DNA of 64,000 nt from Baekduia alba (GTDB taxonomy: Bacteria > Actinomycetota > Thermoleophilia > Solirubrobacterales > Solirubrobacteraceae). The stretch covers positions 4,898,001 through 4,962,000 of the forward strand of contig NZ_CP114013.1 of the NCBI RefSeq assembly GCF_028416635.1. Reading direction: 5' to 3'. Positions 1 through 64,000 of this stretch are shown one piece after another. A model generated the notes under the pieces. The model was not told the origin of the DNA, did not search any database, and was given only the letters and a program-made list of their open reading frames with translations. The stretch's first letter is position 1. The number at the start of each line of letters is the position of its first letter. A program made the translations under genes and the position numbers.

Positions 1-1233
1 GGGCTGGGAGCGGATGACGTCGGCGAGGCCGTCGAGCGCCTCGCGCGGCGTCGCCGGGCCGATGAAGACGCCCTTGCCGCCGGACTCGCCCGTCGGCTTG
101 AACACCAGCTCGGCGCGCCGGGCCAGCGCGGCCTCGCGCTGGGCGTCGTCGGCCATGATGTAGGTCTTGACGTTGTCGAGGATCGGCTCTTCGCCCAGGT
201 AGAACCGGATCATCTCCGGGACGTAGTGGTAGACGGCCTTGTCGTCGGCGACGCCGGTGCCCAGCGCGTTGGCGATCGCCACGGTGCCGGCGCGGTAGGC
301 GCGCACGAGGCCCGGCACGCCGAGCAGCGAGTCGGGGCGGAACTCGAGCGGGTCGACGAAGTCGTCGTCGAGGCGGCGGTAGACGGCGTGGACGCGGCGC
401 AGGCCGGCGGTCGTCCGCATATAGAGGACGTCGTCGCGGACGACGAGGTCGGAGGCCTCGACCAGCTCGACGCCCATCTGGCGCGCGAGGAACGCGTGCT
501 CGAAGTAGGCGGAGTTCATCGGCCCGGGCGTCCAGACCACGACGGTCGCCTCGTCCTCGGCGCTGGGCGCGACGGAGCGCAGGCCGGCGAGCAGCAGCTG
601 TGGGTAGTGGTCGACGGGCCGGACGCGATGGTGCTGGAAGAACTGCGGGACCAGGCGCGTCATCGCGACGCGGTTCTCCAACACGTAGGAGATGCCCGAC
701 GGCGTGCGGACGTTGTCCTCCAGGACCTTCCACGAGCCGTCGGCGTCGCGGACGAGGTCGCAGCCCGCGACGTGGCAGTAGACGCCGCCCGGCGGGCGCA
801 CGCCGTGCGCGGCGCGCGCGAAGTGCGAGCGGCTGACGATCAGCCGCCACGGCACGATCCCGGCCCGGACGATCTCGCGCTCGTGGTAGACGTCGTCGAT
901 GAAGCGGTTGAGCGCGCGAATGCGCTGCGCCAGGCCGCGCTCGATGTGGTCCCACTCGGCGGCCGGCAGGATCCGCGGCACGAGGTCGAGCGGGAACGGG
1001 CGGTCTTTGACGGGGCCGTCCTCGCCGGTGGCGTCGAACGTGATGCCCTGCTGGACGAAGATCGCGTCGCGGCGATGGCCCGCCGCGGTCAGCAGCTCCG
1101 GGCCGAGCTTGGCGATCTCCGCGGCCAGGCTGACCGCGTGCGCGCGCGGCACGCCGTCGGCCCCGAAGACCTCGTCGAAGTACCCGGAGGGCGGGCGGTA
1201 GGCGGCGGTGTCGGCGGTGACCAGGTCGGACAG
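1..1233 (-). CDS. Circularly permuted ATP-grasp family protein, C-terminus cut by window edge
   Basis: The reverse strand encodes an open frame from about 1245 to base 1 that reads like the circularly permuted ATP-grasp (DUF404/DUF407) family. The N-terminal part contains YRPPSGYFDEVFGADG, followed by RDAIFVQQGITF, an RALNRFIDDVY segment, a RPPGGVYCHVAG segment and, near the edge, VFKPTGESGGKGVFIGP, which is the ATP-grasp glycine-rich loop. Family members are thought to ligate amino acids or peptides, often beside alpha-E and transglutaminase-like genes; the substrate here is unknown. The start is unclear. A TAG lies at 1248-1246 and no ATG, GTG or TTG occurs before a GTG at 1152, which would remove the conserved N-terminus. 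A CTG at 1233 sits nine bases after an AGAGG and is my choice. The C-terminus is outside the window. Confidence 0.85.
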   Translation of the reverse strand, partial: MSDLVTADTAAYRPPSGYFDEVFGADGVPRAHAVSLAAEIAKLGPELLTAAGHRRDAIFVQQGITFDATGEDGPVKDRPFPLDLVPRILPAAEWDHIERGLAQRIRALNRFIDDVYHEREIVRAGIVPWRLIVSRSHFARAAHGVRPPGGVYCHVAGCDLVRDADGSWKVLEDNVRTPSGISYVLENRVAMTRLVPQFFQHHRVRPVDHYPQLLLAGLRSVAPSAEDEATVVVWTPGPMNSAYFEHAFLARQMGVELVEASDLVVRDDVLYMRTTAGLRRVHAVYRRLDDDFVDPLEFRPDSLLGVPGLVRAYRAGTVAIANALGTGVADDKAVYHYVPEMIRFYLGEEPILDNVKTYIMADDAQREAALARRAELVFKPTGESGGKGVFIGPATPREALDGLADVIRSQP

Positions 1234-1377
1234 GGTGGAGATCCTCTACCCAAAGCTACGCCGCTTCTATGGATCGCGGTCGAAATCGGACCGTCGCCGC
1301 CTGTACGCGCGGTCGAGTCGGGACGGCCCGAAATGATGGTGGCGTGACGCAACCCACTGGCGCTAGAATGGAGGTCG

Positions 1378-1857
1378 ATGCTCGGCCGGACCTACGAATC
1401 CCAGACCTGCTCGGTCGCTCGCACGCTCGAGCTGGTGGGCGAGCGGTGGACGCTCCTGATCATCCGCGACGCGTTCCTCGGCGTCCGGCGCTTCGGCGAC
1501 TTCGCCGAGCGCCTCGGCGTCGCGCGCAACGTCCTGCAGGACCGGCTCGAGCGCCTCGTCGACGCGGGGATCCTCGCGAAGGTCCCCTACCAGGAGCGCC
1601 CGCTGCGCCACGAGTACCGGCTGACCGACATGGGCCGCGACCTGTGGCCGTCGATCGTCGCGCTGCTGCAGTTCGGCGACAAGCACCTCGCGCCGCCCGC
1701 CGGCCCGCCGATGCTCCTGCTGCACCGCGGCTGCGGGGGCGAGCTCGACGACCGCCGGATGTGCCAGGCGTGCGGCGCCGCCGTCGACCTCAAGCAGGTC
1801 GAGGCCGTCGCCGGGCCCGGCGGCGCACGCCTTCCCGCCGAGCCCGTCGCCGCGTAG
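1378..1857 (+). CDS. HxlR-family winged-helix regulator with C-terminal zinc-ribbon-like tail
   Basis: This 159-residue protein begins with the typical HxlR signature: a Cys near the N-terminus (residues 11-13), ELVGERWTLLIIRDAFLG, FGDFAERLGVARNVLQDRL, and LTDMGRDLWP. HxlR proteins are dimeric DNA-binding repressors or activators, often responsive to reactive compounds through the N-terminal Cys. The last 40 residues carry a CGG followed by CQAC pattern, consistent with a small metal-binding ribbon that some members have. A GGAGGT Shine-Dalgarno lies two bases upstream of the ATG, which is unusually close. The amidotransferase gene follows 11 bases downstream, so the two may be co-transcribed. 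The regulated target is not evident. Confidence 0.88.
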   Translation: MLGRTYESQTCSVARTLELVGERWTLLIIRDAFLGVRRFGDFAERLGVARNVLQDRLERLVDAGILAKVPYQERPLRHEYRLTDMGRDLWPSIVALLQFGDKHLAPPAGPPMLLLHRGCGGELDDRRMCQACGAAVDLKQVEAVAGPGGARLPAEPVAA

Positions 1858-1868
1858 CGTCTCGCGGC

Positions 1869-2564
1869 GTGACCGTCGCCGCCCTCGTCCTCGAGCACGA
1901 CCCCGACGCGCCCGCCGGCCTGCTCGGCGCTTGGGCGCGCGAGCGCGGCGTCGCGTTGGAGGTCGTGCCGGCCGGCGCGCCGATCCCGGATCCGGCCGCG
2001 CGACCGTTCCTGGTGTCCTTGGGCGCGGAGGCCTCGGCGTTCGACGACACGGTCCCCTGGCTGGCGGCCGAGCGCGCCGCGCTGGACCGCGCGCTGGACC
2101 GCGACGTCCCGATCCTCGGCATCTGCTTCGGCGCCCAGCACCTGGCGCGCGCGCTCGGCGGCGCCGTCGCGCGCGCCGACCGCGCCGAGGTCGGCTGGCT
2201 CGCCGTCGAGTCGCTCGCGCCCGACGTCGTCCCGCACGGCCCGTGGCTCCAGTGGCACCGCGACCGCTTCACGCTCCCGCCGGGCGCCGAGCTGCTCGCG
2301 CGGTCGCCGGCATGCGATCAGGCGTTCCGGGTCGGTCCGCACCTCGGCGTGCAGTTCCACCCCGAGGTCACGCCCGCGATCGCGCTGGAATGGGGGACGC
2401 ACTACCCCGCGTCGGTCGCGGAGGGCGACACGACGCTGGAGGCCGTCCGGGCCGGCGGCGAGACCCACGCGGCCGGCGCGCGGGTCCGGGCCTACGCGCT
2501 GTTCGACGCGTTCCTGACCTCGGCGCGCTGCGCATCCCGCATGCGCGCCGACGCGCTCGGGTAG
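1869..2564 (+). CDS. Type 1 glutamine amidotransferase (GMP-synthase-like domain)
   Basis: This is a stand-alone class I glutamine amidotransferase of 231 residues starting at a GTG. The nucleophile elbow ILGICFGAQ places the catalytic Cys at residue 86, and QFHPEVTP supplies the His (about residue 164) and Glu of the triad. Such free-standing domains resemble GuaA-type amidotransferases or gamma-glutamyl hydrolases acting on small glutamyl compounds; the acceptor cannot be told from sequence. The frame stays open far upstream, but codon use and the HxlR gene in another frame argue for the GTG at 1869. It lies 11 bases after the HxlR gene and 13 bases before the next gene, suggesting one transcript. 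Confidence 0.85.
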   Translation: MTVAALVLEHDPDAPAGLLGAWARERGVALEVVPAGAPIPDPAARPFLVSLGAEASAFDDTVPWLAAERAALDRALDRDVPILGICFGAQHLARALGGAVARADRAEVGWLAVESLAPDVVPHGPWLQWHRDRFTLPPGAELLARSPACDQAFRVGPHLGVQFHPEVTPAIALEWGTHYPASVAEGDTTLEAVRAGGETHAAGARVRAYALFDAFLTSARCASRMRADALG

Positions 2565-2577
2565 CCGTGGGTGGGAG

Positions 2578-3042
2578 ATGACTTCTCCCAACAACACGCA
2601 GCAGCGAGAGCGTCCCACGGGCGAGCTGGTCAAGGACCTCTCCACGCAGGTGTCGACGCTCGTGCGCCAGGAGCTCGAGCTCGCCAAGGTCGAGCTGACC
2701 GCCAAGGGCAAGCAGGCGGGCATCGGCGCGGGCATGCTCGGCGGCGCGGGGCTGTTCGCGCTCTACGGCGTCGGCGCGGTCGTGGCGTGCGCGATCCTCG
2801 CGCTGTCGACCGCCGTCGCCGGCTGGCTGGCGGCGCTGATCGTCGCGGTCGTCCTGTTCGCGGTCGCCGGCGTCCTGGCGCTGCTCGGCAAGTCCCGCGC
2901 CCAGCGCGCGGTGCCGCCGGTGCCCGAGCAGACCGTCGAGACCGTCAAGGAGGACGTGCGCTACACCAAGGAGCACCTCGCCGAGGCGCGCCACCAGCGC
3001 GAGCTCGAGGCGCAGACCGCGCACGAGGAGGTCACCCGATGA
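2578..3042 (+). CDS. Phage-holin-like / DUF1469 membrane protein
   Basis: The 154-residue product has a cytoplasmic N-terminal helix with the ELVKDLSTQVSTLVRQELEL pattern typical of the actinobacterial putative holin superfamily (DUF1469, Holin_X), two hydrophobic helices at about residues 50-75 and 80-104, and a charged C-terminal helix. Despite the family name these are chromosomal envelope proteins, frequently paired with a DUF3618 protein as here. The stop overlaps the next start (ATGA at 3039-3042), so the two are translationally coupled. Function in the cell is not established; roles in envelope stress or turgor are only suggestions. Confidence 0.85.
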   Translation: MTSPNNTQQRERPTGELVKDLSTQVSTLVRQELELAKVELTAKGKQAGIGAGMLGGAGLFALYGVGAVVACAILALSTAVAGWLAALIVAVVLFAVAGVLALLGKSRAQRAVPPVPEQTVETVKEDVRYTKEHLAEARHQRELEAQTAHEEVTR

Positions 3043-3305
3043 GCGACTCCCGCACCCCGGAGCAGATCCGCGCCGACATCGAGCACACGCGCGAGGAGCT
3101 GGCCGACACGGCCGCGGCGCTGGCCGAGAAGGCCGACGTCAAGGCGCGCGCGCACGAGAAGGTCGAGGAGACCAAGGCCAAGGTGTCGCACAGGATCGAC
3201 GACACCAAGCAGCAGGCCAAGGCCAACCCGATGCCGCCGGCCCTGGTCGCCGCGGCGATCGCCGGCGTCGTGGCGGGGCTGGTCATCATGCGCCGCCGGC
3301 GCTAG
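3039..3305 (+). CDS. DUF3618 membrane-anchored protein
   Basis: The 88-residue product starts with RTPEQIRADIEHTREELADT, the DUF3618 hallmark, continues as a long amphipathic, probably coiled-coil helix rich in Ala, Lys and Glu, and ends in a single membrane helix followed by an RRRR tail. The ATG overlaps the stop of the DUF1469 gene. Topology would place the coiled coil in the cytoplasm with a tail anchor. The pairing with DUF1469 is common in actinobacteria and suggests the two proteins interact, but the role is unknown. Confidence 0.85.
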   Translation: MSDSRTPEQIRADIEHTREELADTAAALAEKADVKARAHEKVEETKAKVSHRIDDTKQQAKANPMPPALVAAAIAGVVAGLVIMRRRR

Positions 3306-3310
3306 ACGCC

Positions 3311-3329
3311 GCCGGCTGGGCCAGCTGGC
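3311..3329 (+). terminator. Possible hairpin terminator
   Basis: Nine-base arms (GCCGGCTGG and CCAGCTGGC, one mismatch) separated by a single base lie just after the DUF3618 stop codon. There is no U-tract, as is common in very GC-rich actinobacteria. Confidence 0.35.
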
Positions 3330-3385
3330 AGGCACTGACGGACGCTCAGCGGACACGTCCTCCCCACGGTGGTCGCGCGGCCGGC

Positions 3386-3417
3386 TAGGTTCGCGCGACA
3401 CCATCAACTTCAGGAGG
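3386..3417 (+). promoter_or_regulatory. Putative -10 element and strong RBS of the SGNH hydrolase gene
   Basis: A TAGGTT hexamer (3386-3391) and a full AGGAGG Shine-Dalgarno (3412-3417) seven bases before the ATG at 3425 suggest an independent promoter and efficient translation. No convincing -35 element is visible. Confidence 0.4.
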
Positions 3418-3424
3418 ATCCGCC

Positions 3425-4282
3425 ATGCGTCCTGTCCCCCGCATGCGCACCGTCGTCGCGCTCGCCGCGGCGTCGCTGTGCCTCACCCTCGGCGTCGCAG
3501 CGGCGGCGCCGGCCGCCCAATGGGTCGGGCTGGGTGACTCCTATGCCGCCGGGCCGCTGATCCCCAACCAGTCGCTCAACCCGCTGGGCTGCCTGCGCTC
3601 CGACCACAACTACGCGCACCTGGCGGCGGCGCAGCTCGGCCGCTCGCTCGCCGACGTCTCGTGCAGCGGCGCGACGACCGAGGACATGACGGCCGCCCAG
3701 GACGTCACGCCCGGGCCGGCGAACCCGCCGCAGCTCAACACGCTCAACAGCGGCGTGTCGACCGTCTCGCTGACGATCGGCGGCAACGACATCGGGTTCA
3801 CCTCGATCATCGAGAACTGCGCGTCGGCGAACCCGTTCGGCCACCCGTGCCAGGACCAGTACAACCCGGGCGGCGTCGACCAGCTCGCGGCGCGGATCGC
3901 CGCGACGGCGCCGAAGGTCGCGGCCGTCATCCAGGGGATCCACACGCGCGCGCCGGGCGCCCGCGTCCTGGTCCTCGCCTACGAGCCGATCCTGCCGGAG
4001 ACCGGGAGCGGCTGCTGGCCGCAGGTCCCGCTGGCCTGGGCCGACGTCCCGTACCTGCGCGCGACCGAGAAGCGGTTGAACACCATGTTGGCCCAGCAGG
4101 CGGCGGCCAACGGGGCGGTCTACGTCGACACCTACGCCGCCGCGATCGGCCACGACGCGTGCAAGTCGACGAGCACGCGCTGGGTCGAGCCGCTGATCCC
4201 GGGCAACACCGCCGCGCCGTTCCACCCCAACGCGCGCGGGATGGCGGGCGTGACGCCGGCGGTCGTGGCGGCCGCGAGCTAG
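3425..4282 (+). CDS. Secreted SGNH/GDSL hydrolase (lipase/esterase)
   Basis: The 285-residue product has a signal peptide (positive start, hydrophobic stretch, cleavage near the AAAAPAA at residues 25-31). The mature part opens with GLGDSYAAGP, which carries the catalytic Ser of block I (residue 39), and later shows the block III GGND motif and a C-terminal FHPNARGMAG containing the catalytic His. Six Cys residues suggest disulfides. It resembles the secreted actinobacterial SGNH lipases typified by Streptomyces lipases with three disulfides. It would act outside the cell on ester substrates such as lipids. It is flanked by its own RBS and a convergent neighbour, so it is probably monocistronic. 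Confidence 0.9.
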   Translation: MRPVPRMRTVVALAAASLCLTLGVAAAAPAAQWVGLGDSYAAGPLIPNQSLNPLGCLRSDHNYAHLAAAQLGRSLADVSCSGATTEDMTAAQDVTPGPANPPQLNTLNSGVSTVSLTIGGNDIGFTSIIENCASANPFGHPCQDQYNPGGVDQLAARIAATAPKVAAVIQGIHTRAPGARVLVLAYEPILPETGSGCWPQVPLAWADVPYLRATEKRLNTMLAQQAAANGAVYVDTYAAAIGHDACKSTSTRWVEPLIPGNTAAPFHPNARGMAGVTPAVVAAAS

Positions 4283-4330
4283 ATGGGTGGTTCCGCGAGA
4301 CGGTCCGCACCGGATCGTGGAACGACCCAG

Positions 4331-5827
4331 CTAGCCGTCGACGCCCAGGTTCTGAAGCGGGCCGAGCAGCCGGCGCGAGCGCTTGGACACGCCCGGGAGG
4401 GCGACCAGGCGGTGCGTCGGCCGCTCGCCGGCCTCGCGGCGCTCGAGCTGCTCCATCGCGATCGGGCGCCAGAGCTCGTCGACGACCTGCGCGGGCACGC
4501 GGTCGGCGACGTCGTCGAGCGGGCGCTCCAGGTGCTCGGCCCAGAGGCGCTCGCGCGTCGCCTTGGCGAGGACGTGGTCGTCGGTGACGATGTTCATCTC
4601 GGTGTCGTTGAGCAGCGAGTGGGCGTTGAGGTTGGCCGAGCCGATCGTCAGCCAGCGGTCGTCGACGATGCCGACCTTGGCGTGGACGTAGAGCGCGTCG
4701 TCGCGCCCGCCGGTGCGGGACCGCAGCGTCGTCGCGAGGAAGTGCGGGTTGCCGTGGCCGTCGGCCTCGGCGAGTACGCCGAGCTGGCCGCGGGTGTCGT
4801 CCTGGCCGTTGTTGGCCCGCGCGGGCAGTAGGACGACGAGGCGGAAGGCGTCGTGCGGCGGGTGGGCGAGCTTGTCGCACAGGACGTCCACGATCTCGGG
4901 CGACCACAGGAACTGGTTCTCGAGGTAGATGAAGTTCTCGGCGGCGCGCAGCGCGCGGACGTAGGACTCGAGGATGCGGAAGTCGCCGCGCGGGACCGAG
5001 TCGTACATGTCCTCTGACACGGTCCGGACGACCTGCACGGTGCTCGCGTGCTCCGCGGCGACCGGCGGCTGGACGACCGGCGGCGGCAGCTGCTCGCCGC
5101 TGACCTCGCGCCAGCGCATGATGAAGTGGTTGGCCACGTCGGCGACGGCCGGCCCTTCGATCCGCGTGCCGACGTCGTGCCAGCCGAGCTTGCGGCGCGC
5201 CGGGTGGTCGGAGCTGTCGTAGCGGTCGCCGGCCTGGTCGGTCATGTCGATGCCGTTGACGAACGCGACCTCGTCGTCGACGACGATCGTCTTCTCGTGG
5301 TGGCAGTGGACCGGGTGCTCGCGCGGGTCGCGGTAAGCCTGGATCTTCGTCGCGCGCGTGAGCTTCTCCACCTCGGCCCCGACCTCCTTGCGCGTCGGGT
5401 GGAAGAGCGGGACCGGCGAGCCGGCCCAGACCATGACGCGCACGTCGACGCGCTCGGCCAGCTCGGCGAGCAGCGGCCCGATCGCGGTCGGGCGCTCGCC
5501 GCGGACGAGCTCGAAGTGCGACGCGAGGTGCCAGCCGGTGATGTGGATGTGGGACCGGGCGGCGCGCAGCGCCTGGGCGATCGCGGGCAGCGCGGTGGCG
5601 CCGTCGACCAGGACCTCCACCTTGTTGCCGGGGCGCGGCGGCGGCTCGCCGGCGGCCCAGAGCGTGGCCGACGGGGTCGGCTCCAGCGCCTGCGGATGGC
5701 CGAGGCGCCGCAGGCGGCGACGATGGTGGCGCTTGACGGTCGCCTCGATGGCGTCGCCGATCAGCGCGTCGGCGCGGGCGACGGGACGGGGTGGCATGGG
5801 CTCTGTGTGCCCAGGCAAGGGCGTCAT
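4331..5827 (-). CDS. Phospholipase D-like protein with two HKD motifs
   Basis: The protein has two complete HKD catalytic motifs: HHEKTIVVDD in the first half and HAKVGIVDD followed by GSANLNAHS in the second, the arrangement of phospholipase D and cardiolipin synthase-like enzymes. It likely hydrolyses or transfers phosphatidyl groups. I chose the ATG at 5827 (498 residues) because its ATGA overlaps the stop of the upstream anti-sigma-like gene; an alternative ATG at 5800 is possible. No convincing signal peptide is present. It is the last gene of a translationally coupled ECF-sigma operon (7612 down to 4331), which suggests a role in envelope lipid remodelling as part of that regulon or its own expression unit. 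Confidence 0.9.
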   Translation of the reverse strand: MTPLPGHTEPMPPRPVARADALIGDAIEATVKRHHRRRLRRLGHPQALEPTPSATLWAAGEPPPRPGNKVEVLVDGATALPAIAQALRAARSHIHITGWHLASHFELVRGERPTAIGPLLAELAERVDVRVMVWAGSPVPLFHPTRKEVGAEVEKLTRATKIQAYRDPREHPVHCHHEKTIVVDDEVAFVNGIDMTDQAGDRYDSSDHPARRKLGWHDVGTRIEGPAVADVANHFIMRWREVSGEQLPPPVVQPPVAAEHASTVQVVRTVSEDMYDSVPRGDFRILESYVRALRAAENFIYLENQFLWSPEIVDVLCDKLAHPPHDAFRLVVLLPARANNGQDDTRGQLGVLAEADGHGNPHFLATTLRSRTGGRDDALYVHAKVGIVDDRWLTIGSANLNAHSLLNDTEMNIVTDDHVLAKATRERLWAEHLERPLDDVADRVPAQVVDELWRPIAMEQLERREAGERPTHRLVALPGVSKRSRRLLGPLQNLGVDG

Positions 5828-6519
5828 CTCACGGAGGCGGCGATCGCGCGTGCCCTCGCGAGGTCCCGTTCGCCCTCCAACCGCAGGACCGTGTCGCCCC
5901 GCTCCCAGATCAGCGCCGGCCCGGAGCGGACCGGCGGCCCCGTGACGTCCGACCACGCGTAGGCGTGCGGGTCGGCGAGGAACAGGGCCGCGCGCCCGCG
6001 GACCGTGGTGCGCCGGGCGCGGTCGTCCATGGCGATGATCTTGCGCAGGGTCGGCTGGTCGGGCAGGCGGCCGCGCGCCTGGGCGAGCAGGCGGCGCGGA
6101 TGGTCGTAGACCAACGTGATGATGTCGCCGCGGCGATAGACGGCGTCGGGCGCGCCGAGCGCGGCGGGGACCAGCGTGCCGGCCGCGAGCGCGGTCCGGG
6201 TGCCGAGCTGGGGGCTGCGCGCCGCGTGCGGCGGCGTGGCCCGGCGCTGCACCGTCACGTGCCGCAGGCCGAGGGCGTCGAGCACCGCGTGCCGGCTGGC
6301 CGGGATCGCCAGCGCGGCGGCCGGCAGGGCGAGCAGGAGCAGGGCAAGGACGACGACAACGCGGCGCGGCGCGCGACGGCGGCGCGCGGGCCGGCGCCGA
6401 GGGCTCGGGACGGCAGCGCGGGTCGGCAGGCGCTCGCGGACGGCGGCGGCGAGCTCGGGCGTCGGCGGCCAGTCGAGCTCGTGGCCGAGCGTGCGGAGCT
6501 CGGTGTCGAGGTCGGTCAT
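5824..6519 (-). CDS. Single-pass membrane protein, probable anti-sigma factor
   Basis: The 231-residue product has a short cytoplasmic N-terminus (about 60 residues, Arg-rich near the membrane), one transmembrane helix, and an extracytoplasmic C-terminal domain of about 145 residues that includes the segments TLVYDHPRRLLAQARGRLP and VRGRAALFLAD. No zinc-binding HxxxCxxC motif is present, so it is not a classical ZAS anti-sigma. It is called anti-sigma by position: it overlaps the ECF sigma gene by ATGA and is followed by the phospholipase D with a second overlap. The extracellular part could sense an envelope signal. Direct evidence of sigma binding is absent. Confidence 0.7.
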   Translation of the reverse strand: MTDLDTELRTLGHELDWPPTPELAAAVRERLPTRAAVPSPRRRPARRRRAPRRVVVVLALLLLALPAAALAIPASRHAVLDALGLRHVTVQRRATPPHAARSPQLGTRTALAAGTLVPAALGAPDAVYRRGDIITLVYDHPRRLLAQARGRLPDQPTLRKIIAMDDRARRTTVRGRAALFLADPHAYAWSDVTGPPVRSGPALIWERGDTVLRLEGERDLARARAIAASVR

Positions 6520-7073
6520 CGGTCCTCCTCCCCCAGCTCGGCGCGCAGGCGGCCCAGCGCGCGGCTGGCGCGGGACTTCACGGTGCCGGGGCGGCAGCGC
6601 AGGATCGCGGCGCACTCGGCCTCGGAGAGGTCGAGCAGGTAGCGCAGCGTCAGCACCTGGCGGTGCTCGTCGCCCAGCCGGCCCAGCGCGGCGAGCAGCG
6701 TGCCGCGGCGAGCGCCCGCCAGCACCGCGACGTCGGCGCCCGGCGCCGCGTGCTCGTCCAGCGCCGCGCCGGCCCGGAGCGCCAGCGCGGTGCGGCGGCC
6801 GGTCGAGCGCGCGCGGTTGCGCGCCTCGTTGGCGACGATCGCCAACAGCCAGGGGCGGAAGGGCGCGCCGTCGCGGAACCGGTCGAGGGCGAGGTAGGCC
6901 TTCAACAACGCCTCCTGGGCCGCGTCCTGGGCGTCGGTCGCGTCGCCGCAGACGACGCACGCCGTCCGGAACGCGATCTCCTGGTGGCGCTCCACGAGCA
7001 CGCCGAAGGCCGCCCGGTCGCCGGCACGGGCGCGGGACACGAGCTCGGCCTCGGGCGTGCTCGCCGGCGTCAC
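6516..7073 (-). CDS. ECF-family RNA polymerase sigma factor
   Basis: This 185-residue sigma-70 protein has region 2 (CGDATDAQDAAQEALLKAYL and FRPWLLAIVANEARNRAR) and region 4 (DEHRQVLTLRYLLDLSEAEC plus GTVKSRASRALGRLRAEL), separated by a short Gly/Ala-rich linker, and lacks regions 1 and 3. The GTG start at 7073 overlaps the stop of the upstream gene (GTGA), and its own stop overlaps the anti-sigma-like gene (ATGA). It therefore sits in a tightly coupled unit likely to be autoregulated. Target promoters cannot be deduced with confidence from this window. Confidence 0.93.
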   Translation of the reverse strand: MTPASTPEAELVSRARAGDRAAFGVLVERHQEIAFRTACVVCGDATDAQDAAQEALLKAYLALDRFRDGAPFRPWLLAIVANEARNRARSTGRRTALALRAGAALDEHAAPGADVAVLAGARRGTLLAALGRLGDEHRQVLTLRYLLDLSEAECAAILRCRPGTVKSRASRALGRLRAELGEEDR

Positions 7074-7612
7074 CCGGTCGCGGGCCTCCCGCGCCGGACC
7101 AGCGCGACGCCGCCCGCGGCGAGCAGCAGCGCGGCCGCGGCGCCGGCCAGCCAGGTGCCGGTCGGGATGCCGCCGCCGTCGTCGCGACCGCCATCGCGCG
7201 CCGCGGTCGCCCGGACCGGCGCCGCCGCCGGCACGCCCCACGGCCGCACGCCGCGCGCGAGCCGCGCGAGGTGGCCGCGCACCTCCGGCGTCGTCCGGTG
7301 GAACGTCGCCTCCGAGGAGCTCTGGATGCCGAGCGTCGGGTAGTAGGTCACGGTCGTGTGACCGTACGTCTTCCCGGCGTCGCCTATCCCCTCCTCCAGC
7401 CGCAGGTGCGGCGCCGGTCCCGGGTCGGCGACGGTCGCGTCGTAGGACATCAGGTCCCGCATCAGGCGCGAGTCGGCCCGGAGCGCGGCCGACCGGTCGA
7501 CGCAGCCGTCGGCGCCGCAGATCACGAGGCTGGTCAGGCCCTTGGCCGGCGCGGCGGCCGGGACGGCGGCGGCCACGACGACGAGGGCGAGCAGGACGGC
7601 CAGGCGATGCAT
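7070..7612 (-). CDS. Exported membrane-anchored protein of unknown function, first gene of sigma operon
   Basis: The 180-residue product has an N-terminal signal peptide, an extracytoplasmic domain with two Cys residues close together (VICGADGCVDRS, probably a disulfide), and a C-terminal membrane helix followed by an RRGR stop-transfer. It therefore looks like a type I membrane protein. An AGGAGA Shine-Dalgarno precedes the ATG. It is the first gene of the coupled operon with the ECF sigma factor, anti-sigma-like protein and phospholipase D, and could be a sensor or a target of that system. I do not recognise the family. Confidence 0.7.
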   Translation of the reverse strand: MHRLAVLLALVVVAAAVPAAAPAKGLTSLVICGADGCVDRSAALRADSRLMRDLMSYDATVADPGPAPHLRLEEGIGDAGKTYGHTTVTYYPTLGIQSSSEATFHRTTPEVRGHLARLARGVRPWGVPAAAPVRATAARDGGRDDGGGIPTGTWLAGAAAALLLAAGGVALVRRGRPATG

Positions 7613-7660
7613 GTCTCTCCTACACCGCGGCCGCCCGACCGGTTCCCTCCCGGCGCGCGG

Positions 7661-8620
7661 CTACCACCAGGCGGACAGCAGCAGCGCGATCCCGACGACC
7701 GCGGCGAGCGCGACGACGACCGCGTTGACGACGAGCAGGCGGCTCGAGCGCGGCGCGCGGGCGGGCACCGACGGATCCGCGACGTGCGCCGCGAGCGCGC
7801 TCGAGATGTAGGTGTTGAGCGGGACGCCCTCGCGCTCGGCGGCCTCGCCCAGCTCGGTGTGCAGCGTGCGCGGCAGGCGCAGCAGGAGCCGGCCGCTGCG
7901 CGGGTCGGCCGACGCTCCGGGCCGCTGCGCGATCGGCGGGTCGGCGGACGCGACCGCCTCCGGCGCGACCGCTCCGCGCAGCCGCTCCAGCGCCGCCCTC
8001 AGCAGCCGCGACACGTGCGCCTGGGAGAGCCCGAGCTCGCGCGCGATCTCCGACTGGCTGCGGTCCTCGCGGTAGCGCAGCTCGAGCAGCCGGCGCTCGC
8101 GGTCGTCCAGCGCGCCCCAGCCGGCCTCGAGCAGGACGCGCGCCTCGGCCGCCTCGGTGTCCGCGCGCGTGGCCGGCAGCGCGGCGTCGTCGTCGTCGGG
8201 CAGCGCGACCGCCGGCTCGACGGCGGCGAGCGCGTCGGCCGCGCGCTCCTCGTCGACGTCGGCGGCCGCGGCCAGCTCGGCCGTCGTCGGCGGGCGCCGC
8301 AGCCGCGCGGTCAGCTCGCCGCGCAGGGCGCGCAGCCGGCCGCCGAGCTCGCGATCGCCGCGGGCGACGTGCGGGCCGCAGCCGCCGTCGCGCAGGTGGT
8401 GCTTGATCTCGCCCTCGATCGACGGCCGGGCCAGCGCCGCGAGGTCGCGGTCGCGCGTCGGGTCGAAGCGGTCGACCGCCTTGATGAGGCCGACCGTCCC
8501 GGCCTGGACGAGATCCTCGAGCGCCTCGCCGCGGCCGGCGTAGCGGCGCGCGATCGACCGCACGAGCGGCAGGTGCGCCTCGATCGCGTCGGTGCGGGCG
8601 TCGAGTCCCGGGGACCCCAT
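7661..8620 (-). CDS. Sigma-70 factor fused to ribbon-helix-helix domain and C-terminal membrane helix
   Basis: Residues 10-75 match sigma region 2 of the SigB/F/G type (YAGRGEALEDLVQAGTVGL and IEGEIKHHLRDGG), residues 85-140 region 3, and residues 165-215 region 4 (LDDRERRLLELRYREDRSQS and LGLSQAHVSRLLRAALERL). After a linker, residues 243-280 look like an Arc/HicB-type ribbon-helix-helix domain (LLLRLPRTLHTELGEAA, then GVPLNTYISSALAAHV). Residues 294-316 form one hydrophobic helix with almost nothing beyond it, so the protein appears tail-anchored in the membrane. Typical SigB-type factors end after region 4 near 260 residues. It is divergent from the exported-protein cluster at 8777. What it transcribes, and whether it is released from the membrane, is unknown. 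Confidence 0.85.
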   Translation of the reverse strand: MGSPGLDARTDAIEAHLPLVRSIARRYAGRGEALEDLVQAGTVGLIKAVDRFDPTRDRDLAALARPSIEGEIKHHLRDGGCGPHVARGDRELGGRLRALRGELTARLRRPPTTAELAAAADVDEERAADALAAVEPAVALPDDDDAALPATRADTEAAEARVLLEAGWGALDDRERRLLELRYREDRSQSEIARELGLSQAHVSRLLRAALERLRGAVAPEAVASADPPIAQRPGASADPRSGRLLLRLPRTLHTELGEAAEREGVPLNTYISSALAAHVADPSVPARAPRSSRLLVVNAVVVALAAVVGIALLLSAWW

Positions 8621-8776
8621 GGGACGACGCTACCGGCGCGCCGGCGCGCGCGGCAGTAGTGCTGGCACGACGTTCGATCAGGCTGCTTTGCGGTGCGTCG
8701 CGGATGCATGGGTGATACCGCCCATGCACGGCATGCGCATGGATGGGATCGGGCCTCCGGTGGCAGGTCACGCCCG

Positions 8777-9826
8777 ATGGAGACGGACCTCGTCACGCGT
8801 GTGCACCGCAGCCTGCTGCTGGTCTTCTGCCTCCTCTTGCTCGCGGTTGTTCCCGCGGCACGGGCAGACGACACGGCGACGCCGGCCGTCGAGATCCCGG
8901 CCTCCGCCGTCAGCGCCGCCAACACCGGGGGCGCGGCCGCCGGCGCGGTCGCCTCAGGCGCGGGCAGCGCCGCGGCCGCGCAGCAGGCGCCGACGAACAT
9001 CAACGTCACGATCGTCAACAACAGCCCGGGCGCGGTCGTCAACACGACCCAGGTCAACGCCGCGACGGCGGCCGTCGCGGCCCCCGCGCCGCCGGCTCCC
9101 CCGCACGTGGATCCGCCCGCGCCGCCGGCGCCGCCGCACGTCGATCCGCCCACGCCGCCGACGCCCCCCTCGCCGCCCACGGTCCACGTCCCCGACGTGC
9201 CGGCGGCCGCTGCCGGCGCCGGCGTCGCCCAGCCCACCACGAGCTCCTCGAACGGCGCGGCCGCGTCCGCGCCCAGCCCCGTCGTCGCCCCCGCGGCGGC
9301 TGCCGCGCCGGCCACGGCGACGGCTCCTCAGCCGGCCGCCGCTCCCGGCGGCGGCGGGGCGCGCAGGGTCGGCGCCGACACCGGCGGCCTGGCCGCCGGC
9401 AGCAAGGCGCACGCGCCCCGCGGCGACGCCGTCCAGCGCAACTACGTCGGCGCGCGCGCCGCGGGCGCGACGGCCACGGCGGCGGCCGCCCCGTGGCCGA
9501 TCGCCGCGGCGACCCCGGCGCCGGCCGCCGTGGTCCCGGCCACCACCGGCCGCGACGCCGCGGCCCACGGCGACGGCCGCGCGGCCGCCGCGCGCCATCG
9601 CACCCACGCCGCCCGCGCGCCGTACCGCGCGCCGGCCGTCCCGATCGAGCCGCCCGTCGCCGCGTCGGCCGGCGGCCTCGGCGGTCCCGGCGGCGGCACC
9701 ATGCTTGCCCTCACGCTCGTCGCAGCGCTCGTGCTCACCGGTTCGGCGGGACCGTACGAGCTCGTCGCGCTGCTCCGACGACGTGCCCCCCTCAGCGCCG
9801 GAGGGCGCCTCGAACGTCCGGGGTAG
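8777..9826 (+). CDS. Exported Ala/Pro-rich protein with C-terminal membrane helix
   Basis: I chose the ATG at 8777 because it gives a clean signal peptide (charged start, SLLLVFCLLLLAVVPAARA). The mature part begins with a small Asn-rich block (NINVTIVNNSPGAVVN) and continues as about 220 residues of Ala/Pro low-complexity sequence, including repeated PPAPPHVDPP units, before a hydrophobic helix near the C-terminus and an RRR stop-transfer. It looks like a wall-spanning stalk anchored in the membrane. The NNSPG block resembles the LSPG core of the repeat protein encoded next. No enzymatic domain is visible. Upstream frames remain open to 8693, but they would add an unlikely N-terminus. Confidence 0.7.
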   Translation: METDLVTRVHRSLLLVFCLLLLAVVPAARADDTATPAVEIPASAVSAANTGGAAAGAVASGAGSAAAAQQAPTNINVTIVNNSPGAVVNTTQVNAATAAVAAPAPPAPPHVDPPAPPAPPHVDPPTPPTPPSPPTVHVPDVPAAAAGAGVAQPTTSSSNGAAASAPSPVVAPAAAAAPATATAPQPAAAPGGGGARRVGADTGGLAAGSKAHAPRGDAVQRNYVGARAAGATATAAAAPWPIAAATPAPAAVVPATTGRDAAAHGDGRAAAARHRTHAARAPYRAPAVPIEPPVAASAGGLGGPGGGTMLALTLVAALVLTGSAGPYELVALLRRRAPLSAGGRLERPG

Positions 9827-9886
9827 TTCCGCAGTCGTGCCTCAAGAGCAGTTCCCCCCTCACAACGACACGACAAGGAACCAACC

Positions 9887-11011
9887 ATGCGCAAGACCAT
9901 GATGGTGTGGTCGGCCTGTGCCGCAGCGGTGCTGCCGGCCTGTGCCGCCGGCACCGCGATGGCCGACGGCGTGCCCGTCCAGGGCATCGGCCAGCAGGCC
10001 ACCAGCAACCAGGCCGCGAACTCCGAGGCGAGCTCGAACCAGAGCAACCCCTCCAACAACGCGATCCACGTCGCGATCCTGAGCCCGGGCGCGAGCAGCG
10101 GCCCGGTCTCCCAGCAGAACAACTCGGGGGCGACCTCGAGCGCCGGCAACACCAACGCCACCACGCAGAGCTCGGCGCAGAGCGCCGGGGGCGGCGGCGG
10201 GGGCGGCGGCGGTGCGGTGCAGGGCGTCGGCCAGGATGCGCAGAGCAACCAGGCCGCCAACTCGTCCGCCGAGTCGAACCAGAGCAACGCCAACAACAAC
10301 GCGGTGTCGCTGGCGATCCTGAGCCCGGGCGCGAGCAGCGGCCCGGTCTCCCAGCAGAACAACTCGGGGGCGACCTCGAGCGCCGGCAACACCAACGCCA
10401 CCACGCAGAACGCCGAGCAGTCCGCCGGCGGCAGCGCGATGGAGAAGAAGGCGCCTGAGCCGCGCACCGAGTGTGGCTCATCGTGCTCGCCGCCTCCGCC
10501 TCCGTGCGGCGGCTGCGGCCACCCGAGCACGCCGACGGTCCAAGGGATCGGCCAGCAGGCCATCAACAACCAGTCCGCCAGCTCGAGCGCCGAGTCCAAC
10601 CAGTACAACCCGTCCAACACGGCGGTGTCGCTGGCGATCCTGAGCCCGGGCGCGAGCTCCGGCCCGGTGTCCCAGCAGAACAACTCGTACGCCGACTCGA
10701 AGGCCGGCAACACCAACGCCACGACCCAGAACGCCGCGCAGAGCGCCGGCGGCTGGGGCGGCCCGGTGCAGGCCATCGGTCAGTTCGCGTACAACAACCA
10801 GGCGGCCAACTCGTCCGCGAAGTCGAACCAGTGGTGCCCGTCGAACCTGGCGCTGTCGCTGCCGATCCTGAGCCCGGGCGCGAGCTCCGGCCCGGTGTCG
10901 CAGGCCAACAACTCGGGCGCGAGCTCGATGGCCGGCAACGCCAACTACACCACGCAGAACGCTGACCAGGCGTTCGGCGGGTGGCCCTGGCCGCCCGTGG
11001 TGGTGATCTAG
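9887..11011 (+). CDS. Secreted Q/N-rich protein of four 70-residue repeats, amyloid-like
   Basis: After a signal peptide of about 27 residues the protein consists of four repeats of exactly 70 residues (31-100, 111-180, 218-287, 294-363), each running from VQ-G-GQ-A--NQ-A-S, through SNQ-N--N, A--LSPGASSGPVSQ, to AGN-N-TTQ. Spacers are a poly-Gly run (101-109), a Cys/Pro-rich insert with CGGCG (195-211) and a short WGG. Regularly spaced Gln and Asn between small residues recall curlin-type functional amyloids, but it is not a recognisable CsgA homologue. Repeats 1 and 2 share a 97-bp identical DNA block. Neighbours are also exported. A surface fibre or coat role is an inference. Confidence 0.85.
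   Translation: MRKTMMVWSACAAAVLPACAAGTAMADGVPVQGIGQQATSNQAANSEASSNQSNPSNNAIHVAILSPGASSGPVSQQNNSGATSSAGNTNATTQSSAQSAGGGGGGGGGAVQGVGQDAQSNQAANSSAESNQSNANNNAVSLAILSPGASSGPVSQQNNSGATSSAGNTNATTQNAEQSAGGSAMEKKAPEPRTECGSSCSPPPPPCGGCGHPSTPTVQGIGQQAINNQSASSSAESNQYNPSNTAVSLAILSPGASSGPVSQQNNSYADSKAGNTNATTQNAAQSAGGWGGPVQAIGQFAYNNQAANSSAKSNQWCPSNLALSLPILSPGASSGPVSQANNSGASSMAGNANYTTQNADQAFGGWPWPPVVVI
9977..10975 (+). repeat. Four tandem coding repeats of 210 bp with spacers
   Basis: Repeat units lie at 9977-10186, 10217-10426, 10538-10747 and 10766-10975, each 210 bp (70 codons). Units 1 and 2 contain an exact 97-bp match (10073-10169 and 10313-10409), pointing to recent duplication or gene conversion. 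Units 3 and 4 are more diverged but hold the same frame and length. Confidence 0.9.
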
Positions 11012-11030
11012 AAGCCCTCGGCGAAGGCCG

Positions 11031-11050
11031 CCGGCTGCCGCCGCAGCCGG
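11031..11050 (+). terminator. Hairpin terminator after the repeat-protein gene
   Basis: A perfect stem with 8-bp arms (CCGGCTGC and GCAGCCGG) around a CGCC loop begins 19 bases after the stop codon. There is no T-run, as expected at this GC content. Confidence 0.5.
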
Positions 11051-11062
11051 TGGTCCGCGCCG

Positions 11063-11091
11063 TTGCACGCCGGGTCGGACCGGCGTACCTT
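11063..11091 (+). promoter_or_regulatory. Putative promoter of the 11127 gene
   Basis: TTGCAC (11063-11068) and TACCTT (11086-11091) are separated by 17 bases, a good housekeeping-sigma arrangement. The predicted transcript would start near 11098 and leave a short leader containing GAAGGA before the GTG at 11127. Confidence 0.5.
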
Positions 11092-11126
11092 CGTTCCCGA
11101 TCACGAGACGAAGGACCGTCCAGAAC

Positions 11127-11663
11127 GTGAGGATTGGCCGTCGATGTGCAGCGTTCATCACCGGCCTGGCGATCGGATCGCCGGGGGCGGTGGCCGTCGC
11201 GCAGACCCCGGCGCCGGATCCCAGCCCGACCAGCGCGCGGCAGCCGGACGCGGCGCCGGTGCGGGCGCAGCCGGCACCGCGCGTGGCCGCCCAGCCCAAG
11301 GCCGGCGTCACGGCGGCCGGGCCGGCGGTGACGACGACGCAGGCGGCCCCGCGGGCGGCGACGCCCACGGCGACCCCGCGGCGCACGCCGGCGACGCACC
11401 GGGCGCAACGCGCGCGCCGCGCGCAGGCGGCACGTCACGCGGCCGCGAGCCGCGCCCGCGCCCGCCACGACGCGACGGCCGCGCTGACGGCCGCCGGCCG
11501 GACGATCGCCCCGGTGGCCTTCGTCGCCCCCGCGCCGGCGCGGATCGAGGACGACAACAACGAAGACCGCTCCCTCCAGGCGATCGCCGGCGCCGCCCTC
11601 CTGGCCCTCGCGGCCGCCGGCGCGCTGACCCTGACCCGCGTGAGGCGGAGCGCGACCGCATGA
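11127..11663 (+). CDS. Exported Ala/Pro/Thr-rich protein with C-terminal anchor
   Basis: The 178-residue product starts at a GTG preceded by GAAGGA. It has a signal peptide (to about AVAVAQ, residue 26), a long basic Ala/Pro/Thr/Arg-rich region without recognisable fold, and a C-terminal hydrophobic helix (LQAIAGAALLALAAAGALTL) followed by RVRR. The architecture is similar to the 8777 gene and suggests a membrane-anchored, wall-penetrating protein. Its stop overlaps the start of the next gene (ATGA), so the two are translationally coupled. I do not recognise a family. Confidence 0.65.
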   Translation: MRIGRRCAAFITGLAIGSPGAVAVAQTPAPDPSPTSARQPDAAPVRAQPAPRVAAQPKAGVTAAGPAVTTTQAAPRAATPTATPRRTPATHRAQRARRAQAARHAAASRARARHDATAALTAAGRTIAPVAFVAPAPARIEDDNNEDRSLQAIAGAALLALAAAGALTLTRVRRSATA

Positions 11664-12775
11664 CGCGCCGCGCCCTCGTCCTCGCCGCCTGCCTCTTCGC
11701 GCTCGCCCCCGCCACGGCGCGCGCCGCCGTCGACCTCCCGCCGCCGGCGATCACCGGCACCGCGGGCGACAACGGGTGGTACGTCAGCCCGGTCACGCTG
11801 AAGTGGAGCCCGACCGGCGAGACCAGCACGTCGGGCTGCGACACGCAGACCCTCACCGCGGACACCGTCGGCGCCACGGTGACGTGCACCGCCTCCAACG
11901 GGCCCGGCGACTCGGTCACGCGCACCGTCACGATCCACCTCGACCAGACGCCGCCCACCGCCGTCGCCGCGTCGCCGGCCCGCCCGCCCGACGCCCCGCC
12001 GTTCTACACCGCGCCCGTGGCGATCGCCTGGTCGGGCTCCGACCCCACCTCCGGCATCGCCGCGTGCACCGCCACCACCTACGCCGGCCCGGACGCGCCC
12101 ACCGCCACGCCGACCGGCTCCTGCCGCGACAACGCCGGCAACGTGTCGTCGCCCGTCGCGCTCACGTTCGCCTACGACGCGACCGCGCCACCGCTCACCG
12201 GGCTGACCGCGACGGCCAACCCCGACCGCACGATCGCGCTCGGCTGGACCACGTCGCCCGACGCCCAGACCGCGACCGTCGTCCGCAACCCGGGCAACGC
12301 CACCATCATGAACGCCGGCCCGGCCACGACCCGCGCCACGACCGACGGGCCGCTCGCGCCCGCCACGGCCTACACCTACACGGTGACCGTCAAGGACGCC
12401 GCGGGCAACGCGACGTCGGCCTCGGCGTCGGCCACCACGCCCGCCGTCCCCGCGGAGCTGGCGAGCACGTCCAAGGCCAAGGCGAAGGCGAAGGCCAAGG
12501 ACCGTACGCCCACCCTGCGCTGGAAGGCGCAACGACGGGCCAAGTACTACAACTTCCAGCTCTTCCGCAACGGCCGTAAGATCCTCAGCGCCTGGCCCAC
12601 GAAGAACCACTACACCCTGCACGCCCAATGGCGCTTCCGCGGCCGCACCCAGCACCTCGCGACCGGCAAGTACCGCTGGTACGTCTGGCCCGGCTACGGC
12701 CGCCGCGCCGCGCACCGCTACGGCCGCCTGCACGCCAAGGGCGCCGTGACGATCCCGAAGCCGACGCCGCGCTGA
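11660..12775 (+). CDS. Secreted Ig-like/fibronectin III-type surface protein
   Basis: The 371-residue product has a signal peptide (ending near ARAAV, residue 23), then two Ig-like beta-sandwich modules with paired Cys residues and the DQTPP and DNAGN turns typical of bacterial surface Ig repeats. A fibronectin III-like module follows (TGLTATANPDRTIALGW, ending in TYTVTVKDAAGN). A Lys-Ala run (KAKAKAKAK) precedes a basic C-terminal domain rich in Tyr, Trp and Arg (KYRWYVWPGYG). The whole protein is likely extracellular, and the basic tail could bind wall polymers. It is coupled to the preceding anchor protein by an ATGA overlap, suggesting a joint surface role. Confidence 0.75.
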   Translation: MTRRALVLAACLFALAPATARAAVDLPPPAITGTAGDNGWYVSPVTLKWSPTGETSTSGCDTQTLTADTVGATVTCTASNGPGDSVTRTVTIHLDQTPPTAVAASPARPPDAPPFYTAPVAIAWSGSDPTSGIAACTATTYAGPDAPTATPTGSCRDNAGNVSSPVALTFAYDATAPPLTGLTATANPDRTIALGWTTSPDAQTATVVRNPGNATIMNAGPATTRATTDGPLAPATAYTYTVTVKDAAGNATSASASATTPAVPAELASTSKAKAKAKAKDRTPTLRWKAQRRAKYYNFQLFRNGRKILSAWPTKNHYTLHAQWRFRGRTQHLATGKYRWYVWPGYGRRAAHRYGRLHAKGAVTIPKPTPR

Positions 12776-12787
12776 CCCAAGGACGCC

Positions 12788-13066
12788 ATGCCGACCGGCA
12801 TCATGTACATCGAGAACAAGGCCGGCGGCCTCACCGGCCCCGCCCGCATCGGCCGCGTCGCGTTCTCGAAGACCAGCCGCACGCTGTACTACGACGGCAA
12901 GTCCTTCCAGAGCCTCAAGGGCGCCGGCTTCAAGTCCAACTACTACGACACCGAGACCGGCGAGGAGTACTGGAATCAGTCCGCGGCCGACCGTCCCGCG
13001 CACGCGAGACGGTCGCCAACCGCTGATCCCTACCCCGCGCCGCCGATGCGCGACGGCGGCCAGTAG
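12788..13066 (+). CDS. Small conserved protein (family often misnamed 1-deoxyxylulose-5-phosphate synthase)
   Basis: Residues 4-62 (IMYIENKAGGLTGPARIGRV, FSKTSRTLYYDGKSFQSLKG, then FKSNYYDTETGEEYW) match a small protein family found sporadically in many bacteria and often mislabelled as DXP synthase. The real function is unknown and no thiamine-diphosphate site is present. As I remember the family, the typical tail after EEYW is about 20 residues with a Lys/Gly-rich motif; here it is replaced by a Pro/Arg-rich segment that runs antisense into the end of the signal peptidase gene (37 bp overlap), so the 3' end may have been altered. Confidence 0.75.
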   Translation: MPTGIMYIENKAGGLTGPARIGRVAFSKTSRTLYYDGKSFQSLKGAGFKSNYYDTETGEEYWNQSAADRPAHARRSPTADPYPAPPMRDGGQ

Positions 13067-13668
13067 GTCGCGAAGGCCTTGCCGACCACCCAGTCCAGCG
13101 GCACCGGGCCCCAGAGGCGGCTGTCGTCGGAGTTGCCGCGGTTGTCGCCCATCATGTAGACGGCGCCCTTCGGGATGGTGATCGTCTTGGGGAAGTCGCA
13201 GATCTCGCCCGTGCAGGGCGCCGTGAACGGCTCGCTCACCTGCTTGCCGTTGCGGATGACGTGGCCGTTGCGCACCGAGATCGTGTCGCCCCCGAGGGCG
13301 ACGACGCGCTTGATGAACGACTGCGAGGACTGCTCCGGCGTCGCCTTCGAGCACGGCGTCGGCGTCCCCTCACCCTCCCCGTTGGTGCCGCACTGCGACT
13401 GGTCGGTGAAGTCGGCGCCGTGCGGCGGGTGGAAGACGACGATGTCGCCGATCTTCGGCTCGCGGCCGAGCACGCGCTTGGAGAAGCGGTCGACGAGCAC
13501 GCGGTCGTGGATGTGCAGCGTCGGCTCCATCGAGCCGCTCGGGATCTTATAGGGCTTGATCGCGAACGCCTGGAGCAGGATGGCCACGGCGACCGCCACG
13601 ACCAAGAGGAAGATGGTCTCGACGAGCGTGTTGTGACGGGCACGTTGGAGCATGGGTATCCGCATCAT
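13030..13668 (-). CDS. lepB: Signal peptidase I
   Basis: The 212-residue protein has an N-terminal membrane helix (TIFLLVVAVAVAILLQAF), the S26 box B motif IPSGSMEPTLH with the catalytic Ser, the box D segment FIKRVVALGGD with the catalytic Lys, and the box E MGDNRGNSDDSR. It cleaves signal peptides from exported proteins at the outer face of the membrane. An insert with two Cys residues (QSQCGTNGEG to TPCSKA) is present between boxes. The ATG at 13668 overlaps the stop of the PucR-type regulator (ATGA); internal ATGs at 13665 and 13653 would also work. Coupling to a proline regulator has no obvious functional meaning. Confidence 0.93.
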   Translation of the reverse strand: MMRIPMLQRARHNTLVETIFLLVVAVAVAILLQAFAIKPYKIPSGSMEPTLHIHDRVLVDRFSKRVLGREPKIGDIVVFHPPHGADFTDQSQCGTNGEGEGTPTPCSKATPEQSSQSFIKRVVALGGDTISVRNGHVIRNGKQVSEPFTAPCTGEICDFPKTITIPKGAVYMMGDNRGNSDDSRLWGPVPLDWVVGKAFATYWPPSRIGGAG

Positions 13669-14822
13669 CCTAAGACCGGCGACCCGGCGAGCCGCCACAT
13701 CCGCACTGCCAGGTGGGCATGCAGGCGGGCGTCGCCCTCGCGGAGGTCCAGGCCGGTCAGCTCCTCGACCCGCGCGAGGCGCCGGTACAGCGTCGCGCGA
13801 TGCACGTGCAGCTCGCGCGCGGCGGCGGCCACGTCGCCCGCGGCGTCGAGCGTCGCCTCCAGCGCCCGGGCCAGGTCCGGCCCACCGCGCGCGGCCAGCA
13901 GCGCGGGCAGCGGCGCCGGCGCGGCCGGCCGGCCGGCGGCGTCCCACAGGCGCGCGACGCGCGGCCAGGCGCCGAGGCCGTCGACCGCGCCGGCGCGCCC
14001 CAGCTCCGGCACGTGCTGCACGGCGATCAGGGCCGCGGCCGCCACCGCGCCGCCCTCGCGCGCGGCCGCGAGATCCGGCAGGACCGACGACGCCGCGGCG
14101 TGCCGGGCGCCCGCGTCGACCAGCGCCCGCGCCAGCGCGTCCGGCCCGTGCCCGGCGCTGAGGTGCGCGACCGCCGTGCCGACCTCGCCGCGCACGCGCC
14201 AGACGAGGTCGTCCTGATGCCAGCGGCGCCGCGCGCGCTCCAGCACCTCGGCGCCGCCGTCGTCGGCCTCGATCAGCGCGACCGCGAAGTCCGCGCCGGC
14301 CCCGCGGGTCCAGCCCTGGCGCGCCGCCAGCTCGCCCGCCGCCCGCGTCCGCACGCCCGGATCCGGATCGTCGAGCAGCTCGCCGAGCAGCGCGGCGATC
14401 CGCGCGTGCGCCTCGTCGCCGCCCGCGCGCGCCGCCCACAGCGCGTCGGCCGCCTGCCGCGCGGTGTCCAGCAGCAGCCCGCGCTCGCGCGCGTCGAGCG
14501 GCGCCGGCCCCGGGATCACCCACACCACACCGAGCATCGCGCCGTCGTGGCGCACCGACGCGGCCGTCCGCGGGCCCATCTCGATCGCGTCGTTGGCCGG
14601 TGTGTCGACCACGTCGCCCGCGTGCTCGAGGCCGAGCGTGTCGAGCCACGCCGCCACGGCCGGCGGCGCGGCCCGCGCGAGGATCGACGCCTGGCGGACG
14701 CGGTCCTCCAGCTCGGTGTGCGCGCTGAACGCGAGCAGCCGCCAGCGGCGGTCCTCCAGCGCGACCGGCCGGCCCAGCGCGTCGGCGAGGTCGTCGACGA
14801 GATCCTGCACGGAGACGGGCAT
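13665..14822 (-). CDS. PucR-family transcriptional regulator, probable proline-catabolism regulator
   Basis: The 385-residue protein begins with an N-terminal sensory segment (VSVQDLVDDLADALGRPVAL) and ends with the PucR C-terminal HTH_30 domain (LEATLDAAGDVAAAARELHV, HRATLYRRLARVEELTGLDL). It is transcribed divergently from the proline dehydrogenase and P5C dehydrogenase genes, and PucR-type activators control proline utilisation in other actinobacteria, so it probably senses proline or a product of it and activates those genes. A perfect 18-bp palindrome lies between the two start codons. The ATG at 14822 fits the start of the family. Confidence 0.85.
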   Translation of the reverse strand: MPVSVQDLVDDLADALGRPVALEDRRWRLLAFSAHTELEDRVRQASILARAAPPAVAAWLDTLGLEHAGDVVDTPANDAIEMGPRTAASVRHDGAMLGVVWVIPGPAPLDARERGLLLDTARQAADALWAARAGGDEAHARIAALLGELLDDPDPGVRTRAAGELAARQGWTRGAGADFAVALIEADDGGAEVLERARRRWHQDDLVWRVRGEVGTAVAHLSAGHGPDALARALVDAGARHAAASSVLPDLAAAREGGAVAAAALIAVQHVPELGRAGAVDGLGAWPRVARLWDAAGRPAAPAPLPALLAARGGPDLARALEATLDAAGDVAAAARELHVHRATLYRRLARVEELTGLDLREGDARLHAHLAVRMWRLAGSPVLG

Positions 14823-14844
14823 CGTGAGCTCCCGACGATACGGG

Positions 14845-14862
14845 GTGCGACAGATGTCGCAC
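14845..14862. promoter_or_regulatory. Perfect palindrome, likely operator of the PucR-type regulator
   Basis: Eight-base arms GTGCGACA and TGTCGCAC flank a GA centre, giving a perfect inverted repeat in the 106-bp divergent region between the regulator and the proline dehydrogenase gene. Its position fits an operator read by the regulator, controlling both directions. Confidence 0.6.
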
Positions 14863-14928
14863 GTCCGCGGGGCGAATCGAGACGGGCGCGCGCTGCTAGC
14901 CGCGCCGCCCGCGGGGAACATCGAGATC

Positions 14929-16293
14929 ATGCTGATGGACGCCGAAGCGACGCGCGACCTCGACATCGAGTCGAGCGTCACCACGATCGGCCGCGCGCTC
15001 GTCGCGGCGATGCCGACCGCGCGCAAGACGCCGCGTGCCGCGGTCGAGCGCCGCGTGATGGCCGCGATGGTCGACGACCCCGAGCTGCGCGCCGCCGTCT
15101 TCCGCTTCGTCGACGTCCGCCCCGCGTGCACCGACCCGAGCGACCTCGCCCGCCACCTCGGCGAGCTGCTGGCCGAGGCCGACGACTCGCCGCTGGCCCA
15201 GCGCGGCGCGGCCCTCGCCGGCGGCGCGCTGACCAAGCGCCCGGTCGCCGCCGCCGCGGCGCTCGGCGTCAAGCAGATGGCGCAGCGCTTCATCATCGGC
15301 GCCGACGCGCAGGCCGCGCTGCCGGCCGTCGAGAAGCTGTGGCGCGCCGGCGTCGCGACGACGATCGACCTGCTCGGCGAGGCGACCGTCACCGAGGAGG
15401 AGGCCGACTCCTACGCCGAGCGCTGCGAGGTCACGCTGCGCGTCCTGCACGACGCGGCGCGCCGCTGGCCGGAGCGCCCGCTGCTGGAGCGCGACGCGGC
15501 CGGCGCCATCCCGCGCGTCAACCTGTCCGTGAAGGTCTCGGCGCTGACGCCGCTGCTGCGCCCGACCGCGCCCGAGCGCGGGATCGCCGGCGCCGAGGCG
15601 CGCCTGCGCCGCCTGCTGCGCGTCGCCCGCGACACCGGCGCGCACCTCCATGTCGACATGGAGTCCTTCGACACGCGCGAGGCGGTCACCGAGCTGACGC
15701 TCCGCCTGCTGAGCGAGCCGGAGTTCGTCGACGGGCCGAGCGCCGGCATCGTCCTCCAGGCCTACCTGACCGAGTCGCCGCAGCACCTCGACCGGCTGCT
15801 CGCCTGGGCCCGGCAGACGCCGCGCGCCCAGCCGTTCACCATCCGACTGGTGAAGGGAGCTTACTGGGACCACGAGACCGTCGAGGCCGTGCAGCACGGC
15901 TGGACGCCGCCGGTCTTCCAGGACCGCCGCGCGTGCGACCGCAACTTCGAGGCGCTCTCGCGTCGGCTGATCGACGCGCAGGACGCCGACACGCCCACCC
16001 GCATCCGCGCCGCGATCGCCTCCCACAACCTGCGCTCGATCGCGCACGCCGCCGCCTACGCGGACGCGCGCGGCGCCGACGTCGAGCTCCAGGTCCTGCG
16101 CGGCCTCGGCGACGAGACGCAGGCCGCCCTGCTCCAGGAAGGCCGCCGCGTGCGCGCCTACTGCCCCATCGGCGACCTCGTGGCCGGCATGGCCTACCTC
16201 GTCCGCCGCCTGCTCGAGAACACCAGCAACGACTCGTTCCTGCGCGCGCAGGCCGAGGGCGTCGACCTCACCACCCTCCTGGAGAAGCCATGA
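14929..16293 (+). CDS. Proline dehydrogenase (PRODH)
   Basis: The 454-residue protein has a helical N-terminal part and then the PRODH beta/alpha barrel: RVNLSVKVSAL, HLHVDMESFDTREAVTEL, VLQAYLTES, IRLVKGAYWDHE, ASHNLRSIAHA and the FAD/proline-binding VRAYCPIGDL with YLVRRLLEN. It oxidises proline to pyrroline-5-carboxylate with FAD. It resembles the first half of PutA but is a separate gene, overlapping the P5C dehydrogenase gene by ATGA. The start at 14929 is chosen over the in-frame ATG at 14935. Regulation is probably by the divergent PucR-type protein. Confidence 0.93.
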   Translation: MLMDAEATRDLDIESSVTTIGRALVAAMPTARKTPRAAVERRVMAAMVDDPELRAAVFRFVDVRPACTDPSDLARHLGELLAEADDSPLAQRGAALAGGALTKRPVAAAAALGVKQMAQRFIIGADAQAALPAVEKLWRAGVATTIDLLGEATVTEEEADSYAERCEVTLRVLHDAARRWPERPLLERDAAGAIPRVNLSVKVSALTPLLRPTAPERGIAGAEARLRRLLRVARDTGAHLHVDMESFDTREAVTELTLRLLSEPEFVDGPSAGIVLQAYLTESPQHLDRLLAWARQTPRAQPFTIRLVKGAYWDHETVEAVQHGWTPPVFQDRRACDRNFEALSRRLIDAQDADTPTRIRAAIASHNLRSIAHAAAYADARGADVELQVLRGLGDETQAALLQEGRRVRAYCPIGDLVAGMAYLVRRLLENTSNDSFLRAQAEGVDLTTLLEKP

Positions 16294-17873
16294 GCACGAC
16301 CGCCGCGACCCCCGCCTTCGCCAACGAGCCGCTCCTCGAGCTGCGGCGCGCCGATGTCCGCGCGTCCGCGCTGGAGGCGTTGGCCGCGCTGGACGCGCGG
16401 CTGCCGCTGGAGGTGCCGATGCTGATCGGGACCGAGCTGGTGCGCGGCGAGGCCTTCGCGTCCGTCGACCCGGGCGCGCCGGAGCGGATCGTCGCCCACG
16501 CGCACGCCGCGGGCGCCGCGCACGTCGACGCGGCGGTCGCGCGCGCGGTCGACGGCCAGCAGGTCTGGGGCGCCCGCCCGGCGGCCGAGCGCGCCGCCGT
16601 CCTGCGCCGCGCCGCCGAGCTGCTGCGCGGCCGCCGGCTCGAGCTCGCGGCGCTGGCCGTGCGCGAGTGCGGCAAGCCGTGGCCCGAGGCCGACGGCGAC
16701 GTCTGCGAGGCGATCGACTTCCTCATGTACTACGCCGCGGGCGCCGAGGCGCTGGACCGCGGCCGCCCGCTGATCCAGATGCCGGGCGAGCGCAACACCA
16801 TGAAGTACGTCCCGCGCGGCGTGACCGGCGTGATCGCGCCGTGGAACTTCCCGCTGGCGATCGCGGCCGGGATGGCGAGCGCCGCGCTGGCAACCGGCAA
16901 CGCGGTCGTGCTCAAGCCGGCCGAGCAGGCGCCGGCGTGCGCGAAGGCGGTCGTCGACGCGCTGCACGCCGCGGGCGTCCCGCACGACGCGCTGTCGCTG
17001 CTGCCCGGCGGCGACGAGCCGGGGCGCGCGCTGGTCGCCGATCACCGCGTCCACACGATCGTCTTCACCGGCTCGTGCGCGGCGGGCCTGTCGATCCTCG
17101 AGAGCGCGGCCAAGGTCCAGCACAACCAGTTCCACATCAAGAAGGTCGTTGCCGAGATGGGCGGCAAGAACGTGGTCATCGTCGACGCCGACGCCGACCT
17201 CGACGACGTCGTCCCGGCGCTGCTGTCCAGCGCGTTCGGCTTCGCGGGCCAGAAGTGCTCGGCCGCCTCGCGCGTCCTGGTGCACGCGCAGGTGCACGAC
17301 GCGCTGGTCGAGCGGCTGGCGGGCGCGGTCCGGACCCTCCAGGTCGGGCCCGCCGAGGACTTCGCCACCGACGTCCCCGCCGTGATCGACGCGGCGGCGC
17401 AGATGCGCGTGCGGCGCTACACGGCGCAGGCGGCGCCCGCCGCGACGCGCGTCGCGGCGGCGTCCGAGGCACTGCCGGCCGGCGACGGCTTCTACGTGGC
17501 CCCGACGTTGTTGGTGGGGTTGCCCGACGAGCATCCGGTCATCCAGGAGGAGATCTTCGGGCCGGTCCTCGCGGTGCAGTCGGTGCCGTCGATCGCGGCG
17601 GCCTGCGACGCGGTCGACGCCTCGCGGTTCGCGCTCACCGGCGGCCTGTTCTCGCGCAGCCCGAAGACGATCGAGGAGGTCGTCGCGCGCACGCCGGTCG
17701 GCAACCTGTACGTCAACCGGGAGATCACGGGCGCCATGGTCGGACGCCAGCCGTTCGGCGGCGGCCGCCTGTCCGGGACGGGCCCGAAGGCGGGCGGCCC
17801 GGACTACCTGCTGCCGTTCGTCGAGGCGCGCGCGGTCACCGAGAACACCGTGCGGCACGGCCTCGTGGTCTGA
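16290..17873 (+). CDS. L-glutamate gamma-semialdehyde (P5C) dehydrogenase
   Basis: This 527-residue aldehyde dehydrogenase shows VTGVIAPWNFPLAIAAGMAS, the cofactor segment IVFTGSCAAGLSIL, the catalytic Glu in VVAEMGGKN (about residue 289) and the catalytic Cys in FGFAGQKCSAASR (about residue 322), with the PutA-type motif QNQFHIKK-like region just before the Glu and a C-terminal GPKAGGPDYLLPF segment that is characteristic of P5C dehydrogenases. It oxidises glutamate semialdehyde to glutamate using NAD. Translation is coupled to PRODH by ATGA, which would allow equimolar production and possible substrate channelling as in fused PutA. Confidence 0.93.
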   Translation: MSTTAATPAFANEPLLELRRADVRASALEALAALDARLPLEVPMLIGTELVRGEAFASVDPGAPERIVAHAHAAGAAHVDAAVARAVDGQQVWGARPAAERAAVLRRAAELLRGRRLELAALAVRECGKPWPEADGDVCEAIDFLMYYAAGAEALDRGRPLIQMPGERNTMKYVPRGVTGVIAPWNFPLAIAAGMASAALATGNAVVLKPAEQAPACAKAVVDALHAAGVPHDALSLLPGGDEPGRALVADHRVHTIVFTGSCAAGLSILESAAKVQHNQFHIKKVVAEMGGKNVVIVDADADLDDVVPALLSSAFGFAGQKCSAASRVLVHAQVHDALVERLAGAVRTLQVGPAEDFATDVPAVIDAAAQMRVRRYTAQAAPAATRVAAASEALPAGDGFYVAPTLLVGLPDEHPVIQEEIFGPVLAVQSVPSIAAACDAVDASRFALTGGLFSRSPKTIEEVVARTPVGNLYVNREITGAMVGRQPFGGGRLSGTGPKAGGPDYLLPFVEARAVTENTVRHGLVV

Positions 17874-17881
17874 GCGACGGG

Positions 17882-17995
17882 CTACCAGGTCCGCGACGGG
17901 GCGGGGACCGGGCGGGGCGGCACGGGCAGGACGACGGGTCGCGCGTAGTGGTGCTCGCCTGCTGCCTGGGGCTTGGGGAGGAGCGAGACGATCAT
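17882..17995 (-). CDS. Very short possible ORF, Pro-rich
   Basis: A 37-residue frame with AAGGTGG four bases before its ATG lies in the 277-bp gap between the P5C dehydrogenase gene and the small acidic protein gene. The product is Pro/Val-rich with no recognisable family. Only the RBS supports it. The rest of the gap shows no other gene. Confidence 0.2.
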   Translation of the reverse strand: MIVSLLPKPQAAGEHHYARPVVLPVPPRPVPAPSRTW

Positions 17996-18150
17996 GGGAC
18001 CACCTTCCCACCGGACGGCGCGCCCGGATACGGGGTGACCCGGCCAACTGGCCGTGCGGGCTGCCCCACCCTGGCCGTTCGGGTTGTGTCGGGGTGTCGG
18101 GCGCGGGACCATCGCACCTGACCAGACGACTTGCGGGTAGGAGCCTTCCC

Positions 18151-18351
18151 ATGAGTGACGACAAGCACATCCCCGACGCCGTCCCTCCGCCGCCGGCGCT
18201 GCCGGAGGTCGAGCAGGAGTCGACCGAGGACATCCTCGCCAACGCGCCTTCGCCGGAGGAGATCATCGAGGCCGCCGAGCCGGCCGAGGACGTCCTGGCG
18301 TCGCAGCCGAGCGTCGACGAGCTGCTGGGCCGCGACCGCGACGAGCGCTAG
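18151..18351 (+). CDS. Small acidic protein of unknown function
   Basis: The 66-residue product is rich in Glu, Asp, Pro and Ala and contains two related segments, EDILANAPSPEEIIE and EDVLASQPSVDELLG, suggesting an internal duplication. A GTAGGAG Shine-Dalgarno lies seven bases before the ATG. It is probably soluble and partly disordered. Its stop shares a CTAG tetramer with the convergent methyltransferase-like gene. No family is recognised. Confidence 0.6.
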   Translation: MSDDKHIPDAVPPPPALPEVEQESTEDILANAPSPEEIIEAAEPAEDVLASQPSVDELLGRDRDER

Positions 18352-19157
18352 TCGGCGCGGCGCGTCGTGACGAGGCCGAAGACGAGGTAGTCGGCGCCGG
18401 GCGAGAACGGCCAGCGCCAATGCGCGGTCTTGGCGACCCGGCCGCCCACGGCCCGGGTCGCGAGCCAGGGGTCGCAGCCGTAGGGCAGCGACCCGCCGCG
18501 CGCGAGCCTCAGCGCGGCGTCGGGCCGGGCGCGCAGCACGGCGTCCAGCGCGAACGGCTGTTGGTGGCCCTTCCACCAGCCGAGCAGGTCGTGGAGGATC
18601 ACGACCACCGGCGCGGAGGCGTGCAGGCGCGCGACGACGCCGTCGGTGACCGCCTGGCCGTGGGCGAGCAGGACCGCGTCGATCTCGGCGCCGCTCAACG
18701 TCCCCGCCCGCTTGAGCGCCGGGTAGAGGAGCTGCGTGAGGATGAGGTCGCAGATCACGACGTCGTAGCCGCCGTCGCCCACCGGCGCCGCCGGCACCGC
18801 GCGCGGCGCCCCGGCCGGGGCGCGTCCCAGCGCCTGCGCGATCACGGCGTCCGCCGCCCCGCCGGTGACGTCCTCGGTGAGCGCGCGCGTCGTCGCGCCG
18901 CCGCCCGCCCGCTTCACCGCGCCCGCCAGCGCGGCGGCGTCGAGGTCGACGAGGTCCAGGAGTCCGGCGCGGCGCGCGAGGCGCCCGAGCGGCAGGTCGT
19001 CGCCGTTGCCCGCGCCCACGACCGCGACACGCGCGCCCTCGGCGATCAAGTCCTCCAACAACGCCCAGACGGCGTCGCGGGCGGGGCGCCAGCGACGGCG
19101 CCGCGCCCGGTCGCCGCGCGCGTTGTTCGCCGCGTTGGCCTCCAGCGCCGTACTCAT
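18348..19157 (-). CDS. Methyltransferase-like (class I SAM fold) protein
   Basis: The 269-residue product has an N-terminal helical segment (ARDAVWALLEDLIAEG), a Rossmann-type first strand and loop (RVAVVGAGNGDDLPLGRLAR), an acidic residue at the end of strand 2 (LLDLVDLD), and a later YDVVICDLILTQLL strand, consistent with a class I SAM-binding fold. The substrate is unknown. The ATG at 19157 overlaps the stop of the DUF4396 gene (ATGA), so both are coupled. It could also be a non-catalytic member of the fold; the call rests on fold-like features only. Confidence 0.6.
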   Translation of the reverse strand: MSTALEANAANNARGDRARRRRWRPARDAVWALLEDLIAEGARVAVVGAGNGDDLPLGRLARRAGLLDLVDLDAAALAGAVKRAGGGATTRALTEDVTGGAADAVIAQALGRAPAGAPRAVPAAPVGDGGYDVVICDLILTQLLYPALKRAGTLSGAEIDAVLLAHGQAVTDGVVARLHASAPVVVILHDLLGWWKGHQQPFALDAVLRARPDAALRLARGGSLPYGCDPWLATRAVGGRVAKTAHWRWPFSPGADYLVFGLVTTRRAD

Positions 19158-19621
19158 GCGTGCTGCTGCTGCCCGTGGCCCTCGTGGACGACCGCGTGCC
19201 CCTTGCCACGGGCGATCAGCCAGCGGTTGACCGGGAACGCCGCCCAGAAGGCGAGGAACAGCGCGCCGGCCAACGAACCCCAGAACAGCGCGTCTCCGAG
19301 GCCGGCGGCCATCGCGCCCGGCACGAAGATGATGGTCAACGAGTCGATGACCTCCATCGTCGCGATGCTGAACGTGTCCGACGCGAGCGCCAGCGGCACC
19401 GACTGCCTGAGCGTGAGCCCGGCGCGCAGCAGCGGCAGCATCGTGAGCGCGTAGCCGAAGACGAAGGCCAGCGCGATCGAGATCGCGATCGACGGCACGT
19501 CGCCCCACCCGGCCGCGGTCGCGATCACCAACCCCAATACCTCGCCCAGCGCGCAGCCGGTGAGGCAGTGCAGGGTGGCCGAGATGGCAGTCCGGTTCAG
19601 CGTTTGGTCGGAGTGTCCCAT
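19154..19621 (-). CDS. DUF4396-type multi-pass membrane protein
   Basis: The 155-residue product contains LHCLTGCALGEVLGLVIATA, which carries the conserved HC--GC--GE pattern of DUF4396, and has four hydrophobic helices. The C-terminus is His/Gln-rich (residues near HAVVHEGHGQQQHA), which may bind metal. The family is of unknown function but the His and Cys residues suggest metal or redox chemistry in the membrane. The ATG at 19621 lies only 28 bases from the divergent YbdK-type start, so the promoters of both genes must overlap coding sequence. Confidence 0.8.
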   Translation of the reverse strand: MGHSDQTLNRTAISATLHCLTGCALGEVLGLVIATAAGWGDVPSIAISIALAFVFGYALTMLPLLRAGLTLRQSVPLALASDTFSIATMEVIDSLTIIFVPGAMAAGLGDALFWGSLAGALFLAFWAAFPVNRWLIARGKGHAVVHEGHGQQQHA

Positions 19622-19649
19622 CCCCGCAAGAGGGTACGCCGGGCTGCAC

Positions 19650-20738
19650 ATGGATCCGTCCGACCATGCCTTCGGCGCCGGCACCCCGTTCTCGCTCGGC
19701 GTCGAGGAGGAGCTGTTCCTCGTCGACCCCGCCACCGGCGTGCAGATCGACGCGTCGCTCGCCGTCCTTCAACGGCTCGGGCCGGTCGACGGCACCGTCG
19801 AGCGCGAGCTGCACGCGTGCCAGATGGAGCTGATCACCGACGTCTGCGCGACCACCGGCGAGGCCGTCGACGCGCTGCGCGGGCTGCGCGCCGCGGTCGC
19901 GGCGACGGGCGCCGGGCTGCTCGGCTCGGGCCTGCATCCGGCCGCGCCGGAGGGCCTGGCCGAGATCACCGACAAGGAGCGCTACGCCGCGATCCGCCAT
20001 CTGCTCGGCGACGCGGTCGCCGACCCGACCGGCGGACTGCACGTCCACGTCGGGATGCCCGACGCCGAGACCGCGATCAAGGCCTTCAACGCGCTGCGCC
20101 GCCACCTGCCGCTACTGCAGGCGCTCGGCGCCAACTCGCCGTTCCGCCACGGCCGCGACACCGGCCTCGCGAGCGCGCGCGAGATCGCGATGCGCGGCTG
20201 GCCGCGGTCCGGCGTCCCGCTCGCGATGCGCGACTTCGAGGACTTCTGCACGTCGAGCGTGCGGCTCGCGCGCGCCGCCGACGTGCCGGACTACACCTGG
20301 TTCTGGTGGAAGCTGCGCCCGCACCCGCGGCTCGGCACCGTCGAGGTCCGCGCGCTCGACGCGCAGACCTCGCTCGACGACCTCGCCCCGGTCGTGGCGC
20401 TCGCCCACTGCCTGGCGCGCCACGCGGCGACCGCGGCGTCCGAGCCCGACCCGCCGGCCGAGGTGCTCGACGAGGGCGCGTTCCGCGCCGCGCGCTTCGG
20501 GATCGCGGCGGAGCTGCCGGACGTCGACGGACGGCGGCGGCCGGTCAGCGTGCTGCTCGAGGAGGTCGTCGCGCTCGTCGGCGACCACGCCCGCGAGCTC
20601 GACTGCACCGACGCGCTGGACGCCACGCGGCGGCTCGTCGAACGCGGCGGCGGCGCCGGCCAGCAGCGCGCGACGCACGCGATCGGCGGCCTCGGCGCGC
20701 TGCTGCGCGACGGCGTGACGCGCACCGCCGCGTCCTAG
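19650..20738 (+). CDS. YbdK-type carboxylate-amine ligase (glutamate-cysteine ligase family 2)
   Basis: The 362-residue protein begins with FSLGVEEELFLVD, the family hallmark, then ELHACQMELITDVC, GGLHVHVGMPD, and WFWWKLRPHPRLGTVEVRALD, matching the GCS2/YbdK group. These enzymes show weak glutamate-cysteine ligase activity; in actinobacteria related proteins take part in thiol or ergothioneine-type metabolism, but here the physiological product is not clear. The ATG at 19650 is used because the family start (about 10 residues before the GVEEE motif) fits it. Confidence 0.88.
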   Translation: MDPSDHAFGAGTPFSLGVEEELFLVDPATGVQIDASLAVLQRLGPVDGTVERELHACQMELITDVCATTGEAVDALRGLRAAVAATGAGLLGSGLHPAAPEGLAEITDKERYAAIRHLLGDAVADPTGGLHVHVGMPDAETAIKAFNALRRHLPLLQALGANSPFRHGRDTGLASAREIAMRGWPRSGVPLAMRDFEDFCTSSVRLARAADVPDYTWFWWKLRPHPRLGTVEVRALDAQTSLDDLAPVVALAHCLARHAATAASEPDPPAEVLDEGAFRAARFGIAAELPDVDGRRRPVSVLLEEVVALVGDHARELDCTDALDATRRLVERGGGAGQQRATHAIGGLGALLRDGVTRTAAS

Positions 20739-20931
20739 ACGGGTTGTCCGACCGTGCCTCCCCCGACCGAGGGAGCGCGGTCCAGGACCCGCCACGACGC
20801 CGAGTGTCGCGGCGCCAACTTCGTGCTGTCGGGTCCAGCCCCGCCACGCGTTCTGCCTAGGTCCGAGCCCCGGTGCGCAGCGGCATCGCGGGCGGGCCGC
20901 GACCGGTGGTGCCCAGGGATGCGGGACGTCC

Positions 20932-22092
20932 GTGACCCACGTCACGCTCCCGCGCCATCAAGCGGCGCCCGCGGCACGTCGATCCTTCCTCGACGGCCCG
21001 TCCCTCACGCCCTGTCCCGTGCCCGCCGCCCCGATCCCCGCTCCTGTCATCGCCGCGCCGCCCAAGCGCTGGCCGTGGCTCGCGCTCGCGCTCATCGTCG
21101 GCGTCGCGGCGATCTCGGTCCTGACAGCGTTGCACCAGCGCGAGCAGAACGCCCGCCGCGCCGAGATGCAGGCCACGCTCTTCGCGACCGAGCTGCGCGA
21201 CTCGGTCCGCGAGATCACGGTCTTCGGCAACGCCACGCCCGACCGGGACCTGACCAGGGTGCTGCGGCCCGTCATCGCGAGCACCGCCCGGACCGCCAGC
21301 GCGCGCGTCGCCCGCCTCGACCGGCTGCTCGGCGGCGACCCGCGCACCGACCGGCTGACCGCGCAGCTGCTGCAGATCCGCCAGGTGGCGGCCACGACCA
21401 GCGGGCCGATCGCGTTCGGCGTGCGGCTCAATGCCCAGGCCGACCGGATGGCCCGCACCGCCGACGCGATAGCCCGCGACCAGCGCGCCCGCGCGACGCT
21501 GATCGCGCGCGAGACGATCGCCGGCGGCGCGCTCGCGGTGCTGCTCAGCCTGGCGATCGTGGCCCTGGTGCTCCAGCGCGCGCAGCGGCTGCTCGTCGCG
21601 GCCGGTCTGCGCCAGGCGGCGCAGCTCCAGGAGCTCGCCGAGAGCGATCCGCTCACCGGCCTGGCCAACCGCCGCCGCCTCGCCGACGACCTCGCGCGGC
21701 TGCGCGCCCTCACCACGCCGGGCGCGCCGGTGCAGGTGGTGATCTGCGACCTCGACGGCTTCAAGGCGTTGAACGACACCTTGGGCCACGAGGCCGGTGA
21801 CGAGCTGCTCGTGCGGTTCGCCGCGCACCTGACCGCGGCGGCCGGCGACCGCGGCGAGGCCTACCGCCTCGGCGGCGACGAGTTCTGCGTGCTCTCCCGC
21901 CCCGGGCTGGACGTCGCCGGACCGATCCGCGCCGCGCTGGCCGGCGACGCCGACCTCCCGGTCCGCGGCTCCGCCGGCCTCGCCCTCTGGCCCACCGAGG
22001 CGCCGAGCGCCCGCGCCGCCATGCGCCTCGCCGACGAGCGCATGTACGCGGTCAAGGCGTCGCGCCGCCGCGCCGCCAGCGCCGCCGCTTAG
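20932..22092 (+). CDS. Membrane-bound diguanylate cyclase (GGDEF)
   Basis: The protein has two membrane helices (WPWLALALIVGVAAISVLTAL near residue 47 and IAGGALAVLLSLAIVALVL near residue 200) enclosing an extracytoplasmic region of about 130 residues, followed by a GGDEF domain: ESDPLTGLANRRR, VVICDLDGFKALNDTLGHEAGDELL, and the intact active site YRLGGDEFCVL. It would synthesise cyclic di-GMP in response to an external signal. A GTG at 20932 is used; a second GTG at 21019 would shorten the Pro-rich N-terminus. The 193-bp gap before it holds nothing I recognise. Its stop overlaps the stop of the convergent E2-like gene. Confidence 0.9.
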   Translation: MTHVTLPRHQAAPAARRSFLDGPSLTPCPVPAAPIPAPVIAAPPKRWPWLALALIVGVAAISVLTALHQREQNARRAEMQATLFATELRDSVREITVFGNATPDRDLTRVLRPVIASTARTASARVARLDRLLGGDPRTDRLTAQLLQIRQVAATTSGPIAFGVRLNAQADRMARTADAIARDQRARATLIARETIAGGALAVLLSLAIVALVLQRAQRLLVAAGLRQAAQLQELAESDPLTGLANRRRLADDLARLRALTTPGAPVQVVICDLDGFKALNDTLGHEAGDELLVRFAAHLTAAAGDRGEAYRLGGDEFCVLSRPGLDVAGPIRAALAGDADLPVRGSAGLALWPTEAPSARAAMRLADERMYAVKASRRRAASAAA

Positions 22093-22646
22093 AGCGCCGC
22101 GCGCAACGACGACAAGAACTGCGCCGCGTCGGCCGGAGTCACGATGCGGGCGTCGGCGGAGAGCGTGATCGTCGTGGTGCCGACGGCCAGCGCGCCGGCG
22201 TGCCCCGGGGCGATGATGGCGGTGAACGCGGCGATGCCGTGGTCAGCGAGGCTCGCGAGCGTGAAGGTGGCGTTGGCCTGCGCGGCGGCGGTCAGCGTCC
22301 CGGCCGCGAGCGCGTCGCGCGCGGCGGCGATCTCCTCGGCGATCGCGCCGGCCGTCTTGACGTCGGCGTCCAGGATCGTCGGCGTCGCGCCGCCGAGCAC
22401 GACGCCGACGTTGGCGCGCTCGTAGTGCTGGAGCTTGGCGTCCACGTAGGCGCCGTTGACGCTGGCGACCGCCTTCAGCGCGCGGCCCGCGGCACCGACC
22501 AGCGCGCCGAGATCCGCGTTGGTGGTGTCGATCGCGATCGACGCCTGGAAGTCGGGGACGGTGGCCTTGGCCTCGGCGACGCGGCGCGCGGCGGTGCGCT
22601 GGGCGGCGGTGGGCTCGATCGTGTCGACGGCGCCCTTCGCGCTCAT
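22089..22646 (-). CDS. Degenerate 2-oxoacid dehydrogenase acyltransferase (E2) catalytic domain
   Basis: The 185-residue product aligns with the catalytic domain of lipoate acyltransferases: RVAEAKATVPDFQASIAID, NVGVVLGGATPTILDADVK, GTLTAAAQANATFTLASL and GIAAFTAIIAPGHAGALAVG. It has no lipoyl or subunit-binding domain. The catalytic DHR--DG motif is replaced by SADARIVTP, so the active His and Asp are absent and acyl transfer is unlikely. The ATG overlaps the stop of the GntR gene (ATGA). It may have become a binding or assembly protein, or a ligand-sensing partner of GntR; these are guesses. Confidence 0.75.
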   Translation of the reverse strand: MSAKGAVDTIEPTAAQRTAARRVAEAKATVPDFQASIAIDTTNADLGALVGAAGRALKAVASVNGAYVDAKLQHYERANVGVVLGGATPTILDADVKTAGAIAEEIAAARDALAAGTLTAAAQANATFTLASLADHGIAAFTAIIAPGHAGALAVGTTTITLSADARIVTPADAAQFLSSLRAAL

Positions 22647-23335
22647 TCGCTCTCCTCGAAGTAGTCGGGGTGGACTTCCCGGATGTGGGGCAGGCTGGAC
22701 AGGACCATGCGCAGGTGATGGCGCAGGGTGGCCTCGGCGTCGTCGGGGTCGCGGTCGGCGACGGCGGCGACGACCTGGCGGTGCTCGGAGACCATCTCGC
22801 CGAGGTAGCCGGGCTCGGGCAGGCTCAGGCGGCGGACGCGGTCGAGGTGGCCGTTGGCGCGGCGGCTCAGCTGCCACGCGATCTCGCGGCCTGACAGCTC
22901 GCAGAGGCGGCGGTGCAGCGCGTCGTCGAGCCGGTCGAACGCGTCGGCGTCGCCGGCCTCCTGCGCGCGGTCCTGCGCGACGAGGTTGGCCTGCAGCTCG
23001 GCGAGGTCGTCCTCCGTGGCGCGCGCGGTCGCCAGGCGGATCGCGGCGCACTCGAGCGCCTCGCGCACGAACGCCGCGTCCTCGACGCCGTCGTTGGAGA
23101 TCAGCGTGACGAACGTGCCGAGCTGCGGGACGATCGCGACCAGCCGCTCGTCGCGCAGCCGGACGAGCGCCTCGCGCACGGGCGTGCGCGACACCCCGAT
23201 CCGCTCGGCGAGCTCGTTCTCCGACAGGCGCCGGCCGGGCTCCAGCTCGGCGCTGACGATGGCCTCGCGCAGAGCGAGGTACACCTGGTCGCGCGCCGAG
23301 ACCCCCGACGCGCGCTCGCCGAGGGCGATCCGCAT
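22643..23335 (-). CDS. GntR-family (FadR/FCD type) transcriptional regulator
   Basis: The 230-residue protein has the GntR winged helix at the N-terminus (DQVYLALREAIVSAELEPGR, LSENELAERIGVSRTPVREA) and an all-helical FCD ligand-binding domain with the metal-binding His residues (DDALHRRL, MVSEHRQVVAAV, LRHHLRMVL). FCD regulators usually bind organic acids or sugar acids. The ATG at 23335 fits the family. It is coupled to the degenerate E2-like gene and divergent from the hexosaminidase gene, with an 18-bp palindrome between them, suggesting it controls itself and the hexosaminidase gene. Confidence 0.9.
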   Translation of the reverse strand: MRIALGERASGVSARDQVYLALREAIVSAELEPGRRLSENELAERIGVSRTPVREALVRLRDERLVAIVPQLGTFVTLISNDGVEDAAFVREALECAAIRLATARATEDDLAELQANLVAQDRAQEAGDADAFDRLDDALHRRLCELSGREIAWQLSRRANGHLDRVRRLSLPEPGYLGEMVSEHRQVVAAVADRDPDDAEATLRHHLRMVLSSLPHIREVHPDYFEESE

Positions 23336-23406
23336 GGGTGGAGGTATACAAGCCCGAGGCCCGACCGCGGGCTTGGACCGGAAAATTGGTCTAGACCTGT
23401 GGCCTT

Positions 23407-23424
23407 CGCTGGTATATACCAGCG
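23407..23424. promoter_or_regulatory. Perfect 18-bp palindrome, likely GntR operator
   Basis: The sequence CGCTGGTATATACCAGCG is a perfect inverted repeat in the 143-bp region between the divergent GntR and hexosaminidase genes. The TGGTATATACCA core resembles operators of FadR-subfamily GntR proteins. The TATA centre could also overlap a -10 element. Confidence 0.65.
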
Positions 23425-23478
23425 TCGTCCAGCACAACAGAGGCGTGCGCTACGCGCCGTCCCCCGGGGAGGGTGGAG

Positions 23479-26283
23479 ATGAGCAGGAAGAACGCGAGGC
23501 TCGCGGCGATGGTCTGCGGGCTGATGGCAGCCATCGGCGCGCCGGCGAGCGCCAGCGCGGAGTGCCATCCGGACGCGCGCGAGCTCCAGGCGACCTACCA
23601 GCCGGTCGCCCACAGCGCCGACGCCACGGCGGTCCAGGCCCGGCTGACGCTGGCCAACGCCAGCCGCCGGTGCGCGCTGCCCGCCTCCGGGTGGAAGCTG
23701 TACTTCACCTTCGTCCGCCAGCCGCTGGCGGCCGGCCCGGACGGCGACGTCGCCGACGCGGCGCGCGCCCAGCTCGCCGGCCAGGGCCTCACGCTCGCCC
23801 ACGGCGACGCGGCCCAGAGCGGCGACCTGTACGTGTTGACGCCCACCAGCGACTTCCAGCCGGTCGCGCCCGGCACGCGCCGCGCGATCGACTTCGGCGT
23901 CGAGCTGTGGACGATCCTCAAGACCGACGCGCCCGCCGGCTTCCACGTCGTCTTCGACGGCGAGCCCGCCCGCTGGGTCCCGGCCCGAGCGCTGCTGGAC
24001 CGGACCGACCCGGCGCAGACCACCGCGTTCAGCGGCGACGCGAACCCGGTGCCGACCGCCGCGTCGCGGTTCGCGGAGAACACGAGCCCGCTGCTGGCGC
24101 TGGGCCTGCGCGACCGGATCGTGCCGCGGCCCGCGCGCGCCCGCGCGCTGCCGGGGGTCGTCGCCGTCGGCGGCGGCCGCACGACGATCGCGGCGCCGAG
24201 CGCGCTGCGCGGCGAGGCCGGCTACCTGCAGGCCGCGCTGGGCGACGTGCTGCGCGGCGGCGCCGACGTCGTCGACCACGCGCGGCAGCCGGACATCGCG
24301 CTGGCGCTGGACCCGCGCCTCGGGGCCGAGGCCTACACCTTGGACGCGCGCGACGGCCGCGGCGGCGGCATCCGGATCGCCGGCGGCGACGCAGCGGGCG
24401 TCCTGTACGGCATCCAGACCCTGCGCCAGCTGATCCCGGTCGACGCGTACCGCGCCGCCGCGAGCGGCCGGCGCGTCGGCACCTTCTGGATGCCCGGCGC
24501 GAGCGTGAGCGATCAGCCGCTGCTCGGCTACCGCGGGCTGCAGATCGACGTCGCCCGCCACTTCCAGTCGCCCGCGTCGCTGAAGAAGCTGATCGACCTG
24601 ATGGCCTTCCTCAAGCTCAACCGGCTGCACCTGCACCTCACCGACGACGAGGGCTGGCGCCTCCAGATCCCGGGTCTGCCGGAGCTCACCGACTTCGGCG
24701 CGCACCGCGGCTACGACGTCGCCGAGGAGCATCAGCTGCACCAGGGCATGGGCTCGGGCAGCGACCTCTCCAGCGACGACGGCGTCCAGGGCAAGGCCCA
24801 CGACGCGACGGAGGCCAACCTCGGCCGGGCGCCGGCCTACCAGGGCTTCGAGCAGGCCACGCTGAACTACGTCGGCCAGGGCTCGGGCTTCCTGACGACG
24901 GGCGACTTCGAGGACCTCCTGAAGTACGCCGGCGCGCGCCACATCGCGGTGATCCCGGAGTTCGACATGCCGGCCCACGCCCGCGCCGCCGTCCAGGCGA
25001 TGGAGCACCGCGGCGACGCGCAGTACCGGCTCGCCGACCCCGACGACACCTCCAGCCACCGCAGCGTCCAGGGCTACACGGACAACCTGGTCAACCCGTG
25101 CCTGGACAGCACGTACGCGTTCCTGACGAAGGTCGTCCACGAGGTCCGGGCGATGTACGACGCGGCCGGCGTCCCGTTGACCATGGTCAACCTCGGCGGC
25201 GACGAGGCGCCGGGCCCGGACCGCTGGCAGCACTCCCCGGCCTGCGCCGCCAACCCGGAGACCGCGGGCAAGGACGACAAGCAGCTGATCGACCTGTTCT
25301 ACACCAAGTGGAACGCGATCGCGCTGCAGGTCGCGCCGAAGACCGCGGGCTGGGAGGACATCCTGCTCGAAGGCAGCGGGTCGCTGAAGTTGGACAACTT
25401 CGTGCCGCTGCCGTGGCAGAACGTCTGGGGCTGGGGACGCGAGCAGGTGGCCTACAAGCTGGCCAACGCCGGCACGCCGGTCGTGCTGGCCCACTCCACC
25501 AACCTGTACATGGACCTGGCCTACAACAAGGATCCCGACGAGCCCGGCTACTACTGGGCCAGCCTCGTCGACGACAAGTCGACGTTCACCTACCAGCCGT
25601 TCGACGTGTACGCCAACGCGACGAACGACCGCTGGGGCAACCCGTTCACGCCCGACCCGTCGTGGGAGAAGCTGACCGACGCCGGCAAGAAGAACATCAT
25701 GGGGTTGGAGGCCCAGCTCTGGGGCGAGAACGCGAAGTCGCCGCAGATCCGCGAGTACCAGGCGTTCCCGAAGCTGCTCGGCGCGGCGACGCGGGCGTGG
25801 GACCAGGACACGCCGGCGCCGCAGGACATGCCCAAGGCGTGGGACACGTTCGTCAACACCGTCGGCCAGGTGACGTTCCCGTTGTTGTCGTTCTACCAGG
25901 CGGTGGGCGACGAGCGCGACGGCGGCACCGGCGTCAACTACCGCATCCCGCTGCCCGGCGGGAAGGTCGAGAACGGCCGGTTGACGGCCAACGTGCGCAA
26001 CCCGGGCCTCGCCATCGAGTGGTCGACCGACGGCCGCAGCTGGCGCGGCTACCACGGGCCGGCCCGCGTCGGCGACGGGCCCGTCGTCCTTCGCGCCCGC
26101 GCGGTCGACGGCCGCACGAGCCGCCCGTCGCCGATCGGCGTCCCGGCCTGGTCGGCCGATGCCGCCTACCCCTCGGGCTCGGTCGTGACGTCCGCCGGCG
26201 ACACCTACCGCGCCACCCACGCGGCACCCGCCGGCGGCCCCGCTCCGGTCGACGCGACCGACGGGACCTGGACCGCCCTCTGA
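23479..26283 (+). CDS. Secreted beta-N-acetylhexosaminidase (GH20)
   Basis: The 934-residue protein has a signal peptide, an N-terminal CHB_HEX-type carbohydrate-binding domain (CHPDARELQATYQ, GWKLYFTFVRQP), a GH20b domain, and the GH20 catalytic barrel with YRGLQIDVARHFQ, NRLHLHLTDDEGWRLQIPGL, and the catalytic Asp-Glu in NLGGDEAPG. The usual His before GGDE is replaced by Asn. A C-terminal module with Trp, Tyr and Gly spacing (WSADAAYPSGSVV, GDTYRATHAAP, TWTAL) resembles a CBM5/12 chitin-binding domain. It should remove terminal GlcNAc from chitin oligomers or wall glycans outside the cell. The ATG at 23479 has a strong GGAGGGTGGAG leader. Likely under the divergent GntR. Confidence 0.93.
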   Translation: MSRKNARLAAMVCGLMAAIGAPASASAECHPDARELQATYQPVAHSADATAVQARLTLANASRRCALPASGWKLYFTFVRQPLAAGPDGDVADAARAQLAGQGLTLAHGDAAQSGDLYVLTPTSDFQPVAPGTRRAIDFGVELWTILKTDAPAGFHVVFDGEPARWVPARALLDRTDPAQTTAFSGDANPVPTAASRFAENTSPLLALGLRDRIVPRPARARALPGVVAVGGGRTTIAAPSALRGEAGYLQAALGDVLRGGADVVDHARQPDIALALDPRLGAEAYTLDARDGRGGGIRIAGGDAAGVLYGIQTLRQLIPVDAYRAAASGRRVGTFWMPGASVSDQPLLGYRGLQIDVARHFQSPASLKKLIDLMAFLKLNRLHLHLTDDEGWRLQIPGLPELTDFGAHRGYDVAEEHQLHQGMGSGSDLSSDDGVQGKAHDATEANLGRAPAYQGFEQATLNYVGQGSGFLTTGDFEDLLKYAGARHIAVIPEFDMPAHARAAVQAMEHRGDAQYRLADPDDTSSHRSVQGYTDNLVNPCLDSTYAFLTKVVHEVRAMYDAAGVPLTMVNLGGDEAPGPDRWQHSPACAANPETAGKDDKQLIDLFYTKWNAIALQVAPKTAGWEDILLEGSGSLKLDNFVPLPWQNVWGWGREQVAYKLANAGTPVVLAHSTNLYMDLAYNKDPDEPGYYWASLVDDKSTFTYQPFDVYANATNDRWGNPFTPDPSWEKLTDAGKKNIMGLEAQLWGENAKSPQIREYQAFPKLLGAATRAWDQDTPAPQDMPKAWDTFVNTVGQVTFPLLSFYQAVGDERDGGTGVNYRIPLPGGKVENGRLTANVRNPGLAIEWSTDGRSWRGYHGPARVGDGPVVLRARAVDGRTSRPSPIGVPAWSADAAYPSGSVVTSAGDTYRATHAAPAGGPAPVDATDGTWTAL

Positions 26284-26320
26284 CCGGCTCCTCCTCGCCG
26301 ACGCCGCGCCCCGTCGCCGC

Positions 26321-27034
26321 TCAGGCGGCGGCGGGGCCGGGGCGCGGCGCGCGGCGCCGGCGGGTCGGCTGAGCGGCCGGCGCGGGCGCGGGATCCTGGT
26401 CGACGGACGCTGGCGGCGAGCCTTCGTCGAGCATCCGCTGCGCGGTCGCGATCCGGCCCACCAGCGCGTCGCGGGCGGCGCGCAGCTCGGCGACGCCGAG
26501 CAGCAACGGGCCGCGGCCGCGCGACGGCGTGTCCGGGCGCGGCGGCTCGGGCAAGCGGCGCTCGAGGTCCATCAGCACGCGGTCGAGGACCGCCAGCTCC
26601 TCGCGCAGGGCCCTGCGCTCGGCCGCCTCCGCGGCCGCACCGCCGCCGCCCGCGTCGGGCTCCGCCGCATCGGTCACCCACAGCGCGCCGGCCAGGGCGC
26701 GCGGCGCGACGCCCGCCTCGTCGGCGCGCCGAACGACGTCGTCGACCAGGTTCGCGAGCCGCGCGTCGCCGCCCGCGTCCGCGACGAAGGTCCCCGCGCC
26801 GTGGCGGCTGGTGAGGATGCCGTCGGCCTCCAGCCGCGCGACGACCGCCCGCACCGTGTTGTGGCTGACGCCCAGCTCGGTCGCGACGACGCGCAGCGCC
26901 GGCAGCCGCTCGCCGGGCCGCATCCGGCCCGCGGCGATCGCCGCCCGCACGCTCCAGTCCAGCTGCACGCCCAGCGGGACGTCGCCCTCGTGGTGGAGCG
27001 CGATCCCGACGGCGGCGGCCCAGGTACCCGGCAT
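26321..27034 (-). CDS. GntR-family transcriptional regulator (YtrA-like N-terminal HTH)
   Basis: The 237-residue protein has a GntR winged helix (GVQLDWSVRAAIAAGRMRPG, LRVVATELGVSHNTVRAVV, LEADGILTSRHGAGTFVAD). The rest is a Glu/Ala/Arg-rich, probably coiled-coil region and a Pro/Arg-rich tail, without an FCD or UTRA ligand domain. It is divergent from the MlaE-type permease gene, whose promoter carries an inverted repeat in its spacer, so it probably represses that gene. The ATG at 27034 is preferred over upstream starts. Confidence 0.85.
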   Translation of the reverse strand: MPGTWAAAVGIALHHEGDVPLGVQLDWSVRAAIAAGRMRPGERLPALRVVATELGVSHNTVRAVVARLEADGILTSRHGAGTFVADAGGDARLANLVDDVVRRADEAGVAPRALAGALWVTDAAEPDAGGGGAAAEAAERRALREELAVLDRVLMDLERRLPEPPRPDTPSRGRGPLLLGVAELRAARDALVGRIATAQRMLDEGSPPASVDQDPAPAPAAQPTRRRRAPRPGPAAA

Positions 27035-27066
27035 CGGCCACGCAGGGTACCCCTCCGGTCGGGTGG

Positions 27067-27096
27067 TTGCCCAGAGTGTCTGCACACTGGTACTTT
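27067..27096 (+). promoter_or_regulatory. Promoter with spacer inverted repeat, leaderless start
   Basis: TTGCCC (27067-27072) and TACTTT (27091-27096) are separated by 18 bases, and the ATG at 27103 begins at the expected transcription start, giving a leaderless mRNA. The spacer region (27071-27090) holds an imperfect inverted repeat with CCAG and AGTGT arms matched by ACACTGG, well placed for repression by the divergent GntR protein. Confidence 0.45.
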
Positions 27097-27102
27097 CGCC
27101 CG

Positions 27103-27876
27103 ATGCGCTTCGCGTTCCTGGAGGAGACCGGCGACATGATGATCTTGACGGGCAAGACCATCGTCTCGGCCGCCCGCCCGCCCTACATCTACGGCGGCGA
27201 GTTCGCGATCCAGTTCCTGTTCGCCGTGAAGCTGTGCTGGCTGCCGCTGCTGATCACGTCGGTGTGCGTCAACTACGCGGTGCCGGGCGTCGAGGGTGGC
27301 AACTTCGTCGAGCTGCTCGGCTCGATCGACCGCCTCGGCGGCTTCTTCGGGCTCGCCGACATCCGCGAGTTCGCGCCGCTGGTGTGCGCGATCATCGTCT
27401 CCGGCGTCGCGGGCACCGCCATCACCGCCGACCTCGGCGCCCGCAAGGTCCGCGAGGAGCTCGACGCGCTGCAGGTGCTCGGGGTCGACCCCATCAAGAG
27501 CATCGTCGTGCCGCGGTTCCTGGCGCTGATGGTCGCGACCGGGCTGTTCGACGTCTTCGCGATCATGGCCGGGGTCGCCGGCGGCGTCATCGCGACGCTG
27601 ACCCACCACGCGCCGCTCGGTCCGTTCTGGGCGACGTTCTTCACCAACGGGACGACGACCGACCTGTGGGCGTCGGTCGTCAAGTGCACGCTCTTCGGCG
27701 CGATCGCCGCGATCGTCTGCAGCTACAAGGGCATGACGGCCTCCGGTGGCGCGGCGGGGGTCGGGCGCGCCGTCAACCAGGCGGTCGTCATCACGCTGCT
27801 CGCCGTCGGCGCGTTCAACTACATCTTCACGCAGACGCTGCTGGCGACCAACCCGGACATGTTGACGCTGAAGTAG
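27103..27876 (+). CDS. MlaE/YrbE-family ABC transporter permease, without partner genes
   Basis: The 257-residue protein has five or so membrane helices and the MlaE signature (REFAPLVCAIIVSGVAGTAI, then TADLGARKVREELDALQVLG). MlaE permeases move lipids or hydrophobic molecules with an ATPase and MCE-domain proteins; in actinobacteria they usually come as YrbEA/YrbEB with Mce genes. Here neither an ATPase nor an Mce gene is nearby. It is apparently leaderless and divergent from a GntR regulator. It may work with components encoded elsewhere. Confidence 0.9.
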   Translation: MRFAFLEETGDMMILTGKTIVSAARPPYIYGGEFAIQFLFAVKLCWLPLLITSVCVNYAVPGVEGGNFVELLGSIDRLGGFFGLADIREFAPLVCAIIVSGVAGTAITADLGARKVREELDALQVLGVDPIKSIVVPRFLALMVATGLFDVFAIMAGVAGGVIATLTHHAPLGPFWATFFTNGTTTDLWASVVKCTLFGAIAAIVCSYKGMTASGGAAGVGRAVNQAVVITLLAVGAFNYIFTQTLLATNPDMLTLK

Positions 27877-28629
27877 CTACCAGGACCGCGTCACGCCGCC
27901 GTCGACGCGCAGCGACTGGCCCGTCACGTACGACGCCGGCGCCGAGACCAGGAACGCCGCGGCCGCCGCGAGCTCGGCGACGTCGCCGAGGCGGCCGGCC
28001 GGCACCTCGGTCCGGGCCGCGGCCTGCGCCGCCGCCATCCCGCCTGCGTTGTCGGCGATCCGGTCGGTCGCAATGCGGCCGGGCAGGACGGCGTTGAACG
28101 TCACGCCGTCGCCCGCGGTCTGGTGGGCGAGGTGCTTGAAGGCGTTCAACAGCCCGGGCCGGTTGGCGTTGGAGAGCTGGAGGCCGGCGATCGGCTCGAC
28201 CGCCGCGCCGGAGCTGACGGCCAGGACGCGACCCCAGCCGCGCTCGCGCATCCCGGGCAGCACGCGGCGCAGGATCGCCATCGGCGAGACGACGAGCGTG
28301 CGATGCGCCGCCTCCCACTGAGCGTCGCTGAAGCCGAGCGGGTCGGCGCCCACCGGCGGGCCACCGGTGTTGGCGACGTAGATGTCGACGGGACCGAGGT
28401 CGCGCTCGACGGCGGCCACGAGCCCGTCGACCGCGCCGAGGTCGTCGCTGTCGAAGACGTAGGCCTTGGCGCCCGGCAGCGTCCCGGCCACCGCCGCGCC
28501 CGCGTCGGCCGACCGCGACGTCACCGCGACCTTCGCGCCCTCCGCCGCCAGCGCCTCCGCGATCCCGCGCCCGATGCCGCGCGACCCACCGGTCACCAGC
28601 GCGACCCTGCCGTCCAACCCGAGGTCCAT
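27877..28629 (-). CDS. SDR-family oxidoreductase lacking the usual catalytic Tyr
   Basis: The 250-residue protein has the Rossmann TGGSRGIGRGIAEALAAEG motif, NTGG at the NNAG position, and VLAVSSGA with the active-site Ser. In the YxxxK position it reads LSNANRPGLLNAFKHLA: the Lys is kept but the Tyr is missing. This is seen in an SDR subfamily with LSN-R-motifs, so it may use another residue or act on different substrates. The C-terminal YVTGQSLRVDGG matches FabG-like enzymes. Its stop abuts the MlaE permease stop. Confidence 0.85.
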   Translation of the reverse strand: MDLGLDGRVALVTGGSRGIGRGIAEALAAEGAKVAVTSRSADAGAAVAGTLPGAKAYVFDSDDLGAVDGLVAAVERDLGPVDIYVANTGGPPVGADPLGFSDAQWEAAHRTLVVSPMAILRRVLPGMRERGWGRVLAVSSGAAVEPIAGLQLSNANRPGLLNAFKHLAHQTAGDGVTFNAVLPGRIATDRIADNAGGMAAAQAAARTEVPAGRLGDVAELAAAAAFLVSAPASYVTGQSLRVDGGVTRSW

Positions 28630-28648
28630 GGACGGCAGTGTGACGCGC

Positions 28649-29209
28649 TCAGGCCGGCGTCGCCCGCCCGGCGCGCACCAGCGCCGCGAGCGCGTCGACC
28701 AGCGCGGGGTCGGCGGGCACGTCGAGCGCGAGGCGGCGCAGCTCGAAGCCGTCGACCAGCGCGATCAGCGCCGGGACCAGCGGCTCCGGGTCCGGGATGC
28801 CCAAGGCCACCAACACGGTTCGCGCCGCGTGGTCGTAGGCCGCGTAGGCGCGCGCGGCGACCGCGCGCAGCTCGGGGTCCCGCGACGCGTGCAGGTACAG
28901 CTCCATCTGCGCGAGCTGCTCGTTGCGGCTCGCGCTCTGCACCACGGCCTGGACGGCCGCCGCGACCGCCTCGAGCTCCGGCGTCGTGCCCTCCAGCCCC
29001 TCGGCCAGCCCTTCGAGCCGCTGCACCTCGCGCGAGACGAACAGCAGCAGCGCCTCGCGCAGCAGGTCGGGCTGCGAGGGGAAGTGATAGGTCAACGAGC
29101 CCAGCGACACGCCGGCCGCGGCCGCGACCGCGCGGTTGGTCACGCCGCCGATGCCCTGCTCGCCGATCAGCGTGAGCGTCGCGCCCAGGATCCGCTCGCG
29201 CGCGCTCAC
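28649..29209 (-). CDS. TetR-family transcriptional regulator
   Basis: The 186-residue protein has an N-terminal TetR HTH (ERILGATLTLIGEQGIGGVT, AAAAGVSLGSLTYHFPSQ) and an all-helical C-terminal ligand domain. It starts at a GTG (29209) overlapping the amidase stop (GTGA), so it is the second gene of an amidase-regulator operon. A 12-bp palindrome just upstream of the amidase gene is a good candidate operator, implying autoregulation of the operon. Confidence 0.9.
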   Translation of the reverse strand: MSARERILGATLTLIGEQGIGGVTNRAVAAAAGVSLGSLTYHFPSQPDLLREALLLFVSREVQRLEGLAEGLEGTTPELEAVAAAVQAVVQSASRNEQLAQMELYLHASRDPELRAVAARAYAAYDHAARTVLVALGIPDPEPLVPALIALVDGFELRRLALDVPADPALVDALAALVRAGRATPA

Positions 29210-30669
29210 GCCGCCGCGGCCCTCGGCGACGCCGCGACGTAGGGCGGGCGCCGGTCCTGCCAGCGCTCCACGGCCTCCAGCTGCGCGGCGAGCGCGATCA
29301 GCCGCGGCTCGCTGCCGCCCGGCCCGAGCAGCTGCGCGCCGACCGGCAGCCCGTCGCCGGTCAGCCCGGCCGGGACGTTGACGCCCGGCCAGCCCAGCAC
29401 GTTCCACGGCCACGCGTACGGGCACGCGCCGACGATGACCTTGTCGGTCGCCCAGCCCCCGAGCCCGTCGATCGACCCGATCGGCAGCGGCAGCTGGGCG
29501 GTCGTCGGCGTCAGGACGACGTCGACGCGCCGGAAGATCCGGCCGACCTGCGCGCGCAGCGGTCGCTCGAACGCGCGCGCCGCGCGCAGCACCGGCCCGC
29601 CGACCCAGCGGCCGAGCGCGATGTTGTGGCGCGTGCGCTCGTCCAGGAGCGCGACGTCGGGCACGCGCCGCGACCACTCGCGCAGCCCGACCATCGAGCG
29701 CGGGATGAACGTCGCGCCCATCAGCCCGTAGGCCGGGTCGTCGCGGACGACCTCGTGGCCGAGGCCGTCGAGGACGCGCGCGAGGCGCTCGACCGCGGCG
29801 CGCACGCGCGGGTCCAGCGTCGCCGGCGCGCCGCTGAACGGGATCCGCAGCGACAGCGCGATCCGCAGGCGGCCGGGCTCGGCGCGCCGCGCGATCTCCG
29901 CGAACGGGACGCCGGGCGCGCCGGGCGTGTGGCGGTCGCCGTCGGCGCGGCCCGCGACCGCGTCGAGCAGGAGCGCCGCGTCCGCGACGGTCCGCGCCAG
30001 CGGGCCGATGCACGTCAGCCCCTGGAACGCCTCGGGATCGGGCATCGTCGAGATCCGCCCGCGCTGGGGCTTGATCCCGACGAGGTGCGTCCACGCCGCG
30101 GGGATCCGGACCGAGCCGGCGCCGTCGGAGCCCAGGGCCGCCGGGACCAGGCCCGCCGCGACCGCCGCCGCCGAGCCGCCCGACGACCCGCCGGGCGTGC
30201 GGTTCAGCGCCCACGGGTTGCGCGTGGCGCCGAACGCCGGCCCCTCGGTGATCGGCCACTGGCCGAACTCGGGCGACGTGGTCTTGCCGACGATCACCGC
30301 GCCCGCCGCGCGCAGCCGCCGCGCGACCTCGCCGTCGACCGACTTGGTGGTGAACGCGCCGTGGCAGCCGAACGCGGTCGTCTCCCCCGCCAGGTCCATG
30401 TCGTCCTTGATCGCGAGCGGGACGCCGAGCAGCGGCTGGCCCGCGACGTCGCCGGTCGCCCGGCGGGCGTCGGCGGCGGCCGCCTCGGCGCGCGCGGCGT
30501 CCGGCCGCGTGCAGCGGAAGGCGTTGAGGTCGGGCTGGGCGGCGTCGATGCGCGCGAGCGCGGCGTCGACGAGCTCGACCGAGGAGACCGCGCCGGCGGC
30601 GATGAGCTCCGCCTGCCGGCGTAGGCCGGCGAGCGCGAGGCCCGCGGCCTCGGGTGACGTGGACGACAT
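29206..30669 (-). CDS. Amidase (amidase-signature family)
   Basis: The 487-residue protein shows the amidase-signature Ser-cisSer-Lys elements: GVPLAIKDDMDLAG with the Lys, and NRTPGGSSGGSAAAVAAGLV with the Ser residues, followed by GSDGAGSVRIPAAW and GIKPQRGRIS. It hydrolyses an amide, but the substrate cannot be assigned; it is not a GatA by context, as no GatB or GatC is nearby. It is co-transcribed with a TetR regulator whose gene overlaps its stop, so expression may respond to an amide-type compound. Confidence 0.9.
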   Translation of the reverse strand: MSSTSPEAAGLALAGLRRQAELIAAGAVSSVELVDAALARIDAAQPDLNAFRCTRPDAARAEAAAADARRATGDVAGQPLLGVPLAIKDDMDLAGETTAFGCHGAFTTKSVDGEVARRLRAAGAVIVGKTTSPEFGQWPITEGPAFGATRNPWALNRTPGGSSGGSAAAVAAGLVPAALGSDGAGSVRIPAAWTHLVGIKPQRGRISTMPDPEAFQGLTCIGPLARTVADAALLLDAVAGRADGDRHTPGAPGVPFAEIARRAEPGRLRIALSLRIPFSGAPATLDPRVRAAVERLARVLDGLGHEVVRDDPAYGLMGATFIPRSMVGLREWSRRVPDVALLDERTRHNIALGRWVGGPVLRAARAFERPLRAQVGRIFRRVDVVLTPTTAQLPLPIGSIDGLGGWATDKVIVGACPYAWPWNVLGWPGVNVPAGLTGDGLPVGAQLLGPGGSEPRLIALAAQLEAVERWQDRRPPYVAASPRAAAA

Positions 30670-30691
30670 GGCTCCGATCCTGACCTCTCGT

Positions 30692-30703
30692 TCGTTCGAA
30701 CGA
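30692..30703. promoter_or_regulatory. Palindrome upstream of the amidase gene, likely TetR operator
   Basis: TCGTTCGAACGA is a perfect 12-bp inverted repeat 23 bases upstream of the amidase start codon, in the promoter region of the amidase-TetR operon. Confidence 0.5.
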
Positions 30704-30727
30704 CCAGGTTACGGATCGGCGCGTGCT

Positions 30728-30919
30728 TCAGGAAGCGCGCCGCTGCCGGCTGGCTTCATCGTCGCGGTCCTCGGACACCAAGTCGCGCGCCTGGGCGCGT
30801 GAGCGCACGTAGGCCCGGAACACGCCGGCGCGTGCTGCCTCGAGCTGCGCCTCGACGAGCGCGAGCACGGCCGCCTCCGAGGCGTCCGGCTCCTGCTCGT
30901 CGTCGCGCTGACCATCCAT
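30728..30919 (-). CDS. Small charged protein of unknown function
   Basis: The 63-residue frame (ATG at 30919) encodes a hydrophilic protein with a predicted helix (SEAAVLALVEAQLEAARAGV) and many Asp, Glu and Arg residues. Third-position GC bias supports coding, and competing frames here give Arg/Ser-rich nonsense. No family is recognised. It lies upstream of the amidase operon in the same orientation, 58 bp away. Confidence 0.45.
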   Translation of the reverse strand: MDGQRDDEQEPDASEAAVLALVEAQLEAARAGVFRAYVRSRAQARDLVSEDRDDEASRQRRAS

Positions 30920-31022
30920 CGCCCATCTCGTACCTCGACGCCGCGACGTGAAACCCGCCACGTCCGCGCGACGCCCAGCGACGCCCCAGCCGCGTCTCAG
31001 CGCGCACCCAGGGGTCGGGCCG

Positions 31023-31505
31023 ATGGTCTTGTCCATGAAGAACCCACGCGTCCGCAAGCTCGCCGTCATCGTCGGGACCACCGCCCTGCTCGGCGGCGCG
31101 GTCGCCGGCTGCGGCAGCGCCAGCTCGTCGAGCCCGACGTCGACCAACACCACCAACAACGGCGAGCAGCCGCCGGTCGCCGGCACGACCGCCCAAGCCC
31201 AGGGCGGCCGCCCGGGGCTCTCGACCGCCACGCTGCAGACGCTGGCGACCAAGCTCGGCGTCACGACCAGCGCGCTGCAGAAGGCGATGGACGCGGCGCG
31301 CCCGACCGGCCAGCCCGGCGCCGGCGGCGGGTCCGACATGGCCGCGGCGATCGCCAAGCAGCTGAACCTGTCGACCGCGAAGATCCAGGCCGCGCTGCAG
31401 GCGGCCATGCCATCGGGCGCCCCGGGCAACCGCAAGCCGCCGAGCGGGACCCCGCCGTCGGGGTCGACCTCCAGCTCCTCGTCGTCCGGGACGACGAGCA
31501 GCTAA
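31023..31505 (+). CDS. Putative lipoprotein with low-complexity tail
   Basis: The product has a positively charged start, a hydrophobic stretch and a lipobox-like LLGGAVAGC (Cys at residue 30 from the 31023 ATG), so it is probably a lipid-anchored surface protein. The mature part is Ser/Thr/Asn-rich, then contains two similar helices (LQTLATKLGVTTSALQKAM and AKQLNLSTAKIQAALQAA), and ends in a Ser/Thr/Pro-rich tail. An AGGGG nine bases before the ATG at 31023 favours that start over 31035. No family is recognised. Confidence 0.75.
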   Translation: MVLSMKNPRVRKLAVIVGTTALLGGAVAGCGSASSSSPTSTNTTNNGEQPPVAGTTAQAQGGRPGLSTATLQTLATKLGVTTSALQKAMDAARPTGQPGAGGGSDMAAAIAKQLNLSTAKIQAALQAAMPSGAPGNRKPPSGTPPSGSTSSSSSSGTTSS

Positions 31506-32803
31506 TCGTTGGCGGTCACCGCGTCGAGCACGGCCGCGAACCGCTCGCGCGCCGCGGCGCGGCGGGTCGGGACGTGCTCGGTCGGGCGCTCGTCGGGCGG
31601 CGGCGCGTAGCCGCGCAGGATCTGGCGAGCGACCGACTGGCGGTGCACCTCGTCGGGCCCGTCGTAGATCCGCGCCGCGCGCGCGAAGCGGTACATCGCC
31701 TCCAGCGGCAGGTCGGTGGAGTAGCCGAGCGACCCGTGCGCCTGCAGCGCGCGATCGACGACGTCATGCAGGACGCCGGCGCCGTAGAACTTGATCAGCG
31801 CGATGTCGGTGCGCGCCGCCGCGACGCCCTGGGTGTCCATCACCCACGCGGCGTGGAGGGTCATCAACCTGGCGGCCTGCATCTGCGCCGCGGAATCGGC
31901 GATCCAGTTCTGGACGGTCTGGTGCTCGCCCAGCGTCTTGCCGTGCGCGACCCGGTAGGTCGCGCGCTCGCAGAGCATGTCGAACGCGCGCCGCGCCACG
32001 CCCAGCCAGCGCATGCAGTGGTGGATCCGCCCCGGGTACAGCCGCTGCTGGGCGATCAGGAAGCCCTCGCCCTCGCCGCCCAGCCGCGCGGTGGCCGGGA
32101 CGCGGACGTCCTCGTAGGCGATCTCCGCGTGGCCGCCGAGCTGCCCGTAGGCCTCCCACGGATGCTCCATCGTCGGGACGTCGCGCAGGATGTTCACGCC
32201 CGCGGTGCCGGCGTCGACCACGAACATCGACGCCCGCTGGTGCGGTCGCGCGTCCGGGTCGGTGACCGCCATGACGATCAGGAAGTCCGCGATCGAGGCG
32301 TTGGAGGAGAACCACTTGCGCCCGGTCAGGACGTAGTCGTCGCCGTCGCGCACCGCGCGCGTCTTCAACATGGTGGGGTCGCTGCCCGCGCTGTCGGGCT
32401 CGGTCATCGAGAACGCGGACTTGAGGTCGCCGGCCAGCAGCGGCTCGAGGTAGCGCTCGCGCTGCTCGGCCGTCCCGGCCATGGCCAGGATCTCGCTGTT
32501 GCCGGAGTCGGGCGCCTGGCAGCCGAACGCGTTGGGGGCGTAGGGCGACGTGCCGAGCACCTCGTGCAGCAGCCCCAGCTTGACCTGCCCGTAGCCCTGC
32601 CCGCCGAGCTCGGGGTCGAGGTGGGCGGCCCACAGGCCCTGGCGCCGCACCTCCTCCTGCAGCGGCGCGTAGATCCGGTCCAGCGCCTCCTGCGGGAGGC
32701 TCGGGACCAGCGTCTCCAACGGCCAGATCTCCTCCCGCACGAAGGCGCGCGCCCAGTCCAGCTTCGCCGCGTAGTCGGGATCGGTCGAGAAGTCCCAGGC
32801 CAT
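31502..32803 (-). CDS. Acyl-CoA dehydrogenase (ACAD10/11-like)
   Basis: The 433-residue protein carries acyl-CoA dehydrogenase motifs: FSMTEPDSAGSDPTMLKT, DYVLTGRKWFSSNASIADF, RLGGEGEGFLIAQQRL, the QAHGSLGYSTDLPLE segment, and the C-terminal IYDGPDEVHRQSVARQILR typical of the ACAD10/11-like group. It oxidises an acyl-CoA to the 2-enoyl-CoA with FAD. Its stop overlaps the convergent lipoprotein gene. The GH65 gene begins its stop 10 bp upstream on the same strand, so co-transcription is possible though functionally unrelated. Confidence 0.92.
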   Translation of the reverse strand: MAWDFSTDPDYAAKLDWARAFVREEIWPLETLVPSLPQEALDRIYAPLQEEVRRQGLWAAHLDPELGGQGYGQVKLGLLHEVLGTSPYAPNAFGCQAPDSGNSEILAMAGTAEQRERYLEPLLAGDLKSAFSMTEPDSAGSDPTMLKTRAVRDGDDYVLTGRKWFSSNASIADFLIVMAVTDPDARPHQRASMFVVDAGTAGVNILRDVPTMEHPWEAYGQLGGHAEIAYEDVRVPATARLGGEGEGFLIAQQRLYPGRIHHCMRWLGVARRAFDMLCERATYRVAHGKTLGEHQTVQNWIADSAAQMQAARLMTLHAAWVMDTQGVAAARTDIALIKFYGAGVLHDVVDRALQAHGSLGYSTDLPLEAMYRFARAARIYDGPDEVHRQSVARQILRGYAPPPDERPTEHVPTRRAAARERFAAVLDAVTAND

Positions 32804-32813
32804 GTGGCCGATG

Positions 32814-35177
32814 CTACTTGCGGGCGGACGCGCGCCGCAGCGGCTCGCGGCCCGGCGGCTGGCGCGGGCGCTCGCGCGGCGGCGCCGGCGGCAGCGGGCG
32901 GGTCACCGGCTCGGCGCCCGCGCGCAGCGTGATGGCGTCGCCGTAGTGGGCGATCTCGAGCTCGTCGCCGCGCTGGAGCGTGTAGGTCGCGCCGCGCTCG
33001 TCGACCTCGACCAGGACGCGCCCGCGCGCCACGCCGATCCGGAACGCAAGCCGCTGCACGCCCGGCGGCACGCGCGGCGCGAAGGTCAGCCGGCCGTCGT
33101 AGTCGCGGAAGCCGCCGAAGCCGGCGACGAGCGCCAGCCACGAGCCGGCCAGCGACGCGATGTGCAGGCCGTCGCGCGTGTTGTGCTCGAGGTCGTGGAG
33201 GTCCATGAACGCGGCCTCGCCGAGGTAGTCGTAGGCCAGCTCGAAGTGCCCGGTCTCGGCCGCCACGACGGCCTGCACGCACGCCGACAGCGAGGAGTCG
33301 CGGACGGTCAGCGGCTCGTAGTAGGCGAACGCGCGCGCCTTCTGCTCGTCGGTGAAGCGATCGCCGCACGTGTAGAGCGCGAGGACGAGGTCGGCCTGCT
33401 TGACGACCTGCTTGCGGTACAGGTCGAAGTACGGGTAGTGCAACAACAACGGATAGTGGTCGGTCGGCGTGTGCTCGAAGTCCCACGTGGCGTGGTGCGT
33501 GAAGCCCTCGGCCTGCATGTGGACGTCGAGGATCCCGTCGTAGGGCATGTGCATGGCGTCGGCCGCCCGCCGCCACTGCGTCGCCTCCTCGTGCCCGACG
33601 CCGAGCGCCGCGGCGCTCTCAGGATGGACGTCGACCGCCCGCGCCGCGCCGATCAGGTTCTGGCGCGCCATCAGGTTGGTGTAGGTGTTGTCGTCGCTGA
33701 TCGCGCTGTACTCGTCCGGGCCCGTGACGCCGGGCAGCCGGAAGCGGTTCTTGCGGTCGTAATGGCCGAGCGAGATCCACAGCCGCGCGGTCTCCACCAG
33801 CAGCGGCAGGCCGACCGTGCGGGCGAAGTCCGGGTCCTCCGCCGCGTGCTGGTAGCGCAGGACCGCGGCCGCGATGTCGGCGCCGATGTGCACCGCCGCG
33901 CTGCCCGCCGGCCAGTAGCCCGAGCACTCCTGGCCCGCGATCGTGCGCCACGGGAACGCGGCGCCGGCCCAGCCGAGCTGGCGCGCCCGCTCGCGCGCGA
34001 GCCCCAGCGTCGCGAAGCGCCAGCGCAGCGCGTCGCCCGCCGCGTCGGGCGAGGTGTAGGTCAACACCGGCAACACGAAGGACTCGGTGTCCCAGAACGC
34101 GTGGCCGTCGTAGCCCGAGCCGGTCAGGCCCTTGGCCGGGATCGCGCGGCGCTCGGCCCGCGCGCCCGCCTGCAGCACGTGGAAGAGCGCGAAGCGGATC
34201 GCCTGCTGCAGGTCCTCGTCGCCGTCGACCTCGACGTCGGCGCCCTCCCAGAAGGCGTCGAGGTAGGCGCGCTGCTCCTCGCACAGCCCCGCCCAGCCGG
34301 TGTGCCGCACCTCGGCCAGCGAGCCGCGCGCCTGCGCGCGCACCGACGGCAGCGAGCGATGGCCCGACCACGCGTAGGCCAGGAACTTGAGCACGCGCAG
34401 CGTCTGCCCGGCCGGGACGTCGGCGGCGACGATGACGCGGCCCGCGTCGGGGCCGACGTCGACCGTGGTCTCCATCCCGTCCGGGCCCTCGATCTCATGG
34501 TCCATCGTGGCGCACAGCCGCGCGCCGCTGCGCTTGACGCGGTGGGCGAGCGAGATCCGCAGCTCGTCGGCGTAGTGCTCCTCGGGCTGTAGCGGCGCCT
34601 GGAGCTCGGCCGCCGCGCGCGGGTCGTCGCCGTGCTCGATCTGGCCGTCCTCGTTGGCCACGAGCTCGGACTGGACGACCAACCGCGTGCTCTTGCCCAC
34701 GGGCTCGACCTCGTAGAGGATCGCGGCCGCGCCGCGCTGGCTGAGCGAGACCAGGCGCGTGGAGGTGATCCTGACCTCGGCGCCGGCGGGCGAGCGCCAG
34801 TGCACCGTGCGGCGCAGGACGCCGCCGCGGAAGTCCAGCTCGCGGCTGTGGGCGAGCAGCTCGCCATAGCGGACGTCGAAGAGCTCGTCGTCGACGTGCA
34901 ACCGCATCAACTTGCCGTCGGTGACGTTGACGACCGTCTCGCCGGCCTCCGGGTTGCCGTAGGCGCTCTCGGCGTAGGGCAGCGGACGGGTCTCGTGGAA
35001 GCCGTTGAGGTAGGTGCCGGGCAGGCCGACGGGCTCGCCCTCGTCGAGGTTGCCGCGCATCCCGACGTGCCCGTTGGACAGCGCGAAGACCGACTCGGAC
35101 TGCGCGAGGCTGTCGAGGCTCAGGCCGTCCTCGCGCAGGGACCAGGGGGCGGCGGAGTAGTTGGGGTGGTCGATCAC
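32814..35177 (-). CDS. Glycoside hydrolase family 65 protein (maltose/trehalose/kojibiose phosphorylase type)
   Basis: The 787-residue protein has the GH65 N-terminal beta-sandwich (SESVFALSNGHVGMRGNLDEG, LPGTYLNGFHE), the (alpha/alpha)6 catalytic barrel with AFWDTESFVLPVLTYTSP and the catalytic acid Glu in VTGPDEYSAISDDN (about residue 487), and a C-terminal beta-domain. Family 65 enzymes phosphorolyse alpha-glucosides to beta-glucose-1-phosphate. The preceding gene encodes a beta-phosphoglucomutase and overlaps it (GTGA), strongly supporting a phosphorylase over a hydrolase. The exact disaccharide cannot be fixed from sequence. Confidence 0.92.
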   Translation of the reverse strand: MIDHPNYSAAPWSLREDGLSLDSLAQSESVFALSNGHVGMRGNLDEGEPVGLPGTYLNGFHETRPLPYAESAYGNPEAGETVVNVTDGKLMRLHVDDELFDVRYGELLAHSRELDFRGGVLRRTVHWRSPAGAEVRITSTRLVSLSQRGAAAILYEVEPVGKSTRLVVQSELVANEDGQIEHGDDPRAAAELQAPLQPEEHYADELRISLAHRVKRSGARLCATMDHEIEGPDGMETTVDVGPDAGRVIVAADVPAGQTLRVLKFLAYAWSGHRSLPSVRAQARGSLAEVRHTGWAGLCEEQRAYLDAFWEGADVEVDGDEDLQQAIRFALFHVLQAGARAERRAIPAKGLTGSGYDGHAFWDTESFVLPVLTYTSPDAAGDALRWRFATLGLARERARQLGWAGAAFPWRTIAGQECSGYWPAGSAAVHIGADIAAAVLRYQHAAEDPDFARTVGLPLLVETARLWISLGHYDRKNRFRLPGVTGPDEYSAISDDNTYTNLMARQNLIGAARAVDVHPESAAALGVGHEEATQWRRAADAMHMPYDGILDVHMQAEGFTHHATWDFEHTPTDHYPLLLHYPYFDLYRKQVVKQADLVLALYTCGDRFTDEQKARAFAYYEPLTVRDSSLSACVQAVVAAETGHFELAYDYLGEAAFMDLHDLEHNTRDGLHIASLAGSWLALVAGFGGFRDYDGRLTFAPRVPPGVQRLAFRIGVARGRVLVEVDERGATYTLQRGDELEIAHYGDAITLRAGAEPVTRPLPPAPPRERPRQPPGREPLRRASARK

Positions 35178-35884
35178 GGAAGCAGCTCGTCGAGATCCTG
35201 CACGACGACCGTAGCGCCATGGTCGCGCAGGGCTCCCGACTGGCCGACGCGGTCGACGCCGACGACGGCGCCGAACTTGCCGGCGCGGCCCGCCTCCACG
35301 CCGGCCAGCGCGTCCTCGAAGACCGCGGCGTGCGCCGGCTCGACGCCGAGCTCGCGCGCGGCCTCCAGGAACGTGTCGGGCGCGGGCTTGCCCTTGAGGC
35401 CGCCCTCGGCGACCGCGTGGCCGTCGACGACGTGCGCGAAGCGGTCGAGGATCCCGATCGACCGCAGCACGTCCTTGGCGTTGGCCGACGAGGAGACGAC
35501 CGCCAGCTTGAGCCCCGCGTCGCGCGCGGCGCCGACGTAGCGGACCGACCCCTCGTAGGGCTGCACGCCGTCCTTCTTGATGATGTCGAGCACGAGCGTG
35601 TTCTTGCGGTCGCCGAGCCGCTTGACCAGCTCCTCGTCCGGCTGGATGCCGCGCGACCTCAGGAACGACCGCACGCCGTCGGGCCGCGGCAGGCCGTCGA
35701 CGAACTCGTCGTAGTCGTCGTGCGCGTCGAACGGGACGAGCTCGCCGCCCTCGCGCTGCGCCTTGTCCTTCAGATACTCGTCGAACATCTGCTTCCAGGC
35801 CGCGGCATGCACCTTCGCGGTCTGACTGAGCACGCCGTCGAGGTCGAAGAGGAGGGCCTGGATGCCCTCGGGGAGTCCGAGCAT
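35174..35884 (-). CDS. Beta-phosphoglucomutase-type HAD hydrolase
   Basis: The 236-residue protein has the HAD motif I LLFDLDGVLSQTAKVHAAAW, motif II LAVVSSSANAKDVL, the Lys motif GGLKGKPAPDTFLEAA, and motif IV AVFEDALAGVEAGRAGKF, with a helical cap carrying HDDYDEFVDGLPR. These are typical of beta-phosphoglucomutases, which convert beta-glucose-1-phosphate to glucose-6-phosphate. The pairing with the GH65 phosphorylase completes alpha-glucoside use. The ATG at 35884 is chosen; upstream lies the divergent Fur gene promoter. Confidence 0.92.
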   Translation of the reverse strand: MLGLPEGIQALLFDLDGVLSQTAKVHAAAWKQMFDEYLKDKAQREGGELVPFDAHDDYDEFVDGLPRPDGVRSFLRSRGIQPDEELVKRLGDRKNTLVLDIIKKDGVQPYEGSVRYVGAARDAGLKLAVVSSSANAKDVLRSIGILDRFAHVVDGHAVAEGGLKGKPAPDTFLEAARELGVEPAHAAVFEDALAGVEAGRAGKFGAVVGVDRVGQSGALRDHGATVVVQDLDELLP

Positions 35885-35923
35885 GGCTGAAGGCGTACCA
35901 CGTCTGCCCACCTGTGCACTCTT

Positions 35924-35962
35924 CTTGAATCATTCCAATCTGGGCGCGAATCCTGCTAGGTT
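35924..35962 (+). promoter_or_regulatory. Fur/CatR-type operator and promoter of the regulator-catalase operon
   Basis: CTTGAATCATTCCAA (35924-35938) has imperfect 7-1-7 arms like PerR/FurA/CatR boxes and covers the likely -35 region. TAGGTT at 35957-35962 is a fitting -10, 18 bases after TTCCAA. The GTG at 35969 lies six bases later, so the transcript is probably leaderless. Location suggests autorepression of the Fur-catalase operon. Confidence 0.55.
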
Positions 35963-35968
35963 GGCGGC

Positions 35969-36409
35969 GTGGGTGCCGCCACCTACCCGGAGCAGCTCCG
36001 GACCGCCGGACTGCGGGCGACCGCCGCGCGCGTCGCGGTGCTCCAGGTGCTCACCGAGGCAACCGACCATCCCCGCGTCGATCAGGTGATCGACCGGGTG
36101 CGCGGCGCCGGCGTGACGATCTCCACGCAGGCCGCCTACGACGTGTGCGAGGCCCTGCGCGGCGCCGCGCTCGCCCAGCGGATCGAGATCGCCGGAGGTC
36201 CCGCGCGCTACGAGTCGCGCGTGGGCGACAACCACCACCACCTCGTGTGCCGCGCCTGCGGCACCGTGGTCGACGTCGACTGCGCCACCGGCGCGGCGCC
36301 CTGCCTGACGCCATCCGAGCAGCAGGGCTTCGTCATCGACCAGTCCGAGGTGACCCACTGGGGCCTGTGCCCCGCCTGCCAACAACCACGAGAGGCGACA
36401 GCCCCATGA
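35969..36409 (+). CDS. Fur-family peroxide-type regulator
   Basis: The 146-residue protein has the Fur winged helix ([36 protein letters not shown]), the His-rich metal-binding segment [12 protein letters not shown], and a second CxxC (LCPACQQ), giving two CxxC pairs for a structural zinc. It is immediately followed by a catalase gene (ATGA overlap) and preceded by a Fur/CatR-like box, the arrangement of FurA/CatR peroxide-sensing repressors in actinobacteria. It probably represses its own operon until oxidised by peroxide. Confidence 0.92.
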
Positions 36410-38064
36410 GCGACGACGACCCCAACACGCTGACCACCCGCAACGGCCATCCGATCGGCGACAACCAGAACACGCGCACGATCGGCAATCGCGGTCCGGC
36501 GACGCTCGAGAACTACCAGTTCATCGAGAAGCTCGCCCACTTCGACCGCGAGCGCGTGCCGGAGCGCGTGGTCCACGCCCGCGGCGCCACCGCCTTCGGC
36601 TACTTCGAGACCTACGGCACCGTCGACGGCGAGCCGATCTCCAAGCTCACCCGCGCCAAGCTCTTCGAGCCGGCCGGCAAGCAGACCGAGATCGCCATCC
36701 GCTTCTCGACCGTCGCCGGCGGCCGCGACTCCTCCGAGGCCATTCGCGACCCGCGCGGCTTCGCCGTCAAGTTCTACACCGAGGACGGCAACTGGGACCT
36801 CGTCGGCAACAACCTCGGCGTCTTCTTCATCCGCGACGCGATCAAGTTCCCCGACTTCATCCACTCCCAGAAGCCGGACCCGGTCACGTTCGAGCGCCAG
36901 GTCGCCAACCGCGTGTTCGACTTCGCGTCCCAGACGCCGGAGTCGCTGCACATGTTCAACCTGGTGCTGAGCCCGCGCGGCATCCCGGCGTCCTACCGCC
37001 ACATGCAGGGCTTCGGTGTCAACACCTACAAGTGGGTCAACGCCGCGGGCGAGACCAAGCTCATCAAGTACCACTGGCTGCCCAAGCAGGCCGTCCAGTC
37101 CTGGACCGAGGCCGACGCCGGCGTCCAGCAGGGCAAGGAGCTCGGCGTCCACACCAAGGACCTCTACGAGGCCATCGCCAACGGCGACCACCCCGAGTGG
37201 GAGCTGGCCGTCCAGATCATGGACGACCACGACCACCCCGAGCTGGACTTCGACCCGCTCGACGACACCAAGGTCTGGCCCGAGAACGTCTTCCCGGTCC
37301 ACAAGATCGGCAAGATGGTGCTCAACCGCGCGCCAGAGAACTTCTTCGCCGAGAGCGAGCAGATCGCCTTCGGCACCGGCGTCCTGGTCGACGGCCTGGA
37401 CTTCAGCGACGACAAGATGCTCGTCGGGCGCACGTTCAGCTACAGCGACACGCAGCGCCACCGCGTCGGCCCGAACTACCTCCAGCTCCCGGTGAACCAC
37501 CCCAAGGGCGTGGAGCAGGTCCGGACCAACCAGCGCGACGGCGCGATGACCTACGCGGTCGACGGCGGCGACGGCAACCCCTCCGTCAACTACGAGCCGT
37601 CGATCACCGGCGGCCCGCAGGAGGGCCCGAAGCCCGAGCACACCGAGCAGGGCCCGGCGATCGAGGGCCGCCTCACGCGCGCCAAGATCGAGCGGACCAA
37701 CGACTACGCCCAGGCCGGCGAGCGCTACCTGCTCTCCGAGCAGTGGGAGAAGGACGAGCTCGTCGCCAACTGGGTCGGGAACCTGTCGCAGTGCGACCGG
37801 CCGATCCAGGAGCGGATGCTCTGGCACCTGTTCATGGCCGAGGACGAGCTGGGCGCCCGCGTCGGCGCGGGCCTCGGCATCACGGCCGACGACGTCCGCG
37901 GCCTGGAGCCGCTGGCGACGCAGAACCTGACCGAGGCGGAGCTGGCCCGCGCCGCGAACCTCGGCAGCAACGGCCCGCGCGACACCAACGGCCTCGTCAT
38001 GACGCACTGCGTCCCGAACGAGCGCATCGCCCTGGCCGACGACGAGGAGCTCGTCGCCTCCTAG
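36406..38064 (+). CDS. Monofunctional heme catalase
   Basis: The 552-residue protein has catalytic His in [15 protein letters not shown], Asn in [11 protein letters not shown], and the proximal Tyr segment [20 protein letters not shown]. The C-terminal region is of the small-subunit clade length. It degrades hydrogen peroxide in the cytoplasm. The ATG overlaps the stop of the Fur-family gene, so the two are expressed together and probably induced by peroxide. The gene is compact with highly biased codons, consistent with strong expression. Confidence 0.96.
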
Positions 38065-38073
38065 GCGAAGGAC

Positions 38074-38088
38074 CCGCCGTTCAGGCGG
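38074..38088. terminator. Possible bidirectional hairpin between catalase and MFS genes
   Basis: CCGCC and GGCGG arms around a five-base loop lie between the catalase stop and the convergent MFS gene, spanning the MFS stop codon. Short stem, so weak. Confidence 0.3.
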
Positions 38089-39688
38089 CTGTCGGAGCCT
38101 CGCGCTCCGGCAGCCGCACGGCGTCCAGCGGCGCGGCGACCAGCTGGCCGCCCGAGCAGTCCTCGCAGCGCACCCTGCGCCGCGGGTTGACGATCCCGAC
38201 CAGGCCCAGGATCCCGCCGCAGGCGACGAGGATCGCGCTGAGGCCCATGCCGAGGTGGAAGGCGTCCACCGAGGCGTCCTGCACCGATTGGGCCACCGCC
38301 GCGCGCTCGGCCGCCGGCAGCGCGGACACGTCGATGGTCGCGAGCGTCCGCTCCTTGGCGCTCTCGACCGCCGCCTGCGACTGCGGGCTCAGCGGCCGGT
38401 CGCCGAGCGTGCCGTCGATCGACGACGAGAACGAGGCGGAGACGACCGCGCCGAGCGCGGCGACCGCGATCAGCGCCGCGACGCGCGCGACCGCGTTGTT
38501 GACGCCCGACGCGATCCCCGCGTTCTGCTCGTCGGCGTCGGCCAGCACGGTCGCGGTGAGCGGCGCGACCGTCGCCGAGAGCCCGAGCGAGAACACGAAC
38601 AACGCCGGGAAGACGTCGGTCCAGTAGTCCGGGCGCGCGCCGATGCGCTGCATCAGCACCAGGCCGGCGGCGGCGACGAGCGGCCCCAACCCCATGAACA
38701 ACCGGGGCCCGTAGCGGTCGGCCCAACGGCCGGCGCGCTTGCTGAGCGTGAACATGACGATCGTGGACGGCAGCGTCGCCAGCCCGGCCTGCAGCGCGTC
38801 GTAGCCCGCGACCTGCTGGAGGAACAGCACCAGGAAGAAGAACGTGATCCCCAGCCCGCCGTACATGGCGAACGTCTGCGCGTTGCCCACGGCGAAGTTG
38901 CGGCGCCGGAAGAGCTCGAGCGGCAGCATCGGATAGGGCGTCCGCGACTCCCACCACAGGAAGGTCGCGAACAGCGACAGGCCCAGCAGCGCCGGGACCC
39001 AGACGCCGGGCGAGCCCCAGCCGAGCGCCGGCTGCCGGATCAGCGCGAAGACCGGTCCGGCCAATCCGAGCGCGCAGAGCACGGCGCCGGTCCAGTCGAT
39101 CGGCACGTCGCGCGTCTCGCGCCCGCGCTTGGGCACCGCCACCGCGACCAGCATCAGCGTGATCAGGACGAACGGCACGTTGATCGCGAAGATCCAGCGC
39201 CACGACGTGGCGTCGATCAGGTAGCCGCCGCACAGCGGGCCGATCACGGTCGCGATCCCCGACCACGCGGTCCAGGACCCGATCGCGGCGCCGCGCTCGT
39301 CGGGTGGGAAGGTGCTGACGATCACCGCCAGCGCGCTCGGCGTCAGCAGCGCGCCGAAGACGCCCTGCAGCGCGCGGCCCGCGATCAGCACCTCGATCGA
39401 CGGCGCCAGCGCGCAGACCATCGACACGATCCCGAAGCCGGCGACGCCGATCGCGAACACGCGCCGCTCGCCGAGCACGTCGCCGAGCGACCCGCCGATC
39501 AGGATCAGCGACCCCAGCGCGAGCAGGTAGGCGTTGGACACCCACTGCTGGCCGGCCAGCCCGCCGCCGAGGTCGGCCGAGATCGACGGCAGCGCCACGT
39601 TGACGACGGTCGCGTCGAGCCCGACGACGAAGGACCCCATGATCGCGGCCATCAGGCTGAGCCGCTTGGGGTCCTTGAACGACGGCAT
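38081..39688 (-). CDS. MFS multidrug efflux transporter (DHA2, 14-helix type)
   Basis: The 535-residue protein begins with the DHA2 motif FVVGLDATVVNVALPSI and LGDVLGERRVF (motif A), has motif C (GPLCGGYLI), and shows about 14 helices with an extracytoplasmic loop before the last. It likely exports drugs or toxic compounds with proton antiport. An unusual C-terminal tail RCEDCSGGQL has a CxxC that could bind metal. No regulator is adjacent; the GGDEF fragment ends 10 bp upstream on the same strand. Confidence 0.92.
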   Translation of the reverse strand: MPSFKDPKRLSLMAAIMGSFVVGLDATVVNVALPSISADLGGGLAGQQWVSNAYLLALGSLILIGGSLGDVLGERRVFAIGVAGFGIVSMVCALAPSIEVLIAGRALQGVFGALLTPSALAVIVSTFPPDERGAAIGSWTAWSGIATVIGPLCGGYLIDATSWRWIFAINVPFVLITLMLVAVAVPKRGRETRDVPIDWTGAVLCALGLAGPVFALIRQPALGWGSPGVWVPALLGLSLFATFLWWESRTPYPMLPLELFRRRNFAVGNAQTFAMYGGLGITFFFLVLFLQQVAGYDALQAGLATLPSTIVMFTLSKRAGRWADRYGPRLFMGLGPLVAAAGLVLMQRIGARPDYWTDVFPALFVFSLGLSATVAPLTATVLADADEQNAGIASGVNNAVARVAALIAVAALGAVVSASFSSSIDGTLGDRPLSPQSQAAVESAKERTLATIDVSALPAAERAAVAQSVQDASVDAFHLGMGLSAILVACGGILGLVGIVNPRRRVRCEDCSGGQLVAAPLDAVRLPEREAPTAA

Positions 39689-39698
39689 GCGCCTCACC

Positions 39699-40031
39699 CT
39701 AGCCCGCGAAGGAGCGGGCGATGGCGCCGCGTTCAGCGGCCGGTGACCGCGCGGTCCTTGCCCGCGCCTTGGCCGCGAGCAGGCGGTCGTCGGCGACGCG
39801 GAACAGCGCGGCGACCGTGTCGCCCTCGGCGGGCCCGATCGCCAGCCCGACCGACGTGGTGAGCGCGCCGCTCGGCCCGAGGCGCCCGTCGCGGACCGCG
39901 GCGACGACGCGGTGGGCGGCGGCGACGGCCTCGTCCTCGCCGGCGCCCGGCAGGATCACGGCGAACTCCTCGCCGCCGGTCCGGCAGATGACGTCGGCCT
40001 CGCGCACGGCGGCGCGCAGCGCGTCACTCAT
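39699..40031 (-). pseudogene. Truncated GGDEF domain (C-terminal half)
   Basis: The frame encodes LRAAVREADVICRTGGEEFAV-type active-site sequence and the GGDEF C-terminal half (TSVGLAIGPAEGDTVAALF, RVADDRLLAAKARAR). The N-terminal half, with the DxLTxLxNRR and DxDxFKxxND segments that bind GTP and magnesium, is missing: the frame upstream (to 40092) has no such sequence. It therefore appears to be the remnant of a diguanylate cyclase gene. A short protein from the ATG at 40031 (110 residues) is possible but should be inactive. Confidence 0.75.
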
Positions 40032-40208
40032 GATCGGCCCAGGCACCGTTCGGTTGAGCGCCGGGACCCACGTTCGTGGACAAGTGGCCCAGCGCGAGCG
40101 CCAGGCTCACGGCGCCCGCCTGATCGAACACGACGCCAATCGGCGACCTACCCGCTCGCTACGTGCCGCTGGGCGGCGCTTCAGGGTCGGGCCTCAGGCT
40201 GAAGCACG

Positions 40209-41669
40209 GTGCGTGAGACCCCGGCCTACGCCGCCGCATCCGCCCCGCCACCCGCGGCGAGGCGGACCGCCCTGCCGCTGCCCCTGCCCGCAGGGTGGGC
40301 GGCGGCGGGCGCCGGGGCGCTCGGGACCGCGGCGGCGGGTGCGATCGTCGGCCTCTGCTCAGCTCTCGTGCTCGCCGCCGCGGAACGCCCGTCGCCGCTG
40401 TCGGGCCCCGCGCGCCACGGCTTCCCGCGCTGGATGGTCGGGCCGCTGGCCGGGCGCCTCGGCGGGCTGCCGGCCAGCCCGCCGGCGCTCGCCGCCGACC
40501 TCGTGCGCGTGCTCGTCGGGCTCGGCGTCGCGTGGATCGTCGTGTGGCTCTGCGCGCGGCGGATCCCGGCGCCGGCGCTGTGCGCCGCGGTGGTCGTCGC
40601 CTACGTGGTGCTGCTGCTCGGGCCGCCGCTGTCGCTGACCGACATCTTCAACTACCTGCACTACGGCCGGATGGGTCCGCGCTACGGGCTGGACCCGTAC
40701 GTGGCGCAGCCGCTGGCCGCGCCGCACGACGCGGCCTACATCTACTCCAACTGGCATCACCTGCCCTCGCCCTACGGGCCGCTGTTCACGCTGGTGACCG
40801 AGGCGCTGGCGCCGCTGTCGGTGCCGGTCGCCTACTGGACGGTCAAGGCGCTGCTGCTGGCCTGCGCGCTCGGGACGCTGGCGCTGGTGGGCGTCGCGGC
40901 GCGGCGGCTGAACCGGTCGTGGCGGCGCGCGGTCGCGTTCGTGGCGTTCAACCCCTTGGTCTTGGTCTACGGCATCGGCGGCGCGCACGGGGAGCCGCTG
41001 ATGCTGCTGCCGGCGGTCGCGGCGGTGGCGCTGGTGGTGATCGGGCGCAGCGGCTGGACGGACGCCGCGGCGGGCGCGTGCGCCGTGCTCGCGGCGGGCG
41101 TCAAGCCATCGGCGGCGTTGGTGGTGGTCTTGGTCGTGCTCGGCGCGCGGCGGCGGTGGTGGGCCGCGGCGGGCGCGGGCGTAGCGGGCGCGCTCACGCT
41201 CGCGGTCGTCGCGCTGCGCTACGGGGGCCACCTGCCGGCGACCGGCATCCAGGACCGGTTCGTCACGCCGCTCAGCGTCGCCAACGTCGTGGCCGCGCTG
41301 GCCGGCCAGGGCGGGCTGACGGCCGGCGACCGGACGATCGCCCACGCGCTCCTGGCGGCGGTGGCGCTGGGCGCGGCCGGTGCCGTCGCGCGCCGGCGCG
41401 AGCGCCTGCCGGGCGCGGCGGGCCTCGTGCTGCTCGCCGGCGTCCTCACGCTCGGCTGGACGATGCCCTGGTACGTCTGGTGGGTCCTGCCGTTCGCGGC
41501 GCTGGCCCGGACGCGCGCGCTCGCCGTCGCGTGCGTGGTCCTGACCGCGTGGCTGGCGCTGGGCGCGATCCCGCAGATGCCCGTGCTCATCCACGCCGCG
41601 GGCTTCTACCCGACGCGCTCGGCCGCGGGGCGCGTCAACCACGACTTCACGCAGCGGTACCTGCGATGA
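40209..41669 (+). CDS. Polyprenol-phosphate-dependent membrane mannosyltransferase (GT87-like)
   Basis: The 486-residue protein has about 12 membrane helices and the features of the MptA/B-PimE-type glycosyltransferases: an acidic residue in the first extracytoplasmic loop after PPLSLTDIFNYLHYGRMG, the YGLDPYV motif, and HLPSPYGPLFT. These enzymes transfer mannose or other sugars from polyprenol phosphate donors to lipoglycans in the envelope. It starts at a GTG (40209) and its stop overlaps the GtrA-family gene (ATGA), with an esterase also coupled, so the three form an operon. Confidence 0.85.
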   Translation: MRETPAYAAASAPPPAARRTALPLPLPAGWAAAGAGALGTAAAGAIVGLCSALVLAAAERPSPLSGPARHGFPRWMVGPLAGRLGGLPASPPALAADLVRVLVGLGVAWIVVWLCARRIPAPALCAAVVVAYVVLLLGPPLSLTDIFNYLHYGRMGPRYGLDPYVAQPLAAPHDAAYIYSNWHHLPSPYGPLFTLVTEALAPLSVPVAYWTVKALLLACALGTLALVGVAARRLNRSWRRAVAFVAFNPLVLVYGIGGAHGEPLMLLPAVAAVALVVIGRSGWTDAAAGACAVLAAGVKPSAALVVVLVVLGARRRWWAAAGAGVAGALTLAVVALRYGGHLPATGIQDRFVTPLSVANVVAALAGQGGLTAGDRTIAHALLAAVALGAAGAVARRRERLPGAAGLVLLAGVLTLGWTMPWYVWWVLPFAALARTRALAVACVVLTAWLALGAIPQMPVLIHAAGFYPTRSAAGRVNHDFTQRYLR

Positions 41670-42049
41670 ACGCCGCCGTCGCCCGCTCTGGGCCGCCGGC
41701 CCAGCTCGTGCGCTTCGCCGTCGTGGGAGCATCCAACACGGTCGTGACGCTCATCACCACCATGATGCTGGGGCTGGCGCTCCCGGCGACCGTGGCCGCT
41801 GCGCTCGGCTGGGGCGCCGGCGCGGTCAACGGCTACCGGTTGAACCGCGGCTGGACGTTCGCCTCGCGGGCGCGCGGCGCCGCGCCCGCGGCGCGCTACG
41901 TCGGCGTGCAGGCGCTCGCGGCCGGCGTCGACGCCGGCGGCGTCTGGGCGCTGTCCGGCTCGTCGCGCGTCGTCGCCGCGCTGGTCGCGCTGCCGGTCGC
42001 GTCGCTGCTCGCGTTCGTGCTCTGCCGCCGTTGGGTGTTCGTGGCGTGA
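41666..42049 (+). CDS. GtrA-family membrane protein
   Basis: The 127-residue protein has four hydrophobic helices and the GtrA family pattern (LVRFAVVGASNTVVTLI, WGAGAVNGYRLNRGWTF, LAFVLCRRWVFV). GtrA proteins are thought to flip or present undecaprenyl-phosphate-linked sugars for envelope glycosylation. It is coupled to the membrane mannosyltransferase upstream and to an esterase downstream (GTGA overlap). Confidence 0.88.
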   Translation: MNAAVARSGPPAQLVRFAVVGASNTVVTLITTMMLGLALPATVAAALGWGAGAVNGYRLNRGWTFASRARGAAPAARYVGVQALAAGVDAGGVWALSGSSRVVAALVALPVASLLAFVLCRRWVFVA

Positions 42050-42972
42050 GGCGGGTCGCGGTCTCGCTCGCGGCGCTGGCGCTGCTCGGCGTCGCGGCCT
42101 GGGCCACCGGCGCGTTCGCGACGCGCTTCGCCGCCAGCCCGGCGCGCACGCCGTGCACGGTCCTCACGCCCGGCGACCACCAGGTGTCGGTGCTCAGCGT
42201 CGACGGCCGGCGGCGCAGCGTCCTCCTCCACGTCCCGCGCACGGGCGCCTACGCGCCGCGGCCGCTGGTGATCGCGCTGCACGGCGCGGGCGAGACCGGG
42301 CCGGACTTCGCGCAGGACACCGGCTTCAGCCGGCTGGCCGACCGCGAGCGGTTCCTGGTGGCCTACCCGACGGCCGTCGGCCCGACGTCGTTCTGGGACA
42401 TCACCGGCCAGCGGCAGGCCGACCTGCCCGAGGAGGTCGACGAGCTGCGCCGCTCGCTCGACGCCCTGGAGGGCGTGGCGTGCGTGGACCGCGCGCGCGT
42501 GTTCGTCACCGGCGTGTCCAACGGCGGCGGGATGACGGCGCGGCTGGCGTGCGAGCTGCCGGACCGCCTCGCCGGCGCCGCGCCGGTCGCGGGCGGGTAC
42601 AAGGCGCTCCCGCCGTGCCGGCCCTCGCGACCGCTGCCGATCCTCGAGATCCACGGGACGGGCGACCAGGTCGTGCCCTACGGCGGGGCGCCGCCCGACT
42701 ACCGCGGCAGCGTCGCGAAGTACCTCGCGCGCTGGCGGCGGATCGACGGGTGCCGGGGCACCGCGCGGCGGCTGTCGCCCGCGCCCGGCGTGCACGAGCT
42801 CGCGTGGCGGCGCTGCGCCGACGCGACGCGCGTCGAGCACGTCCGGCTCGACCACCAGGCGCACGGCTGGCCGGGCGGCCCGCGGACGACGCCGTCGACC
42901 GCCGCGTTCTCGACAACCTGGCGCACGTGGGAGTTCTTCCGCTCGCTGCCCGATCGGCCGCCGGTGGGTTGA
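42046..42972 (+). CDS. Secreted PHB-depolymerase-type esterase (LpqC-like)
   Basis: The 308-residue protein has a signal peptide or anchor (residues 3-24), the oxyanion segment PLVIALHGAGETGPDFAQ, the nucleophile elbow GVSNGGGMTARLACE, EIHGTGDQVVPYGG with the acidic residue, and HQAHGWPGG with the catalytic His. It fits the esterase/PHB depolymerase family that includes mycobacterial LpqC. The GTG at 42046 overlaps the GtrA stop. The last 467 bp overlap antisense with the long mannosyltransferase frame on the other strand; codon use and catalytic His show that this frame is the real one in that stretch. Confidence 0.88.
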   Translation: MRRVAVSLAALALLGVAAWATGAFATRFAASPARTPCTVLTPGDHQVSVLSVDGRRRSVLLHVPRTGAYAPRPLVIALHGAGETGPDFAQDTGFSRLADRERFLVAYPTAVGPTSFWDITGQRQADLPEEVDELRRSLDALEGVACVDRARVFVTGVSNGGGMTARLACELPDRLAGAAPVAGGYKALPPCRPSRPLPILEIHGTGDQVVPYGGAPPDYRGSVAKYLARWRRIDGCRGTARRLSPAPGVHELAWRRCADATRVEHVRLDHQAHGWPGGPRTTPSTAAFSTTWRTWEFFRSLPDRPPVG

Positions 42973-44653
42973 GCGCGAACAGCGCGCCGCGGCGCGGCTG
43001 GCCGGCGGCGCGGCTGACGTCGACGCCGTGGCGTCGAGCCCAGCGGACGGCCGCGAGGCAGCCGGTCTGCGCGTTGCCGGAGGCCGCGCTGCACGCGTCG
43101 CCGAGCAAGGCATAGCGGATGGTCCCACGCGCGACCGCTCCGGCGAGCTGGCGCGGCGCCACGAGCGGGCGGCCGTAGCCGTCGGAGAGGATCAGCACCG
43201 GCTGGCCGGTCGACGCGATCAGCTGCCCGGCCTTGGCGGGCGCGCTGACGGCGAGCCGGCCGGCGGCGCCGTGCGCGTCGAGGAAGGCCGCGAGCGCGTC
43301 GACCCGCACGACCGGCAGCGCTCCGGGGCGGCCGGAGTCCTGCGTCGCCGCCGCGACCGCCTGCACGGAGGTCAGCGCCGGGAGCGCGAGCGCGGCGAGG
43401 ACGGCGACCGCCGCGACGCCCCTCCCCCGCCGCAGGACGCCCGCCCCCGCGCCGATCGCGACGGCGACGGCCGGATCGAGGCAGGCGAGATACCGCACGT
43501 GGAGATCCGGCATGGCACTGCACAGCGCGACGCCCGCCGCGAGCCAGCCGCCGACGACGAAGAACGCGCCGCCGGCCGGCCAGCCGCCGATCGACCCCAC
43601 CACCAACGCCGCGACCGCCACGACGACCTCGATCCCCACCCACCGCCCGAGGTGGGCGCGCGGGGAGAGCAGCCGCGTCGGCGACCGATCCGCCGGCCGC
43701 CGCGCCAGCGCCACCGCGTGGGCCCGGGCGCGGCGGGCGAGGGACGCGGCGCGGCGCGCCGCGACCCGCGGGGAGACGCCGCCGGCCGCCGTCGGACCGA
43801 CGACCGGCGCAGGCTCCGCGGGCCCGCCGCCGCCCTTCAAGCGATCCACGCCGTTGTAGACCAGCGCGGCCTGCCACGGCGACCCGGAGGTCGAGCCCAG
43901 CGCCCAGGGGCGGGGATGCAGCGGCACGACGGACACGGCGACCAGCCAGGCGAGCGCGGTCGCCACGAAGGCGGCCCCGCCCACCGCCGCGCCGCGGATC
44001 CGCACGCCGCGCGGCGCGCACGCCAGCCAGAGCGCCGCCACGGCCGCCGCGCCCAGCAGCGACTCGGCCAGCTTCACGTCGAAGGCCAACCCCGCCAACA
44101 CGCCCGCGCCCGCCATCCCCCACGCGCGGCCGCCGCGCGCCGAGCGCACGGCCACCACCGCGCCCGCCACGCACAGCGCCGCCATCACCGCGTCCATCGT
44201 GTCGCTGCGCGCCGTCACCACCGCGCTCGGCGACACCGCCAGGGCAAGGCCACCAACAAGACCAGCGATCCGGCCGAACAGCGTCGCGGCCAACGCCATC
44301 ACCAACACGACGAGCACGACGCCACCCACCGCCTCCGGCAGGTGCAGCGCGACCGGCCCGAAGCCCAGCGCGCGCGTGCTCGCGACCTGCAGCCACAGGT
44401 CGATCGGCGGCTTGTCGATCGCCACGCGCCCGCCCGGCTCGAACGCGCCGGCCAGCGCCGCCGACCACGACGTCCCCATGCTCCGCACGGCCGCGTCGTA
44501 GTACGGGTCCAACGGGACGCGGCCCAGCGCGATCCCGCGCAGCGCCGCGGCCACGCCGGCGACTGCCACCTCCGGCGCCCAGCGGACCCAGCGCGGCGCG
44601 CGCACCTCCGTCCGGCGCGCACGCGCCGCGCCTGGTGCGGCGACCGCGGCCAT
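42506..44653 (-). CDS. ArnT/PMT-like membrane glycosyltransferase (GT39-type), C-terminus uncertain
   Basis: The N-terminal 570 residues match the ArnT-like GT39 group: PLDPYYDAAVRSMGTSW, VAIDKPPIDLWLQV, FGRIAGLVGGLALAVSPS and about 11 membrane helices, then a soluble extracytoplasmic domain (PAKAGQLIASTGQPVLILSD). These enzymes transfer sugar from polyprenol-phosphate donors. The frame does not stop near the natural end (about FALNPPAADR, near 42975) but continues for 467 bp of Arg/Ala-rich sequence antisense to the esterase, so the true C-terminus may have lost its stop or a frameshift may exist. It follows the GT2 gene by 10 bp. Confidence 0.85.
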   Translation of the reverse strand: MAAVAAPGAARARRTEVRAPRWVRWAPEVAVAGVAAALRGIALGRVPLDPYYDAAVRSMGTSWSAALAGAFEPGGRVAIDKPPIDLWLQVASTRALGFGPVALHLPEAVGGVVLVVLVMALAATLFGRIAGLVGGLALAVSPSAVVTARSDTMDAVMAALCVAGAVVAVRSARGGRAWGMAGAGVLAGLAFDVKLAESLLGAAAVAALWLACAPRGVRIRGAAVGGAAFVATALAWLVAVSVVPLHPRPWALGSTSGSPWQAALVYNGVDRLKGGGGPAEPAPVVGPTAAGGVSPRVAARRAASLARRARAHAVALARRPADRSPTRLLSPRAHLGRWVGIEVVVAVAALVVGSIGGWPAGGAFFVVGGWLAAGVALCSAMPDLHVRYLACLDPAVAVAIGAGAGVLRRGRGVAAVAVLAALALPALTSVQAVAAATQDSGRPGALPVVRVDALAAFLDAHGAAGRLAVSAPAKAGQLIASTGQPVLILSDGYGRPLVAPRQLAGAVARGTIRYALLGDACSAASGNAQTGCLAAVRWARRHGVDVSRAAGQPRRGALFALNPPAADRAASGRTPTCARLSRTRRSTASSAGRPASRAPGGRAGRARRASRRRSAATRARARRARATAAARCPGTRRSAASARGTSRRCRGSRAAPRRRARPGRPSRGSRGSAAVARAGTAGAPCTRPRPARRRRGGPAARTPAAPSSRRRWTRR

Positions 44654-44663
44654 GCCGCGGCGC

Positions 44664-45449
44664 TCAGGCGGGCCGCGGGCGGGCGGCGCCCGGGGACGTG
44701 GCGCCGCCCCCCGTCTCGGCCCGCAGCTGCGCGCGCAGCGCGCGCAGCTCCCGGAACGCCCGCAGCACGACGGCCGGGTCGGCGCCCGAGGAGCGCCCGG
44801 CCGCCCGCGGCCGGTGGGTCACGCCCAGCTCGCCGATGCGCGCGCCGGCCGCCCGGGCGCGCACCAGCAGCTCGGTGCTGACGACCGCGCCGTCGGCCTC
44901 CAGCGCCAGCCCCTGGACGAGCTCGCGGCGCATCAGCTTGAACGCGCAGTCGACGTCGCGGACGCCCAGCGCGAACATGTGGTCCACCAGCCCGTTCCAG
45001 GCCCGCGCGTTGAGGCGGCGGTGCAGCGGGTCGGCGCGGCGCACGCGGTAGCCGCACACCAGGTCGCTCGCGGCGGCCAGCGGCAGCGCGGCGACCAGGT
45101 CCATCAGGTCGAACTGGCAGTCGGCGTCGGTCAGGAACACCCACTCCAGCCGCGCGGCCGCGAACCCGGTCCGCAGCGCGACGCCGTAGCCGCGGTTGCC
45201 GTCGTGCACGAGCAGCCGCACACGCTCGTCGCACCGCGCCGCCTCGGCGGCCACCGCCCGCGTCGCGTCGGTGCTGCCGTCGTCGACGACCAGGATCTCG
45301 TGCGCGTCGGCCACCGCCCGCGCCGCGGCCGTCGCCTCGCCGACCATCCGCGCCACGTTGCCCGCCTCGTCGTGGCAGGGCAGGACGATCGACACGCCCG
45401 CCAGTCGCGGGAGCGGGACCCGGCCGGCGTCGTCACCCAAGCGTTCCAT
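44664..45449 (-). CDS. Glycosyltransferase family 2 (polyprenol-phosphate mannosyl/glucosyl transferase type)
   Basis: The 261-residue protein has the GT2 motifs VSIVLPCHDEAGNVARM, EILVVDDGSTDATRAVAA, GNRGYGVALRTGFAAAR, FLTDADCQFD, and the DVDCAFKLMRRE motif that is typical of dolichyl/undecaprenyl-phosphate sugar transferases. It probably makes the polyprenol-phosphate sugar used by the downstream GT39 enzyme, 10 bp away on the same transcript. It lacks C-terminal membrane helices. Confidence 0.9.
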   Translation of the reverse strand: MERLGDDAGRVPLPRLAGVSIVLPCHDEAGNVARMVGEATAAARAVADAHEILVVDDGSTDATRAVAAEAARCDERVRLLVHDGNRGYGVALRTGFAAARLEWVFLTDADCQFDLMDLVAALPLAAASDLVCGYRVRRADPLHRRLNARAWNGLVDHMFALGVRDVDCAFKLMRRELVQGLALEADGAVVSTELLVRARAAGARIGELGVTHRPRAAGRSSGADPAVVLRAFRELRALRAQLRAETGGGATSPGAARPRPA

Positions 45450-45582
45450 GCGATCGATCGTCGGCCCGGCGGCTGAGCCGCGCCGCAAGCGCGCGTTGGC
45501 CGCCGCTGCGCCTCCTGTTGGAATCGCGTTGCCATCGTGCGAACCCTGTGTTCAGCGGCCTGCGCGCGTCTACATTCCGCCT

Positions 45583-46290
<708 letters not shown>

Positions 46291-46297
46291 CCGCGGC

Positions 46298-47761
46298 GTG
46301 CCGGGGCTGCGCGTCAAGCTCGCCCTCGCCCTCGTCGCCACGAGCGCGATCACGCTGGCGGTCGCGGTCGGCACGCTCGTCCCGCCGCTCGAGCATCGCC
46401 TGGAGCAGGACCGCGTCCACGACGTCCGCGAGCTGGCCCGCACCGCCGGCCTCGCGCTGACGCGGATGCCGGAGTCCGACCTGCGCCCCGGCGCGCGCGG
46501 CTCGCGGCGGCTGGTGCGCCGGCTCGCCGGCCGTGTCGGCGGCGACGTCGCGCTGTTCGACGCGCACGGCGCCCGGATCGCCGGCAGCGGCCCGACCGCG
46601 CCGCGCGTCGTGCCCGCCGGGCTGGCGCGCGACGGCGACGTGCGCCAGGCCGTCGGCGACGGGGCGGCGGTCGTCGTCTCCAGCGCGCGGACGCGCGCCG
46701 GCGTCCGGACGCTCGTCCTGCGCCGCTCGCTGGACGACGAGCGCGCGGCCGCCGCGGTCGTGCGCGGCGCGCTGCCCGTGGCGGGCGGCGTCGGGCTGCT
46801 CGTCGCCGCCGCGCTCGGCGCGGCGTTCGGCTTCGGCCTGCTGCGCCGGCTGGAGGGCCTGCGCCGCGCGGCGCGCCGACTGGGCGACGAGGGCATCGAG
46901 GCGCCGGTCGACGTCCGCGCCGCGGGCCGCGACGAGGTCGGCGAGCTGGCCGTCGCGCTGGAGTCGATGCGCACGCGGCTGCAGGCCCAGGAGCAGGGCC
47001 GCCAGGCGTTCCTGTCGACGGCCTCGCACGAGCTGCGCACGCCGGTCGCCTCGCTGCTCGGCTTCGCCGAGCTGCTGGAGGAGGACCTGGCGGGCCCCGA
47101 GCCCGACGTCGACGCCGCCCGCGCGCGCGCCGGCGGCGTCGCCCGCCAGGCCCGGCGGCTCTCGACGCTGGCCGACGACCTGCTCGGCCTCGGCCGCCTC
47201 GACGCCGCCACGCCGGTCGCCACCGAGCCGGTCGACCTGGCCGAGCTGGCCCGGACGCTCACGGGCGAGGTCGAGCCCGCCGCGCGCGCCGCGGGCGTCG
47301 TCATCCGCCTGCGGTCCTACGGGTCGGCCTGGGCGCTCGGCGACCCGCTCGCGGTGGCGCGCGTGATCCGCGCGCTGCTGGACAACGCGCTGCGCCACGG
47401 CGCGCCGCCCGACACCGCGCTGGCGATCACGGTGACGAGCGACGGCGAGCGCGCCGCGGTCGCCGTGGCCGACGCCGGCCCCGGCGTGCCCGCCGCCGAC
47501 CGGGAGCGGGTGTTCGGCCGCTTCGAGCGCGCCGCGGCACGCGGCGCGCACGGCTTCGGCCTCGGCCTCCCGATCGCCCGCGGCCTGGCGCGCCGGATGG
47601 ACGGCGACGTCACGCTGGCCGACGCCCGCCCCGGCGCGCGCTTCACGCTCACGCTGCCGGCCTGCGCGCCGCCGCGCGAGGAGCGGACGGTCAACGTTCG
47701 TGCGCCGACCGCAGCGTCTGCGCCAGCGCGACCGTCGCCGGGTCCAGCGTCGTCGCGGTGA
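46298..47761 (+). CDS. Membrane sensor histidine kinase
   Basis: The 487-residue protein has two membrane helices (residues 8-29 and about 155-177) flanking an extracytoplasmic sensor region, a HAMP segment (RRLEGLRRAARRLGDEGI), the phosphoacceptor motif FLSTASHELRTPVASLLGFAE, and ATPase motifs: N-box RVIRALLDNALRHG, G1 VADAGPGVP and G2 HGFGLGLPIARGLA. It pairs with the response regulator just upstream. Its C-terminal tail overlaps 71 bp antisense with the convergent lipoate-ligase gene. Confidence 0.93.
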   Translation: MPGLRVKLALALVATSAITLAVAVGTLVPPLEHRLEQDRVHDVRELARTAGLALTRMPESDLRPGARGSRRLVRRLAGRVGGDVALFDAHGARIAGSGPTAPRVVPAGLARDGDVRQAVGDGAAVVVSSARTRAGVRTLVLRRSLDDERAAAAVVRGALPVAGGVGLLVAAALGAAFGFGLLRRLEGLRRAARRLGDEGIEAPVDVRAAGRDEVGELAVALESMRTRLQAQEQGRQAFLSTASHELRTPVASLLGFAELLEEDLAGPEPDVDAARARAGGVARQARRLSTLADDLLGLGRLDAATPVATEPVDLAELARTLTGEVEPAARAAGVVIRLRSYGSAWALGDPLAVARVIRALLDNALRHGAPPDTALAITVTSDGERAAVAVADAGPGVPAADRERVFGRFERAAARGAHGFGLGLPIARGLARRMDGDVTLADARPGARFTLTLPACAPPREERTVNVRAPTAASAPARPSPGPASSR

Positions 47762-48428
47762 GGCGCTCGTGGGCGGCGAGCGTCGCGACCAGCGTCCGCT
47801 CGGCGTCGGCCGCGGTGAGCGTGCGCACGATGTCGGCCGCCCCCGCCGCGGTGCTCGGACGCCAGGCGATGCCCAGCGCCGCGTAGACGTCGACCAGCGC
47901 CGCGCGCAGCCGCGCGCCGTGCTCGACGATCAGCATCGCGGTCACCAGCGAGGCGCCGCGGATCGAGCGCTGGGCGGTCCCGGCGAGCTTGACGCCCGCG
48001 GCGTTGACCGACCAGTCGCCGGCGCAGTACTCGCCGGGCAGCTCGCCGACGCGCGCGGCGATCCCGACCGCGGCGAGCGACTCCACCAACAACGCCGTGG
48101 CCGACGCGAAGCGCGCCGGGATGCCCTCGGCGATCGTCTTGACCGGCGTGACGACCTCGACCAGCACCGCGCCCTCGTCGTAGCCCGCCGCGTGGCCGCC
48201 GCCCAGCCGCAGGAGCGGCACGAACCCGTGGGCCCGCGCGGCGACGCGGGCGTTGTCATATGTCTCGCCGTCGAGCGCGTCGAGCCGGCCGAACGCCATC
48301 GTCGGGCCGGGCCGGAAGACCCGCGCGGTCGCGGGCTTCTCCCCCGCGCCGACCTGCCGCAGCAGCGCGTGCGTGATCGCCGCGTCGAGCACGGGATCGT
48401 CCGGGTGGCGGGCGCGCAGGAGCTCCAC
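47691..48428 (-). CDS. Lipoate-protein ligase family protein
   Basis: The 245-residue protein has the biotin/lipoate ligase fold motifs: PTMAFGRLDAL, VPLLRLGGGHAAGYDEGAV with the RxGGG-type element, and VNAAGVKLAGTAQRSIRGAS with the conserved Lys of lipoyl ligases. It would attach lipoate or octanoate to proteins, or act as a related amidotransferase. It lies downstream of adenine deaminase with a 13-bp gap. Lipoylated partners are not in the window, apart from the degenerate E2-like domain, which has no lipoyl domain. Confidence 0.85.
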   Translation of the reverse strand: MELLRARHPDDPVLDAAITHALLRQVGAGEKPATARVFRPGPTMAFGRLDALDGETYDNARVAARAHGFVPLLRLGGGHAAGYDEGAVLVEVVTPVKTIAEGIPARFASATALLVESLAAVGIAARVGELPGEYCAGDWSVNAAGVKLAGTAQRSIRGASLVTAMLIVEHGARLRAALVDVYAALGIAWRPSTAAGAADIVRTLTAADAERTLVATLAAHERLTATTLDPATVALAQTLRSAHER

Positions 48429-48441
48429 GGAACGTGAAGGC

Positions 48442-50163
48442 CTACACGAACACGTCGGTCAGCGCGAACGCGTCCACGTCGACGAGCCCCTGGTCGGTGA
48501 GCTTGAGCGACGGGATCACCGGCAGCGCCAGGAAGCTCAGCGCCATGAACGGGGCGCCGAGCCGGCAGCCGAGCTCGCGCGCGACGTCCTCGGCGCGGGC
48601 CAGGTCGTCGGCGACCGCGCGCGGCGGCCGGTCCGCCATCAGCCCGGCGAGCGGCAGCGGCACGGTCGCGCGGACCTCGCCGCCCGCGGCGACCACGAGC
48701 CCGCCGCCCAGCTCGGCCGCGGCGCGCGCGGCGATCAGCGCGTCGCCGTCGTCGGCGGCCGCCACGACGATGTTGTGGGAGTCGTGGGCGACCGACGAGG
48801 CCAGCGCGCCCGCGCGCAGCCCGAAGCCGCGGACGAAGCCGGCGCCGACGTTGCCGGTCGCGTGGTGGCGCTCGACGACGCTCAACCGCAGCAGGTCGGC
48901 GTCGGGGTCGGGCGCGGCGACGTCGCAGAGGGCCGAGCCGCGCAGCTCGGCGATCTCGGCCGTGGTGATCAGCTGGTCGTCGATCACGCCGATGGCCTTG
49001 ACGCGGTCGCCGGCGCGCGCGAGGCGCAGGTCGTCGCGCCAGGCGACGTTCATCGTCGGCGGCAGCGTGTCGGGCGCGCCCGCGTCGCCGCCCACGCGCA
49101 CGCCGTCACGGGCCACGACGGCGCCGCCCGCGACCACGACCGCCGGGCGGATGTCGTCCAGCGCGTCGAACACCACGAGGTCCGCCCGCCGTCCCGGCGC
49201 CACCGCGCCGCGGTCGCGCAGCCCGTAGTGCTCGGCGGCGTTCAGCGTCGCCATCGTCACCGCGAGCAGCGGGTCCAGGCCGGCGCCGACCGCCATCCGG
49301 ACCAGCGCGTCGATCGACCCGTCGTCGAGCAGCTCGCCCGGGACGCGGTCGTCGGTGCAGAACGCGAAGCGCCGCGCGTTGGCCGGCGTGACCGCCGGCA
49401 GCACGTCGAGCAGGTTGCGCGCGTTGGTCGCCTCGCGCAGGAAGACCGTCATGCCGTTGGCGACCTTCTCGCGCGCCTCGTCGGCCGTCAGGCACTCGTG
49501 GTCGGAGACGACGCCGGCGCCGAGGTAGCCCTGGACGTCGGTGCCGGCGAGGCCGGGCGCGTGACCGTCGACCAGCAGCCCGGCCGCGGCGAAGGCCGCC
49601 AGCTTGGCCAGCTCGACGGGGTCGCCGGCCAGGACGCCAGGGTAGTTCATCATCTCGGCCAGGCCGAGCACGCGCGGGTGGCGCAGCGCCAGGCCGATGA
49701 GGTCGTCGGCGAGCAGCCGCGCGCCCGACGTCTCCAGCGGCGAGGCCGGCACGCACGCCGGCGCCATCATCAGCACCGACAGGTCGAGGCCGGCGGACGC
49801 GCGCAGCATCCACTCGATCCCCGCGACGCCGAGCACGTTGGCGATCTCGTGCGGGTCGGACACGATCGTCGTCGTGCCGTGCGGCAGGACCGCGTCGGCG
49901 AAGCGCCCGGGCGCGACCATCGAGGACTCGATGTGCACGTGCGCGTCGATGAAGCCGGGCGCGACGTAGCGCCCGGCCGCCTCGACGACCTCGCGGCCGC
50001 TCAGCCCGTCCCCGACCGCGGCGATCCGATCGCCCACGATCGCCACGTCGGCGCTGCGGACCTGCTGGGTGAGCACGTCGACCACGCGGCCGCCGCGCAC
50101 CACCAGATCCGCGGGTTCGGCACCGCGGGCGACCCGGATCCGCCGGGCGAGGACGTCTGTCAT
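48442..50163 (-). CDS. ade: Adenine deaminase
   Basis: The 573-residue protein is an amidohydrolase of the adenine deaminase type: APGFIDAHVHIESSMVAPGRF, GTTTIVSDPHEIANV, GLAEMMNYPGV, DGHAPGLAG, GVVSDHECL, and FCTDDRVPGELLDDG, with a C-terminal SVAHDSHNIVVA motif. Metal-ligand His and Asp residues are all present. It converts adenine to hypoxanthine. It lies 15 bp downstream of the sulfonate-operon SBP gene in the same orientation and may be co-transcribed. Confidence 0.93.
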   Translation of the reverse strand: MTDVLARRIRVARGAEPADLVVRGGRVVDVLTQQVRSADVAIVGDRIAAVGDGLSGREVVEAAGRYVAPGFIDAHVHIESSMVAPGRFADAVLPHGTTTIVSDPHEIANVLGVAGIEWMLRASAGLDLSVLMMAPACVPASPLETSGARLLADDLIGLALRHPRVLGLAEMMNYPGVLAGDPVELAKLAAFAAAGLLVDGHAPGLAGTDVQGYLGAGVVSDHECLTADEAREKVANGMTVFLREATNARNLLDVLPAVTPANARRFAFCTDDRVPGELLDDGSIDALVRMAVGAGLDPLLAVTMATLNAAEHYGLRDRGAVAPGRRADLVVFDALDDIRPAVVVAGGAVVARDGVRVGGDAGAPDTLPPTMNVAWRDDLRLARAGDRVKAIGVIDDQLITTAEIAELRGSALCDVAAPDPDADLLRLSVVERHHATGNVGAGFVRGFGLRAGALASSVAHDSHNIVVAAADDGDALIAARAAAELGGGLVVAAGGEVRATVPLPLAGLMADRPPRAVADDLARAEDVARELGCRLGAPFMALSFLALPVIPSLKLTDQGLVDVDAFALTDVFV

Positions 50164-50178
50164 GCCTCCATATCTACC

Positions 50179-51111
50179 TCACGCGGTCGCGGCGGTCTGG
50201 TGCGCGCGTGCCTCGCGGGCCGCGTCGAGGCCCGCCTCGACGTAGGACGCGAGCTCCGGGACCGTCGCGTCGGCGACCGTCACGGCGCGCGGCAGGAAGC
50301 CGACGCGGGCCAGGACGTCGGCCCCCGCCTGCTGCTCGGCGACGAACGGGGCGCCGATCGCGTTGACCGTCCACGGGATGCGGCGCACGAACGCCTCCCA
50401 CGCCTCGACCTCGCCGCCCTCGTTGGTCGCGAACAGCTCGGCGGCGGCGCGCGGGTCGGCGGCGGCCCAGAGCCCCGCGTCCTCCAGCGCACCGGCGACC
50501 GCGCCCAGCTCGGTGCCGCGGCGCTCGGCCACGTCGCGGCGGGTGAACCACAGCGACGGGTTGGTGATGAGGTCGCCGGCCGGGACCAGCTCGACCGCCG
50601 CGCCCGACCGCGTCGCGGCGACGTGCTCCGGCCCCTGGCCGATCCACGCGCCGAGCTCGCCGGCTTGGAGCTGGGCGAGCGAGTCCGGGCCGGAGCCGAC
50701 CGCGTCGACCTCGTCGAAGGCGATCCCGGCGCGGTCCAGCGCGACGGCCAGCAGCAGCGTCTGCCACGAGCCGATGCCGAGGGCGACCTTGCGCCCGCGC
50801 AGGTCGGCGACCGACTTCACGTCCGAGTCCGGCGTGACGAGCAGCGTGCCGTGCGCCGGGCGCGGGTCGGAGTGGGCGACGTAGACGACCGGCAGGCCGT
50901 TGGCCTGGTCGGAGATCGGCGGCGTCGCGCCGGTGCCGCCGACGTCGATCGTGCCGTCGACGAGCTTGCGCCCCGTCTCGGTGCCGCCCGTGTACCGGTG
51001 CCACGCCACCTCGACGCCCAGCGGCGCCAGCGCGCGCTCGGCGAGGTCGAGGTGCGAGAGCAGGAACAGGGCGGGGTTGTTGGCGTGGACGCCGATCGTG
51101 ATGGTGCTCAT
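50179..51111 (-). CDS. Nitrate/sulfonate/taurine-type ABC substrate-binding protein
   Basis: The 310-residue protein resembles SsuA/TauA periplasmic-binding proteins (LVDGTIDVGGTGATPPISDQ, LPVVYVAHSDPRPAHGTLLV, VADLRGRKVALGIGSWQTLL) but has no signal peptide or lipobox from the ATG at 51111. This could mean a start further upstream, export by another route, or a cytoplasmic role like the DszB-like neighbour. It is the second SBP-fold gene of the cluster and follows the monooxygenase by 32 bp. It could bind a sulfonate. Confidence 0.85.
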   Translation of the reverse strand: MSTITIGVHANNPALFLLSHLDLAERALAPLGVEVAWHRYTGGTETGRKLVDGTIDVGGTGATPPISDQANGLPVVYVAHSDPRPAHGTLLVTPDSDVKSVADLRGRKVALGIGSWQTLLLAVALDRAGIAFDEVDAVGSGPDSLAQLQAGELGAWIGQGPEHVAATRSGAAVELVPAGDLITNPSLWFTRRDVAERRGTELGAVAGALEDAGLWAAADPRAAAELFATNEGGEVEAWEAFVRRIPWTVNAIGAPFVAEQQAGADVLARVGFLPRAVTVADATVPELASYVEAGLDAAREARAHQTAATA

Positions 51112-51143
51112 GGTGTTCTCGATGTCCTTCGGTCGGTTCGAGG

Positions 51144-52271
51144 TCAGCCCGCCGTGACGGGCACGTCGACGATCGCCTGGTGGTCGCGGGCGCGCACGCC
51201 GGCGTCGGGCCGCACGCCGAGCTGGGGCAGCACGGTCTCCGAGACGCGGTAGGCCTCTTCCAGCAGCGGGTTGCCGCTCAAGATGAAGGTGTCGACCCCG
51301 AGCGCCTCGAACTCCTGGATCCGCTCGACGACCTGCTCGGTCGAGCCGACCAGCGCGGTGCCCGGGCCTGGCCGCAGCAGCGACATCCCCGGCCAGATGT
51401 TGGGGTAGCTCTCGAGGTCCTTGGCACGGTCGGGGACCTGGCCCTGGTGCTTCTCGAACTGGCGCTGCATGCCGACCGAGTCGCTGCCGGCGTTCGACGC
51501 GGCCATCCGCGCGTAGGTGGCGTCGCTCGTGGCCTTCAGCAGGTGGTCGACGTGGTCCCACGCCTCCTGCTCGGTGTCGCGGACGACGAGGTGCAGGCGC
51601 ATGCCGTAGCCGATCGTGCGCCCGTGGCCCTCGGCCAGCTCGTTGAGCCGCGCGATCTTCTCGGCCACGCGCGCCGGCGGCTCGCCCCACGACAGGTAGC
51701 GGTCGATGTGCTTGGCCGCCATCTGCATGCCGGCCTCCGACGAGCCGCCGAACCACAGCGGGACGTGCGGCTTCTGGACGACGGGCAGGCCGAAGTTCGA
51801 CCCGGCGCCGCGCACGGAGTAGTGATGGCCCTCGAAGTCGACGACCTCGCCGGAGGTCAGGCGCCGGAAGATCTCCCAGTACTCGCCGGCCAGCGCGTAG
51901 CGCTCGTCGTGCTCGACCTCGAGCCCGTACTGCTTCAGCGTGCGCGTCTCGCCGTTGACGACGTTGATCTGCAGGCGCCCGTCGAACAGGTCGTCGAACG
52001 TGAGCGCCATCTTGGCCAGCAGCGTCGGGGAGATCAGGCCCGGATGGACCGCCAGCAGCGGGCGCAGCTTCTTGGTGTGGGCGGCGAGCGCGCTGCCCAG
52101 GACCCACACGTCGTGGATGTCGGTGGCCAGCAGCGCGCCGCTGAAGCCGAGCCGGTCGACGCCCGTCGCCAGGTGCTTGAGGTAGTCGAAGTCGACCGCG
52201 CGTGTGCCCTCCGGCTCCCACGGGTATGCGCCGTCGCGCGGGATGATGTACCACAAGTAGTCGGATGCCAT
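51144..52271 (-). CDS. ssuD: FMNH2-dependent alkanesulfonate monooxygenase (LLM family)
   Basis: The 375-residue TIM-barrel protein matches SsuD: YLWYIIPRDGAYPWEPEG, LGFSGALLATDIHDVWVLGS, DDLFDGRLQINVVNGETRTL, HDERYALAGEYWEIFRRL, PLWFGGSSEAGMQMAAKHID and YLSWGEPPARVAEK. It cleaves alkanesulfonates to aldehyde and sulfite using FMNH2 and oxygen; the flavin reductase is not in the window. It sits in an operon with a sulfonate-type ABC transporter. Confidence 0.93.
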   Translation of the reverse strand: MASDYLWYIIPRDGAYPWEPEGTRAVDFDYLKHLATGVDRLGFSGALLATDIHDVWVLGSALAAHTKKLRPLLAVHPGLISPTLLAKMALTFDDLFDGRLQINVVNGETRTLKQYGLEVEHDERYALAGEYWEIFRRLTSGEVVDFEGHHYSVRGAGSNFGLPVVQKPHVPLWFGGSSEAGMQMAAKHIDRYLSWGEPPARVAEKIARLNELAEGHGRTIGYGMRLHLVVRDTEQEAWDHVDHLLKATSDATYARMAASNAGSDSVGMQRQFEKHQGQVPDRAKDLESYPNIWPGMSLLRPGPGTALVGSTEQVVERIQEFEALGVDTFILSGNPLLEEAYRVSETVLPQLGVRPDAGVRARDHQAIVDVPVTAG

Positions 52272-52274
52272 GGG

Positions 52275-53279
52275 CTAGCGAGCTCCTTCGAGGGTCAGGT
52301 CGCGCGCGGCGGCCAGGGTGGTGTGGTCGACCCAGGCGTCGAGGTCGACGTCGGACTCCAGGAAGCCGTTGGCGTGCAGGAAGTCCTTCTGGCGCTCGAG
52401 CAGCGCCAGGCGCTCGTCGCTGAGCGACAGGTGCAGGGAGCGGTGGTAGTCGGCGCGGTAGGCGCCGGGCACGAACTCGGCGCCCGCGTGCGTCTCGCGC
52501 GCCAGGATGTCCGCCACGCCCGCCGGGTTCTCGGCCGCCCAGTCGGCGGCGCGCAGCAGCACGGCGACGAACCGGGCGACGTCCTGGGGCCGCGTGTCGA
52601 GCAGCTCCTGGTGGACGGTGATCGGGCGCGGCGTGCCGTTGTTGACGCGCGTCGCGCGGTCCGGCACGTCGTCGAGGTCGATCGCGATCCGGGCGCCGGC
52701 GCGCGTCGCAGCCTCCAGCCCTGGCGCGCCCTTGACGTAGGCCGCGTCGGCGCGGCCGTCGATCACGGCCTGGACCTCGGGCGCGAAGCCCGCGGCGCCG
52801 CGGCCGTCGGTGTCGGCGTGCGGCGCGACGTCGACACGGACGACGTCGGTCAGCCCCAGGCCCGCGATCCGCAGCGCGCCGGCGAAGCCGGCCAGCGCCA
52901 TCGCGCGCCAGAAGTCGATCGACTCGCCCGGCCGGGCCGGGATCGCCACGCGCCGGCCGGCGAGCTGCGCCGGCTCGGCGAGGTCGTCGTCGGCGCGGAC
53001 GACGATCGCCTGGCGCTCGTCGATCCACGTCAGGCCGACCAGCCGCGTGTCGGCCCCGCGCGACCGCGCCCACAGCGCCGGCACGTTGCCGCCCTCGCGG
53101 ATCAGCGACGTCAGCTCGTGGCTGAAGTGCTCGGCGCGCAGGCGCGGCTCGCGCGCCGCGTCCTGCAGCGAGCGGACGGCGATCCCGTCGGCCGCGAACT
53201 CGGTGTCGAACCAGCCCTGGTCGGCGGCGAGGCCGGTGGCGGTCGGGACGGGGCAGCGGGTGAACCAGAGGTCGCTCAT
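52275..53279 (-). CDS. DszB-like desulfinase/SBP-fold protein with conserved Cys-His-Arg
   Basis: The 334-residue protein lacks a signal peptide and resembles Rhodococcus DszB (2-hydroxybiphenyl-2-sulfinate desulfinase): RCPVPTA near the start, TRLVGLTW, LAGRRVAI, and LALLERQKDFL, DAW in the C-terminal part. DszB uses a Cys, His and Arg; here Cys9, His51 and Arg61 occupy the matching positions, and the His-to-Arg spacing of ten equals DszB. SBP-type folds are shared, so a binding protein remains possible. Position between the SBP and the monooxygenase (ATGA overlap with the upstream gene) fits a desulfination step. Confidence 0.8.
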   Translation of the reverse strand: MSDLWFTRCPVPTATGLAADQGWFDTEFAADGIAVRSLQDAAREPRLRAEHFSHELTSLIREGGNVPALWARSRGADTRLVGLTWIDERQAIVVRADDDLAEPAQLAGRRVAIPARPGESIDFWRAMALAGFAGALRIAGLGLTDVVRVDVAPHADTDGRGAAGFAPEVQAVIDGRADAAYVKGAPGLEAATRAGARIAIDLDDVPDRATRVNNGTPRPITVHQELLDTRPQDVARFVAVLLRAADWAAENPAGVADILARETHAGAEFVPGAYRADYHRSLHLSLSDERLALLERQKDFLHANGFLESDVDLDAWVDHTTLAAARDLTLEGAR

Positions 53280-54310
53280 CGCAGCGTCTCCGGGGCGACG
53301 GTGAACGTCTTCGGGTCCAGGCCGGCCTTGATCACACCCTGCTGGGCGAAGAAGGCGGCGACGTGGCCGAAGCGCTCCTGGAACGTGGCGTCGATCGGCG
53401 CGATCGGCTGCTGGGTCCGGTAGTTCTGGGCGAGGATCGCCGCGGCCTTGTCGTCCAGCCGGATGGCGCCGGTGTTCTCCTTGTCCACAGCCGCCTGAGG
53501 ATCCTCGTGCTCGGCGATCGAGTGGCGGCGGATGTTGTCGAAGAACGCCTTGACCGTCGCCGGATGCGCCGCCAGGAACGTGTTGGAGATCGAGTAGGTG
53601 GTGTCGTTCTCGGAGCCGACCTGCGCACCGTCGGCCACCAGCCGCGCGCCCTTGGCCTTGGCCGTCGCGACGAAGTCCGCCCAGGCGGCCCAGGCGTCGA
53701 CCTTGCCGGAGGAGAACGCCGTCGCGCCGTCGGCCGCGCCCAGGTACACGCGCTTGACCTTCGCGGGGTCGACGTTGTTCTTCTCCAACGCCTTCAACAG
53801 GAGGTACTCGCCGGTCCCCTTCGGGTTGACCGCGACCTCGCGGCCGGCGAGATCGGCCACGGACTTGATGTTGGGGTCCTTGACGAGGATCCCCTCGCTG
53901 GTGGCGTTGTCCAGCTGCGCGGCGAAGATCTTGAACGTCGGCTTCTGGGCCAGCGCGCCGATCGCGGAGGAGATCGAGCCCTGCGCGGCGTCCAGCGCGC
54001 CGGCGTTGATCGCCTCGGCCGCGGGCGCGAAGGCCGGGAACTGGCCGGTGAACTGGACCTTCGCGCCGACCTTGGCGAGGTCCTTGGCCAGCGAGCCGTC
54101 GTTCTTGGCGGCCACGACCGGGCCGGTGTTCCCGATCAGCGCGATGCGCAGCGTGCCGCCGCCGCCCGCGACGGCGCTCGAGGACGCGCCATCGCCGGAC
54201 GACGCGGTCGCGGTGCCGTCGTCGGAGCTCCCGCAGGCCGTCGCGAACGCGGTCGCGGCGAGCAGGCCCGCGACGGCGAGCGCGCGGGTCGGGCGGGTGG
54301 AGAGCGTCAT
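53276..54310 (-). CDS. Sulfonate-type ABC transporter substrate-binding lipoprotein
   Basis: The 344-residue protein has a signal peptide with a lipobox-like ATAFATAC (Cys at about residue 26), then an SBP_bac/SsuA-like domain (TLRIALIGNTGPVVAAKND, FPAFAPAAEAINAGALDAAQ, IKSVADLAGREVAVNPKGTG, KVDAWAAWADFVATAK). It should capture sulfonates outside the cell for the permease and ATPase encoded just upstream. It overlaps the ATPase gene by ATGA and the DszB-like gene by ATGA. Confidence 0.92.
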   Translation of the reverse strand: MTLSTRPTRALAVAGLLAATAFATACGSSDDGTATASSGDGASSSAVAGGGGTLRIALIGNTGPVVAAKNDGSLAKDLAKVGAKVQFTGQFPAFAPAAEAINAGALDAAQGSISSAIGALAQKPTFKIFAAQLDNATSEGILVKDPNIKSVADLAGREVAVNPKGTGEYLLLKALEKNNVDPAKVKRVYLGAADGATAFSSGKVDAWAAWADFVATAKAKGARLVADGAQVGSENDTTYSISNTFLAAHPATVKAFFDNIRRHSIAEHEDPQAAVDKENTGAIRLDDKAAAILAQNYRTQQPIAPIDATFQERFGHVAAFFAQQGVIKAGLDPKTFTVAPETLR

Positions 54311-55041
54311 GCGTGGATCCTTGTCGGGGTGGTGGTGGGTGCGTCCTCGGCGCCGGTGACGCCGAGCTGGGAGAGCAGGTCGGTGCGCAGCCCTTCGAAC
54401 CAGTCGTCGGTGCGATCGCGCGGGTGGTCGGCCTCGATGCGCTCGTGGTGCGCGATCCGGCCGTCGGCCATGACGATCACGCGATCGGCGAGCAGCAGCG
54501 CCTCGTCGACGTCGTGCGTGACGAGCAGGACGGCCGGGCGGTGGCGCCGCCACAGCGCGCTGACCAAGGCGTGCATCTTGATCCGGGTCAGCGCGTCGAG
54601 CGCGGCGAACGGCTCGTCGAGGAGCAGCAGCTGCGGCTCGCGCACCAGCGCGCGGGCCAGCGCGGCGCGCTGCGCCTCGCCGCCCGACAGCGTCAGCGGC
54701 CACGCGTCGGCGTGGGCCTCGAGCCCTACCTCCTGCAGCGCCTGGCGCGCCGCGTCCTTGATCCCGCCGCCCTTCTGGCCGAGCGTGACGTTGTCCAGGA
54801 CGCGCTTCCACGGCAGCAGCCGCGGCTCCTGGAAGACGACGGCCGGCCGGCCGGGCGCCTCGACGGTCCCGGCCGTCGCGGGGTCCAGGCCGGCGAGGAC
54901 GCGCAGCAGGGTCGTCTTGCCGCAGCCGGTCTTGCCGAGCAGGGCGACGAACTCGCCGGGCGCGATGTCGAGGTCCAGCTCGCGCAGGACGGTGCGCTCG
55001 CCGTAGTCGCGGCGCAGGTTGCGGACGGTGACGCCGCTCAT
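54307..55041 (-). CDS. Sulfonate-type ABC transporter ATP-binding protein
   Basis: The 244-residue protein has Walker A GKTGCGKTTLL, Q-loop PAVVFQEPRLLPW, ABC signature TLSGGEAQRAALARALVREP, Walker B LLLLDEPFAALD, and the H-loop LLVTHDVDEALLLAD. It matches SsuB/TauB ATPases and energises uptake through the permease encoded upstream. Coupled by ATGA overlaps on both sides. Confidence 0.95.
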   Translation of the reverse strand: MSGVTVRNLRRDYGERTVLRELDLDIAPGEFVALLGKTGCGKTTLLRVLAGLDPATAGTVEAPGRPAVVFQEPRLLPWKRVLDNVTLGQKGGGIKDAARQALQEVGLEAHADAWPLTLSGGEAQRAALARALVREPQLLLLDEPFAALDALTRIKMHALVSALWRRHRPAVLLVTHDVDEALLLADRVIVMADGRIAHHERIEADHPRDRTDDWFEGLRTDLLSQLGVTGAEDAPTTTPTRIHA

Positions 55042-55811
55042 GCGCCGCGGTAGGTCCGGCGCCAGCCGAGCAGGCGGCGTTCGAGGGTCCGCGCGATCAG
55101 GTCGCCCGTGAGGCCGAGCGCGGCGTAGATCGCGATGCAGACCAGGACGATGTCGGCCCGCAGGAACTCGCGCGCCTGGCCGAGGATGAAGCCGATGCCG
55201 CTCGACGCGTTGAGCTGCTCGGCGGCGACGAGCGCGACGACGCTGATCGCCATCGACTGGCGCAGCGCGACGAGCGCGGGCTGGACGGCGGCCGGCAGGA
55301 TCACGTGGCGGATGAGCTGCGGCTTGGTCAGCCCGAAGACGCGCGCGGCCTCGACGAGCTTGACGTCGACGTTGCGGATCGCGCCGTAGACGTTCAGGTA
55401 CATCGGGAACGCGGCGCCGAAGGCGATGATCAGGATCTTCGGCAGCTCGCCGATCCCGAACCACACGATGAACAGCGGGACGATCGCCGTGAACGGGACG
55501 GCCTGCAGCATCTGGACGGGCGCGTCGATCAGGTCCTCGCCGCGCCGCCAGAGGCCGGAGAGCGCGCCGAGCGTCGCGCCGGTCGTCACGCCGAGCACGA
55601 CGCCGATCAGCGCGCGGCGCACCGACGTGCCGACCTGGCCGACCAGGTCCCCGTGCGCGACGAGGTCCTCGAACGTGGTCAAGACGGTCGCCGGCGAGGG
55701 CAGCACGTTGGGCTCGAACAGGCCGAGGACGGCGGTCGAGAGCTCCCAGAGGGCGAGGATGATCAGGACGCCGCTGGTGCGGCGGGCGATCTTGAGCGGG
55801 GTTGCGGACAT
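55038..55811 (-). CDS. Sulfonate-type ABC transporter permease
   Basis: The 257-residue protein has six membrane helices and the binding-protein-dependent permease EAA-loop (VEAARVFGLTKPQLIRHVIL) with SsuC/TauC-like features (LWELSTAVLGLFEPNVLPSP, VPLFIVWFGIGELPKILII). It is the first gene of the operon and overlaps the ATPase gene by ATGA. The upstream AT-richer region (55812-55936) contains a palindrome shared with the MarR gene. Confidence 0.95.
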   Translation of the reverse strand: MSATPLKIARRTSGVLIILALWELSTAVLGLFEPNVLPSPATVLTTFEDLVAHGDLVGQVGTSVRRALIGVVLGVTTGATLGALSGLWRRGEDLIDAPVQMLQAVPFTAIVPLFIVWFGIGELPKILIIAFGAAFPMYLNVYGAIRNVDVKLVEAARVFGLTKPQLIRHVILPAAVQPALVALRQSMAISVVALVAAEQLNASSGIGFILGQAREFLRADIVLVCIAIYAALGLTGDLIARTLERRLLGWRRTYRGA

Positions 55812-55880
55812 GGCGTCGTGAGGTAAAGTCGATAAAGTCGGTCGACAATGCCGACATTAGCAGACGCTGATGTCTTGTCA

Positions 55881-55902
55881 ATCATCGATAATTACCGACG
55901 AT
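55881..55902. promoter_or_regulatory. 22-bp imperfect palindrome, likely MarR operator
   Basis: ATC-TCG-TAATTA-CGA-GAT forms inverted arms with a TAATTA centre (18 of 22 positions symmetric) in the AT-rich divergent region between the sulfonate transporter and MarR genes. Two TAAAGTCG copies lie at about 55816-55836 near the transporter start. Size and symmetry fit a MarR dimer site. Confidence 0.55.
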
Positions 55903-55936
55903 CTGAGTGGTGCCAGGATCACGTAGGGTCGCCGCC

Positions 55937-56395
55937 GTGCCGCTGACGCCCGCCACCCGGTTCTCGAGCCCGGGCTTCCTGCTGAACAAGGTGGGCTTCG
56001 TCGCGCGCCGCTGGATCGCCGACGCGCTGGCGCCGCTCGGGCTCAACGGCCGGGAGGCGGAGATCCTGCTCCGGCTGCGCGCCGCCGACGGAGGGCTGAC
56101 GCAGGCGCAGCTGTGCGAGCAGCTCGACGTCGACCCCTCCAACCTGGTCACGATGTTGAACAAGCTGGAGGCCGCCGGCCTGCTGGAGCGCACCCGCGAC
56201 GCCGCGGATCGCCGCCGGCACATCGTCACGCTCACGGCCGCCGGCCGCGAGCGCCGCACGCAGGCCGACGCGGCGGTGCAGCGCGTCGAGGAGCGCCTCC
56301 TCGACGGCCTGACCGCGCGTCAGCGCACGTCGCTGCGGACGCTGCTGATGACCGTCGACGAGCGCACCGCGGCCGAGTGGACCGACGAGGGCTAG
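55937..56395 (+). CDS. MarR-family transcriptional regulator
   Basis: The 152-residue protein has the MarR winged helix (EAEILLRLRAADGGLTQAQL, DVDPSNLVTMLNKLEAAGLL, RTRDAADRRRHIVTLTAAGR). The GTG at 55937 is preferred, with GTAGGGT eight bases upstream; an earlier GTG at 55907 is in frame. It is divergent from the sulfonate operon and probably represses it through the palindrome between them. Sulfate-starvation control in other bacteria uses different regulators, so a MarR here would be unusual. Its stop overlaps the VOC gene stop (CTAG). Confidence 0.88.
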   Translation: MPLTPATRFSSPGFLLNKVGFVARRWIADALAPLGLNGREAEILLRLRAADGGLTQAQLCEQLDVDPSNLVTMLNKLEAAGLLERTRDAADRRRHIVTLTAAGRERRTQADAAVQRVEERLLDGLTARQRTSLRTLLMTVDERTAAEWTDEG

Positions 56396-56763
56396 TCCTG
56401 GAGCACCGAGAGGACGTTCCCGCCCGGGTCGGTGAACCACGCGATCAACGGGCCGCCTTCGCGCATGATCCCGCGCTCGTCCTGCTGGAAGCCGTCGTAG
56501 CGGAGGATCTCGACGCCGCGGCTGACGAGCTCGTCGACGGCGGCCTCGATGTCGTCGACCGGGAAGTTGAGGATCGTGTAGGCGGCGGGCGTGTGGTCGG
56601 GCTTCGGGTATGCGAGCGTCGGGCGCGCGCCGCCGGCGAGGTGCAGCGTCAGCAGCCCATGCTCGACCGACGTCTCGATGCCGAGCGTGTCGCCGTAGAA
56701 CCGCTGCGCGGCGTCGATGTCGGGAACGGCGAACCCGCTGAAGGCCTTCGTGTCCTTGAACAT
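56392..56763 (-). CDS. VOC-family (glyoxalase/bleomycin-resistance fold) protein
   Basis: The 123-residue protein has the VOC beta-alpha-beta-beta-beta pattern (FSGFAVPDIDAAQRFYGDTL and AWFTDPGGNVLSVLQD). Metal-ligand residues of glyoxalases (His, Glu) are only partly evident, so the function is unknown. It is 11 codons shorter than the longest frame; the ATG at 56763 fits the family start. It lies upstream-adjacent to the frameshifted LuxR gene. Confidence 0.85.
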   Translation of the reverse strand: MFKDTKAFSGFAVPDIDAAQRFYGDTLGIETSVEHGLLTLHLAGGARPTLAYPKPDHTPAAYTILNFPVDDIEAAVDELVSRGVEILRYDGFQQDERGIMREGGPLIAWFTDPGGNVLSVLQD

Positions 56764-56922
56764 GCCCCTGAGACGCCGCGGGCGGGCCGAACTCATCGGT
56801 GGGTAGGTTGCGCGGGTGGCTCGCCTCCCCGAACAGCCAATCGGTCAGTCGGTCGAGCTCCATCGGGCAGAGGTTCGAGGCCGCGGGCCGTGCGCTCAAT
56901 CCGTCACATGACGGATCTCGCC

Positions 56923-57888
56923 TCAGCGCACGCGCAGGTGCTCGTGGATCGCCGTCGCGGCGGCTTCGGTCCGGTTCTCCGCGCCCAGCTTGGCGAGCAC
57001 CCGCTCCACGTGGGTGCGCACGGTCCCGGGCGCGATCACCAGCGTCTCGGCGATCGCGCGGTTCGTGCGCCCGTCGGGCCAGCAGGCCGAGCACGCGCAG
57101 CTCGGCGGCCGTCAGCCCATAGGGCGCGGCGATCTCGTCGAGGTGCAGGACGGCGGCGTGCTCCTGACCGGCCAGGACGACCGGCGTGAGCCGGACGCGC
57201 AGCCAGCGACCGCGACGTGGCGTCGGGCGCAGGAACGACGCGTCGGTCCGGCCGCGCGCCACCAGCGCCCGCGCCAGGTCGACGATCCGCTCGTCGGGCA
57301 CGGCGCGGCGTCCGGGATCGGCACGACGGCGCCGTCGCCGGCGATGAGCGCCCGGCCGCCGTGACGGCGCGCGACGAGGCCCGGGACGTCGACGGCGTGG
57401 GCCAGCAGCCCCGCGGACAGCCCGACGAGGTCGCGGTGCAGGTCGGTGATCCCGTCGCGTGCCTCGGTGTTGACGCTGACGAACCCGACCTCGCGCCCGT
57501 CGACGGCGTACAGCGCCATCCCGAGCCCGCCGCGCAAGCCCTCCGGCCACGCCAGCTCCCGGGCCGTGAACGTCGTCGACCCGCCACACGGCAAGTCGGC
57601 GAACCGCAGCGGCCGACCGGGCGCGAGCATGCCCAGCGCGGCATGCTCGGCGCGGTACTCCGGAGAGCGCAGCGCCGCGCCGATGCCGTCGGCGTGACCG
57701 GCCGAGGCGAGCAGCTGGAGCTCGCCCTCGCGGAGCCTCGCGAGCGTCGCCGCGTCGAACGGGATCGCCTCGCGCAGGCAGCGCAACACCTCCGCCGGGC
57801 CATCCGGCCGATCGGCCGCCGTAGCCACCGCCTCGCCCAGCAGCGCTACGGCGCGCGCCGTTCGATGGTGTTGAGCGAGCGGCCGCAT
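56923..57888 (-). pseudogene. LuxR-type regulator with GAF-like N-terminus, two frameshifts
   Basis: Starting at the ATG at 57888, one frame encodes a GAF-like sensory region (LRCLREAIPFDAATLARLRE, GLGMALYAVDGREVGFVSVN) up to about 57305. The next frame then continues with PDERIVDLARALVARGRTD to YGLTAAELRVLGLLA near 57080, and the third frame completes the LuxR HTH as TNRAIAETLVIAPGTVRTHV and ERVLAKLGAENRTEAAATAI, ending at TGA 56925-56923. Two single-base indels (about 57300 and 57075) would restore one 320-residue gene. Either the gene is decayed or the sequence has errors. Confidence 0.8.
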
Positions 57889-57937
57889 GCTCGCCTCCGA
57901 GTATGCCGCGTGGCCGGCGCGGGCTGCTTCGCCGGCG

Positions 57938-58294
57938 TCAGCTCCGCTGGTGGCTGAGGATGTTGATGACCTTGCCCGTCGGATCCCGCACGAAGAACCA
58001 CCGGACGCCCCATGGCTCGTCGGTCAGCGGATGCACGACCTCGTCGCCGCGCGCGACCGCCACCGCGTAGGCCGCGTCGACGTCGTCGACCTCGATCGAG
58101 ACGTCCGGCGCGACCGGCGCGCTCGCGTCGTCGGCCATGACGCTCAGCTGGACGCTCGGATCGTCCGGCGCGGCGAACGTCACGATCCACCCGTGGTCCA
58201 TCACCAGCTCCAGTCCTACAACCTGCTCGTAGAACCCGCGGCTCGCGGCCGGGTCCGCGGCGTGCAGGTCGGCGACGATGCGCTTGACGGCCAT
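57938..58294 (-). CDS. VOC-family protein
   Basis: The 118-residue protein has VOC repeats (AVKRIVADLHAADPAASRGF, LVMDHGWIVTFAAPDD and VRWFFVRDPTGKVINILSH). The substrate is unknown. The ATG at 58294 fits; it is 10 bp from the MFS gene and shares its direction, so the two may be co-transcribed. It differs enough from the VOC gene at 56392 not to be a recent duplicate. Confidence 0.87.
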   Translation of the reverse strand: MAVKRIVADLHAADPAASRGFYEQVVGLELVMDHGWIVTFAAPDDPSVQLSVMADDASAPVAPDVSIEVDDVDAAYAVAVARGDEVVHPLTDEPWGVRWFFVRDPTGKVINILSHQRS

Positions 58295-58304
58295 GGCCCC
58301 CAGG

Positions 58305-59651
58305 CTACGACGACGCGCCCGCCGCAGCGGTGCGCAGGCGCTCCTCCACCACACGGCGGCGCCGCTCGGCGCGCACCGCCCGCTCCTCCAGGGTCCGCAT
58401 GCCCGGGACGTAGAGCGCCGCCAGCGTCACCGCCGCGCCGAGCACGCCCGCGCCGATCAGCGTCGCGCGCGCGCCGAACGCGGCCTCGGCCGGGCCGGTC
58501 AGCGCGAAGGACAGCGGCAGCAGCCCCACCGAGATCAGCCAGTCCAGCGAGGACACGCGGCCCAGCAGCGCGCTCGGGACGTGCTGCTGCTTGGTCGTCG
58601 CCCAGACGATCGTGCCCGCGGTCTCCAGCGCGTTGAAGATCGCGCTGGCGACCATCAGCTGCCAGATCGCGTTCGCCGCGCCGTAGCCCGCGACCCCGAG
58701 CGTCGCCAGCGTCCACGCGACCAACATGAAGGTGATGCTCCGGCGCGGCAGGCCGAAGCGCCCCAGCAGCACGGCGCAGAGCATCGACGCGAGGCCGCCG
58801 GCGGCGAAGACCAGGCCCAGGTCGAACGCCGATCCGCCCATGCCCTCCTTGACGACGTAGGGCAGCAGCACCTCGACCGGCCCCATGAACAGCAGGTACG
58901 CGATGGCCGCCGAGGCGAACGTCGCCCACAGCCACGCGTGGCCGCGGACGAAATGCCAGCCCTCACGCAGGTCGGCGATCAGCGAGGTCTCGGCCGCCGC
59001 GCCGCCGAGCACCCGGCGCGAGGGCGACATCATCAACACGGTTCCCGCCGCCATCAGGAACGTCGCGCAATCCAGCAGGAAGACCCCGCCCGCACCCGCG
59101 ATGCCGACCACGACGCCGCCCAGCGCCGGGCCTGCGAGCCGCAGCGCGAGCGGCCGCATCAGCTGGTCCAGCGCGTTGGCCTGCGTCAGCTCCTCCCCGC
59201 GCAGGAGCTCCGGCACGAGCGCGTCGAACGCCGGCGCGTGGAACGCCGAGCCGGTCCCATAGAAGGCCGCGAGGACGACGACGTGCCACGTCTGGACCTG
59301 CCCGCCGATCGTCAGCCCGGCCAGCAGCGAGACCGCGAGCGCGCGGAGGAGGTCGGCGCCGACGAGCAGCCAGCGCCGCTCCAGGCGATCGGAGGCGACG
59401 CCGCCGATCAGCAGGAACGCGATCGTCGGCACGGTCATCGCGATGCCGACGAGCGACATCCCCGCAGGGCCGCCGCTCAAGGCGTACACCTGCCAGGCCA
59501 AGGCCACCAGGAACGCCCCGTCGCCGATCAGCGACGCGGTCGCGCCAGTCCACAGCAGCCGGAAGTCGCGGTGGCGCAGCGGGCTCAGGAGCGAGCCACG
59601 ACCGCGCGGGCCGCCGGCGAAGCCGTCCAGGCTCTCGTAGCTATGGTGCAT
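58305..59651 (-). CDS. MFS transporter (EntS/MFS_3-type)
   Basis: The 448-residue protein has about 12 membrane helices and the MFS_3 pattern (LRHRDFRLLWTGATASLIGD, GGVASDRLERRWLL, GTGSAFHAPAFDALVPELL, LTQANALDQLM), similar to enterobactin exporter EntS. The exported compound is unknown. Its ATG (59651) lies inside the last codons of the GGDEF-EAL gene, an 11-bp overlap, so it belongs to the same transcript. Confidence 0.9.
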   Translation of the reverse strand: MHHSYESLDGFAGGPRGRGSLLSPLRHRDFRLLWTGATASLIGDGAFLVALAWQVYALSGGPAGMSLVGIAMTVPTIAFLLIGGVASDRLERRWLLVGADLLRALAVSLLAGLTIGGQVQTWHVVVLAAFYGTGSAFHAPAFDALVPELLRGEELTQANALDQLMRPLALRLAGPALGGVVVGIAGAGGVFLLDCATFLMAAGTVLMMSPSRRVLGGAAAETSLIADLREGWHFVRGHAWLWATFASAAIAYLLFMGPVEVLLPYVVKEGMGGSAFDLGLVFAAGGLASMLCAVLLGRFGLPRRSITFMLVAWTLATLGVAGYGAANAIWQLMVASAIFNALETAGTIVWATTKQQHVPSALLGRVSSLDWLISVGLLPLSFALTGPAEAAFGARATLIGAGVLGAAVTLAALYVPGMRTLEERAVRAERRRRVVEERLRTAAAGASS

Positions 59652-62600
59652 CGTCGCCGGTGACGATGCCGGAGAAGTCCCCGGCACGGCCCTCGGCGAG
59701 GAACACGCGCGCGGACTCCGCGTCCATCGGCCGGGCGAAGTAGAAGCCCTGGCCCAGCTCGCAGCCCAGGTCGCGCAGCGTCTTCCACTGCTCGGGAAGC
59801 TCGATGCCTTCGGCCACGACCTCCAGCGACAGCGTCGAGCCGAGCGCGACGACCGCGTTGGCCAGGTCGGTGGTCTGCTGCGACGCGCCCTCGCGCAGGA
59901 ACGAGCGGTCCATCTTCAGGACGTCGACCGGGAACTTGGACAGGTAGCTCAGCGACGAGTAGCCGGTGCCGAAGTCGTCGAGCGCGAGCTTGATGCCCAA
60001 GGCCTTCAACTCGGCCAGCCGCTGCACCGCGAGATCCGTGTCGGCCATCAGGACCGACTCGGTGATCTCGAGCGTCAGCCGCTCCGGCGCCAGGCCGGAC
60101 TCCTCCAGCGCGTCGCGCACGTCGGCGACGATGTCGGAGTTCTGCAGCTGCTTGAGCGACAGGTTGATCGCCAGCGACGCCGGCGTCTCACTCGGGACGC
60201 CGTCGAGCAGTCGCCGGCCCTGCCGGCAGCCCTCGCGCAGGACCCAGCGGCCGATCGGCACGATCAGGCCGGACTCCTCGGCGAGCGGGATGAACTGGTC
60301 GGGGCCGACCATGCCGCGCGTCGGGTGGTTCCAGCGCAGCAGCGCCTCGACGCCGCTGATCGTCCCGTCGCCCAGCCTGATGACCGGCTGGTAGTAGAGC
60401 TCGAGCTGGTCGGTGGCCAGCGCGCGCTGCAGGTCGGTGCGCAGCTCCAGGCGCTGGAGCACGCCCTCGTGCATCTCGGGCTCGAACAGCCGGTAGCCGC
60501 CCTTGCCGTCGCGCTTGGCGATGTACATCGCGGCGTCCGCGTCGCGGATCAGCTCGTCGGCGTCCGCGGTCCCGTCGTCGGGCGCGATCGCGATGCCCAG
60601 CGAGCAGCGCACGGCGAGCTCCTTGTGGGCGGCCGACAGCGGCGCGGAGATGGCCTCCATGATGCGCTCGGCGGCGTCGGCCGCCTCCTGGACGCCCTCG
60701 ATGTCCTCGAGCAGCACGGCGAACTCGTCGCCGCCGAAGCGGGCGGCGGTGTCGCTGGCGCGGATCGAGAGCGCCAGGCGCTGGGCGACCTGCTTGAGCA
60801 CCTCGTCGCCCGCGGCGTGGCCGAGCGAGTCGTTGATGATCTTGAAGTCGTCGAGGTCGACGAAGACGATGCCGATCCCGCGCTGCTCGCGGCGTGAGCG
60901 CGCGATCGCGTGGCGCACGCGCTCGACGAACAGGGCGCGGTTGGGCAGCTCGGTGACCGGGTCGTGGAAGGCCTGGTGGGCGAGCTGGCGCTCGAAGGCC
61001 TTGCGCTCGCTGACGTCGCGCGAGTTCAGGACGATGCCACCGACGTGCTCGTCGGCGGTCAGGTTGGTGAACAGGACCTCGAACTGGCGGGTCGTGCCGT
61101 CCTTGTGGTTGAGCGTGCACTCGAGCGTCTGCGAAGCGACCGGCGCGTCGGCGCCGTCGGCGATCAGGCGCAGCAGGCGGCTGCCGTCGTTGGCGTCGAC
61201 CAGCTCGTCGATGCGGCGGCCGACAACCTCCTCGGGCGTGAAGCCGAGGACCTTCTCGATCGCCGGGCTCTGGTAGGCGACCGTCGCGTCGGGCGCCAGC
61301 ACGGTGATGAGGTCGCTGGAGTGCTGGACCAGCGAGGCGAAGCGCGCCTCGCTCTGACGGCGCACCAGCTCCTCGGTCAGCTCGGCGCGCTCGAAGGCCA
61401 GGACGAGCTGCGTGCCCAGCGCGGCGAGCGTCTCGCGCACCGCGCGGTCGGCGATCGCCGGGCCCTCGGCCAGCAGGACCGACGCGCGGCCCTCTCGCGG
61501 CGCGAGGTCGACGACCACGGCCGCGTCGCCGGTCCGGGCGGCACGCTCCTCGGCGCCGAAGTCGTCGGCGTCGCGCAGCTCGACGCGCACGCCGTCGCCG
61601 GTCAGCTCGGTCGCCGCGGCGACCGCGACGGCCTCCAGCTCATCGCGCGTGCCGGCCGCGACCAGCGCGGCGCCGGCGCGCGACAGCGCGCGCTCGCGGT
61701 CCATCGACCGCTCCTGCTGGCGCATCAGCCCGGCCATCCGGACGACGACCAGGCCGAACAGCACGATCGCGGCGATCGTGACGACCGCCATGTCGGTGTC
61801 GCCGCGCTGGATGTCGTGCGTCAGCTCGACGGACGGCGCGATCAGCGAGGCGACCGCGAGGAGCGCCAGGCGCCAGCGCGTGAGCACCGACGGCGCCGGG
61901 CGGCCGTGGTCGAGGATCGTCATCGACGGGTGCAGCGCCGCGGCGCCCCACAGCACGTAGAAGCCGATCCAGCCGAGGTCCAGCCACAGCTGGCCGTCGT
62001 AGGTGCCGTGCAGGATCGTCAACCCGTACACGAAGTCGGTCACCAGCAGCAGGGCGATGGCCGAGGACATCAGGTTGAACGCGGCGCCGCGCTTGCCGCC
62101 GTCCAGCGCGAGGCGCAGCGCGGCCGCCAGCAGCAGGACGTCGCCCAGCGGGTAGGCGACCGAGACGAGCTTGGCGTCCAGCGACAGCGAGCCGTCGTGC
62201 AGGTAGGGCGCGATCAGCGCGATCCACGACGGGACCGCGAGGCCGATCGTCAGGATCGCGGCGTCGACCGCGCCGCGGTCGGTGGAGCGCGACGCGCGCC
62301 GCTTGACGACGAGCAGCAACCCCGCCATCAACACCGGGTAGACCAGGATGTAGGACGCGTCGCCCAGTGACGGGAACGGCGTCTCGTGCCCGGTCAGCTT
62401 CGGGTAGCTGTAGGTGTACAGGTCGCCGAGCCAGAACAGCAGGAAGCCGCCCGCGAACCAGTACCACGGGCCCTTGGCCTCCGGCTGGTGGAGCCGGACG
62501 GCGCACGGGATCGCGATGACGGGCGACAGACCCAGCGCGAACATCACGTAGGAGTTGCCCTTCAAGGGCGGCACCAACATGTACAACGTCGCCAGGACGG

Positions 62601-62652
62601 CGGCCGCGGCCAGGAAGACGATCCAGGCGCGCTTCCGCAAGGTGGTGGTCAT
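59641..62652 (-). CDS. Ten-helix membrane sensor with GAF, PAS, GGDEF and EAL domains
   Basis: The 1003-residue protein has about ten membrane helices in residues 8-312, a GAF-like domain (about 320-425), a PAS domain (about 435-550, LVQHSSDLITVLAPDATVAY), a GGDEF domain with intact ARFGGDEFAVLL (GGDEF at 640-644) and an EAL domain with intact VEALLRW (EAL at 769-771), plus the downstream NLSLKQLQN, EITESVLM, DDFGTGYSSL and LKMDRSF motifs. Both cyclic-di-GMP synthesis and breakdown appear possible. It is coupled to an alpha-oxoamine synthase gene (ATGA), suggesting it may respond to that enzyme's product through the hydrophobic domain. Confidence 0.93.
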   Translation of the reverse strand: MTTTLRKRAWIVFLAAAAVLATLYMLVPPLKGNSYVMFALGLSPVIAIPCAVRLHQPEAKGPWYWFAGGFLLFWLGDLYTYSYPKLTGHETPFPSLGDASYILVYPVLMAGLLLVVKRRASRSTDRGAVDAAILTIGLAVPSWIALIAPYLHDGSLSLDAKLVSVAYPLGDVLLLAAALRLALDGGKRGAAFNLMSSAIALLLVTDFVYGLTILHGTYDGQLWLDLGWIGFYVLWGAAALHPSMTILDHGRPAPSVLTRWRLALLAVASLIAPSVELTHDIQRGDTDMAVVTIAAIVLFGLVVVRMAGLMRQQERSMDRERALSRAGAALVAAGTRDELEAVAVAAATELTGDGVRVELRDADDFGAEERAARTGDAAVVVDLAPREGRASVLLAEGPAIADRAVRETLAALGTQLVLAFERAELTEELVRRQSEARFASLVQHSSDLITVLAPDATVAYQSPAIEKVLGFTPEEVVGRRIDELVDANDGSRLLRLIADGADAPVASQTLECTLNHKDGTTRQFEVLFTNLTADEHVGGIVLNSRDVSERKAFERQLAHQAFHDPVTELPNRALFVERVRHAIARSRREQRGIGIVFVDLDDFKIINDSLGHAAGDEVLKQVAQRLALSIRASDTAARFGGDEFAVLLEDIEGVQEAADAAERIMEAISAPLSAAHKELAVRCSLGIAIAPDDGTADADELIRDADAAMYIAKRDGKGGYRLFEPEMHEGVLQRLELRTDLQRALATDQLELYYQPVIRLGDGTISGVEALLRWNHPTRGMVGPDQFIPLAEESGLIVPIGRWVLREGCRQGRRLLDGVPSETPASLAINLSLKQLQNSDIVADVRDALEESGLAPERLTLEITESVLMADTDLAVQRLAELKALGIKLALDDFGTGYSSLSYLSKFPVDVLKMDRSFLREGASQQTTDLANAVVALGSTLSLEVVAEGIELPEQWKTLRDLGCELGQGFYFARPMDAESARVFLAEGRAGDFSGIVTGDDAP

Positions 62653-63965
62653 GCCGCGCTCCGCAGCGTCGTGGGTGGCTCGCCGGCCGGACGCAGCACG
62701 CCGCGCGCCGCAAGCTCCTCCAGCGCGACGAGCAGGGTGTCGACCTCGGCGTCGGTGTTGGCCGCGGTCAGCTGCACACGGAAGCCGACCTCGTCCTTCG
62801 GGACCAGCGGGTAGGCCGCGAGCGTCACGTAGACGCCGCGTTCGAAGAGGAAGCGGCCGACCGAGTCGATCTGCTCGTGGTCGCGCAGCGGGATCTCGAT
62901 GATCGGCAGGCCCGAGCGGTTGGGCGTGTGGATGTCGAGCCGCGTCAGGCCGTCGAGCGTGCGGCGCGTCAGGCGCTCGAGCTCGTCGCGCAGCGCGTCG
63001 CCGCGGCGCTCGTTGACGTCGAGGCCGGCCAGGACCGTGGCCAGCGACGCGACCGGCGACGGGCCGGAGTACAGGTAGGGCGGCGCCGCGACCTTCAGCA
63101 GGTCCTTGACCTCGGTCGGGCAGGCGATGAACGCCAGCAGCGAGCTGTAGGACTTCGAGAAGCCGCCGACGAGGATCAGGTTGTCGTAGGACTCGCCGAA
63201 GTGCCGGACGATCGAGTTGCCCTTCGCCCCGTAGGGGTTGGTGACGTCCTCGCCGCGCTCGCCGATGACGCCGAAGCCGTGCGCGTCGTCGACGTAGAGC
63301 AGCGCGCCGTGCTTGCGCGCGACCTCGGCGAACGCGGGCAGATCCGGCGGGTTGCCGGTCATCGAGTTCACGCCGTCCATGCACACCAGGCGCGTGGGAT
63401 CGCGCTCGGCCGACAGCAGTTCGTCGAGGTGGTCGGGGTCCTCGAAGCGGAAGCGCCGGACCGCGGCGCCGCGGGCGCGAGCGGCCTGGCAGCCGTCGTA
63501 GATCGTCTTGTGCGCCCGGGCGTCGAGGAAGATCGTGCCGCTGGCGGCCAGCAGCGGGATCACCGACAGGTGGATGTGGGTGATCGTCGGCAGGACCAGC
63601 GAGTCCTGCGCGCCGAGCAGCGCGGTGAGGCGCTCCTCGATGTCCTCGTACAGACGCGGCGAGCCGAGCAGCCGCGACCACGAGGGGTGCGTGCCCCACG
63701 TGTCGAGGTAGGCCGGGACCGCGTCGATGATCTCGCGGTCGAGGTCGAAGCCGAGGTAGTTGCACGACGCGAAGTCGGCGAGCCACTGCTCGCCGACGCG
63801 GATCATGCGGCCGTCGATCTCGTCGATGACGGCGTCCACCATCGGGTGGGACGCCTTCAGCGCGGCGAGGTCGCGGCAGCTCTCGAGCCAGTGATCGAGC
63901 CACGGGCGCCGCGCGACAGGGCTGGCGGCGGGCGTGACGGCAGGGGATGACGACGTAGGACGCAT
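62649..63965 (-). CDS. Alpha-oxoamine synthase (BioF/SPT/CqsA-like PLP enzyme)
   Basis: The 438-residue protein is a fold-type I PLP enzyme of the alpha-oxoamine synthase family: LADFASCNYLGFDLDREIID, GTHPSWSRLLGSPRLYEDIE, LYVDDAHGFGVIGERGED (Asp and His that hold PLP), and the PLP Lys in LVGGFSKSYSSL (Lys271). Members join an amino acid and an acyl-CoA: BioF in biotin, SPT in sphingolipids, CqsA/LqsA in alpha-hydroxyketone signals. No bio genes are nearby. It overlaps by ATGA the receptor-like GGDEF-EAL gene. An AGAGGGAG precedes the ATG. The product is unknown. Confidence 0.9.
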   Translation of the reverse strand: MRPTSSSPAVTPAASPVARRPWLDHWLESCRDLAALKASHPMVDAVIDEIDGRMIRVGEQWLADFASCNYLGFDLDREIIDAVPAYLDTWGTHPSWSRLLGSPRLYEDIEERLTALLGAQDSLVLPTITHIHLSVIPLLAASGTIFLDARAHKTIYDGCQAARARGAAVRRFRFEDPDHLDELLSAERDPTRLVCMDGVNSMTGNPPDLPAFAEVARKHGALLYVDDAHGFGVIGERGEDVTNPYGAKGNSIVRHFGESYDNLILVGGFSKSYSSLLAFIACPTEVKDLLKVAAPPYLYSGPSPVASLATVLAGLDVNERRGDALRDELERLTRRTLDGLTRLDIHTPNRSGLPIIEIPLRDHEQIDSVGRFLFERGVYVTLAAYPLVPKDEVGFRVQLTAANTDAEVDTLLVALEELAARGVLRPAGEPPTTLRSAA

Positions 63966-64000
63966 GCTCTCCCTCTTGATCGGGCCGCGTGCGTCCGGTT

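What the first reader, a model, noticed from the sequence alone, without database searches (positions are those of the whole stretch)
7661..8620. Sigma factor fused to a ribbon-helix-helix domain and a C-terminal membrane anchor
After complete sigma regions 2-4 the protein carries an Arc/HicB-like ribbon-helix-helix segment (243-280) and one hydrophobic helix at the very end. A tail-anchored sigma factor would be unusual: it could be held at the membrane and released by proteolysis, or stay anchored with RHH providing operator specificity. I know of no described sigma with this order.
Basis: partly seen in the sequence, partly recalled or inferred. Interest (0 to 1): 0.7.

Follow-up and report, generated by a model that had tools for sequence, protein, structure and literature searches.

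The report
Membrane-tethered sigma factor fused to HicB
A soil bacterium makes a gene-activating protein (a sigma factor) that carries its own DNA-binding module and a membrane anchor; relatives encode the same parts as two neighbouring genes beside genes for secreted surface proteins, which points to a previously undescribed membrane-bound gene switch.

Summary
ORF 8620-7661 (-) encodes 319 aa with sigma regions 2, 3 and 4 of SigB/SigF/SigG type, a HicB-family ribbon-helix-helix (RHH; Pfam PF05534, residues 240-276, above the gathering score), and a C-terminal hydrophobic helix (residues 293-318) that ends the protein. The order sigma-RHH-membrane helix is conserved in nine genomes of four genera in one family (Conexibacter and relatives). 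Three of the fused proteins also carry a HicB core domain before the RHH. In more distant Thermoleophilia the parts are two adjacent genes: the sigma factor, then a tail-anchored HicB. The fused and split sigma domains form one clade (SH-aLRT 98). RHH/HicB hits with a membrane tail adjoin a sigma gene in 13 of 18 loci, those without a tail in 1 of 23. No HicA toxin gene was found in the window's genome. In 11 of 13 split loci a SigB/F-type -10 motif (GGGTANT) points away from sigma, toward a divergent operon of secreted surface proteins; 0 of 13 point toward sigma. Best reading: a membrane-bound regulator dedicated to a SigB/F-type sigma, fused to it here, controlling surface-protein genes. 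Whether it inhibits sigma, tethers it, or is cleaved remains untested.

The parts
7661..8620 (-). sigma-HicB(RHH)-membrane-helix fusion protein, 319 aa
   Evidence: ortholog 76% identical, alignment A2
8387..8584 (-). sigma-70 region 2 (residues 13-78)
   Evidence: Pfam PF04542
8201..8350 (-). sigma-70 region 3 (residues 91-140)
   Evidence: Pfam PF04539
7976..8113 (-). sigma-70 region 4 (residues 170-215)
   Evidence: Pfam PF04545
7778..7903 (-). HicB-type ribbon-helix-helix (Pfam residues 240-276; helices 251-264 and 268-281)
   Evidence: Pfam PF05534, AlphaFold2
7667..7744 (-). C-terminal membrane helix (residues 293-318), Asn299 invariant in 25 sequences
8621..8776 (.). divergent intergenic region, 72% identical to G006; conserved palindrome CATGCGCATG at 8732-8741 is a candidate operator
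8777..9826 (+). divergent gene: secreted protein with one repeat-like unit, C-terminal membrane helix and a tail ending RLERPG; same kind of gene in other loci
9887..11011 (+). secreted repetitive Gln/Asn-rich protein (cluster c1), neighbour in 11 of 20 loci
11660..12775 (+). secreted Ig/FN3-like protein with conserved C-terminal domain (cluster c2), near the RHH gene in 10 loci

Best explanation
The protein is a SigB/F-type sigma factor fused to its own dedicated membrane-bound regulator, a HicB-type RHH protein with a C-terminal tail anchor. Sigma and RHH lie in the cytoplasm and only the last helix enters the membrane; the RHH, probably a dimer, holds sigma at the inner face of the membrane. 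The sigma directs transcription of the divergent operon of secreted surface proteins. The HicB/tail module most likely acts like an anti-sigma factor that restrains sigma at the membrane until a signal arrives, perhaps through the divergent single-pass membrane protein or through intramembrane cleavage. Supported by computation here: domain order, conservation, fused/split relation, one sigma clade, adjacency to sigma, SigB/F-type -10 motif at the divergent operon in split loci. Inferred: membrane insertion, dimer, inhibition, signal and release.
For: Pfam and AlphaFold2 give sigma, HicB RHH and terminal helix. The split version has sigma followed by tail-anchored HicB, some overlapping, as sigma/anti-sigma pairs commonly are. 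Fused and split sigmas form one clade, SH-aLRT 98.4, apart from 49 other sigma factors. RHH/HicB hits with a membrane tail have a sigma neighbour in 13/18 loci, without a tail 1/23, Fisher p 6e-6; the loci are related, so p is nominal. GGGTA[CGT]T points to the divergent operon in 11/13 split loci, 0/13 toward sigma, shuffle mean 0.28, maximum 2 in 500 shuffles. No HicA match in the window's genome. Fusions of sigma with a membrane anti-sigma are known in ECF48/52/53 and IutY. Site-2 protease homologs are present.
Against: No experiment. The GGGTANT motif was not found at the matching place in the fused loci, including the window, so promoter recognition there may differ. There is no sensor domain outside the membrane: the protein ends at the helix. 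RHH folds usually bind DNA, and R-x-L-x-R in the strand is conserved, which a pure anti-sigma factor would not need. The AlphaFold2 model has pTM 0.40, so it says nothing about contacts between sigma and RHH. Tail-anchored HicB genes without a sigma neighbour exist (L186, L188, L204).
Confidence: 0.5

Rival explanations
1. Permanently tethered activator: the protein stays in the membrane, the RHH dimer binds an operator in the divergent intergenic region, and the fused sigma recruits RNA polymerase to that promoter, placing transcription of secreted-protein genes at the membrane.
For: Conserved R-x-L-x-R strand residues and RHH helices; palindrome CATGCGCATG conserved between two genomes in the intergenic region; fusion keeps sigma and RHH together; no extracytoplasmic domain to sense a signal.
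Against: The palindrome rests on two related genomes; the strand motif is also general in the HicB family; the split form does not require sigma and RHH to stay together.
Confidence: 0.3
2. Proteolytic switch (may be combined with the best explanation): a membrane-held precursor whose sigma part is cut free by an intramembrane protease, as for IutY or pro-sigma factors.
For: Peptidase M50 homologs in G000 and G006; invariant Asn in the helix; IutY precedent.
Against: M50 proteases occur in all 14 control genomes, so presence says little; no site-1 domain outside the membrane.
Confidence: 0.3
3. The HicB part is a relic of a HicAB toxin-antitoxin pair with no role in controlling sigma.
For: HicB fold and family.
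Against: No HicA match in G000, G006, G003, G081, G020 or G102 (some are incomplete) and none listed beside the fusions; RHH and tail are conserved in all members.
Confidence: 0.04
4. The terminal helix is not inserted in the membrane and the protein is soluble.
For: No experiment on location.
Against: Hydropathy 2.7-3.5 over 19 residues in fused members with a complete tail, basic residues before it in most, invariant position and Asn, pLDDT about 95.
Confidence: 0.04

Closest known systems
ECF48, ECF52 (SCO4117) and ECF53 sigma factors (PMC8999054)
   Same: sigma factor fused at its C-terminus to a membrane portion thought to act as its anti-sigma factor
   Different: those are ECF sigmas with zinc-finger anti-sigma domains and, in SCO4117, an external region; this is a SigB/F-type sigma with region 3, a HicB RHH and no external domain
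IutY of Pseudomonas putida (PMC5411451)
   Same: one protein holds sigma and a single membrane segment
   Different: IutY has a periplasmic anti-sigma domain and is activated by Prc/RseP cleavage; none of this is shown here
HicB antitoxins (PDB 6g26, 6g1n, 4p7d) and TTHA0281 (2dsy)
   Same: HicB core and/or RHH family; best Foldseek hits of the split HicB-tail protein, though at weak E-values
   Different: here with a membrane tail, next to or fused to sigma, and without a listed HicA partner at the locus
SigB/SigF/SigG sigma factors (TIGR02980)
   Same: closest sigma model; S. aureus sigB structure 8x6g is the second Foldseek hit
   Different: RHH and membrane tail are added here; score is below the model's curated cut-off (180 against 234)

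Membership tests
sigma-70 family, SigB/F/G type | regions 2, 3 and 4 | tested here: met
   Pfam
sigma-70 family, SigB/F/G type | reaches the TIGR02980 SigBFG cut-off | tested here: not met
   180 bits against 234; so 'SigB/F-type' by resemblance, not a formal member
HicB family RHH | PF05534 gathering score | tested here: met
   33.3 against 21 bits
HicB antitoxin | HicB core domain | tested here: not met
   absent in the window protein, present in three relatives
HicB antitoxin | partner toxin HicA | tested here: not met
   no PF07927 match in the window's genome
sigma/anti-sigma membrane fusion | sigma and membrane segment in one chain, relatives with separate genes | tested here: met
   membrane segment is predicted
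sigma/anti-sigma membrane fusion | the fused part inhibits sigma | not testable with these tools
   needs a reporter assay
tail-anchored membrane protein | location in the membrane, C-terminus out | not testable with these tools
   predicted only

The most novel reading that the evidence does not exclude
A new class of sigma regulator: a tail-anchored HicB/RHH protein that both holds a SigB/F-type sigma at the membrane and binds the target promoter, so that genes for secreted surface proteins are transcribed at the membrane.
Probability: 0.3. Interest if true: 0.85.

Novelty: new variant of a known kind. Interest (0 to 1): 0.72.

Why it matters
It adds a membrane-bound regulator type, built from an antitoxin fold, to the known ways of controlling sigma factors, with relatives that show the fused and the split form. 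The likely target operon is adjacent and has a recognisable promoter in the split loci, so the mechanism can be tested directly with reporters.

Tried and rejected
Gapped-dyad motif search over the intergenic regions of 15 loci gave only GC-rich noise. Sigma-70 consensus scan of 7000-9000 found nothing. Pfam found no curlin family and no family over its cut-off for the repetitive proteins, so 'curli-like' is not claimed. A HicAB toxin-antitoxin reading was dropped for lack of HicA. The fusion as an assembly artefact was dropped: fused in nine genomes of four genera, one of them a single contig; two of the nine are seen only in pieces at contig ends (G003, G109). HicB hits in 396 genomes of the phylum showed no match reaching the membrane tail except the window's own, but loci were fetched for only 15 of the matches. 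Searches failed for technical reasons and were repeated in corrected form.

Full report
The ORF at 8620-7661 on the minus strand is as described. Pfam places sigma regions 2, 3 and 4 and a HicB-family RHH (PF05534) in it, all above their gathering scores. The closest NCBIfam model is SigB/SigF/SigG (TIGR02980, 180 bits, below its curated cut-off of 234). AlphaFold2 on a 35-row alignment gives confident sigma domains, two RHH helices (251-264, 268-281) and a last helix 293-318; pTM is 0.40, so the arrangement of the parts is not determined. The 50 listed Foldseek matches are sigma factors.

Conservation. G006 (same genus) has a 76%-identical protein with the same order; G003, a Conexibacter MAG record (L123), has a contig-end copy in which RHH and tail are kept across a long proline-rich linker. 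In the family, G081, G020, G101, G102, G108 and G109 carry the order too; G109 is seen in two contig pieces that overlap. G081, G020 and G102 also hold a HicB core domain between sigma and RHH: a core-domain model is over its cut-off in G102 (HicB_lk_antitox) and G081 (UPF0150), and below it in G020. Among the listed matches of 232 genomes of the order, long matches running on past sigma in one open frame came only from this family. Two other genomes of the genus assembled in one contig (G001, G005) lack a comparable RHH-tail match.

Fused and split. In two MAGs from genome contigs the sigma gene is followed by a separate gene for RHH + tail (L079) or HicB core + RHH + tail (L117). A search of 399 genomes of the class found more such pairs, all in one family (f7). 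Over 41 non-fused loci, RHH/HicB hits with a membrane tail have a sigma in the fetched locus in 13 of 18, those without in 1 of 23, Fisher p = 5.7e-6. Five tailed loci show no sigma: two (L180, L184) lie at a contig end (L184 is the C-terminal piece of the G109 fusion), and L186, L188 and L204 lack it within 1.5 kb. The loci are related, so the p-value overstates independence. A tree of 69 sigma domains puts the 8 fused and 12 split rows in one clade (SH-aLRT 98.4) against 49 other sigma factors. The model of the split HicB-tail protein has a HicB core, RHH helices and a terminal helix; its best PDB matches are HicB antitoxins and TTHA0281, at Foldseek E 0.01-0.05. A profile search of PDB sequences gave only weak hits, the best being the RHH proteins AmrZ and EndoAI.

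Surroundings. Upstream and divergent in the window are a secreted protein with a membrane helix and a tail ending RLERPG (8777-9826), a secreted repetitive protein (9887-11011, cluster c1, in 11 of 20 loci) and a secreted Ig/FN3-like protein (11660-12775, cluster c2). In seven of the fetched loci (L209, L211, L213-L215, L217, L226) the gene divergent from sigma ends RPG or PPG after a membrane helix; the window's ends RLERPG. Signal peptides and membrane helices of these proteins are read by eye and hydropathy.

Promoter. In 13 split loci, the 420 bases upstream of sigma read away from it contain GGGTA[CGT]T in 11; read toward sigma, 0; 500 shuffles gave mean 0.28 and maximum 2. The motif was noticed in these same sequences before it was counted. 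It resembles the -10 of actinobacterial SigB/SigF promoters (from general knowledge, not tested here). The window and the other fused loci do not show it at that place. There the divergent region is 72% identical between G000 and G006, with CATGCGCATG conserved at 8732-8741.

Toxin-antitoxin test. No HicA match was found in G000, G006, G003, G081, G020 or G102; matches in G101, G108, G109, G274, G302 and G394 lie on other contigs or far from the sigma-RHH locus.

Literature. Sigma factors fused to membrane anti-sigma parts are known for ECF48, ECF52, ECF53 and ECF36 (PMC8999054) and IutY (PMC5411451). Searches for sigma with HicB, RHH or tail anchor found no description of this order; these cover open-licence PMC papers only, and most hits were judged by title and abstract.

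Mechanism. The most likely reading is a membrane-bound regulator dedicated to a SigB/F-type sigma, fused to it in this family, that controls the divergent surface-protein operon. Operon order and the ECF precedents favour an anti-sigma-like role; the conserved strand of the RHH favours operator binding; both may hold. Inhibition, DNA binding, membrane insertion and cleavage are inferred.

Noticed in passing
window 9887-11011; L226:2619-5390; L217:4633-6396: Secreted proteins built of Gln/Asn-rich repeats (VQAIGQ..., VRVLSPG...G.V.QSN...) with no Pfam family reaching its cut-off; possible fibre-forming surface proteins.
   Followed up: partly
window 8777-9826 and L209, L211, L213, L214, L215, L217, L226: Single-pass membrane protein divergent from sigma whose cytoplasmic tail ends in RPG (often RLERPG) or PPG; possible partner of the tail-anchored regulator.
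   Followed up: partly
L223:7976-8563, L223:10710-11273, L224:8031-8642: Tail-anchored HicB genes without a sigma gene nearby, in L223 beside cluster c2 secreted proteins.
   Followed up: partly
window 5824-7241: Another sigma-like gene (ECF-type by eye) followed by an ORF with a membrane helix, downstream of the fusion gene.
   Followed up: no
window 4331-5956; L009; L010: Phospholipase D-like gene directly downstream of the fusion gene in G006 and G003, a few genes away in the window.
   Followed up: no

What the first reader, a model, noticed from the sequence alone, without database searches (positions are those of the whole stretch)
9887..11011. Secreted protein built of four exact 70-residue Q/N-rich repeats, amyloid-like
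The repeats have constant length with regularly spaced Gln, Asn and Gly and a central LSPGASSGPVSQ block, and a 97-bp identical DNA segment links repeats 1 and 2. The pattern recalls curlin-type functional amyloids but I do not recognise a known family. A neighbouring exported protein (8777-9826) carries a related NNSPG block, so the two may form part of one surface structure.
Basis: partly seen in the sequence, partly recalled or inferred. Interest (0 to 1): 0.65.

Follow-up and report, generated by a model that had tools for sequence, protein, structure and literature searches.

The report
Anchored amyloid-like surface fibre gene pair
This bacterium carries a gene for an exported protein made of four similar glutamine- and asparagine-rich blocks that probably stack into an amyloid-like surface fibre, paired with a membrane-anchored partner and a sigma factor, in an arrangement that recurs in related bacteria.

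Summary
The repeats are real but not exact: four 72-residue units, 49-59 of 72 residues identical pairwise, separated by 8-, 35- and 4-residue spacers; the 97-bp identical segment is confirmed. The protein is single-copy, with a relative in one of 60 related genomes. Its unit belongs to an uncharacterised repeat family in 24 of 399 genomes of the class, taken as Thermoleophilia. No believable family match for the repeat proteins.

The neighbourhood is informative. In 22 of 28 loci found by the repeats, the gene just upstream encodes an exported membrane protein with a C-terminal '[E/D]xPG'-like tail; in the window this is 8777-9826. In 16 of 28 a SigB/F/G-type sigma gene is divergent; in the window it is fused to a HicB/RHH domain plus a hydrophobic C-terminal helix.

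Conserved positions alternate strictly along two arms. A low-confidence AlphaFold2 model of a relative gives the FapC amyloid as the only significant Foldseek match; the window's own repeats rank FapC first, not significantly. Best reading: a Fap/curli-like stacked-repeat fibre, not shown to be homologous to either.

The parts
9887..11011 (+). Secreted Q/N-rich protein, 374 aa, four 72-aa repeats: proposed major fibre subunit
   Evidence: ORF and signal peptide; single copy in own genome; relative with five repeats in G006; GC3 0.97 and frame kept
9977..10192 (+). Repeat 1
10217..10432 (+). Repeat 2
10538..10753 (+). Repeat 3
10766..10981 (+). Repeat 4, the most divergent; most like the last repeat of the G006 relative (52 of 72 identical)
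10433..10537 (+). 35-aa Cys/Pro-rich spacer between repeats 2 and 3
   Evidence: sequence
10073..10169 (+). 97-bp segment identical to 10313-10409 (recent duplication or gene conversion)
8777..9826 (+). Exported, Pro/Ala-rich membrane protein with C-terminal transmembrane segment and ERPG tail: proposed anchor or nucleator
8951..9079 (+). Degenerate half-repeat (PTNINVTIVNNSPG...) in the anchor protein
   Evidence: weak profile match, best domain 8.6 bits, not significant for the whole sequence
9674..9823 (+). Gly-rich stretch, transmembrane segment, Arg cluster and C-terminal ERPG
   Evidence: alignment A3, profile search
7661..8620 (-). SigB/F/G-type sigma factor fused to a HicB/ribbon-helix-helix domain and a C-terminal hydrophobic (transmembrane) segment: proposed regulator, divergent from the anchor gene
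   Evidence: Pfam and NCBIfam; homologues beside repeat genes
7796..7906 (-). HicB/RHH domain of the sigma protein (aa 239-275)
   Evidence: PF05534 E=4.6e-8
11127..11663 (+). Small exported Ala/Pro-rich protein with C-terminal hydrophobic segment; a similar gene follows in G006; role uncertain
   Evidence: no tblastn hit in the loci held

Best explanation
The locus encodes a small surface-fibre system. The exported protein 9887-11011 is the major subunit. Each 72-aa unit is two long beta arms joined by the SPGASSGP turn, with conserved Q, N, A and T on one face. The units stack on each other and on units of other molecules in a cross-beta (functional-amyloid) fibre, in the way FapC stacks its imperfect repeats. 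The upstream protein 8777-9826 is exported and held in the cell membrane by its C-terminal helix, with the Arg cluster and ERPG tail in the cytoplasm. It acts as anchor or nucleator, as CsgB or FapB do for their major subunits. The divergent sigma factor, tethered to the membrane through a HicB/RHH-TM extension, controls the genes. Shown here: the repeats, their family, the conserved gene pair, the frequent sigma neighbour and the beta-like alternation. Inferred: fibre formation, nucleation, membrane topology and regulation.
For: Repeat family with strict alternation of conserved columns: arm 1 odd 1.84 vs even 0.69 bits, arm 2 even 1.99 vs odd 0.82, both permutation p about 1e-4, 58 repeats. 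Not a composition effect: 22 of 22 repeat ORFs match the profile and 0 of 440 shuffles do (most of the 22 also fed the profile). Signal-peptide-like N termini in 25 of 25 repeat ORFs looked at. AlphaFold2 predicts all-beta long strands for the window's repeats 3-4 (pLDDT 50) and for a relative's three repeats (pLDDT 57, pTM 0.48). Foldseek top hit for the relative is FapC 9u4u, E=1.1e-5, probability 1.00, the only one of 88 matches at E<=0.001. FapC is also ranked first, not significantly, for the window's repeats. xPG-tailed membrane protein directly upstream in 22 of 28 repeat loci; it carries profile-detected repeats itself in several. Sigma homologue divergent in 16 of 28, with HicB/RHH-TM fused in 3 or as a separate small gene in 10. 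The FapC paper describes one repeat per cross-beta layer, conserved Asn/Gln networks, and nucleator gene fapB before fapC (PMC12392863, passages and section 2.1).
Against: The structure models are low confidence. For the window's own repeats the FapC match is not significant (E=0.023, probability 0.06) and the second aligner finds nothing at Z>=2. For the relative Z is only 5.1 (CsgA) and 4.6 (FapC), and TM-scores are 0.22/0.30. No sequence similarity to FapC or CsgA is significant. No promoter motif was detected between sigma and anchor genes (70 vs shuffled mean 69.2). The sigma/RHH-TM pair also occurs away from repeats and the tail occurs on proteins without a Q/N-rich neighbour. Own-genome and G006 paralogues of the repeat protein have neither tail protein next door nor sigma nearby. 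Most genomes of the class lack the family (375 of 399 at E<=1e-5).
Confidence: 0.55

Rival explanations
1. A non-amyloid elongated adhesin or stalk: the repeats fold into a rigid beta-solenoid or an intertwined oligomeric beta-fibre that projects from the cell without self-propagating polymerisation.
For: Long predicted strands; other Foldseek rows are beta-solenoid proteins such as SufB/SufD and ice-binding proteins; repeat number varies from 4 to 14 among intact multi-repeat proteins, as in stalk proteins.
Against: No such row reaches E<=0.001; no separate head domain in P0001; Q/N/A/S/G composition.
Confidence: 0.2
2. A disordered, low-complexity exported matrix or desiccation-protection protein whose repeats bind water, ice or polysaccharide.
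For: Low charge (0.04 K+R+D+E after the signal peptide), high S/G/N/Q, low pLDDT.
Against: Columns are conserved with strict period-2 alternation and a conserved SPG turn across four families of the class, which disorder would not need.
Confidence: 0.15
3. The gene pair is real, but the upstream protein is a signalling sensor rather than an anchor: its cytoplasmic xPG tail reports envelope or fibre state to the tethered sigma factor (partly compatible with the best explanation).
For: Arg cluster after the TM places the tail inside by the positive-inside rule (recalled); sigma divergent in 16 of 28 loci.
Against: Tail proteins occur with no sigma homologue in the DNA held (e.g. L045-L048, L050, L051).
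Confidence: 0.2
4. Chance or annotation artefact: an open frame in GC-rich DNA with simple-sequence expansion.
For: Many overlapping frames are open here.
Against: GC3 0.97, frame kept in G006, profile relatives in 24 of 399 class genomes.
Confidence: 0.02

Closest known systems
Fap functional amyloid (FapC/FapB, Pseudomonas)
   Same: Imperfect Q/N-rich repeats with linkers, conserved Asn/Gln, a Gly turn followed by a Q/N motif, nucleator gene before major-subunit gene; top Foldseek match for a relative
   Different: Units of about 72 aa, not 38-39; 4-14 units, not mostly 3; no significant sequence match; partner has a TM anchor; presence of fapA/D/E/F not tested
Curli (CsgA/CsgB)
   Same: Secreted Q/N repeats, surface-linked nucleator beside the major subunit (recalled); CsgA appears among fold matches
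   Different: Curlin_rpt PF07012 not found in 16 of 16 genomes tested; unit about three times longer (recalled); the class belongs to Actinomycetota, generally taken as single-membraned (recalled)
Streptomyces chaplins and rodlins with BldN/RsbN
   Same: Actinobacterial surface proteins with an anchored (long) and a free (short) form, and a sigma factor with a cognate anti-sigma factor controlling them (PMC4255298 passages)
   Different: No chaplin match; anchor tail is xPG after the TM, not a sortase motif; sigma is SigB/F/G-type with HicB/RHH-TM, not ECF

Membership tests
Curli (CsgA) | Curlin repeat PF07012 | tested here: not met
   No hit for P0001 at E<=1; 0 of 16 repeat-bearing genomes, E. 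coli control positive
Curli (CsgA) | Amyloid fibre formation | not testable with these tools
   Needs a bench assay
Fap (FapC) | Sequence similarity to the FapB/FapC repeat | tested here: inconclusive
   Profiles A2, A4, A7 and P0001 give no FapC chain at E<=10 in PDB sequences; presence of the chain in that file was not verified and no Fap profile was on hand
Fap (FapC) | Greek-key stack, one imperfect repeat per layer | tested here: inconclusive
   Relative's model: Foldseek E=1.1e-5 but TM 0.22/0.30 and Z 4.6; window model not significant
Fap (FapC) | fapA, fapD, fapE, fapF in the same cluster | not tested
   No Fap profiles were run
Chaplins | Chaplin domain PF03777 | tested here: inconclusive
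   No hit for P0001 at E<=1; 0 of 16 genomes, but no control genome rang
Sortase-anchored surface proteins | LPXTG-like motif before the C-terminal TM | tested here: not met
   Read from the sequence of 8777-9826; in addition no sortase hit in 3 of 16 genomes that have the repeats (G066, G099, G104)
SigB/F/G sigma factors | Sigma70 regions 2, 3 and 4 | tested here: met
   PF04542, PF04539 and PF04545 above cut-off; TIGR02980 best NCBIfam match but below its cut-off, 180 vs 234 bits

The most novel reading that the evidence does not exclude
A separate lineage of functional amyloid in Thermoleophilia: secreted stacked-repeat fibres nucleated on a membrane protein with a cytoplasmic C-terminal [E/D]xPG signal, and switched by a membrane-tethered sigma factor (sigma plus HicB/RHH plus TM), so that fibre assembly and its transcription are coupled through the membrane.
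Probability: 0.3. Interest if true: 0.75.

Novelty: new variant of a known kind. Interest (0 to 1): 0.6.

Why it matters
If true, it adds an amyloid-like surface system in a little-studied class of Actinomycetota, with a repeat unit matching no family in the libraries searched, a C-terminal tail motif without a known enzyme or receptor, and a sigma factor physically joined to a membrane-anchored RHH domain. It would let one test whether Fap-like stacking of imperfect repeats arose more than once, and how single-membrane bacteria anchor and time such fibres.

Tried and rejected
Full-length protein search of genome contigs found no relative; a family alignment found 9 loci. Pfam, NCBIfam and PHROGs gave nothing usable for the repeat or anchor proteins. 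Below-cut-off hits were taken as chance, as was one above-cut-off Pfam hit of a relative (EB1_binding, 27.3 vs 25 bits, no stretch passing on its own, in a low-complexity protein). Simple promoter scoring for a SigB/F-type motif was null.

The idea that the sigma/RHH-TM pair is exclusive to this module was rejected: of 8 further loci with RHH matches fetched (G169, G266, G235, G223, G236:C88, G052, G298:C218, G221), 0 have the repeats in the DNA held; several are contig-cut. G236:C428, with a partial RHH hit at its contig end, does have them. The idea that the xPG tail is exclusive to the module was rejected too: of the 17 loci fetched, 9 with an RPG-ending membrane tail (L087, L088, L089, L090, L092, L093, L094, L098, L099) have no repeat-profile gene next door; L099 has a neighbour with 13% Q+N, and L098 an 85-aa Q/N-rich frame taken as chance. 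L095 and L096 have a repeat gene, L097 and L100 a Q/N-rich neighbour without a profile match, L091 carries repeats itself, and L101-L103 are not listed as tail proteins by the script. Chaplin absence is not shown, because no control rang. A genus name that I first suspected for the window's organism was searched for in papers without bearing on the finding; the organism is left unnamed.

Literature searches for a description. Read: PMC12392863 (passages, section 2.1) and PMC4255298 (passages); the others were seen as listings only. None describes this family as far as the listings show; no search was made for the repeat sequence itself in papers.

Counting notes: one search tabulated 34 loci; 31 hold profile repeats. 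Three of these (L091, L095, L096) were found through the tail search and are left out of the 28. Of the 28, 19 have an [R/D]PG-ending membrane protein directly upstream by script and 3 more (L037 DPPG, L041 DKPG, L051 EHPG) by eye, giving 22; of the other six, L042 and L128 are contig-cut, and L120, L121, L122 and L127 lack it. The repeat and tail profiles were partly built from these same loci. L129-L133 and L135-L137 duplicate loci already held and were not counted.

Full report
Observation. ORF 9887-11011 (+) encodes 374 aa with a signal-peptide-like start. Four 72-aa units begin at residues 31, 111, 218 and 294; pairwise they share 49-59 of 72 residues and 43 positions are invariant. The spacers are 8, 35 (Cys/Pro-rich) and 4 residues. 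The 97-bp identity is exact (10073-10169 = 10313-10409), so units 1 and 2 were recently duplicated or converted. The best self-match of 59/72 compares with a shuffle maximum of 21 in 100. GC3 is 0.97 and codon differences with G006 concentrate at third positions in the N-terminal 103 codons (10/15/31), less so in the last repeat (20/12/18).

Where it occurs. The protein is single in its own genome, and besides itself only G006, of the same genus, matches among 61 genomes searched; there it has five units and the same flanking genes. A profile of nine units (A2) matched 17 of 299 class genomes at E<=1e-3. A broader profile of 58 units (A4) matched 24 of 399 at E<=1e-5, in four families, and in a phylum-wide draw of 396 only one genome outside the class (G582, one unit). 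Contigs of the same lengths carry names such as Gaiella and Thermoleophilaceae; Gaiella lies in Thermoleophilia, so the window's class is taken to be Thermoleophilia. Real repeat ORFs match the profile in 22 of 22 cases and shuffles in 0 of 440, so composition alone does not explain it.

The unit. Consensus: Q...Q.A...Q.A.A.A.A.Q..P.N.N..VRV.SPG..G.V.Q.N...A.A.A.N.N.T.Q.A.Q.Q.G. In arm 1 (columns 1-22) conservation sits on odd columns (1.84 vs 0.69 bits), in arm 2 (42-69) on even columns (1.99 vs 0.82), each with permutation p about 1e-4, rows weighted by locus. That is what two long beta strands around an SPG turn would give.

Structure predictions. The window's repeats 3-4 with an alignment of 36 pairs give mean pLDDT 50.5, pTM 0.28, all beta. 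Against the PDB, the relative's model hits FapC 9u4u at E=1.1e-5, probability 1.00, with every other row at E>=0.06, but TM-scores are low (0.22/0.30) and the second aligner gives Z 5.1 for CsgA and 4.6 for FapC, within the range its notes call common. The window's own model ranks two FapC entries first and second without significance (E=0.023 and 0.85) and has no Z>=2 match. Sequence searches of PDB chains show no significant relative. The FapC paper (PMC12392863, passages and section 2.1) describes imperfect repeats each forming one cross-beta layer held by conserved Asn/Gln, and a cluster order with fapB before fapC. The analogy is good; homology is not shown.

The partner. Directly upstream, 8777-9826 encodes an exported Pro/Ala-rich protein ending in a Gly-rich linker, a hydrophobic helix, an Arg cluster and ERPG. 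Relatives end the same way. Of 28 repeat loci found by repeat profiles, 22 have such a protein immediately upstream on the same strand, 19 by script and 3 by eye. In several (for example L039, L043, L044, L134) the tail protein carries three to seven detected units itself, which fits an anchor or nucleator; in the window only a weak half-unit remains. In the own genome five DNA matches to the simplest ERPG-stop pattern were found; of the three whose frame my script printed, only this one is a membrane protein, and the other two were not read. The tail also occurs on membrane proteins with no Q/N-rich neighbour, so it is a wider signal.

The regulator. Divergent to the anchor gene, 7661-8620 (-) encodes a sigma factor with regions 2, 3 and 4, then a HicB-type domain (PF05534, E=4.6e-8) and a C-terminal hydrophobic helix (read from the sequence). 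Homologues lie divergent to the module in 16 of 28 repeat loci, in some 1.6-3 kb away. The HicB/RHH-TM part is fused in three (window, L035, L134) and a separate small gene in ten (L036-L044, L124). The pair also occurs without repeats. A promoter test was null. Streptomyces offers a parallel: the sigma factor BldN with anti-sigma RsbN controls chaplins and rodlins, and long chaplins are wall-anchored (PMC4255298 passages).

Mechanism. Most likely an exported, anchored, stacked-repeat fibre system (0.55). Membership: not curli; Fap and chaplin membership unproven; sortase motif absent, and no sortase hit in 3 of 16 genomes that have the repeats.

Verdict. A real and conserved module whose repeat and anchor proteins match no described family in the libraries searched; it works like Fap/curli in the favoured reading, unproven at the bench.

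Noticed in passing
L121 9427-12583 (own genome, about 25 kb beyond the window end): A diverged Cys-containing paralogue of the repeat family lies in two overlapping frames here, while the G006 relative (L122 5006-8182) is one open frame of 1059 aa with 14 units; neither has the tail protein next door or a sigma gene nearby.
   Followed up: partly
L151, L152, L153: The sigma plus HicB/RHH-TM gene pair occurs without the repeat module, so it looks like a more general membrane-tethered sigma system.
   Followed up: partly
L087, L088, L089, L092, L093, L094, L098: Membrane proteins with the same C-terminal ERPG tail but no Q/N-rich repeat neighbour; in L094 the next gene has peptidoglycan-binding and resolvase-like domains.
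   Followed up: partly
window 11127-11663: Small exported Ala/Pro-rich protein with a C-terminal hydrophobic segment; similar gene in the same place in G006 by eye, no tblastn hit in the loci held.
   Followed up: partly
window 13033-14895 (-) ORF: Signal peptidase I-like motif in an ORF near the module, also near it in G006 but in no other locus checked.
   Followed up: no
L120 5525-6076: A single repeat unit in a 184-aa frame with a signal-peptide-like start from a genome outside the class (G582).
   Followed up: no
L036, L038, L041, L047, L051: Spacers between repeats in many relatives carry short Cys-rich pieces (CGCG, CKCK, CCGG), which could cross-link or bind metal.
   Followed up: no
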